Below are positions 1-44,971 of a DNA stretch of 44,971 bases, piece after piece; within the stretch, counting starts at the first letter, position 1; the number at the start of each line of letters is the position of its first letter. The position numbers and the translations under genes are program-made. The notes under the pieces are model-generated. The model saw only the letters and a program-made list of their open reading frames with translations. It made no database searches and was not told the origin of the DNA. Source of the DNA: an uncultured bacterium (lineage in GTDB: Bacteria; Cyanobacteriota; Vampirovibrionia; Gastranaerophilales; Gastranaerophilaceae); NCBI GenBank assembly GCA_902796585.1, contig CADBPN010000108.1, positions 1 to 44,971 on the forward strand. Direction: 5' to 3'.

Positions 1-1
1 T

Positions 2-637
2 CCTATTGATTATATTAATAACGCACAGGTTCCTTCAATGGGCGGAATACCTAAAGTTGTTGTATTCTTAACGGCTGATGCATTCGGTGTATTACCTCCT
101 ATTTCAAGCTTGGATAAAAATGCAGCTATGTATCACTTTGTAACAGGCTTCACTTCTAAGTTAGCCGGTACAGAAAGAGGTATTACAGAACCTGTTCCTA
201 CATTCTCAACATTATTCGGTGAACCATTTATGCCGATGGATGCATCAGTTTACGCTAAGATGTTAGGTGATAAACTTGACCAATACGGTACTAAGGTTTA
301 CTTAGTAAATACAGGATGGGCAGGCGGTTCAGCTTCATCAGGTGCTAAGAGAATGAAATTATCTTACACTCGTGCAATGGTTACAGCTGCATTAAACGGT
401 TCATTTGATTCAATCGAATTCAAACACCACGATGTATTCAATGTAGATTATCCTACATCTTGTCCGAATGTTCCTAATGAAATGTTAGATGCAAGAGGAA
501 TGTGGGCTGATAAAGCAGCTTATGATGAAGCAGCTAATAAATTGGCTCAAATGTTTAACGAAAACTTCTCTGCTAAATATCCAAATATGCCGGCAGAAAT
601 CGTTAACGCAGGCCCTAAACCATTGAGTTTAGTATAG
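2..637 (+). CDS. pckA: ATP-dependent phosphoenolpyruvate carboxykinase, C-terminal part (5' end outside window)
   Basis: The protein would interconvert oxaloacetate and PEP with ATP in the cytoplasm at the gluconeogenic/anaplerotic node. An open frame enters from the left edge, so the gene is truncated by the window and not broken. The visible 211 residues carry family signatures: an ADAFGVLPP segment, a GTERG motif, and LVNTGWAGG followed by KRMKLSYTRAMV, which belongs to the nucleotide-binding C-terminal lobe. The end (GPKPL) matches the usual C terminus, so the 3' end looks complete. A strong hairpin-plus-T terminator follows at once, so the gene is probably not co-transcribed with the downstream ferredoxin. 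Codon choice is noticeably more regular than in its neighbours, as expected for a highly expressed metabolic enzyme. Confidence 0.93.
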   Translation, partial: PIDYINNAQVPSMGGIPKVVVFLTADAFGVLPPISSLDKNAAMYHFVTGFTSKLAGTERGITEPVPTFSTLFGEPFMPMDASVYAKMLGDKLDQYGTKVYLVNTGWAGGSASSGAKRMKLSYTRAMVTAALNGSFDSIEFKHHDVFNVDYPTSCPNVPNEMLDARGMWADKAAYDEAANKLAQMFNENFSAKYPNMPAEIVNAGPKPLSLV

Positions 638-654
638 TTTTTCATAATATGATT

Positions 655-694
655 AAAAATTGGTTGTATGTAATACATACAGCCAATTTTTTTT
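655..694 (+). terminator. Rho-independent terminator after pckA
   Basis: A ten-base-pair stem (TTGGTTGTAT with ATACAGCCAA, one G-T wobble) encloses a seven-base loop and is followed directly by a run of eight T. It lies 18 bases after the pckA stop. Confidence 0.85.
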
Positions 695-740
695 ATATAA
701 AATTTCTCTAATCGGCTATTACAAAAAATCTTCTTTCGGA

Positions 741-771
741 TAGAATCTGTTATTGAAGTTTATAAACTTCA
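741..771 (+). promoter_or_regulatory. Ferredoxin promoter with an 18-bp palindrome at the transcript start
   Basis: A -10-like TAGAAT (741-746) is followed at 754-771 by the perfect palindrome TGAAGTTTATAAACTTCA. If TAGAAT is used, transcription begins about 753, so the palindrome would cover +1 to +18. It would then act either as an operator or as a 5' hairpin of the ferredoxin mRNA. The -35 match is poor (ATTACA at 718). The binding protein is unknown; the sequence does not resemble HcpR, NsrR or Fur sites. Confidence 0.5.
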
Positions 772-793
772 TCACAGAAAAAAGGAGAAAATT

Positions 794-970
794 ATGAACG
801 TATCAATTAACGATTCTTGTATTGCTTGCGGAGCTTGTGAGTCAATCTGCAAAGATGTTTTTAAAGTTGATGATATCGCAGAAGTACAGCACGATTCTAT
901 TGAAGGACATGAAGAATGTATTAAAGTAGCTGCAACATCTTGCCCGGTTTCGGCTATAGAAATTGAATAG
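794..970 (+). CDS. Single-cluster [4Fe-4S] ferredoxin (58 aa)
   Basis: This is a small soluble electron carrier. Cys9, Cys12 and Cys15 (CxxCxxC) with Cys50 in an SCP context should ligate one [4Fe-4S] cluster. Cys19 and Cys42 sit where Thermotoga-type ferredoxins carry a structural disulfide, and the overall pattern is that of the Thermotoga maritima protein. The usual proline after the fourth cysteine of the N-terminal motif is replaced by Lys20. The start is fixed by AAGGAG seven bases upstream. The gene stands alone between two terminators. A likely electron-accepting partner is not identifiable, although a hybrid-cluster-protein homologue lies just downstream. Confidence 0.93.
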   Translation: MNVSINDSCIACGACESICKDVFKVDDIAEVQHDSIEGHEECIKVAATSCPVSAIEIE

Positions 971-980
971 AAATTTTAAT

Positions 981-1010
981 AAAAGAGGATGATTTAACCA
1001 TCCTCTTTTA
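981..1010 (+). terminator. Rho-independent terminator after the ferredoxin gene
   Basis: AAAGAGGATG pairs with CATCCTCTTT around a seven-base loop, ending in T-rich sequence 11 bases after the ferredoxin stop. Confidence 0.85.
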
Positions 1011-1090
1011 AAAATTACTGCTATAAGATTAACCGGTATATTACCTAACTTAAGGATTAAATTTTTATAGATTTAAAATATATTTACACT

Positions 1091-2671
1091 ATGCCAAACA
1101 ATTATAACGACGAATATCAATACAACAGCTGTATATCAAGAGGTATATGCTCTGTGAATCCTAAAACTTCATCTTTGCAGGAAGTTTTGGTTATGTATCT
1201 TGCAAACATAGCTCACTATGTTTCAAAGTTACAAGAATTAGGGTATGAAAATGTTGGATTAAAAAATTTAATATTAAATACAATTTCTATTATGGTTTCT
1301 AACCCCGATTTTTCAGAACAAGATTTTCAAACATCAGTGGATATATTTAAAAATGAATTTCCTAAGTTAGTAAATAAGTATACATCAGTATGCAGCGAGC
1401 AAAATATAACACCGGCTATTTTGCAAACAGATTTGGAATATGACAATAAAACAGACATTATTCAATCTATAAGAGAGGGAGAAAAAGCTAACAGAACTCG
1501 CTCTTTGGAACTTACGGAAGAATTAAGGAGTTTGTATCAAATACTTTTTATACTTTTAAAAAGTATGTGCGTAAATGTACAGACATTGGAAAGTTACAAT
1601 AAAAATACAAAAGAAGGATATTCCGTAATACTTAAATTACTTGATTCTGTTAACAATAAATTATCTGAAAATGAAATCCTTAAATTAATTACAGATGCTT
1701 CCAAAACAGATAATGAACTTGTGCTTTCAATTGTAACATCAATTGAAGAAAGATACGGAGAGCCGGATACGGTATCTGTTTCATATTCTACAATTCCTGC
1801 TAAAGCTATAATGGTAGTCGGCTCAAACCTACGAGAATTGGAGAAAATTCTTGATGAAACAAAAAATCAAGATATAGATGTTTATTCACACGATGAAATG
1901 GTTTTAGCACACACCTATCCAAAATTTAAAGAGTACAAACATTTAAAAGGACAGTTCGGGCAGGGGTATGAAAATTGTCTTCTTGATTTTTCCACTTTCC
2001 CCGGCCCGATAATCCTGACTAAGCATTCTTTATTTAATGTCGAACACTTTTACAGAGGTCAATTGTATACGACAGACAATGCTTACTCTAAAGGGGTTAT
2101 TCCTATAAAAGATGATAATTATAAAAATGTTATAGATGCGGCAAAAAATTCAAAAGGGTTTAAAAACGGGAAAAAATGTGAGTCAGAAAAATTTGGATTT
2201 AATACAAAATCTCTTGTTGACAGAATAAAAACAAAAATCAATTCGGATAAATTTTCTCATATATTCATAGTTGAACCTTGGGATAAAGAGAGCAAAAATT
2301 ATATATCTAATCTTTTGACAAGGGTTCCGGATAACGTTTTACTCATATCACTTGCTCCTTGCGAAGAAAAATCTAATATTATTTCTGTAAATGCTTGCTT
2401 CAACTCCAGAGCAATTTTAGAGTTAGTGAGCAAAATTAAATTATCAGAAGATTTTAAAGAAATAAAGATTACCGTATTTATTCCAAAATGCGACAGATAT
2501 ACCATTTCTAAAATTATTTATTTGACTTCTTTTTGTAATATTTCAGTATATTTGGGTAAATGTAATCCAATGATTTTAAATACAAGCGTAATTAAAAAAT
2601 TGGAAAAATCATTTAATATAAAAAGTTTTTCATCAGTAAAACGAGATTTGAACGATATAAATTGTAAATAA
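1091..2671 (+). CDS. Degenerate hybrid-cluster protein (prismane) homologue
   Basis: The 526 residues align by eye with hybrid cluster proteins (Hcp, hydroxylamine/NO reductases) over the C-terminal two thirds. Landmarks are VYSHDEM-LAHTYP (about 264-276), the GQFGQGYEN stretch (288-295), GPIILT (305-310) and a final Rossmann-like region (about 388-510). Hcp ligand positions are mostly altered. The His in the GHD motif is Ser245. The first cluster Cys in the TxxC motif is Ser313. The persulfide Cys is Trp397, and the last Glu is missing. Glu269, Cys424 and Cys436 remain. The N terminus has only two cysteines, in SCISRGIC (14-20), instead of the usual four. It is therefore probably not a classical Hcp catalyst. 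No Shine-Dalgarno precedes ATG, and TATATT lies six bases before it. The alignment is mine, without a search. Confidence 0.7.
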   Translation: MPNNYNDEYQYNSCISRGICSVNPKTSSLQEVLVMYLANIAHYVSKLQELGYENVGLKNLILNTISIMVSNPDFSEQDFQTSVDIFKNEFPKLVNKYTSVCSEQNITPAILQTDLEYDNKTDIIQSIREGEKANRTRSLELTEELRSLYQILFILLKSMCVNVQTLESYNKNTKEGYSVILKLLDSVNNKLSENEILKLITDASKTDNELVLSIVTSIEERYGEPDTVSVSYSTIPAKAIMVVGSNLRELEKILDETKNQDIDVYSHDEMVLAHTYPKFKEYKHLKGQFGQGYENCLLDFSTFPGPIILTKHSLFNVEHFYRGQLYTTDNAYSKGVIPIKDDNYKNVIDAAKNSKGFKNGKKCESEKFGFNTKSLVDRIKTKINSDKFSHIFIVEPWDKESKNYISNLLTRVPDNVLLISLAPCEEKSNIISVNACFNSRAILELVSKIKLSEDFKEIKITVFIPKCDRYTISKIIYLTSFCNISVYLGKCNPMILNTSVIKKLEKSFNIKSFSSVKRDLNDINCK

Positions 2672-2719
2672 TCCGGGGGTAAATAATCCGGGGGTAAATA
2701 ATTTGGGGGTAAATAATTT
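2665..2719 (+). repeat. 15-bp tandem repeat, 3.7 copies, G-rich
   Basis: The unit TAAATAATCCGGGGG is perfect at 2665-2679 and 2680-2694. It becomes TAAATAATTTGGGGG at 2695-2709 and TAAATAATTT at 2710-2719. The array begins inside the last codon and stop of the preceding gene and ends about 50 bases before the next start. Related GGGG(G)TAAATA words recur at 17654-17682. Confidence 0.9.
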
Positions 2720-2770
2720 GTTATACTTTAATTTTTATTGTATATTATAAAGGAAGTTTGGAGAGTTTTT

Positions 2771-3595
2771 ATGTTAAAAATTATAAGAGAAAGTTTCGGA
2801 ATTACTAATAAATACATTGTTTATTTGGCAACTCCGTTGGTTTTATTTTCATTTTTATCAAGTCTGTATTTGGTATTTTCCTCAAACAGCGGAAAAATCG
2901 GATTAATATTTGCAGTAATTTTATTTTTACTTATGCTGGCAGCTTTTACGGCAGGCTGGCTGTACATGGTATCAAACTGTGTGAAAAATAAGGATTTGGA
3001 AGATAAACTATCTCTTATAGTTGAATTTCCTTCAGGAGTCGGAGAATTTTTTCTGCCGGCTTTAGGAATTTTATTTAACTTGCTATTGATATGCGGTTTA
3101 ATCTATTTTGGTGCGCATGTTTTTGGTATGCATTATATAGGCGACATCGGAATAACAGCAGAAGCTCTTAAAAATGCTCAGACTTCTCCTGAGGCAGCAA
3201 AGCAGCTATTTGAATCACTTTCTCCTGAACAAATTGTCAGAATTGGCAAATGGAGCTTATTGTCGTTTGTTGTAGGATTATTCTGCAGCTTTATGTTTAT
3301 GTTTTATTCACCGGCTGTAATATACAAAACAAAAAATCCTTTTAAAGCAATTTTTGTGGCATTAAAAGATTTATTTTCTCATAGATTTTTTAAAAATGTA
3401 TTATTATTCATAATATTGTTTACATCATACACAGTTTTGGCAATTATTGGCGGATTGTTGAATTTTAACTTATTTCTGCAATTCGTTGTAAACCTTGTAA
3501 GTTTTTATTACGCAGTATTTGTAGCAGTATTTATTTATAACTACTATTATTCAAATTTTGTTAAAATCGGTTCAAATATTGATGTAAATGTGTAA
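2771..3595 (+). CDS. Multi-pass inner-membrane protein of unknown function
   Basis: This 274-residue hydrophobic protein has about six predicted membrane helices: near residues 13-35, 45-68, 90-115, 155-180, 205-230 and 235-262. A short soluble loop (GITAEALKNAQTSPEAAKQ and following) lies between helices three and four. The layout resembles DUF4013-type or glycerophosphodiester-phosphodiesterase membrane-domain proteins, but I cannot name the family with confidence. The ATG at 2771 is chosen because GGAGAG lies five bases upstream; a TTG 33 bases earlier lacks such a site. The gene follows the tandem G-rich repeat and precedes aroA by 20 bases. aroA seems to have its own promoter inside the end of this gene. 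Confidence 0.7.
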   Translation: MLKIIRESFGITNKYIVYLATPLVLFSFLSSLYLVFSSNSGKIGLIFAVILFLLMLAAFTAGWLYMVSNCVKNKDLEDKLSLIVEFPSGVGEFFLPALGILFNLLLICGLIYFGAHVFGMHYIGDIGITAEALKNAQTSPEAAKQLFESLSPEQIVRIGKWSLLSFVVGLFCSFMFMFYSPAVIYKTKNPFKAIFVALKDLFSHRFFKNVLLFIILFTSYTVLAIIGGLLNFNLFLQFVVNLVSFYYAVFVAVFIYNYYYSNFVKIGSNIDVNV

Positions 3596-3615
3596 TTCTG
3601 TGTTAGAATAAACCT

Positions 3616-4902
3616 ATGATAAAAACCGTTTCTAAAAACATAAAAGGTTTACATGGAGAGATTGTAATACCTTCCGATAAATCTATTTCTCATCGTGCGG
3701 TTATGTTTTCTTCAATTGCAAACGGAAGTTGTATTATTAAAAATTTTTCGTCCGGAGCTGATTGTCACTCTACGTTGAATCTTTTTAAAAATCTTGGAGT
3801 AAATATAGATTTTATTGACTCAAGGACTTTAAAAATACAATCCGATGGCATATTAACTCCAAAAACATCTGAAAATATACTTGATTGCGGTAATTCCGGA
3901 ACAACGATGAGGCTTGTTTCCGGTATTCTTGCAGGCAAAAATTTTAATTCTGTTTTGATTGGTGATGAGAGCCTTTCAAAGCGCCCAATGAAGCGAGTTA
4001 TTGAACCTTTGACACAAATGGGCGCTATAATAGAGTCAAATGACGGGCATGCGCCTTTAAAAATAACCGGTCAAAAACTTAAGGGTATCACTTACAGTTC
4101 TAAAATTGCAAGCGCTCAAGTTAAGAGCTGTATCCTTCTTGCAGGATTAAATGCAGATGGAAAAACATATTTTTCTGAGCCGTATTTATCCAGAAATCAT
4201 ACAGAAATAATGCTTAAATACCTCGGTGCAAATATAGAGGTTAATAATGATTCAATCGTCATATCATCTTCTAAATTAGAAGCCAAAGATATAACAGTGG
4301 TAGGAGATATTTCTTCTGCGGCATTTTTTATTTCAGCAGGTTTAATCGTGCCAAATTCAGATTTTATAATTAAAAATATCGGTCTTAATCCGACAAGAGC
4401 AGGAATAATTGATGTTGTTAAAAGAATGGGCGGAAATCTTGAAGTTATTGATAAATATGTTAATGCAGGAGAAGATGTAGGTGATTTACGAGTGAGATAC
4501 ACTGACAGCTTAAAATCTTGTACTATAGAAGGAAACGACATTCCTAAACTTATTGACGAACTTCCTGTAATTGCTGTTCTGGCTTCACAAGCAAACGGGC
4601 AAACAGTTGTAAAAAATGCGGAAGATCTTCGTAATAAAGAATCAGACAGAATAAAATGTTTAGTAAACGAACTTAAAAAAACAGGAATTGACATAGAAGA
4701 AACTTCAGACGGATTTATTATCAACGGAAAGTCAAAAATAAAAGGCGGTGTCGAGCTTGAATCATACCATGACCACAGACTTGCAATGAGTTTTTATGTA
4801 GCAGGGCTAATCTCGGAAAAAGAAATTGGTATTAACGGTTTTGAGTGGACTAAAATATCTTTTCCGGAATTTGAAGAACTTGTCTGCGAATTGAATAATT
4901 AA
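3616..4902 (+). CDS. aroA: 3-phosphoshikimate 1-carboxyvinyltransferase (EPSP synthase)
   Basis: This is the sixth step of the shikimate pathway, transferring enolpyruvyl from PEP to shikimate-3-phosphate in the cytoplasm. The 428 residues are normal for the family. Signatures include the N-terminal PSDKSISHR phosphate-binding motif, the DCGNSGTTMRL loop, GDESLSKRPM, the catalytic region near IDELPVIAVLA and a C-terminal DHRLAM. No Shine-Dalgarno is present. TAGAAT (3604-3609) sits six bases before the ATG, so the message may be leaderless. The last four bases overlap the end of the convergent repressor gene. Confidence 0.97.
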   Translation: MIKTVSKNIKGLHGEIVIPSDKSISHRAVMFSSIANGSCIIKNFSSGADCHSTLNLFKNLGVNIDFIDSRTLKIQSDGILTPKTSENILDCGNSGTTMRLVSGILAGKNFNSVLIGDESLSKRPMKRVIEPLTQMGAIIESNDGHAPLKITGQKLKGITYSSKIASAQVKSCILLAGLNADGKTYFSEPYLSRNHTEIMLKYLGANIEVNNDSIVISSSKLEAKDITVVGDISSAAFFISAGLIVPNSDFIIKNIGLNPTRAGIIDVVKRMGGNLEVIDKYVNAGEDVGDLRVRYTDSLKSCTIEGNDIPKLIDELPVIAVLASQANGQTVVKNAEDLRNKESDRIKCLVNELKKTGIDIEETSDGFIINGKSKIKGGVELESYHDHRLAMSFYVAGLISEKEIGINGFEWTKISFPEFEELVCELNN

Positions 4903-5522
4903 TCTAAAGCTTTAATTACAGAAACAATTTTACCTATTAAGATTAAATCATTAAAGGATTTAGATGATATTGTTCTTGCCCTGTATTCCGGATTATCTGA
5001 TTTTATGATAATTTCATCAATGTTTTTGGATAAGCGTTTTACAAAAAATTCGTTATTGTAGCAAAACACGTAAACTTTATTATCCTGAATTTGTTCGCCG
5101 TTCCAATGTTCGACAATGAGCTTGTCTCCGTTATCAATTGTGGGCGCCATGCTGTTTCCGGTTGCATTTATCATTGAATAAAGCTTGTGTTTTGAATATC
5201 CCTGAATCATTGTCGTTGCAATAGGCAGTTTTTTCTTTTCACTTGAAAAAACAATGCTTCCGTTACCGCAGCTTGCAAAAACATCTGTGTAATAATCTAT
5301 ATATGTAACACTTTCGTCTAATGAATTTTTATTTTGTGAAAATAACTTAATTTTGAAATATTCTTCTGCTTTATTTAACTCGCTAACGGTTACTTCGCTG
5401 TCATTTTTTATTCTGTTACTTACTGTTTGTCTTGTTATGCCAAGACTTTCAGCCAGCATAGACTGATTAATCTGCTCGCCAAGCTGATTTGAAATAATTA
5501 TAATAAGTTCATTAAGTTTCAT
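4899..5522 (-). CDS. HTH / S24-peptidase repressor (LexA/CI-like)
   Basis: The 207 residues combine an N-terminal helix-turn-helix (about 18-42, QSMLAESLGITRQTVSNRI) with a C-terminal S24 peptidase fold. In that fold, Ser of GNSMAPT (about 123) and Lys of FFVKRL (about 163) form the catalytic dyad. The hinge reads FASCGNGS, the place where LexA/CI relatives self-cleave at Ala-Gly or Cys-Gly. Phage and mobile-element repressors have exactly this build, and the likely role is autoregulated repression of the divergent small genes at 5681 onward, relieved by DNA damage or by a partner. GGTGAAA lies just upstream of the ATG. The target sites are probably the CTTACA/TGTAAG repeats at 5569-5600. Confidence 0.85.
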   Translation of the reverse strand: MKLNELIIIISNQLGEQINQSMLAESLGITRQTVSNRIKNDSEVTVSELNKAEEYFKIKLFSQNKNSLDESVTYIDYYTDVFASCGNGSIVFSSEKKKLPIATTMIQGYSKHKLYSMINATGNSMAPTIDNGDKLIVEHWNGEQIQDNKVYVFCYNNEFFVKRLSKNIDEIIIKSDNPEYRARTISSKSFNDLILIGKIVSVIKALD

Positions 5523-5547
5523 CGTTTCACCAATTGGAAGATAATAC

Positions 5548-5576
5548 TTGACATTTGTATCATAACGTCTTACAAT
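5548..5576 (+). promoter_or_regulatory. Strong sigma-70 promoter of the phage-like small genes
   Basis: TTGACA (5548-5553), a 17-base spacer and TACAAT (5571-5576) form a near-consensus promoter reading toward 5681. The start point would be near 5583, giving a leader of about 100 bases. On the other strand TATAAT (complement of 5579-5584) can serve the repressor gene, although its -35 is weak. Confidence 0.75.
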
Positions 5577-5600
5577 ACATTATATCAATGTAAGCTTACA
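5569..5600. promoter_or_regulatory. Candidate operator cluster for the S24 repressor
   Basis: CTTACA (5569-5574) overlaps the forward -10 box. It is mirrored by TGTAAG (5589-5594), which is itself half of the perfect palindrome TGTAAGCTTACA (5589-5600). Both divergent promoters are covered, which fits an autoregulated switch. Confidence 0.55.
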
Positions 5601-5680
5601 CTTGATATTTAAGCATACATTTACTTTATTGTCAAACAAAATAAAAACAGAAATAACGGGCGAAGAAGAGGTATTAAAGT

Positions 5681-5890
5681 ATGAATTACAGATACAATGT
5701 ATCATGTTGTGAAACAACATCAAAAAATTGGACACAAACGGCTATTGAGTGTTATCGCATAGGTTGTATGTGTTCAAAATGTGGTTTATATAAAATATAT
5801 TTTGAAAATTCTGAAGCTGAATGCAAGATGAAAGCTACTGTTATAGAGCTTGTAAGAAGGCATGGAGCGCCGGAAGGGGGAGGAAAATAA
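5681..5890 (+). CDS. Small cysteine-rich protein (69 aa), phage-like island
   Basis: Cysteines at 9, 10, 24, 29, 31, 34 and 48 suggest a small metal-binding fold. The core pattern is WTQTAIECYRIGCMCSKC, followed by a C-terminal helix KMKATVIELVRRHG. I do not know the family by name. AAGAGG nine bases before the ATG supports the start. It is the first gene behind the strong promoter facing the S24 repressor, and the next gene begins two bases after its stop, so the two form an operon. The context suggests a regulatory or replication-related early gene of a mobile element. Confidence 0.65.
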   Translation: MNYRYNVSCCETTSKNWTQTAIECYRIGCMCSKCGLYKIYFENSEAECKMKATVIELVRRHGAPEGGGK

Positions 5891-5892
5891 AA

Positions 5893-6177
5893 ATGAATAA
5901 ATATACAAGTGCACAAAACGGAAAAATGGGTGGAAGACCGCAAACATCTTCAAAAATAAGATTCAGCATTCCTGATGTAACATTGGTAATTTTAACCGAA
6001 GAACAGTATAAGAATCTACTTGGAAAATATGGCTTAGCTTTATTAAAAAAAGCTTTGAATATACTGGAAAACTGGCTTAAAAACAGTCCTAAAGCCGTAA
6101 AATACAGGGGCAAAAACAATTACGGTCATTTTCGTTCTGACGGTTGGGTTATCAATACCGCAAAAATGGAGTTATAA
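5893..6177 (+). CDS. Small protein resembling the C-terminal domain of phage DnaD-like replisome organisers (94 aa)
   Basis: The segment LTEEQYKNLLGKYGLALLKKALNILENWL, then a basic linker, then YGHFRSDGWVINTA, resembles the conserved tail of DnaD-like primosome/replisome proteins of Firmicutes phages (EEYNKL-EKYG...Y-D...I..WV). The N-terminal winged-helix part of such proteins is absent, so it is either a minimal version or a remnant. The ATG at 5893 is chosen because of the strong AGGGGGAGGA just upstream; an earlier in-frame ATG at 5821 overlaps the preceding gene by 70 bases and is unlikely. Function as a replication factor is inferred only from this resemblance. Confidence 0.65.
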   Translation: MNKYTSAQNGKMGGRPQTSSKIRFSIPDVTLVILTEEQYKNLLGKYGLALLKKALNILENWLKNSPKAVKYRGKNNYGHFRSDGWVINTAKMEL

Positions 6178-6178
6178 A

Positions 6179-6244
6179 ATGGCAAGATTTAGTTTTTACA
6201 CTATTACAGTAACAACATCTTTTGTTGTGCCAGTAATCACTTAA
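6179..6244 (+). CDS. Possible 21-aa peptide at the end of the phage-like operon
   Basis: An ATG overlapping the preceding stop region opens a 22-codon frame (MARFSFYTITVTTSFVVPVIT). It contains a small hairpin (ACAACA 6212-6217, TGTTGT 6223-6228). Nothing supports translation apart from the near-overlap with the previous gene. It could equally be a remnant or untranslated tail. Confidence 0.2.
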   Translation: MARFSFYTITVTTSFVVPVIT

Positions 6245-6248
6245 ATTT

Positions 6249-7547
6249 TTATAATTCGCCAATTAAATCATATTCTGTTGCATCAATAATTTTTACTTGT
6301 TCAATATCACCGGGAACAACGTGTTTATTCGTTTTTATTGATACAACACCGTCAATTTCAGGTGCATCATATTCGGAACGTGCAACAACATCACCGTTAT
6401 CTGCATAAGCTTCAATAATACAAGGAATTGTTTTGCCTATAAAACCCTTATTTCTGTTCAAAGAAATTTCTTGTTGTATTTCCATAAGTTCTTTGTATCT
6501 TTTTTTTGCCAAACGAGCCGGAACACGATTTTTCATGTTGTAAGATGCGGTTCCTTTTTCTCTTGAATATGTGAACACACCAACTCTGTCAAACTTTATA
6601 TCTTTGATAAACTGTTTTAGATGTTCGTGATGTTCTTCGGTTTCACCGGGGTAACCGGTAATAAATGTTGTTCTAATCGAAACATTCGGAATTTTTTTTC
6701 GTATTTTATCTATCAAAATACGATAGTCAAATGCAGGTCTGTTCATAAGTTTTAGAAGTTCCGGATGTGAATGTTGTAAAGGAATATCAACATATTTTAC
6801 GACTTTATCCAGTTTTGCAATCTTGTCAATAAGCTCATCAGACATTGTTGTCGGGTATGCGTACATTATTCTGATCCAGCCAAGTCCCTCTATTTTGTTG
6901 AGTTTTTCCAATAACTCAGGAAGAGCCGGCTTTTTATAAATATCAATACCGTACCCTGTTGTATCCTGCGCTATTAAGATTATTTCAGTAACACCTTTTT
7001 TTACCAGCGTCTTTGCTTCGTTTATGATATTTTCCATTCTTCTTGAATGATAATCGCCCCTCAAAAACGGTATAACACAATAACCGCATCTATAATTACA
7101 CCCATCTGCTATTTTAATGTATGAACTTGCACCCATTGTAATTTGCTGGCGTTCAACTTCTTCCGGATAAATATAATTTGGAGTTTCATTCACTTCTTCA
7201 ACAAAATCACTGTCAATTTTTCTTATTATTTCAATGATTTTATTAAAATCGGTAATTCCCATAACTCCGGCAATTTCGGGAATTTCTTTTTTTAATTCTT
7301 CGGGGTGCTTCTGAGCGAGACATCCGGTTACTATAACTTTCTTTCCTTTTTCTATCAGTTCCAAAATCGTACTTATGGATTCTCTTTCCGCATCACAAAT
7401 AAATGAACACGTATTAACAATAACAATATCCGTTTCATCTTCGTTAAGAGTGATTTTATAACCGTTTTTAGCCAAAATTCCAAGAATCAATTCCGAGTCA
7501 ACGAGGTTTTTGGCACAGCCATGACTTATAAGAGCTATCTTTTTCAT
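6249..7547 (-). CDS. rimO: Ribosomal protein S12 (Asp89) methylthiotransferase
   Basis: This radical-SAM enzyme adds a methylthio group to Asp89 of ribosomal protein S12. The 432 residues show the three expected parts: an N-terminal UPF0004 domain starting SHGCAKNLVDSELILG with cluster cysteines, a radical-SAM core with CNYRCGYC (about 151-158), and a C-terminal TRAM domain. The SHGCAKNLVDSE start and the FLRGDYHSR motif favour RimO over MiaB. There is no Shine-Dalgarno. TAGAAT (complement of 7554-7559) lies exactly six bases before the ATG, so rimO may start a leaderless transcript even though it is 25 bases behind the 96-aa gene. Confidence 0.96.
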   Translation of the reverse strand: MKKIALISHGCAKNLVDSELILGILAKNGYKITLNEDETDIVIVNTCSFICDAERESISTILELIEKGKKVIVTGCLAQKHPEELKKEIPEIAGVMGITDFNKIIEIIRKIDSDFVEEVNETPNYIYPEEVERQQITMGASSYIKIADGCNYRCGYCVIPFLRGDYHSRRMENIINEAKTLVKKGVTEIILIAQDTTGYGIDIYKKPALPELLEKLNKIEGLGWIRIMYAYPTTMSDELIDKIAKLDKVVKYVDIPLQHSHPELLKLMNRPAFDYRILIDKIRKKIPNVSIRTTFITGYPGETEEHHEHLKQFIKDIKFDRVGVFTYSREKGTASYNMKNRVPARLAKKRYKELMEIQQEISLNRNKGFIGKTIPCIIEAYADNGDVVARSEYDAPEIDGVVSIKTNKHVVPGDIEQVKIIDATEYDLIGEL

Positions 7548-7572
7548 AACTAGATTCTATCACAAAGTAAAA

Positions 7573-7863
7573 TTATTTCACCGAATAAAAAGATGCATTT
7601 CCAAGATTAAGTCTTTTTGAAATATTTTCAGATAAAGAAGAAGAAATTATCCAGTTTATTTTACCTTCAGGATATTTAATATAGTGGTTAGTTGAACACA
7701 TCGTAGATACATAACATGCGTCAATGGCATTCATAAAAGATATATCAACGCTCATATTTTCACATCTTGCTGTATCAATATAAGAGTTTATATATTCAAT
7801 TGCTTTTTGGGGGTTTCTTGTATTAGGTACAAGTACATCGGTTTGGGGTAGTTGTTTTAACAT
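7573..7863 (-). CDS. Conserved-looking 96-aa protein of unknown function, with a sigma-28-like promoter
   Basis: I do not recognise the family. The 96 residues have no signal peptide or membrane segment. The central part reads MNAIDACYVSTMCSTNHYIKYPEGKINW, with three cysteines over the whole protein. AAGGAT eight bases before the ATG supports the start. The clearest clue is regulatory: a perfect GCCGATAA box lies upstream with a TAAA 16 bases before it. This suggests expression with late flagellar or chemotaxis genes, in keeping with fliO three genes upstream. It is separated from the phosphatase gene by 84 bases, so it need not belong to that operon. Confidence 0.65.
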   Translation of the reverse strand: MLKQLPQTDVLVPNTRNPQKAIEYINSYIDTARCENMSVDISFMNAIDACYVSTMCSTNHYIKYPEGKINWIISSSLSENISKRLNLGNASFYSVK

Positions 7864-7884
7864 AAAATATCCTTAGTAATATTC

Positions 7885-7912
7885 TTATCGGCAAATTTTA
7901 TGTTTTCTTTTA
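7885..7912 (-). promoter_or_regulatory. Sigma-28 (FliA)-like promoter before the 96-aa gene
   Basis: On the minus strand, TAAA (complement of 7909-7912), a 16-base spacer and GCCGATAA (complement of 7885-7892) match the FliA consensus TAAA-N15-GCCGATAA. The -10 match is 8 of 8, with a spacer one base long. The start codon at 7863 lies about 20 bases further on. Confidence 0.55.
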
Positions 7913-7947
7913 TTTTTTATTCACAAAATACTACGTTCGTATGAAAA

Positions 7948-8427
7948 TTATTTTACCAACGCATCTACGACCTCCCTAAACGCACCGTCACCGGCATTTC
8001 TCTCGGTAATTTGTATATTAGGTATTTCTTTAATTTTTTTTATTGCATCAGGAACAGTTATTCTGTATTTTGTTGAAATCAGAGAATCATAGTCATTTAC
8101 ATCATCGCCTATATACAGATATTCGTTATCTTTCAGCCCGTATTTATTGACAATAGACCTTAAAACATCTATCTTTGTGCGTATACCTTGATGAACTTCT
8201 TCTATATTAAAGGTTTCCGCTATTTTTTTTATTGCGGAATTTTCTTCTCCGGAAATAATGCCGATTTTATAACCGTTTTTCTTTAATATTGAAAAACCCA
8301 TTATATCTCTAAAGTTCAGTTTTCTGGACATTTCGCCCTTTGAATCAATGTAAACGCAATTATCAGTTACAATTCCGTCAAAATCTGTGATTACAAATTT
8401 TATAGTATCCGGTAAATTTATTGTCAT
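7948..8427 (-). CDS. KdsC-like HAD phosphatase (nonulosonate-9-P or KDO-8-P phosphatase)
   Basis: The 159 residues are a C0-type HAD phosphatase with no cap domain: nucleophile motif DFDGIVTDN (about 15-23), GIISGEE (motif II), a lysine region and YIGDDVNDYDSL (motif III/IV). This type includes KDO-8-phosphate phosphatase KdsC and the KDN-9-phosphate phosphatase of Bacteroides thetaiotaomicron. The gene follows the neuB-like synthase by 25 bases in the same orientation. Dephosphorylating a nonulosonic-acid 9-phosphate made by that synthase is therefore the better guess. KDO-8-P remains possible, since no kdsA or kdsB is visible to settle it. Confidence 0.85.
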   Translation of the reverse strand: MTINLPDTIKFVITDFDGIVTDNCVYIDSKGEMSRKLNFRDIMGFSILKKNGYKIGIISGEENSAIKKIAETFNIEEVHQGIRTKIDVLRSIVNKYGLKDNEYLYIGDDVNDYDSLISTKYRITVPDAIKKIKEIPNIQITERNAGDGAFREVVDALVK

Positions 8428-8452
8428 TTTAGTTTTTCTCTTATTTTAATGC

Positions 8453-9325
8453 TTACCAATGAACTCTTCTTAATTTTTCAATAATCGGAAGCTCTCTTTC
8501 ATAAACAACTTTTCTTCCGTCCCCCAAAAGGACAGGGACTTGCCTTATATCTCTTACCATGTGATAAAGACCTGCTGTTTCAAGACTTGCTGCTTGGTCT
8601 GAACCCCAATTTGTTCTGTCAAGAGTTATATGTCTTTCTACCGCATCAGCACCGAGAGCAACCGCAAGAACAGACGGAGTAACTCCTCTTTCGTGACCGG
8701 AATATCCGATTGGACAAGAAAATTCTTTTTTGAGGCTTTCTATGACTCTAAGATTCATTTCTTCTGTGTTTGAAGGATAAGTAGATGTGCAATGGAAAAT
8801 TAACAGATTATCTTCACCCAATATTGAAACAGCATGTCGGATTTCTTCCATAGTGCTCATGCCGGTTGAAAGTAATATCGGTTTTCCTTTCGATTTTGTA
8901 TATTTTAAAAGAGAATCATCTGTAAGTGATGCAGATGCAATTTTATAACAAGGCGGGTTAAATTGTTCTATAAAATCAACGGAGCCTTCGTCCCAACAAG
9001 AAGCAAACCATATAATTCCTTTTTCTCTGCAGTACGCATCTATCTCCTTGTATTCTTTATACCCAAATTCCAAACCTCTCTTTAAATCGCCGTTTGTGGT
9101 TCCAAATACACTCTTGCGTTCTTTTGCCAGTTCTTTTTCTGTATAAACGACATCTATTGTGCGTTTTTGAAATTTTACGGCATCACATCCGGTGGTAGAA
9201 GCTATATCAATCATTTTTTTTGCCATTTCAACAGAACCGTTATGATTAATTCCGATTTCGGCAATTATAAAACATGGATAGCCTTCCCCTATCTTTTTAC
9301 TCCCTATTCGGAGACTTCTCGTCAT
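8453..9325 (-). CDS. neuB: NeuB-family nonulosonic acid (sialic acid/KDN-type) synthase lacking the SAF domain
   Basis: The enzyme condenses PEP with an N-acyl-mannosamine-type or mannose-6-phosphate-type acceptor to make a nine-carbon acid. The TIM-barrel signatures are intact: FIIAEIGINHNG (about 19-30), KFQKRT, STGMSTMEEI, HCTSTYPS, IGYSGHERG and ERHITLDR. The protein ends at 290 residues with IIEKLRRVHW, whereas canonical NeuB/SpsE proteins run to about 345 and finish with a SAF (antifreeze-like) lid. The shorter form plus the adjacent KdsC-like phosphatase resembles phosphorylated-intermediate routes such as the KDN pathway of Bacteroides. AAGGAG precedes the start. fliO ends 12 bases upstream, so the two are probably co-transcribed. 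The symbol denotes family only. Confidence 0.88.
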   Translation of the reverse strand: MTRSLRIGSKKIGEGYPCFIIAEIGINHNGSVEMAKKMIDIASTTGCDAVKFQKRTIDVVYTEKELAKERKSVFGTTNGDLKRGLEFGYKEYKEIDAYCREKGIIWFASCWDEGSVDFIEQFNPPCYKIASASLTDDSLLKYTKSKGKPILLSTGMSTMEEIRHAVSILGEDNLLIFHCTSTYPSNTEEMNLRVIESLKKEFSCPIGYSGHERGVTPSVLAVALGADAVERHITLDRTNWGSDQAASLETAGLYHMVRDIRQVPVLLGDGRKVVYERELPIIEKLRRVHW

Positions 9326-9337
9326 ATAAACTCCTTA

Positions 9338-10150
9338 TTATAAATATTTTTTATACAATGCGTACTCTTCAGGATCTACTTTGTGCCCGTCTTCAATAGA
9401 TGAAGCTTCCTGTTTTTCCGTCTCTTCTATTCCGTTAGACTTAAACAATTTATCAATTATACCATCCGGACCTTCTTCATATATCTCTGATATTTCAAAA
9501 TCATCATTACTTTCTGTTTCCAATGATGCAGCATCAGAATCTTGAGACTTGGCTTCTTTGTTTTTACTATCCTTAGGAGTGGCTTTCGTAAAACCTATAT
9601 TTGGAAATTCAATTTTCGGAATTTCAATTTTTGGAATTCTGATATTAGGTATTTCTATTTTTGAATATTCACCTTCTTCTATTTCCGTCGGAGGATAATT
9701 TCCTAAATCTTTGATTAAATGTATCGATGACTGACTTGCCCCTATAAGCATTCTTTTTCCGTCAAGTTCAACGACGTGCAAAGTTTTATTGGACCCTAAC
9801 GGAGTTGTCGAAACAACCGAAACTTTGGATTTGCCGGATTCGCCCATCTGTTGTTTTAACGTATTCATACCAAGTTTATTCAGTTTTGTATAAATAATAC
9901 CGGTAGCATAAATTAAAAGAACAACAAATAATAGCGAAAAAACAATAGACACCAAACTCGGCTCATGTCCTATAGATTGACTTGATGCCAAAACATTATT
10001 CGTTGTATCCGTAGTTGTAACAGAACTTGCTTGTGCAGCTTGCAAAGGTTCCGGTAGATCCGGAAGTATTTCAAATTTGTCGGCTGCAAACACAATGGCT
10101 GCATTTAACCAGCATACTCCTCCTAATAATATTCCTAAAATCTTTTTCAT
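9338..10150 (-). CDS. fliO: Flagellar biosynthesis protein FliO, with extended repeat-bearing tail
   Basis: FliO helps assemble the FliPQR export gate of the flagellar type III secretion system. The protein has an N-terminal signal/anchor (MKKILGILLGGVCWLNAAIVFA), a periplasmic stretch, one membrane helix (about 68-88) and the typical cytoplasmic domain. In that domain VVSTTPLGSNKTLHVVELDGKRMLIGASQSSIHLI closely follows the FliO pattern. The tail is longer than usual (270 residues in total). It contains near-perfect IEIPKI/IRIPKI/IEFPNI units at about 165-190, then an acidic region. It is first in the operon with neuB. No other fli gene adjoins it, so flagellar genes are scattered here. Confidence 0.78.
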   Translation of the reverse strand: MKKILGILLGGVCWLNAAIVFAADKFEILPDLPEPLQAAQASSVTTTDTTNNVLASSQSIGHEPSLVSIVFSLLFVVLLIYATGIIYTKLNKLGMNTLKQQMGESGKSKVSVVSTTPLGSNKTLHVVELDGKRMLIGASQSSIHLIKDLGNYPPTEIEEGEYSKIEIPNIRIPKIEIPKIEFPNIGFTKATPKDSKNKEAKSQDSDAASLETESNDDFEISEIYEEGPDGIIDKLFKSNGIEETEKQEASSIEDGHKVDPEEYALYKKYL

Positions 10151-10221
10151 TTAAACTTACCCTATTTTTTGATATAATTATACCATAAAATTAATAAGTT
10201 GGGTAATGAGGTTTATAAAAT

Positions 10222-11568
10222 ATGTTTATCGATAACATACAAACTATTTTTGTTGAATCCGGTGTTATATATATGCACTTACTAAACCTTCTTGTACTTG
10301 CTATTCTTATATTGCTGTTTTTTACGGCAAGACGAACCAGCAAAAGCTGGACAAAGATTAATGACTACTTAGGAGTTGTTACAAAAACAATTAATTCTGT
10401 CAGATACGGCGACTTAACAAAAAAAATAGAAAACTTTGATTTACCTAACTCTGAACCTTTAGCCGAAAGTTTAAATCGCATGATTGAAACTCTTTATGAC
10501 AGAGAAAAAATGATAGATGAGTATCAAGAAGAACTTCACAGACAGAACAAATTTTTGGAAGCGGTAATCGATTCCTTATCAGACGGACTCATAATTTTTG
10601 ATGAAAATTTGAGAATACTCAGAGCAACTCAAAAAATAAGCGAATGGTTTGATATTGACGGTAAAAAACTTGTAGGCGGTTTTTTATCGGATTATTTGAA
10701 ATACCCCGTTAATAAAAATATTTTTTCGCTTAAAGAAGAAGATGTTTATATATTAAATGATAAATCTTCAACATTTGTTGCCAGTTGTATGGATTTAAAA
10801 TTGGAAGACAAGAAAAAACGCTATATTATGATTATTAAAAACGTTACCGACCAACGTGAACTTGAAACAATGAAAGAAGATTTTGTAGCGACACTTACTC
10901 ATGATTTAAAAGTTCCAATTATCGCAGAAACAAACATGCTTGAACTGTTTCTAAATGAAAGTTTCGGTAAGATATCCGAAAAACAGGAAGTTGCATTAAA
11001 AAATATGCAAATATCCAACAGAGAATTACTGGATTTAGTTCAAATTGTTTTGGATACTTATAAATTAAGAGATAAAAATATACAACTTCATAAAGAAAAT
11101 GTAATGCTTAAGGAATTTTTAGAAGAAATTTCTTATGAAATGCAGCCAATTGCCGACAAATTAGCTAACCATATAAAATTAGATATTCCGAGAAACATAA
11201 GAGTGTATGCTGACAGAATGCAGTTAAAACGTGTAATTAAAAACCTTATACAAAACGCAATATCTTATGGAGAAACAAACTCTCCGATTGAAATAACAAT
11301 AGGAGAAATTCCCAAATATATTATTATAAAAGTTAAAGATTACGGAAAAGGTATTGCTCCCGAAGATATAAATAAAATTTTTGTAAAATATTATTCGGCA
11401 GCAAAAAAATTCAGGAAAATAGGAACAGGACTCGGTCTGTATCTTTCTCTCCAAATAATGAAAGCGCATAATGGCGACTTAACAGTGGAAAGTGTAAAAG
11501 ATAAATACACAGAGTTTTGTGTAAAGCTTCCCGCAGCTTCCGACAGCAATTTATATTACGGTGAATAA
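10222..11568 (+). CDS. Membrane-bound sensor histidine kinase (HAMP/PAS/HisKA/HATPase)
   Basis: The 448 residues are ordered as one membrane helix (about 17-37), a HAMP-like linker (40-95), a PAS-like domain (about 108-205), and HisKA with the phospho-acceptor His in ATLTHDLKVPI (about 229). A HATPase domain follows, with N box NLIQNAISYG, G1 DYGKGIAP and G2 GTGLGLYLS. It autophosphorylates and passes phosphate to a response regulator. None is adjacent, so it is an orphan here, although two regulators lie at 24-25 kb. No large periplasmic sensor is present, so the signal is probably membrane-linked or cytoplasmic. The stop codon overlaps the start of the NUDIX gene (TAATG), giving translational coupling. 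Confidence 0.93.
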   Translation: MFIDNIQTIFVESGVIYMHLLNLLVLAILILLFFTARRTSKSWTKINDYLGVVTKTINSVRYGDLTKKIENFDLPNSEPLAESLNRMIETLYDREKMIDEYQEELHRQNKFLEAVIDSLSDGLIIFDENLRILRATQKISEWFDIDGKKLVGGFLSDYLKYPVNKNIFSLKEEDVYILNDKSSTFVASCMDLKLEDKKKRYIMIIKNVTDQRELETMKEDFVATLTHDLKVPIIAETNMLELFLNESFGKISEKQEVALKNMQISNRELLDLVQIVLDTYKLRDKNIQLHKENVMLKEFLEEISYEMQPIADKLANHIKLDIPRNIRVYADRMQLKRVIKNLIQNAISYGETNSPIEITIGEIPKYIIIKVKDYGKGIAPEDINKIFVKYYSAAKKFRKIGTGLGLYLSLQIMKAHNGDLTVESVKDKYTEFCVKLPAASDSNLYYGE

Positions 11569-12113
11569 TGATATTATATGATACAAAATTTTTACAGCTT
11601 AAAAGCACAAAAGCAAAAAACGGACATGATTGGTTTTACGCGCACAGACCAAATGCGAATGACGGAGTCGTTATACTTCCGATTATTAACAATGAAAAAA
11701 TTCTTTTCTTGATAGAAGAGCGTCCTCCGTTGATTGCAGAACATAAAGCACACTATTCTGTTGGCTGTCCTGCAGGACTTGTGGGTGATGAAAGAATAGG
11801 AGAGTCTATAGAAGATGCAATTAAAGCGGAATTACTTGAAGAAGCCGGTTTAGCTGCAAATAAAATAGAAATAAAAACTAAAAAAGCCGCAAGTTCTCCC
11901 GGCTGTGTAACCGAAGTTTTTCATATAGCATTTGCATATATAGACAATTACAAAATAGTCTCTGAGCCGATATCAGATGGCGGTATAATTACAGATCGGG
12001 TTTTAGTTGATATCAAAAATGTTTATAAATGGTTAAAAGACAGAGAAAATGAAGGAATGGCAATCTCCTGCCAAACTTTAGCCGCTTTATTCTACTTGTT
12101 CGAAGATATCTAA
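11568..12113 (+). CDS. NUDIX hydrolase, ADP-ribose pyrophosphatase-like
   Basis: The 181 residues fit the ADP-ribose/nucleoside-diphosphate-sugar branch of NUDIX hydrolases. The Nudix box occupies 73-95: Gly73, five residues, Glu79, seven residues, then Ala87-Glu88 and Glu91-Glu92-x-Gly94. The conserved Arg before the first metal-binding Glu is Ala87. That Arg normally positions the catalytic Glu, so activity may be altered, but all metal-ligand glutamates are present. Start and stop overlap couples it to the histidine kinase. It ends 12 bases before the convergent yjbQ end. Confidence 0.88.
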   Translation: MILYDTKFLQLKSTKAKNGHDWFYAHRPNANDGVVILPIINNEKILFLIEERPPLIAEHKAHYSVGCPAGLVGDERIGESIEDAIKAELLEEAGLAANKIEIKTKKAASSPGCVTEVFHIAFAYIDNYKIVSEPISDGGIITDRVLVDIKNVYKWLKDRENEGMAISCQTLAALFYLFEDI

Positions 12114-12124
12114 AACACTCTTTT

Positions 12125-12541
12125 TTAGTATACAATCTGAACAGTTATATTTCTTGAACGCTCTTTGTTATCAAAATCCAATAAAACAACTTGCTGCCAA
12201 GTTCCAAGATTTAGCAGTCCTTCTTTTAACGCAATATTAACTGAACTTCCTACCAGTGCAGAACGAACATGTGCGTATCCGTTACCGTCATGCCATATTT
12301 CGTCGTGATGATATTCTTTTCCGGAAGGAGCGATTCTCTCTAATGCTTCTTTTAAATCCTGAACGAGGCCGTCTTCATATTCAATTGTTGTAACTGCCGA
12401 TGTACTTCCTTGAATAGATACACATACAAGTGCATCTTTAAGTTCGTGTTTGTACACACAATTTTGTACATGCTTTGTGATATTAATAATATCGGTATTA
12501 CCGTTAGTATGAATAACAAAATTTTCGTTAATTATCGGCAT
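12125..12541 (-). CDS. yjbQ: YjbQ (UPF0047) family protein
   Basis: A 138-residue single-domain protein of the YjbQ/UPF0047 family. Relatives are trimeric and show weak thiamine-phosphate-synthase-like activity, but the cellular role is unsettled. Family motifs seen are VSIQGSTSAVTTIEYEDGLVQDL, EYHHDEIWHDGNGYAHVRSALVG and LNLGTWQQVVLLDFD, with the conserved His pair in YHHD and the WHDGNGHAH-like segment. The ATG at 12541 is chosen because GGAG lies nine bases upstream and MPIINENF matches the family start; an in-frame ATG 54 bases earlier would read well into dedA. The 14-base overlap with dedA indicates co-transcription. Confidence 0.92.
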   Translation of the reverse strand: MPIINENFVIHTNGNTDIINITKHVQNCVYKHELKDALVCVSIQGSTSAVTTIEYEDGLVQDLKEALERIAPSGKEYHHDEIWHDGNGYAHVRSALVGSSVNIALKEGLLNLGTWQQVVLLDFDNKERSRNITVQIVY

Positions 12542-13133
12542 TTTCTTTCTCCTCAACTTTGACAATAGAATGTCTTTTTTTATAAACAACAACAAAAAAT
12601 ATAATAAGCAAAATTGTCACACCTATAATGACATAATTCAAATATTGTTTAATTGTTTCGCCAAATAACATTAAAACTGCGCTTACCAGAAAAAATCTTC
12701 CGCCTCTGCCCAGTATACTTACGCCAATAAATTTTAAAGGGTTCATTTTTAAAATACCGCTTGCAATCGTAAATATATTATAAGGAATAGGTGAAAATGC
12801 CGAGAAGAAAACCGCTAATGAGCCATACTGTTCATACAATTTTTCTACAGCATCAAGCTTATCAATGTTTTTTCTGAATAAATAATTAAATAAAGGTCTT
12901 CCGCCATATTTACCGATAAAGTATCCTAAAATACCGCCGGTAACAGAGCCTATTGTACAAACAGATGCATATAACAATGCCTTATGCGGAGATGCCAAAT
13001 CCATTGCAATCAATAAAAAATCCGGCGGCAGCGGAAACCCCGGTAAACAGCTCTCTATTCCGGCATTTATTGCTAAACCTTGCAGCCCTAAAGACTGAAA
13101 AAGATTTGTTATATTTAATATCAATTCATTCAT
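12528..13133 (-). CDS. DedA/VTT-domain membrane protein (YqaA-like)
   Basis: A 201-residue integral membrane protein with the SNARE-associated/VTT core. DedA relatives are scramblase- or transporter-like and affect undecaprenyl-phosphate recycling and membrane potential. Markers are a re-entrant motif around GYFIGKYGG (about 70-78) and the FFSAFSPIPYNIFTIASG region, followed by LGRGGRFFLV with the conserved Arg residues. The second half ends with a strongly hydrophobic helix and a basic tail. It is third in the punA-rqcP-dedA-yjbQ run, 18 bases behind the S4 gene. The FSPIPYNIFT variant is typical of the YqaA-like subgroup. Confidence 0.88.
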   Translation of the reverse strand: MNELILNITNLFQSLGLQGLAINAGIESCLPGFPLPPDFLLIAMDLASPHKALLYASVCTIGSVTGGILGYFIGKYGGRPLFNYLFRKNIDKLDAVEKLYEQYGSLAVFFSAFSPIPYNIFTIASGILKMNPLKFIGVSILGRGGRFFLVSAVLMLFGETIKQYLNYVIIGVTILLIIFFVVVYKKRHSIVKVEEKENADN

Positions 13134-13151
13134 TTTATATTATCCCAACCC

Positions 13152-13400
13152 TTATTCTAAAATTTGTCTGTATAAATTTCCCGCTTCTTGAACGCTGACA
13201 TTTCCGGATGGAACTATTAAAACCTCAAATTTATCAACTCGGTTTGCATATTCTATTTCAATAATATCTCCAACCTTTAATTGTTTCGCAGGTTTTGCGG
13301 GATTACCGTTTACAAGAACTCTGCCCATTTCTGAAACTGTATTTGCAACAGTTCTCCTTTTTATTAGTCTTGAAACTTTTAAAAATTTATCCAACCTCAT
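13152..13400 (-). CDS. rqcP: S4-domain RNA-binding protein, RqcP/YabO-like (82 aa)
   Basis: The whole protein is one S4 fold. It opens MRLDKFLKVSRLIKRRT, the same opening as Bacillus RqcP (YabO), and continues with GRVLVNGNPAKPAKQLKVGDIIEIEY. RqcP binds the 50S subunit during alanine tailing of stalled nascent chains with RqcH. HslR (Hsp15) is the alternative, but the short length and absence of its basic tail favour RqcP. No rqcH is visible. The start directly abuts the punA stop with no gap, so the two are translated from one message. Confidence 0.85.
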   Translation of the reverse strand: MRLDKFLKVSRLIKRRTVANTVSEMGRVLVNGNPAKPAKQLKVGDIIEIEYANRVDKFEVLIVPSGNVSVQEAGNLYRQILE

Positions 13401-14204
13401 TTATAGTTTTTTTATAACCTCTTTAACAAGTGTTTTAAATTTGTCTTTTGCGACATTTGCAGCTCTAATAACATCTTCGTGAGAAAGTCCTGCCGTACTT
13501 ACTCCCGCAGCGGAATTACAAATGCAGCTTATTCCGATAACTTTAATTCCTGCCCAAGCCGCAACAATTGATTCAGGTACGGTAGACATTCCGACTGCAT
13601 CAGCGCCAATTATTTTTGCCATTCTGACTTCTGCCGGTGTTTCGTATGATGGGCCTGTCAAAGCCATATAAACACCTTCTTGAAGGTCTATTCCTAAATG
13701 ATCGCCAATTTTTTCAACTAATTCTACATATTCCGGAGTATAGATTTCACTCATATCCGGAAATCTTGTTCCCATAGAATCATCATTGGGCCCTATAAGA
13801 GGATTTACCCCCATATAATTGATATGGTCCGTAATTATCATCAAATCGGAAGGACGAAAGTTCGGATTTACACCGCCGGCAGCATTAGTAACAATTAAAG
13901 TTTCCACCCCTAATTTTTTCATTACTTTAACCGGAAAAACAACTTTTTGAATAGAATGTCCTTCGTAATAGTGAAATCTTCCCTGCATCATTACAACTTT
14001 TTTATTATTGATTTCCGCAAATACCAATTTACCTTTATGTCCGGAAACTGTAGATGCTTCAAAACCCGGAATATCCGCATAAGAAATAGATTTTAAGCAA
14101 TACTCGTCAGCAAGTTCTCCAAGTCCGGAACCGAGTATAATACCAATTTGCGGCTTAAAATCACCAATAATGTTTTTAATATAATCTACGCTTTTATCCA
14201 ACAT
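13401..14204 (-). CDS. punA: Purine-nucleoside phosphorylase (PNP family 2 type)
   Basis: The enzyme performs phosphorolysis of purine (deoxy)nucleosides to base plus (deoxy)ribose-1-phosphate for salvage. The 267 residues include IILGSGLGELAD, the HKGKLVF phosphate-binding region, GRFHYYEGH, TNAAGGVNP, the purine-site segment ALTGPSYETPAEVRM, and GMSTVPESIVA. All are hallmarks of the trimeric PNP (PunA/DeoD2) family. AAGGGG precedes the ATG. It heads the run punA-rqcP-dedA-yjbQ. Confidence 0.96.
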   Translation of the reverse strand: MLDKSVDYIKNIIGDFKPQIGIILGSGLGELADEYCLKSISYADIPGFEASTVSGHKGKLVFAEINNKKVVMMQGRFHYYEGHSIQKVVFPVKVMKKLGVETLIVTNAAGGVNPNFRPSDLMIITDHINYMGVNPLIGPNDDSMGTRFPDMSEIYTPEYVELVEKIGDHLGIDLQEGVYMALTGPSYETPAEVRMAKIIGADAVGMSTVPESIVAAWAGIKVIGISCICNSAAGVSTAGLSHEDVIRAANVAKDKFKTLVKEVIKKL

Positions 14205-14429
14205 AAAAACTATCCCCTTAAACTCCCATATTGTATATTACATCAAATATAATATATTTTGGATAGTTTAGAATTTATTCTTTACAAAACTAAATGAGCG
14301 TGAGGAAAAATTTAAAAATTGGCATGTGTGTGCCGGAACTCCGTAACAACTCATTAATACAGATTTTGAGGTTTTTTCGTAAACTCAAACATGCAGCCTT
14401 TCTTTACAAAACTTAATATATTACATCCC
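14205..14429. other. Non-coding stretch between punA and the Gly/Asn-rich gene
   Basis: No gene is supported. The segment holds AT-rich promoter-like sequence for punA (minus strand) and a hairpin-capable GGCATGTGTGTGCC (14321-14334). It also has two near-copies of TCTTTACAAAACT-AAT (about 14279-14295 and 14400-14416), which also resemble words upstream of the EF-hand gene. Confidence 0.4.
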
Positions 14430-14465
14430 AAAAGGCAATTTTTGGAAACAAAAATACTTTATATA
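14430..14465 (+). promoter_or_regulatory. Promoter module shared with the AAA+ gene at 34.5 kb
   Basis: The 17-mer AAAAGGCAATTTTTGGA (14430-14446), 13 bases and TATATA (14460-14465) recur with the same spacing at 34418-34453. Downstream, ATGTGTGTA and TAAAGG words are also common to both. The module looks like a -10 with a specific upstream element. Confidence 0.6.
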
Positions 14466-14496
14466 TGTGTGTAGTAAGTAAAGGTGTTTTAATAGT

Positions 14497-15123
14497 ATGT
14501 CAGTGAGTCCGTATACATTAAATATGTTATACAAACAAGGAATTCTTGATGAAATTCCGATGGAACTTGCCGCTCCGTCTCCGATTGGATATATGGGAAA
14601 CAACGTAAATCCTTATTTAAACAATGCTATGTCGGGCGCAGCATTCCAAAATTACGGACAAGGTGACAGTTATAGTTTTATGGGAAACAATATCGCCTAT
14701 AATAATTCATCTATAGGGATAAAAAATAATTCCGCGTACAATGCATTTGGTTTGCAAGGAATCGGAGAAAGAGCTTCCAACAATTTTTACGGAAGCAGTG
14801 ATATCGGAATGTATTCTAATTCAGGATTAAACGCTTTTGGTCTGGGAGGGATAGGAAGCAGAAGCGGTAACACAGAAATGAACGCATGGGGAATATCCGG
14901 AAATACTCAACAGCAAGTAGGACAAGCATTGTCAAATGTATCTTCCAGTCCGATACTAAAACCTCTTCTTGCTCTCGGATTGATTTTAATTGGCGGATTA
15001 AGTGTTAAGCATGCCTTTTTCGGTTCTTCTAAAAAAGCTGCAAAAAAAGCTGCAAAACATACCGGTTTTCTTACCAAAATAAACCCTAAAAACTGGAAAA
15101 TATTCAATAAAGCTAAAATTTAA
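14497..15123 (+). CDS. Gly/Asn-rich repeat protein with C-terminal membrane anchor, unknown function
   Basis: I do not recognise the family. Of 208 residues, about 25-145 are low-complexity Gly/Asn/Ser/Tyr. They contain a tandem unit of roughly 40 residues: SSIGIKNNSAYNAFGLQGIG is echoed by SDIGMYSNSGLNAFGLGGIG. One hydrophobic helix (about 160-177, LLALGLILIGGLSV) precedes a very basic tail (KKAAKKAAKHTGFL...NPKNWK). The topology suggests a tail-anchored protein with the repeat on one side and the basic tail on the other. A secreted or structural role is guesswork. It has its own promoter module, shared with an AAA+ gene, and its own terminator, so it is monocistronic. Confidence 0.7.
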   Translation: MSVSPYTLNMLYKQGILDEIPMELAAPSPIGYMGNNVNPYLNNAMSGAAFQNYGQGDSYSFMGNNIAYNNSSIGIKNNSAYNAFGLQGIGERASNNFYGSSDIGMYSNSGLNAFGLGGIGSRSGNTEMNAWGISGNTQQQVGQALSNVSSSPILKPLLALGLILIGGLSVKHAFFGSSKKAAKKAAKHTGFLTKINPKNWKIFNKAKI

Positions 15124-15172
15124 TCCTTATAATTTAATAACCTTATTAAAATACCTTATTAATCAATGTATG

Positions 15173-15196
15173 CGCCCGCGAATGGGCGTTTTTTTT
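15173..15196 (+). terminator. Rho-independent terminator after the Gly/Asn-rich gene
   Basis: CGCCC pairs with GGGCG around a six-base loop, followed by eight T. The hairpin runs up to the end of the convergent ykgJ gene. Confidence 0.85.
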
Positions 15197-15764
15197 ATTT
15201 AAATTCTTCTTCTAACCAATCAGCCATTGTTTTATCTTCACCAAAAAACAGTTCAAAAGATCTTTCTATCTTTTTGCTGCGTAAAACCGAACGCTCTATG
15301 TTAAAAGCGGAAACTTGTGTGTTATCGATTAATTTTGCAGAGTCAATCTTTTTTGTGTCTTTATTGTAAACATCAGAATAATTGAGCCCCAAATCAACAC
15401 AAAAAGGAACTTTAAACCGTTCTTTTTTATTATAATAAATCAATCCGAATGTTCGGCATATTATCGGACGACCTTGATAAATTGAACATTCGTCATTTAT
15501 AAGAAAAGGGCAAGAATATAAACGGTCTGCATTTGATTCTAATAACGCTCTTATTTGCTTATCAACTGTTTCTCTAAGCGAATTTGATAATTTCATATAA
15601 GCAAGCATCATATAAACAAACTCAAGTTCCGACATCGGAAATTCGCCTTCTTTACAGCATAAAGAGCATCCTTTTTTGCATTTTATATAAACACTCTGCG
15701 ATTCGAACATTTTTTTTAATTTATTATCAATAAATTCAAGATAATCTCTATATCTGTTTATCAT
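15195..15764 (-). CDS. YkgJ-family cysteine-cluster protein (putative Zn/Fe-binding)
   Basis: About 189 residues with the CxxCxxxCC pattern CKKGCSLCC near the N terminus. CPFLINDECSIYQGRPIICRTFG follows, the signature of the YkgJ/UPF0153 CxxCxxCC family, proposed to chelate Zn or Fe. The reaction is unknown. The ATG at 15764 is favoured because an upstream ATG at 15818 would overlap yihY by 71 bases and has no ribosome-binding site, though the site at 15764 is also weak. It is last in nrnA-yihY-ykgJ, which overlap serially. Confidence 0.82.
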   Translation of the reverse strand: MINRYRDYLEFIDNKLKKMFESQSVYIKCKKGCSLCCKEGEFPMSELEFVYMMLAYMKLSNSLRETVDKQIRALLESNADRLYSCPFLINDECSIYQGRPIICRTFGLIYYNKKERFKVPFCVDLGLNYSDVYNKDTKKIDSAKLIDNTQVSAFNIERSVLRSKKIERSFELFFGEDKTMADWLEEEFK

Positions 15765-16638
15765 CAGTATTTTTACATCTTTTTTCTTTAATTTCTTCGG
15801 AACGCTCCAATTTTTCATGAAGCTGTGAGTTTATTTCCCCGCCTACCAGAATCAAAATTGAAGTATAGTACAGCCAAATCATTAATACAGCAAAACCGCC
15901 AATTGTGCCGTAAACAAAGTTATATGTATGTAAATTGTTTATATAGATTGAAAATCCCCAAGAACCTATTAACCACGAAATTGTAAAAAATAACGAACCG
16001 GGGAATGCACTTCTGCGGCGTAAATTTTCTTTTCCGCCCAAATCGGGAAGAATATAATAATTTAAATAAGCAAGTATAAATAATGCAACAAAAGCTACAG
16101 GCCATCTTAACATCAAGAAAATATTTCCGGTGTGAACGGTAAGCCCTATATATGTTACTAAAAATTTAATTATTATTTTACCAAAGATAATTAAGTTTAT
16201 GCTCAGAAACAAAATTAGCGCATTTACAAACACCATAACAAAAGCTAATAACCTGTTATACAAAAAAGAACGGGAATCTTCTATTTTATAAGCTCTGTTT
16301 AATCCTTTTGTTACAATTGCCAATGCGTTTGTTGAAAGGAATACAGTTATACAAAATCCCAAAATTGCAAAAAATCCGCCCTTTGAAAAGAACCATACTT
16401 CATTTAAAACAATCTCTAATAAGTTTAAAATATCCGCCGGTATTACTTGCTGCATAAATGTAAAAATCGGAACCATAAAAGTATGCTTTCCGAGCCATCC
16501 GAATAAACCCGTAAGAAACAAAATAAACGGGAAAAAGCCTATTACGAGCATAAAACCCATTTCGGCAGCCATACCGAAAAGGTCATTATCAACTATAGAT
16601 TTTATTACGTTTTTTGTTATTTTTAAAAATTTTTTCAC
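15748..16638 (-). CDS. YihY/BrkB-family inner-membrane protein
   Basis: A 296-residue membrane protein with about six helices and the family features: an N-terminal AAEMGFMLVIGFFPFILFLTGLFG segment, the FLSTNALAIVTKGLNRAY region, and the C-terminal FVYGTIGGFAVLMIWLYYTSILILVGGEIN block. The role is unknown. It was once misassigned as RNase BN, and some relatives are called BrkB. Its start overlaps the nrnA stop by four bases (ATGA), indicating translational coupling, and the cytoplasmic tail is Lys/Glu-rich. Confidence 0.92.
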   Translation of the reverse strand: MKKFLKITKNVIKSIVDNDLFGMAAEMGFMLVIGFFPFILFLTGLFGWLGKHTFMVPIFTFMQQVIPADILNLLEIVLNEVWFFSKGGFFAILGFCITVFLSTNALAIVTKGLNRAYKIEDSRSFLYNRLLAFVMVFVNALILFLSINLIIFGKIIIKFLVTYIGLTVHTGNIFLMLRWPVAFVALFILAYLNYYILPDLGGKENLRRRSAFPGSLFFTISWLIGSWGFSIYINNLHTYNFVYGTIGGFAVLMIWLYYTSILILVGGEINSQLHEKLERSEEIKEKRCKNTDDKQI

Positions 16639-17582
16639 AATTCTATCTCGTCAAGAACAAGTTTAATGCTGTCATTTACACTTGCTTTTATTGTACATCC
16701 TGCAGCAAAAGTATGACCTCCGCCGCCAAATTTTGCTGCTATTGAAGCGACATCAATTTTTTTGCTTCTCATTGAAAATTTTGTAAGTTTTGTATCAACT
16801 TCTTTTGCGACAAAAGCTACTTCGGTAGTGTCTATTGCCCTTAGGGTTTCAGCAATACCGTCTGTGTAATCATCACCTGCTGAAAACTTTTCTAAATCCT
16901 TCTTGTAAACCGTTGTGTAGGCTATTTTATTATCTTTTAAAAATTCAGCTTTGTTTACACAATAATTTTGGAACAACACAAAATTCTTTGTTTTGGTTTC
17001 ATAACATTGTTTATATATATAAGTCGGATTTGCGCCTGAATCAACCAAATCGGCAGCCGCTCTTAAAGAATTAGACGAAGTGTTGTCAAATCTAAAGTTT
17101 CCGGTATCAGTCATTATTGCTGTATACAAGCAAATCGCAGAATTCTTATCGAATTTCCAATTGTTTTTTTTGAAGTAATTATACAAAACCTCTCCGCAAG
17201 AACTTGCTTCCGGCTCAATAATCTGATAATCGCCGTATCCGGGGTTAGTCTTGTGATGGTCAATGTTAACAGATATTTTTGCTTTATCAAACAAGATTTT
17301 GGAATCAAGAACTCTGTCAATTGCCGCAACATCAAGAGAAATAACCAAATCATAAACAAGAGACTTGTCATAAAATCTTTCCGCTTTATCAATATCCGGC
17401 AAAAACTTGTAATTATACGGAATATTAGAAACAATATTCATATCCGGTTTAATTTTATATCTGTTATAAATCATGTGATACATCGCACACATTGAACCTA
17501 ACGTATCTCCGTCCGGATTCATGTGAGACAAAAGCAATATCTTTTTCGATGATTTTATAATGTTATCTAAGTCAAAGCTCAT
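16635..17582 (-). CDS. nrnA: DHH-family phosphoesterase, NrnA-like oligoribonuclease / pAp phosphatase
   Basis: 315 residues with the NrnA architecture. An N-terminal DHH domain carries SHMNPDGDTLGS (about 18-29), DVAAIDR and NIDHHKTN (about 116-123, metal ligands). A C-terminal DHHA1 domain has FGGGGHTFAAGC. It degrades nanoRNA or pGpG and dephosphorylates pAp. Turnover of pGpG would complement the HD-GYP protein encoded at 26.9-28.6 kb, but that link is inference. No Shine-Dalgarno is present. TAATAT (complement of 17589-17594) lies six bases before the ATG. Confidence 0.93.
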   Translation of the reverse strand: MSFDLDNIIKSSKKILLLSHMNPDGDTLGSMCAMYHMIYNRYKIKPDMNIVSNIPYNYKFLPDIDKAERFYDKSLVYDLVISLDVAAIDRVLDSKILFDKAKISVNIDHHKTNPGYGDYQIIEPEASSCGEVLYNYFKKNNWKFDKNSAICLYTAIMTDTGNFRFDNTSSNSLRAAADLVDSGANPTYIYKQCYETKTKNFVLFQNYCVNKAEFLKDNKIAYTTVYKKDLEKFSAGDDYTDGIAETLRAIDTTEVAFVAKEVDTKLTKFSMRSKKIDVASIAAKFGGGGHTFAAGCTIKASVNDSIKLVLDEIEL

Positions 17583-17748
17583 AGGGGTATATTATCATAA
17601 ACCGATAATGGGGTAAAGGTAGGGGAGTAAATGTAAAGGGGGGAAATAAAAAAGGGGTAAATAAAAAAGGAGGGGGTAAATACTACGAGATGAATATTTA
17701 TAAAATACGGTTTATTATAAAAATCTTGCAGCACAAACCATTAGGTAA
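17583..17748. repeat. G-run-rich spacer with GGGGTAAATA words
   Basis: From 17610 to 17682 the plus strand carries five runs of four to six G separated by A/T-rich linkers, including GGGGTAAATA (17654-17663) and GGGGGTAAATA (17672-17682). The same word forms the tandem repeat at 2665-2719. No gene is supported here. The spacing is irregular, unlike the 15-bp array. Confidence 0.6.
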
Positions 17749-17776
17749 TTGATATATCTTTACAAAAATTTACAAT
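17749..17776 (+). promoter_or_regulatory. Promoter of the EF-hand gene
   Basis: TTGATA (17749-17754), a 16-base spacer and TACAAT (17771-17776) match sigma-70. Transcription from about 17783 would exclude the ATG at 17778 as the start and give a leader of roughly 118 bases to the ATG at 17901. Confidence 0.6.
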
Positions 17777-17900
17777 CATGAAATGCAGTCAGAGAAACGA
17801 TTTTGACCTAATCCACTTCAGATTTTATGTTTTTCAACTAAAGTTTTTTAAAAATATGCCGTTATATATAACAAAGCAATTTTCTAAAAAGGGATTATTC

Positions 17901-20087
17901 ATGAGCTCAACAATCGGAATATCTACATTTGGTTCTTTAACCTCAAAAACAGGACGAAAAGTAACTTTCGCTGAATTTGATAAAAACGGTGATAATGTAA
18001 TATCAACGTCTGAATTTAATTCTTTGGTAAAAGAACTCAATCTTGATAAGTTAAGTTTTAAAACGGTTGATACCAACGGGGATAATAAAATTTCTCAGGA
18101 AGAATTCAATCTATGGGATCAAAAAGTACAAATACAGGACTTTATAAACAATAAACTTGCATTTCTTGCCTCAGAAACAGCATTGTCTTCTTCTCAAAAA
18201 AGCGAAATTAAATCACAGCTAATGTCATTTTTTAATGAATACATTGAGCAAAACAAGGATAAATCCCTTAATCCATCACAATTTAGTAAACTATTAGAGC
18301 AAAAGTATAGAGAAATCAAAGAAAACTGTATTAATACAGCAAAAACAACTGCAAAGACGAATGCAATCAACAGTGTTAAGCCGTCTTTAAGTGCACGTAT
18401 AAAATCAAAAGTCCATTCAGATAACGATATGGTGAATAACGAAGAACTTTATAATACCGTTTTGAACACTATTTTAGCTAAATTGGAAAATATTGCAGAT
18501 AGCTATATAAGCAAATATGAAGGAACTTCCCTTGAATTTGACTTGACGCAGTATCTTACAAATTATTTAAAAGCAAGTGATAAAGACAGATTATACTCGT
18601 CTTCCGGTGATACTATAAACAAAATTAACGGTTTGAATGAAAACACAGAAGATGACGAAGAAAATTCAAGATTAAAGGCATTAAAAAAAGATTGCGAGGA
18701 AATTTTAAAACAAGCTGTCAATGAAAATATCGTGATAAAAATGCAAGGTTTAAATATTTGTTCTGAAACAACCGTAAATATTGTACTTTCCTGTTATAAA
18801 GATTACAAATCTTTACTCAAAGATATTAAAGATGTAATAAATAATTTAAGCACTCTTTCTAATGAAGATACAATCGTGCAAAATGAAGTTAAAAAAGCGG
18901 AAAAAATAGCAGATTCTGTATTTATAAACTTTAAAGGTTCGAATTATAAAGTGGATTGTAATTTAATAGACTTTTCTTGGATATATCAGCAATTTGGAGT
19001 AAGTTCAAAAGAAGAATTTGCTGACAAAGAAATTCATGAAAGAGGCAAAGGATGGGAAGGTTCAAGAGATAAAGCTTATGATGAAGGTTCAAAAATATTA
19101 AATGCAGAGGAGTTTAAATCGCAGTTTAAAAAACAAATACAAGAGAAGCTTCAAGCACAAGGCATTCCTTATTCCAGAATAGAAAATATTTTTGAAAATG
19201 TATACAATAATACCGTTGTTGAAACATTGAATACAGAAAATATGATTACCGGCAGAGGTGCAAGAGGACTCTCCAGCAAAGGACATGCATATATAAAAGT
19301 CCAACAACTGTTAAATACATTTATTGATAAATTTAATTCAAATATTGAAACTGCAGTAGATAGTATGAACAAATCTCAGATGGATATGGATACAATTGAT
19401 ATGGATTTAAAACATCTGGACGAAGACGGAAGCGGAAATAAAATTAAAACCGAAAATAATGATGACATAGTAAAAGCATATCAGACCGGTAAAATATTAA
19501 AAACCAGAAAATGCGGCGCTGATTATTATAATGACATAGCTGAACAAATTCTAGAAGGACTAAAAAAACAACTTCTTGCAAAAGCAAAAGCAATGTGTAA
19601 GGCTAATTCTATTGAATTTGACCAAACAACGTTTGATTCTGTATTCGAAAAAGCAAAAACAAAGGCAGTAGAAGCTTGTGTTGCCGGTATAACAAGCAAA
19701 GGCGAAAAAACCGGAGCTTTAGCAGCATCGGGAAGTACGGCAGTGCTTGGAGCAGGTGCAGCAATCGGAGCAGCTGCATTAACAACAACGGCGACTACTG
19801 GTTTTACAGCAACTGGTTTGACTGGTTTCTGGTCTTTTTTAAATGGTACATTTTTTGCCACCGGTACGTCAACAACTTTATTAGGTTCTTCTGCTGCGGC
19901 ATCAACAGTACCGGTTGCAGGTTGGATAGCAGCAGGAGTCGGAGTGCTTGCAACATTAGGTTTAGCTATATTCGGAGGCGGCCGACATTCGGAAAGTTAT
20001 CTTGATGTAAAAAGTTTGGTCGACGGATTTATTAATCAGTTTGCGAATGAATTTTCCGAATGGGTTGAAAATAAGAAAAAATATTAA
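17901..20087 (+). CDS. Large EF-hand protein with Gly/Ala-rich hydrophobic C-terminal region, unknown function
   Basis: 728 residues. Two canonical EF-hand loops are clear: DKNGDNVISTSE (27-38) and DTNGDNKISQEE (57-68), each with Asp/Asn at 1, 3 and 5, Ile at 8 and Glu at 12. A third, imperfect calcium-loop-like DEDGSGNKIKTE occurs near 510. The middle is long, helical and charged. Residues of about 605-695 are Gly/Ala/Thr-rich and hydrophobic (GALAASGSTAVLGAGAAIGAAA...), compatible with membrane insertion or helix packing, and a short charged tail follows. There is no signal peptide. The start rests on AAGGGA seven bases before the ATG. Calcium-dependent, membrane-acting or secreted behaviour is inference. 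Confidence 0.8.
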   Translation: MSSTIGISTFGSLTSKTGRKVTFAEFDKNGDNVISTSEFNSLVKELNLDKLSFKTVDTNGDNKISQEEFNLWDQKVQIQDFINNKLAFLASETALSSSQKSEIKSQLMSFFNEYIEQNKDKSLNPSQFSKLLEQKYREIKENCINTAKTTAKTNAINSVKPSLSARIKSKVHSDNDMVNNEELYNTVLNTILAKLENIADSYISKYEGTSLEFDLTQYLTNYLKASDKDRLYSSSGDTINKINGLNENTEDDEENSRLKALKKDCEEILKQAVNENIVIKMQGLNICSETTVNIVLSCYKDYKSLLKDIKDVINNLSTLSNEDTIVQNEVKKAEKIADSVFINFKGSNYKVDCNLIDFSWIYQQFGVSSKEEFADKEIHERGKGWEGSRDKAYDEGSKILNAEEFKSQFKKQIQEKLQAQGIPYSRIENIFENVYNNTVVETLNTENMITGRGARGLSSKGHAYIKVQQLLNTFIDKFNSNIETAVDSMNKSQMDMDTIDMDLKHLDEDGSGNKIKTENNDDIVKAYQTGKILKTRKCGADYYNDIAEQILEGLKKQLLAKAKAMCKANSIEFDQTTFDSVFEKAKTKAVEACVAGITSKGEKTGALAASGSTAVLGAGAAIGAAALTTTATTGFTATGLTGFWSFLNGTFFATGTSTTLLGSSAAASTVPVAGWIAAGVGVLATLGLAIFGGGRHSESYLDVKSLVDGFINQFANEFSEWVENKKKY

Positions 20088-20109
20088 ATTAACAATCTCT
20101 TTTTTGTAG

Positions 20110-20133
20110 TATAATTAAACACAAAAAGGAGAA
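20110..20133 (+). promoter_or_regulatory. -10 box and strong ribosome-binding site of pheT
   Basis: TATAAT (20110-20115) is followed by AAAAAGGAG just before the pheT ATG. The -35 is poor, and no T-box or attenuator leader fits in the 51-base gap. Confidence 0.5.
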
Positions 20134-20138
20134 GTAAA

Positions 20139-22613
20139 ATGCAAGTTTCATTAAACTGGTTAAATGAATTAGTTGATTTGAGTGATATAAAAGTGGAACA
20201 GATTGCTCATGAGCTTACTATGAGCGGTTTAGAAGTAGAAGAAATCGAAGAGGTAAAACCTCAATTTACGAATATAATAACTGCAAAAATTGAAAAAATT
20301 GATGCCCACCCGAATTCTGACAGGCTGCATCTTGTAACTGTTAACACAGGAAAAGAATTAAAAACAGTAGTTTGCGGAGGTCAAAATATTGCAGTGGGAC
20401 AAGTAATTCCATACGCTTCTGTCGGAAGTAAAGTTTTAGACAGAAAAACCGGCGAGCAATTTGAACTTACGCCGGCTACAATCAGAGGAGTTGAATCTCA
20501 AGGTATGCTCTGTTCTGATGACGAATTGGGTGTTTCTGACAGAAATTATCAGGAAGAAGACGGAATTCTTATATTAAACAGAATTTTTCCGAATGTTGGT
20601 TTAGGTTTAGATGTAGAAAATGTTCTCGGATTTGAAAAAGATTACATTATTCATACCGCACCGACTGCAAACAGAGGAGACCAAATGTCCGTTATCGGAA
20701 TTGCAAGAGAACTTAGTGCACTATTTAACAGACCTATGAAGCTTCCTGAACTTAAAGAAATTACAAAAGGCGGAGATTTTAAAGTAGAAATTAAAGATGA
20801 AGATGTATGCAAATACTATTCTGTGGGTATTTTAAAAGATATCGTAATTAAACAGTCGCCGGATTGGATGCAAAAAAGATTAAGAGCTTCCGGAATAAGA
20901 GCAATAAATAACGTTGTAGATATTACAAATTATGTAATGTTAGAGTTTGGAACTCCTCTTCACGCTTTTGATTACGACAAATTAAACGGATATCTTTGTG
21001 TAAGAAGAGCTAATGAAGGTGAAAAACTTATTACATTGGACGAAGTAGAAAGAAGTTTGACTCACGAAACAGTAGTTATTTCAACTCAAAATGAACCCGT
21101 TTGTCTTGGCGGAGTTTTCGGCGGTCATAACTCGGAAATAGATGGAAACAGTAAAAATATTGCACTGGAAGCAGCGTATTTTACTCCTTCTTCTAACAGA
21201 AAAAGCGCTCGCAGCGTAGGTTATAGGTCTGATGCTTGTGCAAGATACGAGAGAGGAATTGATATTCAAGCCGTTCATAAAGGTTTGATGAGAGCGGTAG
21301 AACTTCTTCAAAAATATGCAGATGCTAAATTTGAAGGATATGTTGAATGCGGAAATGATAAACCGGAACCGATAACAATAACTTTAAGATATGCTCAAAT
21401 CAAGAGAATTTTAGGTTGTGAGGTTGAAATTGAAAAATGCTTAACAATTTTAGAACGACTAGGTTTCACAATCTTAGGTAAAAACGAGGCTGCTTGTAAG
21501 GTTGAAGTTCCTTCATACAGAGCTGATGATGTAACAAGAGAAGTTGATTTAATTGAAGAAGTTGCACGTATTAACGGATACGACCAAATTACACCGACAT
21601 TGCCAAACCGTTCGGGAATTGCTGACATTTCTCCGGCAGAAAAAGTTATCGGTAAAGTACGTGAATTAATGAAATCGGTTGGTTTAAACGAAATGCAAAC
21701 ATCTTCGCTTATAGGAGAGCCGTTATTAAAACAATTCAACATGACTTATGATAAAGAAAATGCAGTATTTGTCGAAAACCCGGCCTCCGAAGATTTTGCA
21801 ATGCTCAGACAATCTCTTATTCCAAGCTTATTAAATTGTATGAAATATAATTATGATAACGGCCAAAAGGATTTTTGGGGTTATGAAATAGGCAGAAGTT
21901 ATCTTAAAATCGGGAATCCGGAAGAAAAATTTTCAGGAGTTAAAGAAACTCTGGTTCTTGCCGGTATAATAACGGGAAATATTCAAAATTCTTTGTGGCA
22001 ATGCACAGGCAAAGTTGATTTTTATACCGTAAAAGGTATTATTGATAAACTTCTTGAAGAATTAGGACTTGCAAGAAGAATCAAATACGGATTGCTTGCG
22101 GATTCTTCGCTTAGTGATTCGCACAAATCGCTTCATCCTTATAAAACCGCAGTATTGACTTTATTAGGAAAACAACCTCAAGTAATCGGTTATTACGGAG
22201 AAATTCATCCGGAATTAAAAAATAAATTAAAACTGAACCAAGAAGCGTTCATGTTTAAACTCGATTTAAATATGATTATTGATTCCGTTAATGAGTCGAC
22301 TGTTAAATATAAAAAATTACCTCAATTTCCGGAAGTTCAAAGAGATTTAGCCGTAATAGTTCCGGAAGCAACTTCGTGGGAAGAATTGGAAAAAGTTGTA
22401 AAAAAAGGTGTATCAAACAATATATTTAAAGGATGTGACGTTTTTGATATCTACCAAGGAGAACATGTTAAAGAAGGATTTAAGTCTGTTGCGTTCAGAA
22501 TAAGAATGCAGGATTCAAATTCTACTATGACAGATGAAATGATAGAATCGCAGATGGCGAACGTAAGATTAACATTATCAAAAAATCTGCCGGAATTAAG
22601 TTTTAGAGAATAG
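20139..22613 (+). CDS. pheT: Phenylalanine--tRNA ligase beta subunit
   Basis: This is the beta chain of the (alpha-beta)2 PheRS that charges tRNA-Phe. The 824 residues have the full bacterial order: N-terminal region, EMAP-like tRNA-binding domain (about 42-150, with HPNSDRLHLVTVN), B3/B4 editing domain with GTPLHAFDYDKL, B5, the catalytic-like module and a C-terminal FDX-ACB anticodon-binding domain (KLPQFPEVQRDLAVIV). pheS is not adjacent, so the two subunit genes are unlinked here. Two small genes follow closely in the same direction. Confidence 0.97.
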   Translation: MQVSLNWLNELVDLSDIKVEQIAHELTMSGLEVEEIEEVKPQFTNIITAKIEKIDAHPNSDRLHLVTVNTGKELKTVVCGGQNIAVGQVIPYASVGSKVLDRKTGEQFELTPATIRGVESQGMLCSDDELGVSDRNYQEEDGILILNRIFPNVGLGLDVENVLGFEKDYIIHTAPTANRGDQMSVIGIARELSALFNRPMKLPELKEITKGGDFKVEIKDEDVCKYYSVGILKDIVIKQSPDWMQKRLRASGIRAINNVVDITNYVMLEFGTPLHAFDYDKLNGYLCVRRANEGEKLITLDEVERSLTHETVVISTQNEPVCLGGVFGGHNSEIDGNSKNIALEAAYFTPSSNRKSARSVGYRSDACARYERGIDIQAVHKGLMRAVELLQKYADAKFEGYVECGNDKPEPITITLRYAQIKRILGCEVEIEKCLTILERLGFTILGKNEAACKVEVPSYRADDVTREVDLIEEVARINGYDQITPTLPNRSGIADISPAEKVIGKVRELMKSVGLNEMQTSSLIGEPLLKQFNMTYDKENAVFVENPASEDFAMLRQSLIPSLLNCMKYNYDNGQKDFWGYEIGRSYLKIGNPEEKFSGVKETLVLAGIITGNIQNSLWQCTGKVDFYTVKGIIDKLLEELGLARRIKYGLLADSSLSDSHKSLHPYKTAVLTLLGKQPQVIGYYGEIHPELKNKLKLNQEAFMFKLDLNMIIDSVNESTVKYKKLPQFPEVQRDLAVIVPEATSWEELEKVVKKGVSNNIFKGCDVFDIYQGEHVKEGFKSVAFRIRMQDSNSTMTDEMIESQMANVRLTLSKNLPELSFRE

Positions 22614-22624
22614 AAAGGAAAAAT

Positions 22625-22921
22625 ATGAATAGCATAGGAAGAATGGACCACACAAGAGCTTCGGTAGTTGCGGTTCAATGGATAAAACAACATACAAATA
22701 AAGAAATACATACTTTTAAAGATATCATACCTCAAGCATCAAAAGAACTTTTAGATAAAAAAACGTATATGCAGAGTGATGAATTTTTGAAAGATACACA
22801 TAATGCAGAAATGTTTGATTTAACTAATAAATTGGGACAAGGAAAAGATTCGGAAATATTAGAAAGAATCGCTTCTTTGTGTAAAAATGTTAAAGATAGT
22901 ATAGGATTAAAAAACAGGTAG
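22625..22921 (+). CDS. 98-aa protein of unknown function behind pheT
   Basis: I do not recognise it. It is soluble, with no signal peptide, and predicted mostly helical. The opening GRMDHTRASVVAVQWIKQHTNKEIHTFKDIIPQASKELLDK has a short DNA- or protein-binding look but no clear domain. The ATG has AAAGGAAA upstream. It lies 11 bases after pheT and two bases before the next gene, so the three are likely co-transcribed. Confidence 0.65.
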   Translation: MNSIGRMDHTRASVVAVQWIKQHTNKEIHTFKDIIPQASKELLDKKTYMQSDEFLKDTHNAEMFDLTNKLGQGKDSEILERIASLCKNVKDSIGLKNR

Positions 22922-22923
22922 AT

Positions 22924-23553
22924 ATGAAAAAGATAATATTAACTCTGATTGCAGTATTTTTAATGCTTCCGGTTTTTGCGGATACAATGCCTTATTATAC
23001 CAATTCTATTCCGAAGGGAGTAATAGGTTTATATCAAACAGGTGAAGATGTGACTATATATTCCGAACCTTCCGATAATGCAAAAATAGAAAAAAAATAT
23101 AGTTTTTCATATAATCCGGAAACAATGCCTGACGGAATTTTCGGAGTTCTTTTGAACGAAAAAAAACTTGGTTTTATATACGTTACAGATATTTCTGATG
23201 ATGGCTGGGTTGAAATATTGTACAATAAACTGACGGGAGAAAAAGGATGGGTTAAAACAGAAGACCGCCTGCAATTTCTTCCTTGGATAAATTTTTATAA
23301 TATGTACGGCAGAAAATACGGATTAAGACTGATGAAAAATGTTCCTGATTCGGTTGTTATCCTTCATGCAAAAAGTGATGAATTATCACAGAACCTTTCT
23401 AAGTTAAATTATGTGCAAAAAATTAAATTAACAGCCATAAGAGGTAACTGGGCATTAGTTACGGCTTTTGACATGGATAAAACTCCTAAAACTGGATTTT
23501 TAAAATGGCGTAACGAAGACGGCACTATATATGCGTTCCCGAATATAAAATAA
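22924..23553 (+). CDS. Exported protein with SH3-like segment, unknown function
   Basis: 209 residues beginning with a clear Sec signal peptide (MKKIILTLIAVFLMLPVFA, cleavage after FADT or nearby). The mature part contains an SH3b-like stretch: GEDVTIYSEPSDNAKIEKKY, then GWVEILYNKLTGEKGWVKTEDRL. In such domains the final GW-V strand marks the fold. A second half (GLRLMKNVP...GNWALVTAFDMDKTPKTGFLKWR) may be another degenerate copy. Peptidoglycan or ligand binding in the periplasm is plausible but not shown. It converges on the pentapeptide gene with a 19-base gap. Confidence 0.72.
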   Translation: MKKIILTLIAVFLMLPVFADTMPYYTNSIPKGVIGLYQTGEDVTIYSEPSDNAKIEKKYSFSYNPETMPDGIFGVLLNEKKLGFIYVTDISDDGWVEILYNKLTGEKGWVKTEDRLQFLPWINFYNMYGRKYGLRLMKNVPDSVVILHAKSDELSQNLSKLNYVQKIKLTAIRGNWALVTAFDMDKTPKTGFLKWRNEDGTIYAFPNIK

Positions 23554-23572
23554 AGTTACGATTGAAAGACTT

Positions 23573-24097
23573 TTAGTAATCACTTTGTTCAAAATCATCA
23601 TCGTCTCTTAAAGAAGATAAATCGGAAGAATAATTTGTATCAAAATCTTCCGGAAGATATTCGTTATCAGGCCAAACTGTTTCTTCATCAAATCTGCATG
23701 CATTCAAATTTTCTGACATTGAAAAATCAGAATTGGATAAATCAGCGCCTTGAAAAATTGCTCCCGCCATATCTGAATCGGCAAAGCTGCCATAATCCAC
23801 TGTAGAATAACTAAAATCGGTTCCGTTTAAAAGAGAATTTGTAAATGTACATTCAACCAGCGTTGCTCTTGTAAAATCTACGGAGGTCAAATCACAATCA
23901 TCAAATTTTACGGCGGTAAGATGTGAATCGGCAAAAGAAGATGATGTAAAATCAACATTTATAAATTCAGTTCCTTCCAAAGTAATATTTGAGCAATCTG
24001 ATTCACTCAAATCAACTCCGTCTGCATCTTTAATCTCCTGATTAAAAGCTTCTGTATCTTTTCCCATTAGTGATATTAATTCATCTTTTGATAACAT
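23573..24097 (-). CDS. Pentapeptide-repeat protein
   Basis: 174 residues. From about 30 to 145 the A(D/N)LxX pentapeptide periodicity is visible: NVDFTSSSFADSHLTAVKFDDCDLTSVDF and onward to GAIFQGADLSNSDF. This predicts a right-handed quadrilateral beta-helix, and an acidic tail follows (RDDDDFEQSDY). Such proteins act in protein-protein interaction or DNA mimicry; no specific role can be read here. It is the last gene of the signalling operon, 12 bases after a response regulator, with AGGAG before the ATG. Confidence 0.85.
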   Translation of the reverse strand: MLSKDELISLMGKDTEAFNQEIKDADGVDLSESDCSNITLEGTEFINVDFTSSSFADSHLTAVKFDDCDLTSVDFTRATLVECTFTNSLLNGTDFSYSTVDYGSFADSDMAGAIFQGADLSNSDFSMSENLNACRFDEETVWPDNEYLPEDFDTNYSSDLSSLRDDDDFEQSDY

Positions 24098-24109
24098 TTT
24101 ATTATTCTC

Positions 24110-24736
24110 CTAGTTAATTAAATTTATTTCCATTGCAAGCAGCACAGCTTGAGTTCTGTTTGTAACTTTCAACTTCTTAAATATACTGTTCAAATGCGTT
24201 TTTACAGTAACATCACGTACAAACAGCTTATCTGCAATTTCCTGATTACTTGCTCCTTGTGCAACAAGAGACAAAACTTCTTTTTCTTTTGGAGTCAAGG
24301 CATCTATATTAACATCTTTGTTAAGTTTTTTTTCTGTTTTTTGGCTCTTTTCAGCTTGCCATTTACTTCTCCTCAGGACAGCTTCAATTCTTGCAAGCAA
24401 ATTAGGCAAAATAAAAGGTTTTACAATATAATCATCCGCACCTATTCTTAGACCGGAAACAACTTTTTGATCTTCGCTAACGGCAGTTATCATTATTACC
24501 GGTGTATATTGTGTTTTAGGATTTTTTCTTATAGCCTTTAATGTATCCCAACCGTCCATATTAGGCATCATTACATCGAGAAGAATCAAATCAAACATAT
24601 CTTCTCTGTCTTTTAGGATTTTCAATGCTTCAAGACCGTCATTTGCTACGGTTACATTGTATCCGTACATAGGAAGTGCATCTTTTAAAAATTTCGGATT
24701 ATCATCAACTACAAGAATAGAAGCAATTCCATCCAT
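24110..24736 (-). CDS. Response regulator: receiver + LuxR/NarL-type HTH
   Basis: 208 residues. The receiver domain (about 6-122) has acidic pocket VVDD, phospho-acceptor Asp in LILLDVMMPNMDG, Thr/Lys switch residues (MITA, VKPF) and a receiver body resembling OmpR-type ones. A linker is followed by a LuxR-type HTH (about 148-205, LTPKEKEVLSLVAQGASNQEIADKLFVRDVTVKTHLNSIFKKL). It lies one base after the other regulator. Both lack an adjacent histidine kinase; the orphan kinase at 10.2 kb is a candidate partner. Confidence 0.93.
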   Translation of the reverse strand: MDGIASILVVDDNPKFLKDALPMYGYNVTVANDGLEALKILKDREDMFDLILLDVMMPNMDGWDTLKAIRKNPKTQYTPVIMITAVSEDQKVVSGLRIGADDYIVKPFILPNLLARIEAVLRRSKWQAEKSQKTEKKLNKDVNIDALTPKEKEVLSLVAQGASNQEIADKLFVRDVTVKTHLNSIFKKLKVTNRTQAVLLAMEINLIN

Positions 24737-24737
24737 A

Positions 24738-25391
24738 TTACACCAATCTTTCTTTTAGAGCCTTAAGAGCTGCCTGCAGTCTGTCATCAACTTCCAATTT
24801 TTGCAATATACTTGCAACATGCGCTTTTGTTGTATTTATGCTCACATACAATTCATTTGCGATTTCATTATTGCTATACCCTTCTGTTATAAGTTTTAAT
24901 ATTTGAGCTTCTCTGGAGGTTAAACCGTAATCTTTTTCGGATTTTATATTTTCTTTTTCCTGAATCTTTGTTGCAGCATTCAAAACAATATGTGAGATAG
25001 AAGGATCAAACCATGCCGCTCCGTCTAAAACAGATTGCACAACCTGCGTGAGCCTTATAGGGTTTATTTCTTTTGAACAATACGCATTAGCACCTGCTTT
25101 TAAACTGTTTAAAACTTCTTGTTCATCATTATGAGATGTTAAAATAACAACTTTTATATCTTTGTTTGACTCTTTTACAAGTTTTGTTGCTTCTATACCG
25201 TTCATGCCGGGGAGTCCCAAATCCATGATAATTAAATCGATTTCATTATTTTTCAGGATTTCCAAACATTTTTCAGCGGATTCTGCCTCTTTTATATATT
25301 CTACAAAATCGCAAGCTTCAAAAGCAGTCTTTAAACCGAATCTTGTTAATTCATGATCTTCAACTATCAATATTTTACTTTTTGTATCCAT
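24738..25391 (-). CDS. Response regulator, NarL/LuxR family
   Basis: 217 residues: receiver (about 5-122) with VEDHE, phospho-Asp in LIIMDLGLPGMNG, LTSH and SKE switch residues, then a LuxR HTH (about 150-215, LTSREAQILKLITEGYSNNEIANELYVSINTTKAHVASIL). The ATG at 25391 is preferred over the one two codons upstream because GGGA lies eight bases before it. It overlaps the TPR gene by 17 bases, so translation is coupled. The sequence clearly differs from the adjacent regulator, so they are not a recent duplicate. Confidence 0.93.
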   Translation of the reverse strand: MDTKSKILIVEDHELTRFGLKTAFEACDFVEYIKEAESAEKCLEILKNNEIDLIIMDLGLPGMNGIEATKLVKESNKDIKVVILTSHNDEQEVLNSLKAGANAYCSKEINPIRLTQVVQSVLDGAAWFDPSISHIVLNAATKIQEKENIKSEKDYGLTSREAQILKLITEGYSNNEIANELYVSINTTKAHVASILQKLEVDDRLQAALKALKERLV

Positions 25392-26898
25392 ACACATTTC
25401 CCGGATTTAAAACTGCTTCATAATCTTCTTTTATTTGAGAGCATCTGAGAAGTGACAGATTAGCCATTTCAACTTCGCCTTTTGCCCTTAATAATAAGCT
25501 TAGATAATAATAATATTTAAAATTATTTTCGTCAATATAATAAGAATTGTTTAAATATGTTGCCGCCATTACAAAATTTCCGTCTTTTATTGCGTGATCG
25601 GCAAGTCCGAGCCAAATATCATTGTTAGATAAATCGATTGATGCAACTCTTGGTAAATAATAATCAACTCTTTGCGGAATAATTTTCAAAGATTCAACAA
25701 GCAGTTCTTCGTTGTACTTATTTTTCTTAAGCATTTTTTCATACATTTTTTTCGATTTATCAGGCTTATTAAGAGCCAAGTATGATTTTGCAATCCCTAC
25801 AGACGGTTCTATATCTTTTGTAAGTTTTTTTGCTTTTTTGTAATATTTTAAAGAATCTTCGTAATTTCTTGCTTCAAAACTTATATCCGCAAGAGTGAGA
25901 ACAGCCAAATAATTCTTTTTATCTTCTTTGAATGCTCTTTTTGCAAATTCTTCCGCTTTTAATACTTCATCATTTTCATAATATATTCTGCTCAACAAAC
26001 CGAATATATCGGAGCTGTACTGTTTTGAAGATATTATTGCTGATTGTAATACTTTTGTAGCAAGCAAACTCTTATCTTGAAGGTGATAATAATATCCTAA
26101 ATGATAATCTTTAAGCGCTCCTGCCTTAGATGTTTTATACAAAACATACTCCTCTGTAGAGCGAACTTTCTTTTGGAAGTCAGTAGTTAAAAACGGTACT
26201 TTCTTTATTTCTTCCAGAGTTTTTAAAGCTTGAGAATTTTTCTTTGAATCTGCAAGAATTCTTGCTTTCAAACTTAAATAATTAATATTTGTATTGTTTT
26301 CTTTAATTGCATTGTTAATAAATTTGAGTGCTAACTGTAAGTTATTTGACTTATAATATCCGAGTGCAATTAAATAATTCTTATAATCCGATTCATCAGC
26401 GTGAGTTGTATTTAAAAGTTCAGACGTTGTTTCAAGCGCCATATTGTTGTAAACAATGTTTGAATATGCATCTGCCAGATAGAGCATTTCTTTTTCTTTG
26501 ACCATGCCGGAAGGATAGTAATACCTTCTCATATCCTGTATATAAGAAGCGGTAAAATGATTGTTGTCCAAACGGCTGATTAAATCATCGGATAAATCAA
26601 AGAAGCCAAATTCAGCCATCTTCATTCCGTAAAGCAAAAATACATAATCATCGTGTTTTGCTTTTTTAACCAAATCATCAAAGTCATCGTGAGAAGCCTT
26701 AACATTACTTTGAATAAATCTGTTTTCTGCAGACGTAAATTTGGATTTAATAAAATTATCTTTTACAACCATGTCCATATTTGCAGCATTTGCAACGGCA
26801 GTTACTTTTAAAGGAGCCGCTGCTTCCTGTGCGGATATTGAACTCGCAAAACCCGCAAAAAGCACGCATATAGTGATTATGTAACTAAGTTTATTCAT
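25375..26898 (-). CDS. Exported tetratricopeptide-repeat protein
   Basis: 507 residues with an N-terminal signal peptide (MNKLSYIITICVLFAGFASSISA) and then about eight to ten degenerate TPR units, e.g. ALGYYKSNNLQLALKFINNAI, LTLADISFEARNYEDSLKYYKKAKKL and YYYLSLLLRAKGEVEMANLSLL. A periplasmic scaffold or sensor role is plausible. It sits between a c-di-GMP phosphodiesterase-type gene (8-base overlap) and two response regulators (17-base overlap), so it probably serves the same signalling process. Confidence 0.85.
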   Translation of the reverse strand: MNKLSYIITICVLFAGFASSISAQEAAAPLKVTAVANAANMDMVVKDNFIKSKFTSAENRFIQSNVKASHDDFDDLVKKAKHDDYVFLLYGMKMAEFGFFDLSDDLISRLDNNHFTASYIQDMRRYYYPSGMVKEKEMLYLADAYSNIVYNNMALETTSELLNTTHADESDYKNYLIALGYYKSNNLQLALKFINNAIKENNTNINYLSLKARILADSKKNSQALKTLEEIKKVPFLTTDFQKKVRSTEEYVLYKTSKAGALKDYHLGYYYHLQDKSLLATKVLQSAIISSKQYSSDIFGLLSRIYYENDEVLKAEEFAKRAFKEDKKNYLAVLTLADISFEARNYEDSLKYYKKAKKLTKDIEPSVGIAKSYLALNKPDKSKKMYEKMLKKNKYNEELLVESLKIIPQRVDYYLPRVASIDLSNNDIWLGLADHAIKDGNFVMAATYLNNSYYIDENNFKYYYYLSLLLRAKGEVEMANLSLLRCSQIKEDYEAVLNPGNVYGYKK

Positions 26899-28561
26899 TC
26901 TCTAAATCCACACCTACGTAATACTTATTGAATACTTGAAGAAGCATGTTACTACAATTATTTACTATTGAGTAATATAAATCAAGTAGGTTATATTTGC
27001 ACAAGGTTTCAAAATCGCTTGGCTCTATGCATCGATTGTTTTCTGTACAGAATACTTCTACAATCTTGTCAAGTTTTATTGCCAAAAATTTATCTACAAC
27101 CTTTGGATCAAAGTGCGAACCCGCTCCTTCTTTTATTATGTTAATTACCTTATCAATCGGCATTTTATCACGATAGTGACGTTTTGAAGTTATAGCATCA
27201 AACACATCGGATACGGCAAGAATCCTTCCGCCAAACGGAATTTCCTCACCTTTTAAATGCCTGTAATAACCTGTTCCGTCATACTTTTCATGGTGAGAAC
27301 ATGCTATTTCGGTTATTTGTTGAAAATCTTTTGACATGTGAATTTTTTCCAATATATGATGAGTAATTTCCACATGCTGTTGAATGTGTTGATATTCTTC
27401 CGGAGTAAGTTTTCCTTCTTTTTGAAGAACAGCATCTCTTATACCGATTTTGCCTATATCATGCAGAGCTGCAGCTTTTTCCAGAATATACAAATCATTT
27501 TGTTCCATACCAAACTCATTTGCAATAAGCACTGCATACATTTTAACTCTCGCAGAATGACCGGAAGTAATCTTATCTCTCGCATCTATAGATGTTGCAA
27601 GTGTTTCAATAAAGCTATCCAATACAATTTTTTGCTCTTCTAAAAGTTTTCTCTGACGTTCAAAAAGTTGAGCATTCTCTAAGGAGATACCGGCATTTGA
27701 AGCAATCGCAACGAGTAAATCCTCGTCATCCGGAGTAAAATATTCATCAAATTTATTAAGAACCTGAAATACACCGATAATATCCTGATTAAAATTTTTA
27801 ATCGGCATGCATAACATATTTTTTGTTCTGTATCCGGTTTCTTTATCTACATCAGAATTAAATCTTTTATCGCTGTATGCATCTTTTATATTTATTGTTT
27901 CTCCGGTTTGCATAACGTGGCCTGCCAAGCCTTTATCGGCAGGTATTCTTAACTCTTTTATATCCAATCCGGTTGCAACTTTTGAATAAAGTTCATTAGT
28001 TTCTTTATCGTATACATAAACCGTACATCTGTCTGCGTTAAGCGCGGTTTTTGTTTCTTCTGCAATCGTTTTTATAAGCAAATTGATATCTTTTTCTGCT
28101 GCAACCGCCTGTCCTATTTTTACAAGAGCAATGAGCGGGTCTTTTGTTTGATTTTGATTGTTTGAATGATGAGTAATCGGCGGACATTTTAACAAAGAAT
28201 TTAATTTTTCAAAAAAGTCTGTCCTTTGATTTTTGATAGAAATTTTTCTTGCTTTATTATAGTTAATCGCATAGAGAGCAGAGTTTTTTTCGGTAAAATT
28301 CACAAAACCCAGCACCATTTCCTGTAATATATGTGTTATTGCATCGGTAGATTGGTCAACAAGAAAAGAAGCGTCATTCATAAATTGGTAAAAACTTGTG
28401 TAATCTTTTTTTATGAATGAACCCAGCGCCAGCAAACTAAAGCATATTGCACTGTCATCGAGATAAAGCTCTTTATGTTTTTCTATTCGCTTTCTGGCTT
28501 CATTATACTTTGTATTAAGAATGTCTCCGACCGACTCATAAATAAAATTTTCTATAGTCAT
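26891..28561 (-). CDS. GAF / HD-GYP domain protein, putative cyclic-di-GMP phosphodiesterase
   Basis: 556 residues: an N-terminal helical region (1-160), a GAF domain (about 165-305, with GLAGHVMQTGETINI and MPIKNFNQDIIGVFQVLNK) and an HD-GYP domain (about 330-500). The HD-GYP domain has HDIGKIGI, the HH of EYQHIQQHVEITHHIL, and SHHEKYDGTGYYRHLKGEEIPFGGRILAVSDVFDAI. Metal-binding histidines and aspartates are present. The namesake GYP motif reads GYY. c-di-GMP (or cGAMP) hydrolysis is inferred from the family. The first gene of a five-gene operon, with GAGAG before the ATG. Confidence 0.92.
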   Translation of the reverse strand: MTIENFIYESVGDILNTKYNEARKRIEKHKELYLDDSAICFSLLALGSFIKKDYTSFYQFMNDASFLVDQSTDAITHILQEMVLGFVNFTEKNSALYAINYNKARKISIKNQRTDFFEKLNSLLKCPPITHHSNNQNQTKDPLIALVKIGQAVAAEKDINLLIKTIAEETKTALNADRCTVYVYDKETNELYSKVATGLDIKELRIPADKGLAGHVMQTGETINIKDAYSDKRFNSDVDKETGYRTKNMLCMPIKNFNQDIIGVFQVLNKFDEYFTPDDEDLLVAIASNAGISLENAQLFERQRKLLEEQKIVLDSFIETLATSIDARDKITSGHSARVKMYAVLIANEFGMEQNDLYILEKAAALHDIGKIGIRDAVLQKEGKLTPEEYQHIQQHVEITHHILEKIHMSKDFQQITEIACSHHEKYDGTGYYRHLKGEEIPFGGRILAVSDVFDAITSKRHYRDKMPIDKVINIIKEGAGSHFDPKVVDKFLAIKLDKIVEVFCTENNRCIEPSDFETLCKYNLLDLYYSIVNNCSNMLLQVFNKYYVGVDLENE

Positions 28562-28634
28562 TCATACTCTCTCTATCTATATGTATGATATAATAAAATC
28601 GTGTTTTTGGCAAAGTTTATTTTAGGTTTTTCGA

Positions 28635-29318
28635 ATGAACAGACTATCTGTAATAATACCTGTGTACAATGAAAAAGATAATTTACTTGATATCCTAAGA
28701 TTAGTTGAGAATATTGACTTTGGATTAGAGAAAGAAATTATACTTGTTGATGATTGTTCGACAGACGGGACGAAAGAGTTATATAAAAATATTTCTCATA
28801 AAGTTTTATATCACAATTGTAATCGGGGAAAAGGTGCTGCACTGAGAACAGGAATTGAAGCTGCGGCGGGGGATATTATAGTTATTCAAGATGCGGATTT
28901 AGAATATAATCCGGAAGACTATATTCCGCTTATAGAGTTGATAAAAAACAATGAAGCGGATGTGGTTTATGGCTCAAGATTTTCGGATAAAACTAAAATA
29001 AAAAATATTTTGTTATTGAGTTTTTTAGCAAATAAAACTTTGACCTTTTTAACTCAAATACTTTTCAACACCAAACTTACGGATATGGAAACTTGTTACA
29101 AAGCATTTAGAGCCGACTTAATAAAGAATATAAAAATAAAATCAAACAGATACGATTTTGAACCCGAAATTACCGCCAAAATTCTGAAACAAAATGTTAG
29201 ATTTAGAGAATTACCTATATCATATTCGGCAAGAACGGCGGCAGAAGGGAAAAAAATAGGCTGGAAAGACGGTGTTCAAGCAATATTTACACTTTTCAAA
29301 TATCGTTTTTTCGATTAA
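28635..29318 (+). CDS. Family 2 glycosyltransferase, DPM1-like
   Basis: 227 residues of a GT2 catalytic domain: IPVYNEKDNL, VDDCSTDGT, NRGKGAALRTGIEAA and the DXD motif in IQDADLEYNPEDY. MNRLSVIIPVYNE and the Asp-containing C-terminal region (YDFEPEITAKIL, YSARTAAEGKKIGWKDG) are typical of dolichol/polyprenyl-phosphate sugar transferases. There are no C-terminal membrane helices, as in the soluble DPM1 type. It probably charges a lipid carrier with a sugar for envelope glycans. It is monocistronic and divergent from the HD-GYP operon. Confidence 0.93.
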   Translation: MNRLSVIIPVYNEKDNLLDILRLVENIDFGLEKEIILVDDCSTDGTKELYKNISHKVLYHNCNRGKGAALRTGIEAAAGDIIVIQDADLEYNPEDYIPLIELIKNNEADVVYGSRFSDKTKIKNILLLSFLANKTLTFLTQILFNTKLTDMETCYKAFRADLIKNIKIKSNRYDFEPEITAKILKQNVRFRELPISYSARTAAEGKKIGWKDGVQAIFTLFKYRFFD

Positions 29319-29439
29319 TAATATAACTAAAAAACTTGTCTTTCAGAAAACTAACAAAAAATTAATAAAAGTTTAATATAATTTAGTTAAAATACATTAA
29401 TTCTATGTTATATTATCTTTGGTAAAAGTTTTGATAAGT

Positions 29440-30351
29440 ATGAAGATGAAAGAATTTATTCAAAAGATTTTAGCAGTATTTTTGATTTTTACTATTATCA
29501 CAAGCCCTGCATTTGCAAAAAAAAATATGAAAGCAGTTGCGGATGTGAGCGATGATTTTACTATCAAACATAAAGACTTGCCGGATGAAATAGTTTTTAA
29601 AATAACCGAAACAAAAAGCATGCCGGATTCGATTTCCATTCCGGAAGGTTCACTGGTCAGACTGGAAATAATACGGGCGCAGCGAGAACTCAGATGGCAC
29701 AAAGGCGGTTTAATTTTGTGCAAATTAAAAGGTTATACCCCCGAAAATTCGGATACAGAAATTGATGTTTCAAACAAAGATATATACATAGCGGTAAGAA
29801 AATATGAAAAAGTAAACAAAAAAGAAGCAACTCTGCTCGGGGTAGAGCTTGTACTGGCGCAAGGAGCCTCTTTTTTCGCTCCGGGGGTAGATATCGGATA
29901 CTTTTTTATAAAAGGTGCTATCCAAAGGAAAAAAGACTCACGCTGGTTTCATGCAGGAGTAAAAAATGCTTACGATAATTCAATTATGTGGTTTTTTGAA
30001 AAAGGAAAGCCTATAGAATTATCTGATGGCGACCAAGTTCAAATAAAAGATATAAAACCGAAAAAAGCAGAAAAAATGGTTAAAAAAATCGACAAACGGA
30101 ATGAACGATTTGAACGCCAAGCTGCAAAGAGAATTGCTAAAAAGGAAATAAAAATTGCGAAGCGTGAATTAAAACAAGAAAAGAAATTAACAGACTGCTC
30201 TGTTGTTGAACAAACTATAGAAAATATAACCGTTGACAGAAATGTTCTTGCAGAAATAATAAAAAAAGAAGTTATAGATAAAGAATCAGCCGAAGTTGAA
30301 GCACAATCCAATATTGAAGAACAATCCAATATTGATGATACAGTTGAATAA
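29440..30351 (+). CDS. Exported protein with lysine-rich coiled-coil tail, unknown function
   Basis: 303 residues. A signal peptide (MKMKEFIQKILAVFLIFTIITSPAFA) leads into a mature beta-rich domain (about 30-190, LPDEIVFKITETKSMPDSISIPEGSLVRLEI...) that I cannot assign. From about 205 to 255 lies a highly charged Lys/Glu/Arg coiled coil (KKAEKMVKKIDKRNERFERQ). The acidic end has a tandem QSNIEE/QSNIDD. The ATG at 29440 is chosen because the signal peptide then has normal length; an earlier TTG adds seven residues. No Shine-Dalgarno is evident. Confidence 0.7.
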   Translation: MKMKEFIQKILAVFLIFTIITSPAFAKKNMKAVADVSDDFTIKHKDLPDEIVFKITETKSMPDSISIPEGSLVRLEIIRAQRELRWHKGGLILCKLKGYTPENSDTEIDVSNKDIYIAVRKYEKVNKKEATLLGVELVLAQGASFFAPGVDIGYFFIKGAIQRKKDSRWFHAGVKNAYDNSIMWFFEKGKPIELSDGDQVQIKDIKPKKAEKMVKKIDKRNERFERQAAKRIAKKEIKIAKRELKQEKKLTDCSVVEQTIENITVDRNVLAEIIKKEVIDKESAEVEAQSNIEEQSNIDDTVE

Positions 30352-30437
30352 AGCACATTGAAATTGCGGGAAATTTGTAATTTTTCTGCAGACTCATCTA
30401 TTGAAATTGTATTAATGTTTATTGTATAAGTATTGTT

Positions 30438-30842
30438 ATGGAAAGCTTAGCGGAATTTATTCAAAAACGGAGAGAGAAAGCCGGTTTATCAATTACCGGA
30501 CTGGCAAATAAAACAAATATAAAATTGGAAATTCTTCAAGATATTGAAGACGGAAAAGAACTGTTTCTTTCCGTAACTCAAAGACAACAGCTTGCAAGAG
30601 TTTTGAAATGCCAGATACAAGAGCTCAAAGACCACGAAAGAAGTTTTGAGTTTCAAGTTATTTCTGATGAAGTAATTGATAACCTAAAAAGAAGAATCTT
30701 GAATCAAGAAACAAACTTGAGATGTCCTATGTGCGGAGAACCTCTTGTGACAAGAATTGCAAAAATGTATGATATAGAAGATAACCTTGTTTTGCAGCCA
30801 AAAGCGCATTGTGTTAAATGTGTATTTCAAATTAAGGAATAA
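30438..30842 (+). CDS. XRE-type HTH protein with C-terminal zinc ribbon
   Basis: 134 residues. An XRE helix-turn-helix (about 5-60, LAEFIQKRREKAGLSITGLANKTNIKLEILQDIEDGKE) is joined by a short linker to a zinc-ribbon-like module with CPMC (Cys96, Cys99) and CVKC (Cys125, Cys128). It is probably a small transcription factor in which metal binding stabilises or regulates the fold. No Shine-Dalgarno precedes the ATG. TATAAG (30425-30430) lies seven bases before it and TTGAAA (30401-30406) 18 bases further up, so the message may be leaderless. It converges on flgA. Confidence 0.85.
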   Translation: MESLAEFIQKRREKAGLSITGLANKTNIKLEILQDIEDGKELFLSVTQRQQLARVLKCQIQELKDHERSFEFQVISDEVIDNLKRRILNQETNLRCPMCGEPLVTRIAKMYDIEDNLVLQPKAHCVKCVFQIKE

Positions 30843-30854
30843 ATAACTCAAGGG

Positions 30855-31622
30855 TTAAATGTTTACCAATACACGATTTTCGCCGATAATTTTTCCGCTG
30901 TATACTTTTTTGTAGTTTTTGTTTTCCACATTAATATAATCGCCGACCATTCCGTCTGTCATAGCAGTACCGTCAATTGCAACCATAACAGAACCGTTAG
31001 AAACAAAGAATACTCTGACTTCTGAATTTCTTGCAACATCAGGACGAAGCTTTACAAACCGCTTATCAATAATTTCATCTTTTAGAAACATTTTTTTAGC
31101 AGACATCTCTTTATCAAGCATTTTGTCATCGAGAACGTAATCCATTCTCATTGATACATCAACTCTTTTTAAAGATGTACATTCTTTTGTTATGGATTGT
31201 TCTCTGTTTATAGTATCACTTGCAACCAAAACGTTTTTATACACGCTTGTCTGAGTCGGTAAATTCAGCGTTTTAACGTACTTGTTATCAACAAATACAT
31301 CTACTCTTTTAACGTCCCTTGGAATTATTTTGTCTCCGCCGGCTGAAATTTTATATGTAATCTTTCCGTCCGGTAATTGCAGTTCTGAAAATTGGGTTCC
31401 TACAATTTTAACTTCGACCTCGCCTGTTGTCATTTTTTGATATTTTGTTTCAAATAAATGTGCAACATCCGATTTTACTTGGGCAGAAGTTATGGTTTGC
31501 GCACTTGCATTCGGTATAAGTATTAAAGAAAACAAAACAATTGCAGAATTAGATAATAAGTTCTTTACAAACCTTCTCTTATTTTTATTATTCAATATAT
31601 CTGTTTTTACTGTTTTAACCAT
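30855..31622 (-). CDS. flgA: Flagellar basal-body P-ring formation chaperone FlgA
   Basis: FlgA is a periplasmic chaperone for P-ring (FlgI) assembly. The 255 residues begin with a basic N terminus, then a membrane/signal segment (LLSNSAIVLFSLILIPNASA), a beta-rich first half and a SAF domain near the C terminus. That domain reads KKMFLKDEIIDKRFVKLRPDV, then VMVAIDGTAMTDGMVGDYINVENKNYKKVYSGKIIG, which closely follows the family pattern. The only other flagellar gene here is fliO, so the flagellar genes are dispersed. A perfect AGGAGGAG lies about 32 bases upstream of the ATG, behind a small AT hairpin, instead of at normal spacing. Confidence 0.87.
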   Translation of the reverse strand: MVKTVKTDILNNKNKRRFVKNLLSNSAIVLFSLILIPNASAQTITSAQVKSDVAHLFETKYQKMTTGEVEVKIVGTQFSELQLPDGKITYKISAGGDKIIPRDVKRVDVFVDNKYVKTLNLPTQTSVYKNVLVASDTINREQSITKECTSLKRVDVSMRMDYVLDDKMLDKEMSAKKMFLKDEIIDKRFVKLRPDVARNSEVRVFFVSNGSVMVAIDGTAMTDGMVGDYINVENKNYKKVYSGKIIGENRVLVNI

Positions 31623-31798
31623 GTAAATATCACAAATCTAATTAAAAATTTGTACTCCTCCTACAATAATATAAACCGCCTTTGCTGATAACGCATCATT
31701 CATAAGGTGGAAATCATAAGGATAAAAAATTATTTTTAGCCAAAAAAGTGAGCGAAAAAATCTGTAATTTTCTTGCAAGATAGAAAAGATAAATAAGG
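31623..31798. other. Non-coding stretch upstream of flgA
   Basis: No gene is supported. Next to flgA lie AGGAGGAG (minus strand, complement of about 31655-31662) and a hairpin-capable ACAAAT/ATTTGT pair. The rest is A/T-rich and shows no further clear structure until the promoter at 31799. Confidence 0.4.
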
Positions 31799-31827
31799 TT
31801 GACAAAAAATTATCAATATTTTATAAT
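31799..31827 (+). promoter_or_regulatory. Perfect-consensus sigma-70 promoter
   Basis: TTGACA (31799-31804), exactly 17 bases and TATAAT (31822-31827) match the consensus at all 12 positions. It is the best promoter found in the window. The start point should be near 31834, within the palindrome that follows directly. Confidence 0.85.
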
Positions 31828-31858
31828 AACCTTGTATCGATATATCGATACAAGGTTA
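31827..31858. promoter_or_regulatory. 32-bp perfect palindrome, probable operator
   Basis: TAACCTTGTATCGATA followed by its exact reverse complement. The first base is the last T of the -10 box, so a bound protein would block the start site. It could instead form a 5' hairpin in the RNA. No matching regulator family is recognised. Confidence 0.75.
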
Positions 31859-32081
31859 AGATTTTTAAAGTTGATTAGCAAATATGAATAGTACAATATC
31901 TGTAAAATTGAATAATCTTTGGTGGCGCAAGTTGGTTTAACTGCCCTTGCTTTATCGATAATTCAATTTTTGTAATTTTTATAAGGGTAGTTAAAACCGG
32001 ATAAGGTTTTGTCTGCTCTTTATTTATTTGCAGCTAAAACCTTCTTGAAGATGTAAACACTCTGCAAATAAAGGATTTTAA
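31834..32081 (+). promoter_or_regulatory. Long structured leader with possible attenuator
   Basis: The leader is about 248 bases. The hairpin arms AAAATTGAATAATC (31904-31917) and GATAATTCAATTTT (31957-31970) are followed by T-rich sequence, resembling a weak terminator. AAAACC at 31993-31998 and again at 32036-32041 can each pair with the single GGTTTT (32005-32010), giving mutually exclusive helices. TTTATTTGCAG (32023-32033) pairs perfectly with CTGCAAATAAA (32062-32072), reaching into the AAGGA ribosome-binding site. It matches no riboswitch class I know. It might instead yield a short RNA ending near 31975. Confidence 0.5.
31884..31940 (+). CDS. Possible 18-aa leader peptide with tandem Trp codons
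   Basis: The frame reads MNSTISVKLNNLWWRKLV then stop. The two TGG codons (31920-31925) lie just after the left arm of the terminator-like hairpin, as in amino-acid attenuators. No good Shine-Dalgarno is present and the downstream gene is not a known tryptophan gene, so this may be chance. Confidence 0.25.
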   Translation: MNSTISVKLNNLWWRKLV

Positions 32082-33299
32082 ATGTCATCAAATAATAACA
32101 AAATATTAATAAACACTCTTCCTAAAACGCTCAAACCCGCAGCCAAGTTTGTCCGCCATCAAGAACAAGCTTCAGGTCTGTCAACTTCCAGATTTATACA
32201 GGATGTGACAACATGTTTGATTCCTAAAGCAGTTTTTTCAAGAAGCATGGCGGATTTAACCGAAAACACTTTTCTTGAAACCTCTGAAGAAACTTTAATA
32301 TACTTTGTTCCGGCAATTTTAGGTGAAAAAGCAGCAAGAAATGTTTTTTCAACAGGTCTAAATCAGGATTTAAAAAAGGAGGTTGCTGTTACCGGAGTTG
32401 AGCTCCTCAACAAAGCAAAAACTGACGTTATAACAAAAGAAAACAATAAAAAAGTCTTGCCGGTGAAAGCAGCTATAGCGCTTTCTGCAATGGCAATTCC
32501 GTTAACTGAATTTTCTTTAAATTATATAAAAAATCTGATGACTTTAAAATTATTTAATAAAAGTGATTTTAAAAATATTGCTTCCCTTGAAAACAACTCA
32601 GAAGACAAACAACATCAAGAAAAAGTAAAAAGCAGTGCCAAAAAGCATATTGGTTTTGCAGCCGGTCTTTACGCCGGGTGTTTGGGACTTGCAGGACTTT
32701 TGGCAACAAAAGGAAAAAATTCAAAAATACTTCAAAAAGTTTCTGAATTTATTGTTGCTCCGGGGAATAAATTGTTTAAAAACAATACAAAAGCAAAAGA
32801 TTTTATTAACAAATATTTTTGTATGGATTTTAATAATCAAAACGGAAAGCTTGTATTAAGCAAAGGACAGCTTACAACTTGCGTATTGGTTGGAGGTGCC
32901 GGTTATTTTGGGGCTTCATCAGACAGAGGAAAAGAAAATTTAAAAGAAACAGCTACAAGATTTCCTTTAGTTGCGCTTTATGTAATAACAGGAAGCGAAT
33001 TTGTGGAAAAAGGTTTCAAAAAGATACTACAAAAAATGGGCAAATGTAAAGATTTGATAGGAAAAAACGGAAATGTACCAAAATTTGATGAGTTAGGTGA
33101 TATTGCACAAAAACTTTCCGCAAAAAACGGTACTAAAATTGAAGAAGAATACAAATCTCTTGTTAAGCAAAAAGTTACATTGTCCGGTTTGCCATACATT
33201 TTTTCAATCGGTGTAATGGGATTCTTTGTTGCAGGAATGACAAATTACTTTACAAAAAAACGATATGAAAAAAGTCATTCAACAAAAAATGAAATATAA
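32082..33299 (+). CDS. Multi-pass membrane protein of unknown, probably lineage-specific family
   Basis: 405 residues that I cannot assign. A soluble N terminus contains FSRSMADLTENTFLETSEETLIYFVPAILGEKAARNVFS (about 52-90). Hydrophobic segments lie near 125-145, 187-207, 265-280, 295-310 and 370-390 (GLPYIFSIGVMGFFVAGMTNYF), and the linkers are Lys-rich. There is no signal peptide. AAGGA seven bases before the ATG fixes the start. It stands behind the strongest promoter in the window, an operator-like palindrome and a long structured leader. It is therefore likely highly expressed under tight control. It is monocistronic and converges on the next gene. Confidence 0.75.
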   Translation: MSSNNNKILINTLPKTLKPAAKFVRHQEQASGLSTSRFIQDVTTCLIPKAVFSRSMADLTENTFLETSEETLIYFVPAILGEKAARNVFSTGLNQDLKKEVAVTGVELLNKAKTDVITKENNKKVLPVKAAIALSAMAIPLTEFSLNYIKNLMTLKLFNKSDFKNIASLENNSEDKQHQEKVKSSAKKHIGFAAGLYAGCLGLAGLLATKGKNSKILQKVSEFIVAPGNKLFKNNTKAKDFINKYFCMDFNNQNGKLVLSKGQLTTCVLVGGAGYFGASSDRGKENLKETATRFPLVALYVITGSEFVEKGFKKILQKMGKCKDLIGKNGNVPKFDELGDIAQKLSAKNGTKIEEEYKSLVKQKVTLSGLPYIFSIGVMGFFVAGMTNYFTKKRYEKSHSTKNEI

Positions 33300-33323
33300 A
33301 AATAAATATTAGCTTTTATTTAT

Positions 33324-34322
33324 CTAACCGCCCCAATCGAATACTGATTCAATAGCATCATTTATGAAAGATTTAACGGATTCTATTTCTGTATTGATTG
33401 CTTCAAGTTCAGTGGATAAGTCTGCCATTTGAACATCGAGCGCATCTTCTTTTTCTGAAACTTCAGCTTTTTCTGCTTCATACCAAGCTTCAATTTGTTT
33501 CATAACCTCAGAATCGTATCTTGCTTCAAGGAATCCGTTAGTTAAGAAATATGTTAATGATGTATCGGCATCATAGTTACCATAATCATCAACCTGAGCT
33601 AATTGGAAAATTCCGCTGTTTATTGCATCGCCTAAATAATCTTCATTTTCATTGATTGCGTCATTATATTCACTTGTCCAGCCGTTTGCCGCTGCTGCTT
33701 GGAAAATAGGATAATAGAAATCGACGATTCGTTCTATAGCTTGTGTTGTATAATCAGTTGTGTCTATATTTCCGGTAGTTCCTGTATTTTCTCCTGTTAA
33801 AGAATTTACATTATGAGAACTAAAACCTGTAGAGATACTTCCGCCTTCGATTACTTCTTTGAACTGCTCTGCTGTATATCCCGGAACAAGTTTTGCCAAA
33901 ATTTCGGGAATTTTATCTTTTGAGAAAGAACCGCCTCTGTCTAAAATATTATTTGCCGTACCGCCAAGAACTTCTATAATAGCATCACCATACTCTTTGC
34001 TCAAGACAACTCTTCCGTTGTAATCAGTAAGTACAACAGAGTTATCATCTTTTCTTGCTTGCGGGGTAACAGTATTATCAATACAGCTGTACGGAGTCAT
34101 TTTATTACCCATCAAATACGCATAGTTCAGTTTATGATAGTCGCCGTTGCTGTAATATGCAAGCTTTTTCTGCTGCATACGGCTTTGTTTTTCTCTCGCT
34201 AAATCTTTTGCTTCTCTCGTATTAGCCATCTTTCTGGCAGCCAAAATAGCGATATCCACCTCGCAATCTGCTTTACGAGATGTCAAAAATAACAAATGTA
34301 CTTGTGCTGCTGCTAGACACAT
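33324..34322 (-). CDS. Unknown 332-aa protein expressed from a sigma-28 promoter
   Basis: I do not know the family. The N-terminal 60 residues form an amphipathic helical region starting MCLAAAQVHLLFLTSRKADCEVDIAILAARKM, with no classical signal peptide. The middle is acidic and Gly/Thr/Asn-rich. The C terminus (about 280-325) is a predicted coiled coil (EAWYEAEKAEVSEKEDALDVQMADLSTELEAINTEI). A helical N and C terminus around a variable middle recalls proteins exported by flagellar or type III systems, but that is only a resemblance. AAAGGAA precedes the ATG, and a near-perfect FliA promoter 35 bases upstream puts it in the late flagellar regulon. Confidence 0.75.
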   Translation of the reverse strand: MCLAAAQVHLLFLTSRKADCEVDIAILAARKMANTREAKDLAREKQSRMQQKKLAYYSNGDYHKLNYAYLMGNKMTPYSCIDNTVTPQARKDDNSVVLTDYNGRVVLSKEYGDAIIEVLGGTANNILDRGGSFSKDKIPEILAKLVPGYTAEQFKEVIEGGSISTGFSSHNVNSLTGENTGTTGNIDTTDYTTQAIERIVDFYYPIFQAAAANGWTSEYNDAINENEDYLGDAINSGIFQLAQVDDYGNYDADTSLTYFLTNGFLEARYDSEVMKQIEAWYEAEKAEVSEKEDALDVQMADLSTELEAINTEIESVKSFINDAIESVFDWGG

Positions 34323-34356
34323 GATAGCTTTCCTTTATTTGTCCCTTTTTACATGT

Positions 34357-34383
34357 ATATCGGCAAAATTTGCGAAAACTTTA
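34357..34383 (-). promoter_or_regulatory. Near-perfect sigma-28 (FliA) promoter
   Basis: On the minus strand TAAAGTTT (complement of 34376-34383), an 11-base spacer and GCCGATAT (complement of 34357-34364) match the enteric FliA consensus TAAAGTTT-N11-GCCGATAA at 15 of 16 positions, with exact spacing. The start codon follows 35 bases downstream. Confidence 0.8.
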
Positions 34384-34417
34384 ATATTTTTAAGAATTTT
34401 GTTACAAATCTTTACAT

Positions 34418-34453
34418 AAAAGGCAATTTTTGGAGGCGTTTTGTTTTTATATA
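34418..34453 (+). promoter_or_regulatory. Promoter module shared with the Gly/Asn-rich gene at 14.5 kb
   Basis: AAAAGGCAATTTTTGGA (34418-34434), 13 bases, TATATA (34448-34453), identical in word and spacing to 14430-14465. It precedes the first AAA+ gene by 33 bases. Confidence 0.6.
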
Positions 34454-34486
34454 CATGAAGAATATGTGTGTAAAGGAAAATTGTGT

Positions 34487-35644
34487 ATGAATGAAATCAG
34501 TGCAGTTACAAATTACCCTGTATCCGTAAGTGAAAAGAATAATGTCAAAGCAGTTAATTTCAGACGTTCTAACGTAGTTGAGAATCAAGATTCTTATGAC
34601 AGATTTATAAAAGAACAGGAAGAAGCAAAGAAAAAAGCTAAAAGACAGCAAATATTTACAAATGCTGTTTTTGGTACAATGGCTCTTTCAAGTTTAGCAA
34701 TGTTAGGATTTTATTTACACCATGAAGGAATTTTCAAAAAGTTTAAACTTGATTTTAAGGATATAGTAAAAGAAAAATCTTTAAAAGATATGGCAATGCC
34801 TGACACACAAACAGAAGCTGCAAATCGTATTTCAACAAGAATTAAGCATTATGATGAAATGATTAAAAAAGGCGGTAAGAAAGGAAGTTCAATTCTTTTC
34901 TACGGACCTCCCGGAACAGGTAAAAATACTTTTGCTTACGGTATCGCAAAAGAATTTCCGAATGCAAAATTTATAGAAATGGATATTTCCAAAATGAATT
35001 CAATGTGGCATGGTGAATCCGAAAAGAATGCATTGGGAACAATGGAAGCAGCAGTAAAATATGCACAAAAACACAGAGATGAAAAACTTTTTGTATTCAT
35101 TGATGAAATTGATTCTGTCATGATGAAAGATAACGGTGCAAATGCAAAAATGTCAAATGACATGTTGAATGCTTTCAAAAAAGGTTTTAATAAATTAACA
35201 AATGAAGAAAATATTATCGTAATCGGAGCAACAAACTTAAAAATAAATCCTGAATTGGGCGCTTTAGAAAATAAAGCCCTTGATACAGCAATGTTAGACA
35301 GATTCTCTCAAAAAGTTCTTGTTGATTTGCCAACTAAGAAACAAATTCTTGAAAGTGTCGGCAAGTTCTACAACAATCCTGAAAGAGGAATGATTGACGA
35401 AGCATTGAAGAACAAAAACGACCAAAGGTGGGATAAGATAGCAGAATTCTTGTCGGACAAAAAACATGCAACATCATTCAGAAAATTGACCGATATTTTA
35501 GGAACAGCGGCAGAAAGTACAGAAATCGGAAAGAATGTAACGTTTGAAGAAATTATAAATGCGATTAAAGTAAACAAGAGCAACTTAAATGCAACAGATG
35601 CAGAAATGCAAGCATTTATCGATTCTATGAAAAAAAGTAAATAA
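34487..35644 (+). CDS. Membrane-anchored AAA+ ATPase with GKN Walker A (first of pair)
   Basis: 385 residues: a short N terminus with VNFRRSN (23-29), a charged stretch (41-54), one membrane helix (about 56-77), a linker, and an AAA+ domain. Walker A is GPPGTGKN (140-147), with Asn where the Mg-binding Thr/Ser is expected. Walker B is LFVFIDE (201-207), sensor-1 lies in IGATN and an arginine-finger-like LDRF follows. The Msp1/ATAD-type layout suggests a membrane-bound remodelling or extraction ATPase facing the cytoplasm. The ATG at 34487 is used because AAGG precedes it and the upstream TTG frame runs through the promoter module. The partner gene starts 12 bases downstream. Confidence 0.85.
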   Translation: MNEISAVTNYPVSVSEKNNVKAVNFRRSNVVENQDSYDRFIKEQEEAKKKAKRQQIFTNAVFGTMALSSLAMLGFYLHHEGIFKKFKLDFKDIVKEKSLKDMAMPDTQTEAANRISTRIKHYDEMIKKGGKKGSSILFYGPPGTGKNTFAYGIAKEFPNAKFIEMDISKMNSMWHGESEKNALGTMEAAVKYAQKHRDEKLFVFIDEIDSVMMKDNGANAKMSNDMLNAFKKGFNKLTNEENIIVIGATNLKINPELGALENKALDTAMLDRFSQKVLVDLPTKKQILESVGKFYNNPERGMIDEALKNKNDQRWDKIAEFLSDKKHATSFRKLTDILGTAAESTEIGKNVTFEEIINAIKVNKSNLNATDAEMQAFIDSMKKSK

Positions 35645-35656
35645 AGGAAAAATAAA

Positions 35657-36958
35657 ATGGTAAACTCAGTAAGCAGTAATTTAGTGAATTTTAGAAGTGT
35701 AAATCCACTTCCCGTAAGACAAAAAACAAATTTCAGAGCATCAGATAATTACAATAATTACGAACCTGCAGAACAAGATATGTTTATGTATCAAATGCAG
35801 CAGGAAAGAAAATCCCAAAAATCACGTGACAGATGGAATAAGGCAGGTGTAATTGCATCTTGTGCAATTGCGGGAAGCTTGGCTTTGGGAGCGTTAGTTC
35901 AAGTGCCGACTCTCAGAATAAAAGCAAAATTGCTTACAAATGAGTTAAAAAAACAAACCGGTGAAAGCAAAAAAGCAGGTTTAAATTTCTTTGATGTAAC
36001 AAATGAAAAATCTTTTGAACAGCTGACTTTAAGCAAGGAAATGAAAAAAGTTGTAGAAGATATGAAAACTTCTATTGACAGAGCAGAATGGTTAAAGAAA
36101 AAAGGTGCAAATGGCGGTAACGGCATTATGTTGTACGGAGAACCCGGAGGCGGTAAAAATGCTTATGTATACGCATATACAAAATACTTGCAGGAAAAAT
36201 TTCCCGGTTCAAAACTTATTATGATGGATGTGTTGAAGTTTAAAGATAAATACGTCGGCGAAACAGAAAATAATATTATTAACTTTGTAGAAAATACTAT
36301 TAAGGAAGCAAAAGCAAATCCGGATAAAAGATACGTTGTATTCTTAGACGAGTTTGATTCAATCGCAAGAAAAGACGAAAGTCAAACAAATAAAGCTCTT
36401 GCGGAAAGTTTCCAAAATGCATTTAAGACAACTCTTACAAAATTAACAGATGTTGAAAATATTCAAGTTATTGCAGCTACAAACAAAGCTTCAAAAGACG
36501 AAGCAATTACAAAATTGTTAGATGATGCAATTATGAACAGATTTCCGAAAAAATACCACGTTCCTCTTCCTAACGAAGAACAATTGAGAATTGCAATTAC
36601 GGAACATTATAAAACAATTCCGTCAGAGCTTGTGGATTCTAAATTAACAGACAAAAATAACAGCGAATTAAAACGACTCTGTAAGTATATTACTAATAAA
36701 AACCATCACGCTTCATTCAGAGATATGCAATATATTTTAGATGAAGCAAGGATTATATCCGAATCCAAAAACAGGACGCCGGGTTCAAAAATTACAATAA
36801 AAGATCTTAAACAAGCTGTGAAAAACCATGCGGAAAATGAAAACTGGGAAAAAGGCAAGGGTAAATCCAACCGCAGAAAAAATCGTGAGCTTGACGATAA
36901 TACGGAAAAACTTTCTTTCTGGCAGAGATTAAAGGCTTTGTTCGGATACGGCGATTAG
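35657..36958 (+). CDS. Membrane-anchored AAA+ ATPase with GKN Walker A (second of pair)
   Basis: 433 residues with the same plan as its neighbour: an N terminus with two NFR motifs (VNFRSVN at 10-16, TNFRASD at 24-30), a Gln/Lys/Arg-rich helix, one membrane segment (about 63-83), a helical linker and an AAA+ domain. Walker A is GEPGGGKN (161-168), again with Asn for Thr/Ser. Walker B is VVFLDE (227-232), sensor-1 is AATN, and the Arg-finger region reads IMNRFPKK. The C terminus is very basic (KGKSNRRKNREL). The sequences have diverged widely while the GKN is kept, so the two may form a hetero-oligomer. AAAGGA precedes the ATG. Confidence 0.85.
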   Translation: MVNSVSSNLVNFRSVNPLPVRQKTNFRASDNYNNYEPAEQDMFMYQMQQERKSQKSRDRWNKAGVIASCAIAGSLALGALVQVPTLRIKAKLLTNELKKQTGESKKAGLNFFDVTNEKSFEQLTLSKEMKKVVEDMKTSIDRAEWLKKKGANGGNGIMLYGEPGGGKNAYVYAYTKYLQEKFPGSKLIMMDVLKFKDKYVGETENNIINFVENTIKEAKANPDKRYVVFLDEFDSIARKDESQTNKALAESFQNAFKTTLTKLTDVENIQVIAATNKASKDEAITKLLDDAIMNRFPKKYHVPLPNEEQLRIAITEHYKTIPSELVDSKLTDKNNSELKRLCKYITNKNHHASFRDMQYILDEARIISESKNRTPGSKITIKDLKQAVKNHAENENWEKGKGKSNRRKNRELDDNTEKLSFWQRLKALFGYGD

Positions 36959-36962
36959 CTTT

Positions 36963-37097
36963 TGTTGGGTTTAACCCAACCTACTATTAGCACATTTACC
37001 CCTCTTCCGAAGGATGAGGGAACCTTAAGATTGTTTTTGCTGTTGATATTTGATATAATTAAGAATAACAAAGGAGTAGGTTGGGTGAAACCCAACA
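36963..37097. mobile_element. MITE-like palindromic element (135 bp) with 23-bp inverted ends
   Basis: The left end (36963-36985) and right end (37075-37097) are inverted copies of AGTAGGTTGGGTTAAACCCAACA with one mismatch, and each end is itself a hairpin. The interior holds a CCCTC...GAGGG hairpin (about 37000-37020) and no frame. No target duplication is obvious. Related hairpins recur at 44726-44750 and 44836-44860. Confidence 0.5.
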
Positions 37098-37218
37098 ATA
37101 ACAAGATAAAGTGATGTTTTTATATTAGAAATTCTCAAAATCTCTGTTCTTTTTTTTCAAACCGACTGTAATTTTTTCACATATTTACCGGTTCGTTAAT
37201 TTGTTATATTATTAGCAA

Positions 37219-38568
37219 ATGAGGAATTTATTTATGAAAAAAATATTATCTGTATTATTTGTATTATTTATTTTTTCTTTGTCAGTTTGTGCCAAAGGTA
37301 TTAAATCCGACTTGAGCGAAGTAATTACGGATTCAAACATATCTAAACACGCTGTATCAATTTCAATAAAAGATTTGAATACGGGTAAAAGCGTGTATGC
37401 ACTAAACGAAAAAAACTTAATTCCTCCGGCTTCGGTGCAAAAAATGCTTACACTTCCCGCAGCAATAGATACATTGGGTGAAAATTATGAATTTTCAACA
37501 GAAATTTTTTCCAGAGGAAACGGTAAATATTTAATAAAACTCGGTGCAGATCCTTATTTTAGTTTTTCCGATTTAAAAACACTTATAAGCAAGATAGATG
37601 ATGATAATGTTAATACAGTATTTATAGATGATACTATCATTGAGAAAAAAGACTGGGGCGAAGGCTGGCAATGGGATGATGATTTGAATATACACATGCC
37701 GAGATTCAATTCGTATAATTTAGACGACAATATAATTAAAATAACAATAATGAAGGACAACAGCGGAGAAAAAACCATAGTGATAAATCCCTCTAAATAT
37801 CCTCTGACATTCTTAAATAATGTGACTGCAGGAGAAGAGTCCGATATTAAGATATCAAGAGATAATTCGGTTTCGGCAAATGCTTTGACTCTCTGCGGAA
37901 CTGTAAATACTCCGGTAACTTATTATATACCGCTTAATAATCTTAAACGATATTTTGATTTTAAATTAAGACAAGGCTTGGAAGACAGAAATATTTATCT
38001 TAAAAATCCTTATTATATTGATAAAACCAAATCTACCGATAAAGAATTAACCCGAATTGTTCATCCGATTTCGGAAGCTATTCAAGACATTTTAAAAAAC
38101 AGCAATAATATGGCTTCGGAAACAGTAATGAAGATAGCTTCCGCAAAAGCTTACAATCATACAGGCACAGACGTTGACGGAACAAAATTATTTAACACAT
38201 ACTGTCAAAAACTGGGGTTGAATACTTCCGGAATCAGAATTGTAGATGCAAGCGGTGTGTCTAAAAACAATTTATTATATGCGGATTTCATAACGGAATA
38301 TCTAATAAAAAATCACTCAAATAAAACATTACAAAATCTGCCGTCACCAGGAGAGGGAACTTTATCAAACAGAATGATTCCGCTTAAAGATTATCTGAAA
38401 GCAAAAACAGGTACATTATCTGATATTAGCGGTATTTCAGGATTTTTAATCTCCAAAAGCGGAAAAAAATATGTATTTTCAATTATGATAAATGACCCTA
38501 ATTCTTCGGAAGCAGACAAAAAAACCTTTGAAGATTATTTCATAAGAGAACTTTGGCTTAAAGGATAA
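37219..38568 (+). CDS. dacB: D-alanyl-D-alanine carboxypeptidase/endopeptidase (PBP4, peptidase S13)
   Basis: This periplasmic low-molecular-weight penicillin-binding protein trims or cleaves peptidoglycan peptides. About 449 residues with a signal peptide (MKKILSVLFVLFIFSLSVCA). The active-site triad of motifs is complete: SxxK in PPASVQKMLT, SxN in KNSNNMASE and KTG in KAKTGTL. The length is near that of DacB. Two starts are possible. ATG 37219 has TATTAT six bases upstream and would be leaderless. ATG 37234 has GAGG eight bases upstream and begins at the signal peptide proper. Confidence 0.93.
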   Translation: MRNLFMKKILSVLFVLFIFSLSVCAKGIKSDLSEVITDSNISKHAVSISIKDLNTGKSVYALNEKNLIPPASVQKMLTLPAAIDTLGENYEFSTEIFSRGNGKYLIKLGADPYFSFSDLKTLISKIDDDNVNTVFIDDTIIEKKDWGEGWQWDDDLNIHMPRFNSYNLDDNIIKITIMKDNSGEKTIVINPSKYPLTFLNNVTAGEESDIKISRDNSVSANALTLCGTVNTPVTYYIPLNNLKRYFDFKLRQGLEDRNIYLKNPYYIDKTKSTDKELTRIVHPISEAIQDILKNSNNMASETVMKIASAKAYNHTGTDVDGTKLFNTYCQKLGLNTSGIRIVDASGVSKNNLLYADFITEYLIKNHSNKTLQNLPSPGEGTLSNRMIPLKDYLKAKTGTLSDISGISGFLISKSGKKYVFSIMINDPNSSEADKKTFEDYFIRELWLKG

Positions 38569-38630
38569 AGAATTATTTTTATAAAGATTCATAAATCTTA
38601 TGATATAATACCAAAAGAAAGAGGTTTTAT

Positions 38631-40925
38631 ATGTACGAATTCCCGTTTGAGCTGGATGATTTCCAAAAAGAAGCGTGTGATTATATTACAGAAGGAAAGA
38701 GTGTCGTGGTTTGCGCCCCGACGGGAGCAGGAAAGACTGTTATAGCGCAGCACGCAATCCATTGTGCGTTAAAAGAAGGGAAAAGAGTCTTTTATACAAC
38801 CCCTTTAAAAGCTTTATCCAATCAAAAATACAGCGATTTTAGCGAACAATACGGTTCTGACAATGTAGGTCTTTTGACAGGAGACACTTCGGTAAGACGA
38901 GATGCTCAAATTGTTGTTATGACAACGGAAGTATTCAGAAATATGTTATACGGGACTAATTTCGGTACGGTTTCCGATAACATGAAAGACGTTAAATACG
39001 TGATATTGGACGAAGTTCACTATATGAATGACGAACAAAGAGGAACTGTTTGGGAAGAAAGCATTATATACTGTCCGACAAATGTTCAGATTATTGCGTT
39101 ATCCGCAACAGTTGCAAATGCCGATAAACTAACCGAATGGATAAATACCGTTCACTCTAAAACAGAACTTGTTAATACGGATTTTCGTCCGGTACCGTTG
39201 AAATTTTTCTATTTTGATTCTTCTCAGCCGAATACTATATTACCGCTTTTAACCCCAAGCGGTGCATTAAATAAAAAAATTAAACCTGAAAAGAAGCAGT
39301 TTAAGCGTGGTAAACCGGTACAAAAACGTAATACCGCAAAAGATGTTATAAGGGTTTTGCATGAAAAAGATATGCTGCCGGCAATTTATTTTACGTTTTC
39401 TCGTAAAAAATGCGATGAACAAATGGAAAAATGTGCGGAATTATGTCTCGTAACTCCGAAAGAACAGGCTGAAATCAGACAAATTGTAGACGATTATATA
39501 GCTGAAAACTATTATTTGTACAAAAATAAACATATAGAATATTTGCTTCAAGGTGTTGCCTCTCACCACGCAGGACTGCTTCCGGGCTGGAAAGTTCTTG
39601 TTGAAAAACTTTTCCAAAAAGGACTTATAAAAGTTGTATTTGCAACCGAAACACTCGCTGCCGGAATAAATATGCCGGCTCGTTCAACTATAATCAGCTC
39701 CATAAGCAAAAGAACAGATACCGGTCACAGAACTCTTACACCGAGTGAATTTCTTCAAATGTCAGGACGTGCAGGCAGAAGAGGAATGGATGAAATCGGG
39801 TATGTAACTATTGTGGGAACGGCATTCCAAACTCCTGAGGAAGTTGCAGAGCTTGTATTAAGTGAGGCAAATCCGCTGGAGAGCAAATTTTCACCGAGTT
39901 ATTCCATGGTTCTTAACCTTCTTCAAAGATTTACGCTCGATGAAGCAAAAGAACTTGTGCTTAAAAGTTTTGGATATTTCTCCTCTAATTCTCGAATAGA
40001 ACCGCTTTTAAAGGTTAAGGAAGAAAATCAGGAAAAAATCGACGAATGTAACTCTTTTGTTTGTTATGCAAAAAGAACAAACCAAGATTTAGCCGAATAT
40101 AATAAAGTCAGAGAGATTTACGTTCAAAACAGGCGCGTCTTTAAAACTATTCAAAAACAGGAAAAGAAGAAGAACAGACCGCTGACGGAAGAAGCTCAGG
40201 AATTCGGAAGACAGAATAAGATTATGCTGGAAAAAATGCATTCCTTTGAGTGTGATACTTGTAAGCTTTATAAAAAACACATGAAAAGCGTAGAAGTTCT
40301 TGCAAGATATGAAGCAAAACAAAGAAATCTGGAAAAAGAAATTGAAAAACAAAAAGATATTTTTTGGAATAAATTTTTGTCTCACAGAGCTGTGTTAACG
40401 GAATTCGGATACTTAAAAGACGATTATCCGAATGAGCAAGGTATAACAATTTCTCAATTGCGTTCCGAAAATGAACTGTTCCTGGCAAGGGTTATTTTCT
40501 CGGGGGTTCTCGAAGGATTGACTCCGGCAGAATTGGCTTCCGTTGTTTGTGCAATAACAACTGAAGATATGAGAGCCGATTTATTCTCATATTTGCCGTT
40601 CTCGCCGAAAGTCAGAAAAACATTAAATAAAATCAAAGATATAAAAAGAGAAGTTGACAAGAAACAAAAAAATTACGATGTTGAAGACCCAATGTACATC
40701 AACGGGTTCTATTCTCCGCTTATTGAAATGTGGGTAAACGGTTCCGAGTGGGATGATATTGTTGATCAGGTAGAAATGGGAGAAGGAGATATCGTAAGGT
40801 CGTTTAAACGTGTTATAGATGTATTAAGACAGTTATGCACAATATCTAATGTTCCGGAAGATATTGTATTTACGGCAAGAGAAGCAATTACACAAATTCA
40901 AAGAAGCCCGATTGATATTGATTAA
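38631..40925 (+). CDS. Ski2/Mtr4-like DEAD/DEAH-box RNA helicase
   Basis: 764 residues of a superfamily 2 helicase: Q-like region ELDDFQKEA, motif I APTGAGKT, motif II DEVHYM, motif III SAT, motif V region TETLAAGINMP and motif VI QMSGRAGRRG. A C-terminal helical DSHCT-like region follows (about 560-760). This build is shared with eukaryotic Ski2/Mtr4 and a cyanobacterial group of helicases, which supports a cyanobacteria-related host. RNA turnover or ribosome-associated unwinding is inferred. TATAAT and an AAGAGG site lie just upstream of the ATG. Confidence 0.93.
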   Translation: MYEFPFELDDFQKEACDYITEGKSVVVCAPTGAGKTVIAQHAIHCALKEGKRVFYTTPLKALSNQKYSDFSEQYGSDNVGLLTGDTSVRRDAQIVVMTTEVFRNMLYGTNFGTVSDNMKDVKYVILDEVHYMNDEQRGTVWEESIIYCPTNVQIIALSATVANADKLTEWINTVHSKTELVNTDFRPVPLKFFYFDSSQPNTILPLLTPSGALNKKIKPEKKQFKRGKPVQKRNTAKDVIRVLHEKDMLPAIYFTFSRKKCDEQMEKCAELCLVTPKEQAEIRQIVDDYIAENYYLYKNKHIEYLLQGVASHHAGLLPGWKVLVEKLFQKGLIKVVFATETLAAGINMPARSTIISSISKRTDTGHRTLTPSEFLQMSGRAGRRGMDEIGYVTIVGTAFQTPEEVAELVLSEANPLESKFSPSYSMVLNLLQRFTLDEAKELVLKSFGYFSSNSRIEPLLKVKEENQEKIDECNSFVCYAKRTNQDLAEYNKVREIYVQNRRVFKTIQKQEKKKNRPLTEEAQEFGRQNKIMLEKMHSFECDTCKLYKKHMKSVEVLARYEAKQRNLEKEIEKQKDIFWNKFLSHRAVLTEFGYLKDDYPNEQGITISQLRSENELFLARVIFSGVLEGLTPAELASVVCAITTEDMRADLFSYLPFSPKVRKTLNKIKDIKREVDKKQKNYDVEDPMYINGFYSPLIEMWVNGSEWDDIVDQVEMGEGDIVRSFKRVIDVLRQLCTISNVPEDIVFTAREAITQIQRSPIDID

Positions 40926-41028
40926 TCTCAAAAAATATAAAAATAACGACTTATTTACAAATACCTTTGTTTTTGATAATCTGAACACATAAGAAGGGAA
41001 TGTAATCATATAGGAAGGAGTTCTAATT

Positions 41029-41832
41029 ATGGATTTAATGAAAGGCAAAAAAGGTATAATTTTTGGCGTATCAAATACACATGGTATTGCATACGGTATT
41101 GCGAAACAACTTCATGAAGCAGGTGCCGAAATCGCTTTTTCTTATGCGGGAGAAGCTATGGAAAAACGTGTAAGACCAATTGCCGAATCAATGAATGCTA
41201 AATTAATTTTAAGCTGTGATGTTACAAAAGAAGACGAAGTAAAGGCCGTTTTTGATGAAGTAGAAAAAGTTTACGGAAAAATTGACTTTGTTGTTCACGC
41301 TGTAGCGTTTGCTCCAAAAGAAGCTTTAATGGGCAGATTTATTGACACTACAAAAGAAGCTTGGGATATTGCAATGGGTGTAAGTGCATACTCACTTGTT
41401 ACTGTTTCAAAATACGCAGAACCTATTATGAATGAAGGCGGTTCAATACTTGCTCTTACGTACTTGGGTTCAATCCTTTCAGTTCCAAGTTACAATGTAA
41501 TGGGTGTTGCAAAAGCTGCATTAGAATCAACAATGAGATTCTTGGCAGTAGACCTCGGTCAAAAAGGTATCAGAGTTAACTGCTTATCATCAGGCCCTGT
41601 TAAAACCCTTGCTTCAATGGGTATAAGCGGATTCTCAAAAATGCTTAAGGCAGCGGTTATGAGAGCTCCGATGAAAAGAAATGTTGCTTTGGAAGATGTA
41701 GGAAGAGCAGGTTTATACTTAGCATCCGACCTTTCAAGCGGTACAACCGGAGAAGTTATATATTGTGACTGCGGTTGTCACTCTGCTTACGCATCTGCTG
41801 AAGAAATGGATGTTTTATCATCTGCAGAATAA
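41029..41832 (+). CDS. fabI: Enoyl-[acyl-carrier-protein] reductase (NADH), FabI
   Basis: Catalyses the last reduction of each fatty-acid elongation cycle. 267 residues with the short-chain-dehydrogenase variant typical of FabI: GVSNTHGIAYGIAKQL (cofactor loop), CDVTKEDEV, VVHAVAFAP, and the catalytic Tyr-x6-Lys in SYNVMGVAKAALE. RVNCLSSGPVKTLAS follows. The C terminus is unusual. The common VDGG-type strand is YCDCGCHSAYAS, which adds three cysteines, followed by an acidic tail. A strong GGAAGGAG precedes the ATG. Confidence 0.96.
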   Translation: MDLMKGKKGIIFGVSNTHGIAYGIAKQLHEAGAEIAFSYAGEAMEKRVRPIAESMNAKLILSCDVTKEDEVKAVFDEVEKVYGKIDFVVHAVAFAPKEALMGRFIDTTKEAWDIAMGVSAYSLVTVSKYAEPIMNEGGSILALTYLGSILSVPSYNVMGVAKAALESTMRFLAVDLGQKGIRVNCLSSGPVKTLASMGISGFSKMLKAAVMRAPMKRNVALEDVGRAGLYLASDLSSGTTGEVIYCDCGCHSAYASAEEMDVLSSAE

Positions 41833-41850
41833 TTTAGAAAAATCAAAAAC

Positions 41851-41894
41851 TTTACTAAAATACAGACTTATTCTATAATATGAGTGAGTCTGTA
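41851..41894 (+). promoter_or_regulatory. Promoter flanked by an inverted repeat
   Basis: TTTACT (41851-41856), 17 bases and TATAAT (41874-41879) form a good promoter. TACAGACTTA (41861-41870) and TGAGTCTGTA (41885-41894), inverted with one mismatch, flank the -10 box as a possible operator for the thioredoxin-like gene. Confidence 0.55.
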
Positions 41895-41912
41895 TTTATT
41901 GGAGTATGTGAA

Positions 41913-42296
41913 ATGAAAAAGATATTAGTTTTATTATTCTTATTTACTGCAATTTTGTTTTCTGTTAACAAATCCGGCGCTATGTCATACGCTGACGCTG
42001 TAAACGGTAAAAAGCCGGTTGCAATATTAATATATGCAGATTGGGCGGATAATGTTCAGGAAATGCAAAAAACATTTACTCAAATGGAGCAAAAGCATTC
42101 AGATAAATACAATTTTGTACTTCTTAATATTGCTTCTCCGGATACAAAAGAATACAACAAAAAGTTTTTTATTTACCCGAATTTGCCTTATGTAGTTTTG
42201 TTCAGAGACGGCGGAAAATTTTCAAGATTTCTTAAAAAAGACTGTTCTACATCAAATTCTTGCTTTGAAGAAAAATTGAACTTCTTTGCAAATTAA
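41913..42296 (+). CDS. Exported thioredoxin-fold protein lacking the CxxC
   Basis: 127 residues. Signal peptide MKKILVLLFLFTAILFSVNKSGA, then a thioredoxin-like core: PVAILIYADWADNVQEMQKTF, FVLLNIASPD and the cis-Pro loop in YPNLPYVVLF. At the place of WCGPC the protein has WADNV, so both redox cysteines are missing; two cysteines near the C terminus (CSTSNSC) are in an unrelated position. Thiol exchange is unlikely; a binding or chaperone role fits better. The ATG at 41913 is chosen because GGAG lies eight bases upstream. Confidence 0.75.
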   Translation: MKKILVLLFLFTAILFSVNKSGAMSYADAVNGKKPVAILIYADWADNVQEMQKTFTQMEQKHSDKYNFVLLNIASPDTKEYNKKFFIYPNLPYVVLFRDGGKFSRFLKKDCSTSNSCFEEKLNFFAN

Positions 42297-42339
42297 TTTA
42301 GCGTGCAAAAAAACCATAATTACAAATTTTTCCGCTGAC

Positions 42340-43053
42340 TCAATTTTGCGAAATCAAATCTCTTACCACTTCGCCTGCAATAATCAAACCGACCGCAGAC
42401 GGGACAAACGCATTACTCCCCGGAATAAATTTTTTGGCGGAAATTTCATCGGTTTTGGATTTTGGCTTAATCGGAAGTTCTTTTGAATATACAACCTTAA
42501 CCTTATTTATCCGGCGTTTTTTCAATTCTTGACGTATAACTTTTGCAAGCGGACAAACGGAAGTTTTGGAAATATCCGAGATTTCAAAAAGCTCCGGATG
42601 CATTTTATTTCCTGCTCCCATAGATGAAATGACCGGAATATTTGCTTTTTTGCATCTTTCTATGATTTCCAGTTTGCCGACAACGGTATCAATAGCATCT
42701 ACGACATAATCATATTGTAAAAAATCTATCATCTCGGCGGTTTCAGGAGTAAAAAATAAGTTATATTTTCTTACTTTAACATTTGGGTTAATATCTAAAA
42801 TTCTTTCTTCCGCCGCATCAACTTTATTTTGTCCGATAGTCTTATGTGTTGCAATGATTTGTCTGTTAAGATTTGTAAGTGCCACTTTATCGTTATCTAT
42901 TAAATCGATTGCGCCCACTCCGCTTCTTGCAAGTGCTTCAACCACATATCCTCCGACACCGCCAATACCGAATACCGCAACTCTGGAGTTTGATAATTTT
43001 TCTAACCCGTCTTTTCCTATAAGTAGTTCTGTTCTTGAAAACTGATTAACCAT
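42340..43053 (-). CDS. tcdA: tRNA threonylcarbamoyladenosine dehydratase (TcdA/CsdL)
   Basis: This is an E1-like enzyme that converts t6A37 of tRNA to its cyclic form with ATP. 237 residues: N-terminal FSRTELLIGKDGLEKL, the nucleotide-binding GIGGVGGYVVEALARSG, the IDNDKVALTNLNRQ motif, VDAIDTVVGKLEII, and SMGAGNKMHPE. These features separate TcdA from ThiF and MoeB. No Shine-Dalgarno is seen. TACAAT (complement of 43060-43065) lies six bases before the ATG, so the message could be leaderless despite neuA ending only 14 bases upstream. Confidence 0.93.
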   Translation of the reverse strand: MVNQFSRTELLIGKDGLEKLSNSRVAVFGIGGVGGYVVEALARSGVGAIDLIDNDKVALTNLNRQIIATHKTIGQNKVDAAEERILDINPNVKVRKYNLFFTPETAEMIDFLQYDYVVDAIDTVVGKLEIIERCKKANIPVISSMGAGNKMHPELFEISDISKTSVCPLAKVIRQELKKRRINKVKVVYSKELPIKPKSKTDEISAKKFIPGSNAFVPSAVGLIIAGEVVRDLISQN

Positions 43054-43067
43054 GACAATATTGTATA

Positions 43068-43757
43068 CTAAAAATATTTTATAACTCTGTGACTTTGCAT
43101 TAATTTTTCAACAATAATCCAGTCTGCTTCTTCATCTATTTCATAAGATGTATATGAAGGAAGTTCAAATGCCTTAATTTTGCCGGAAAGACGGCATTTG
43201 TCTTTTTTTATATTTAATACGGAATTAATGTAACAAGCTCCGTTTTCCGCTATTATTCCTTGAAATTCCTGTCTTCTCGGGCGATTACGGTAATCGTAGT
43301 TTATCGGTTTCACGACTTCACCTTCTTCTATCCAATGAAATTGTTTTTCTCTGACTCCGCTGAACATTGAATCTGAATTTGATTCAATAAACGATTTATA
43401 CATGTTATCAATATGTTCGGAAGTTAACATCGGGGAAGTTGCCTGAATCAAGAAAAATAAATCATTATCGCTTAGTGTTGATTGGTTTATGTATTCCAGC
43501 ATTACACTTTCTGTTGAAGATGTATCTTCCGCATTTTCAGGGTTTCTGTCATAAACTTCCAATTTGGTGAATTCAAAACCGAGTACGGTTTCTTTGATTT
43601 CGGAACTATCTGTTGCAATGATAACTTTGTCAATACATTCTGCTTCATTGGCTGCTTTTGCAGTCCAATATACAAGAGGTTTTCCGTTTAATATTTTAAT
43701 ATTTTTGAGAGGAATGGATTTACTTCCGCCTCTAACAGGAATGAATGCTAAGTTCAT
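43068..43757 (-). CDS. neuA: CMP-nonulosonate (sialic/KDN/pseudaminic-type) cytidylyltransferase
   Basis: Activates a nine-carbon acid with CTP to CMP-sugar. 229 residues: the signature PVRGGSKSIPLKNI (residues 7-20), WTAKAANEAECIDKVIIATDS, a QATSPM segment and ENGACYINSV match the NeuA/PseF family. The acceptor cannot be decided from sequence. Together with the short neuB and KdsC-like phosphatase at 8-9 kb it completes a three-step route. GAGGAG precedes the ATG. The start overlaps the end of the ketopantoate-reductase-like gene by 26 bases, so the two are translated together, which is an unusual pairing. Confidence 0.92.
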   Translation of the reverse strand: MNLAFIPVRGGSKSIPLKNIKILNGKPLVYWTAKAANEAECIDKVIIATDSSEIKETVLGFEFTKLEVYDRNPENAEDTSSTESVMLEYINQSTLSDNDLFFLIQATSPMLTSEHIDNMYKSFIESNSDSMFSGVREKQFHWIEEGEVVKPINYDYRNRPRRQEFQGIIAENGACYINSVLNIKKDKCRLSGKIKAFELPSYTSYEIDEEADWIIVEKLMQSHRVIKYF

Positions 43758-44631
43758 TGTGCTTCTCCTCTATTTTTATTAAGTCATACAAAACTTGATT
43801 ATACGGGGTGGGGATTCCGTATAATTTCCCCAATCGTATTATTTCACCGCCGAACATATCGACTTCGGTTTCTTTCTTGGCTAAAATATCCTGCAGCATG
43901 GATGTTTTACCGTCTTCACACATAAGTTCCAGCGATTTTAACCCATCTTGCTCCAGATTCTGAAGGTTTTTAACACCCGATTTTTCTGCAATAAGTTTAA
44001 CTTCTTGTATTATTTTTTTGGCAAAATTAATAAATTCAGTATTTTTTCTCATTTCGCCAAAACTCATTTTTAATATTGCGGAAGTTTGGTTAGAAAATAG
44101 GTTAAATGTATATTTAAGCCACATTGAGTATTCTATATCTTCGGGAATCTCGTAACAAATTTCGCAAGCGGATAAAAATTCTTCTAACTCTTTATCTTCT
44201 CCCATGACAATTTTGCCGACACCGTCTTGCGTGACTCTGTTTCCATCCCGCACTGCACTGTGACCGATAAAATACGATTTAATAACCTTATTATTCGGAT
44301 ACGCTTTTTTAATTATATCTTCTGATGAAATACCGTTTATTAGTGACAAAATTTTTGTTTGAGGCTGAACACAATTATTTATGTATGAAATAGCCTTATT
44401 TAAACCTTGAATCTTCGTTGCAATGATAATCAAATCCGCTTCATACTTATCTTGAGGCGAAATGTAGTCAAAATTATATTCTTCACCGTTAAAAACCGGC
44501 TTTTGGGTTTTAAATTTTTTAATTCTCACTTCGTCTGCCAGAATTTTGAGTTCTGCAGCTTTTGATGAATAAAACTTTACAGCATAAGTAAGACCGACCG
44601 CACCTAATCCGCAAATAACAACTTTTTTCAT
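43732..44631 (-). CDS. Ketopantoate reductase (PanE/ApbA) family protein
   Basis: 299 residues. A Rossmann N terminus reads VVICGLGAVGLTYAVKF (residues 4-20), followed by the family segment DLIIIATKIQGLNKAISYI (replacing VKTxQ) and NGISSED. The C-terminal helical domain has KYTFNLFSNQTSAI and ends with the expected SMLQDILAKKETEVDMFGGEIIRLG segment, including the substrate-loop Ser/Asp/Glu. True PanE makes pantoate for CoA. However, this gene is fused by overlap to neuA, so a role in a surface-sugar or other oxo-acid pathway is also possible. TAAAAT lies six bases before the ATG with no Shine-Dalgarno at normal spacing. Confidence 0.82.
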   Translation of the reverse strand: MKKVVICGLGAVGLTYAVKFYSSKAAELKILADEVRIKKFKTQKPVFNGEEYNFDYISPQDKYEADLIIIATKIQGLNKAISYINNCVQPQTKILSLINGISSEDIIKKAYPNNKVIKSYFIGHSAVRDGNRVTQDGVGKIVMGEDKELEEFLSACEICYEIPEDIEYSMWLKYTFNLFSNQTSAILKMSFGEMRKNTEFINFAKKIIQEVKLIAEKSGVKNLQNLEQDGLKSLELMCEDGKTSMLQDILAKKETEVDMFGGEIIRLGKLYGIPTPYNQVLYDLIKIEEKHNELSIHSC

Positions 44632-44725
44632 GAAAATATTTTAATACAAACCTCCGTTAATTGAAAGCTTTTAAAGAACAGTAGGTTTGAGAAGAAAGAA
44701 CACTTATATTGAGAAATTTTAATTA
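44632..44725. other. Promoter-proximal non-coding segment before the panE-like gene
   Basis: The only features are the minus-strand TAAAAT near 44638-44643 and a GGAGGT about 17 bases from the ATG. No gene is supported. Confidence 0.4.
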
Positions 44726-44750
44726 TAGGTCGGGTTTTAACCCGACAAAA
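44726..44750. repeat. Palindromic intergenic repeat, copy with GGTCGGG
   Basis: TAGGTCGGGTTTTAACCCGACAAAA. It is the same hairpin as at 44836-44860, but the T-A pair in the stem is replaced by C-G, a compensatory change. Confidence 0.7.
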
Positions 44751-44835
44751 ACTTTATTAATCATTCTAAATCTAACTCTGAAATTTTGTATTTATCCTCA
44801 AAATTACACCAATTTATATCATATAAATGAGAGCT

Positions 44836-44860
44836 GTAGGTTGGGTGCAACCCAACAAAA
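44836..44860. repeat. Palindromic intergenic repeat, copy with GGTTGGG
   Basis: GTAGGTTGGGTGCAACCC, then AACAAAA. It matches the ends of the element at 36963-37097. Confidence 0.75.
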
Positions 44861-44888
44861 CCGGTTAAAGCGGAGAATTCAAAACCAA

Positions 44889-44971
44889 TCTCCCTCGGGG
44901 GAGGACAGAATTTCAAAATTCGTCAGAATTTTAGAAATTCTTGGAGAGGGTAATTTCCATAATCTTTTCGA
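44889..44971. repeat. Nested palindromes running off the window end
   Basis: CTCCC-TCGG-GGGAG (44889-44902) is followed by nested AGAATTTC/GAAATTCT and AAAATTC/GAATTTT arms, and then GGAGAGGG. An outer CCCTC...GAGGG pairing resembles the one inside the 37.0-kb element. No gene is visible. Confidence 0.6.

Follow-up and report, generated by a model that had tools for sequence, protein, structure and literature searches.

Tandem membrane-anchored AAA+ ATPases with a GKN Walker A motif in a three-gene module of one bacterial genus

Two adjacent genes in a 44,971-nucleotide stretch of DNA from an uncultured bacterium (the whole of which is called the window below) encode AAA+ ATPases, P1 and P2, in which Asn stands at the Walker A position of the usual Thr/Ser. 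From their sequences, both were confirmed as anchored ATPases of the classic AAA clade with a GKN Walker A and an intact DE Walker B. The GKN triplet proved to be a conserved character of otherwise intact motors, since every member of the three subfamilies that carry it retains it, dN/dS is low and the rest of the catalytic set is complete. In the explanation that we prefer, and to which as a whole we give an even chance, P1 and P2 would be the two ATPase slots of a c1/slot 1/slot 2 module found across one genus, and would act as a membrane-bound remodelling ATPase that serves c1 with slow or ADP-favouring motors.

P1, P2 and the GKN character

Table 1. Position of c1, P1, P2 and their motifs in the window
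Feature	Coordinates	Strand	Remarks
c1	33324..34322	-	332 aa; divergent from the AAA pair; central domain flanked by a long helix at either terminus
P1	34487..35644	+	385 aa; slot 1 AAA+ ATPase, subfamily A (GPPGTGKN)
P1 predicted membrane segment	34652..34708	+	residues 56-74; part of slot-1 anchor
P1 Walker A GPPGTGKN	34904..34927	+	Asn147 codon 34925-34927
P1 Walker B Asp206-Glu207	35102..35107	+	
P2	35657..36958	+	433 aa; slot 2 AAA+ ATPase, subfamily B (GEPGGGKN)
P2 predicted membrane segment	35843..35899	+	residues 63-81; part of slot-2 anchor
P2 Walker A GEPGGGKN	36137..36160	+	Asn168 codon 36158-36160
P2 Walker B Asp-Glu	36347..36352	+	

The two genes lie in tandem with 12 bases between them. 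An earlier sequence-only reading had described them as membrane-anchored AAA+ ATPases that both carry GKN next to an intact Walker B, and this description was borne out. P1 has GPPGTGKN-T as Walker A and FVFIDEID as Walker B, P2 has GEPGGGKN-A and VVFLDEFD, and the usual GK[T/S] of the AAA family is absent from both. GK[T/S] is typical of the Pfam AAA family (PF00004), and its profile does not require it; P1 (84.8 bits) and P2 (69.7 bits) score above the curated cut-off of 21.2 bits, and PF00004 is the sole Pfam model that matches them well. By sequence, the nearest solved structures are those of Cdc48, Vps4 and CdvC, with Cdc48 and Vps4 the best. The AlphaFold model of P1 has a pLDDT of 78 overall and above 90 across most of the AAA part; it matched proteasomal ATPases, spastin, Vps4 and FtsH with VIA Z scores of 20-22 over about 250 residues, and Msp1 was among its Foldseek matches. 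The genome of the window is a draft of 179 contigs, 87% complete, and among its eight best-scoring AAA loci the six proteins besides P1 and P2 are all GKT. From the gene content, the organism was judged to be a gut bacterium of Gastranaerophilales type.

The predicted topology gives each protein one hydrophobic segment, N-terminal to the AAA domain. Its mean Kyte-Doolittle value is 2.07 in P2 and 1.45 in P1, which is weak alone (the slot-1 mean is 1.84). The slot-specific anchors are made up of an NF[RK]A motif, a basic stretch and one predicted membrane helix. Close to the N-terminus, 75/76 slot 1 and slot 2 proteins have a short motif of the F[RK]A type, in most cases NF[RK]A or FKA. NFG/FKN-like versions are seen in further membrane proteins of the order, and the motif may be a sorting or anchoring signal. 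Directly 3' of P2 (window 36962-37098) there is a 24-nt inverted repeat, TTGTTGGGTTTAACCCAACCTACT, with arms 96% complementary and 89 nt apart, which resembles a terminator or a small mobile element. Scans for promoters and terminators found no more of them than in shuffled sequences.

For the survey of GKN, 40 loci of the genus were taken and their AAA genes were read; a P2-like protein is present at E 1e-20 in 41 of the genus's 65 genomes. Subfamilies A (P1-like, 15/15), B (P2-like, 11/11) and C (5/5) are all fixed for GKN, C being a slot-1 form with GEPGGGKN or close to it. GKT or GKS in the close orthologues would have meant a local mutation, a check that the sequence-only reading had proposed. 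The close orthologues are GKN in 31/31 cases, as against 0/86 for the genus's remaining AAA domains of this group, and this conservation across independent genomes rules out both a local mutation and a sequencing artefact. The sister clade of A and every other occupant of the locus are GKT, the 41 dispersed paralogues of the genus are all GKT or GKS, and the nearest relatives read in other genera, a partial sample, were likewise GKT/S, with no GKN found among them.

Three positions set the 31 GKN domains apart from the 86 GKT/S domains, namely N147, Y151 and K169. Y151 is present in all 31 GKN domains and in 1/86 of the others, where the residue is mostly K; K169 is likewise invariant in the GKN domains, as compared with 4/86 in the others, where D is usual (S in the sister clade of A). 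The exchange to Y151 and K169 may replace a K151-D169 contact. The pairwise dN/dS of A, B and C lies between 0.05 and 0.27, and together with the constant company of Y151 and K169 this agrees with the earlier claim that the Asn is under selection. In addition, 31/31 GKN domains keep the Lys of Walker A, the DE of Walker B, the sensor-1 Asn, the Arg finger (Arg at 272), the sensor-2 Arg and an aromatic pore residue (W/Y/F at 174). The low dN/dS and the retention of all other catalytic residues make proteins of the P1/P2 type look like working motors.

As to the origin of GKN, the whole-domain tree needs two changes, the half-domain trees leave the N-lobe unresolved, and over residues 155-199 subfamily A is nearer to B and C than to its own sister clade. 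The trees fit either one origin with mosaicism or two origins, and N147, Y151 and K169 may form one shared segment; two independent origins are not established. A second change at the Mg2+ site, hhhNE (Asn for the Walker B Asp), was seen in 41/86 GKT/S AAA domains of the group, genus-wide, and together with GKN in 0/31; judging from these counts, the two changes look mutually exclusive.

The three-gene module and its exchangeable motors

The gene c1 adjoins the AAA genes in 41/42 loci, the window included. Most usually the order is c1 and then aspS; in several loci, of which the window is one, c1 and the AAA genes lie together away from aspS. No match of c1 passed in Pfam, NCBIfam or PHROG. 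Its structural model (pLDDT 80.8, helices 2-50 and 271-331) gave no convincing Foldseek match, the best E value being 0.39 with long-helix matches only, and its VIA Z scores of about 8-11 are in the noise range for long helices, which also holds the flagellar filaments at Z 8-9. Of the 192 genomes of the order, 168 have relatives of c1, and often they have several each. The orthologue of c1 in a sister genus (loci L130-L133, 45-48% identity) is not accompanied by an AAA gene; its neighbours include one gene that is FlgE/F/G-like by TIGR03506 (above cut-off), one that is FliJ-like at 37 bits (under the 50-bit cut-off) and one with a weak FliK-like match. FlhA-family export proteins occur in 65/65 genomes of the genus. 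A connection between c1 and flagellar-type export is therefore a lead and not a result, and weaker than the rest of the mechanism proposed below. The FlhA-family proteins are themselves duplicated, most of the 65 genomes having two distinct full-length copies and a shorter third match. At locus L137 (G077 contig 21) there is a second c1 copy, 57% identical, near a 218-aa AAA fragment in which no Walker A was found.

Across the loci of the genus, the N-terminal parts of the ATPases go with the slot and the AAA parts do not. Same-slot pairs reach N-terminal identities of up to 70% despite AAA identity near 30% (67% against 29% in one example), while different-slot pairs with at least 40% AAA identity average 27% in the N-terminal part. 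The same can be seen in nucleotide alignments. Between loci L076 and L080, identity is 80-95% for most of the flanks that they have in common, 84-91% along the greater part of slot 1, 52-62% in the slot-2 AAA part and then 81-90% downstream. Between L076 and L078 it is the slot-1 AAA part that stands at 51-58%, the slot-2 AAA part being mostly at 74-86%. Two further loci, both with c1 and aspS alongside, have unusual genes. In L223 (4607-5917, minus strand) a single AAA gene joins a slot-1 anchor to a transmembrane/AAA part of slot-2 type, an apparent fusion of the two slots, and in L136 (8076-9377, plus strand) an anchor of slot-1 type precedes a different type of AAA+ domain (GPAGTAKT), which scores 47.9 bits for AAA and 21.6 bits, below cut-off, for the Torsin profile. 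As judged from these alignments, repeated exchange of motors between loci behind fixed anchors was shown. All loci come from draft assemblies, and single recombinant loci may be assembly chimeras; the same exchange recurs in many genomes.

Co-variation within the module was assessed by partial Mantel correlation given the aspS distance. For c1, the correlation is r 0.68 (p 0.0005) with the slot-2 anchor and a weak r 0.21 (p 0.02) with the slot-1 anchor; between the two anchors r is 0.42 (p 0.0005), and neither motor correlated significantly with c1. Since the slot-1 AAA part lies between c1 and the slot-2 anchor, the co-variation of these two is not easily explained as simple linkage. Part of it could stem from transfer of the whole module as one block, with motors swapped afterwards. 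Taken together, these comparisons show the motors as several interchangeable AAA domains, of which those of P1 and P2 are apparently two, within one three-gene module.

Nucleotide chemistry, proposed mechanism and alternatives

When ClpB is given GKN by a T-to-N change, its ATPase activity is partly lost, hydrolysis is slowed and ADP is favoured, while hexamers stay intact (PMC3352338). It is plausible on this basis that P1 and P2 have an altered nucleotide chemistry, so that the sequence-only proposal is plausible as far as slow hydrolysis is concerned. Its other version, a nucleotide-locked switch, is unsupported because all the other catalytic residues are intact. Each ATPase combines a slot-specific anchor with a classic-clade motor of the Cdc48/Vps4/Msp1/FtsH type. 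In the mechanism that we propose, such proteins would assemble at the membrane into homo- or mixed hexamers, and a client would be threaded or remodelled via the aromatic pore loop; c1, or something recruited by c1, might be that client or a regulator. The GKN motors would turn over slowly or favour ADP, in a cycle that is tuned, not locked. A further reading, which we put forward tentatively and regard as rather doubtful, is that two fixed anchors co-evolve with a secreted or structural coiled-coil client and carry interchangeable motor cassettes (GKN/DE, GKT/DE and GKT/NE), the kinetic class being the exchanged trait.

GKN might instead be a tolerated, near-neutral state derived from one ancestral P-loop segment, with the motor little changed, which we consider possible but clearly short of probable. 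The residue may matter little because giving TorsinA GKT (N109T) leaves its chaperone activity unaltered (PMC5628414); the three linked residues fall inside 147-169 and may have been inherited together as a block, and the trees are compatible with a shared segment. However, a near-neutral state accords poorly with conservation in 31/31 domains despite a protein identity of about 30% between A and B, and the T-to-N change in ClpB was not neutral. Decay of the P-loop would go further, leaving pseudo-ATPases that only bind nucleotide or serve as scaffolds. The loss of the usual Mg2+ ligand is what such proteins would display, but the 31/31 retention of every other catalytic residue and the dN/dS range given above make this highly improbable.

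The sequence-only reading had also held that GKN is kept for a paired complex. A dedicated hetero-oligomer whose subunits must both be GKN for it to work as a slow or nucleotide-locked switch would fit the tandem arrangement of the genes, the co-variation of the anchors of both slots and a raw excess of GKN/GKN pairs (Fisher p 0.03, uncorrected). The slot 1/slot 2 states are GKN/GKN in 9 loci, GKN/GKT in 10, GKT/GKN in 2 and GKT/GKT in 16, however, and thus 10/19 GKN slot-1 proteins have a GKT partner. On the aspS tree the state changes at least 4 times at slot 1 and at least 5 times at slot 2, which leaves too few independent pairs for testing; only 2 pairs independent on the species tree stand behind the raw association. 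Moreover, the slot-1 and slot-2 AAA distances given the aspS distance are uncorrelated (partial Mantel r 0.06, p 0.13), and the hydrolysis residues are complete. Pairing of GKN was accordingly dropped as a rule, and the dedicated hetero-oligomer appears unlikely. We regard as quite unlikely, too, that the genes form a relative of IetAS that acts against phages or in some other conflict, with motor swaps driven by an arms race. The AAA domain is recognised by IetA profiles (70 bits for P2, and 57 bits with NCBIfam IetA), and domain swapping with patchy presence (41/65 genomes at E 1e-20) is typical of conflict genes. Yet the scores of Cdc48 and Vps4 are just as good, neither c1 nor the site is island-like, both being conserved, and c1 has no protease or defence match. 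Identity with IetA is rejected by the NCBIfam scores of P1 and P2 (40.8 and 57 bits), far under the equivalog cut-off of 510 bits. No subtilase partner of the IetAS kind was seen among the reading frames listed beside P1 and P2 (downstream neighbours by eye only), and c1 and a 405-aa neighbour gave no protease match in Pfam.

Comparison with known AAA+ systems

In the literature searched, no reports on proteins of the P1/P2 type were found, and torsins were the only AAA+ proteins described there as having GKN naturally; the importance of the residue in torsins is debated. Torsins have a GxxxxGKN Walker A (PMC7175109) and are without the Arg finger and the aromatic pore loops (PMC7175109, PMC4999309). 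P1 and P2 resemble them, for example TorsinA of the ER lumen, in the Asn for the Walker A Thr/Ser within GxxxxGKN, in the canonical DE Walker B, in a predicted membrane-associated setting and in a proposed activating partner protein. In contrast to torsins, they possess an Arg finger and an aromatic pore loop and fall in the classic AAA clade rather than with Torsin/Clp. A torsin identity was rejected on the presence of these two elements; PF06309 was not listed at E 0.001.

With the Msp1/ATAD1 dislocase, P1 and P2 share a predicted N-terminal membrane helix, a single classic AAA domain and an aromatic pore loop. They differ from it in having two slots, the c1 partner, GKN and a different anchor, and they are not counted as its orthologues; we infer that their mode of action is that of Msp1 and other anchored AAA proteins of the classic clade. 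FtsH, also a membrane-anchored AAA protein, is the best-known bacterial relative of P1 in fold (VIA Z 21.7). Unlike FtsH, P1 and P2 lack a zinc protease domain: both end soon after the AAA domain and neither sequence has HExxH, which rejects an FtsH identity, and a separate FtsH-like GKT protein is encoded in the same genome (contig C17). Cdc48, Vps4 and CdvC are the best sequence relatives of known structure, but P1 and P2 have a membrane anchor instead of the MIT or double-ring architecture.

Evolution by repeated swapping of motors onto conserved anchors would be unusual among AAA+ proteins, and it points to c1 as a specific partner in uncharacterised bacteria. A bacterial family that combines GKN with an Arg finger and a pore loop of its own, and whose close relatives in the same slot are GKT, offers a clean natural comparison.
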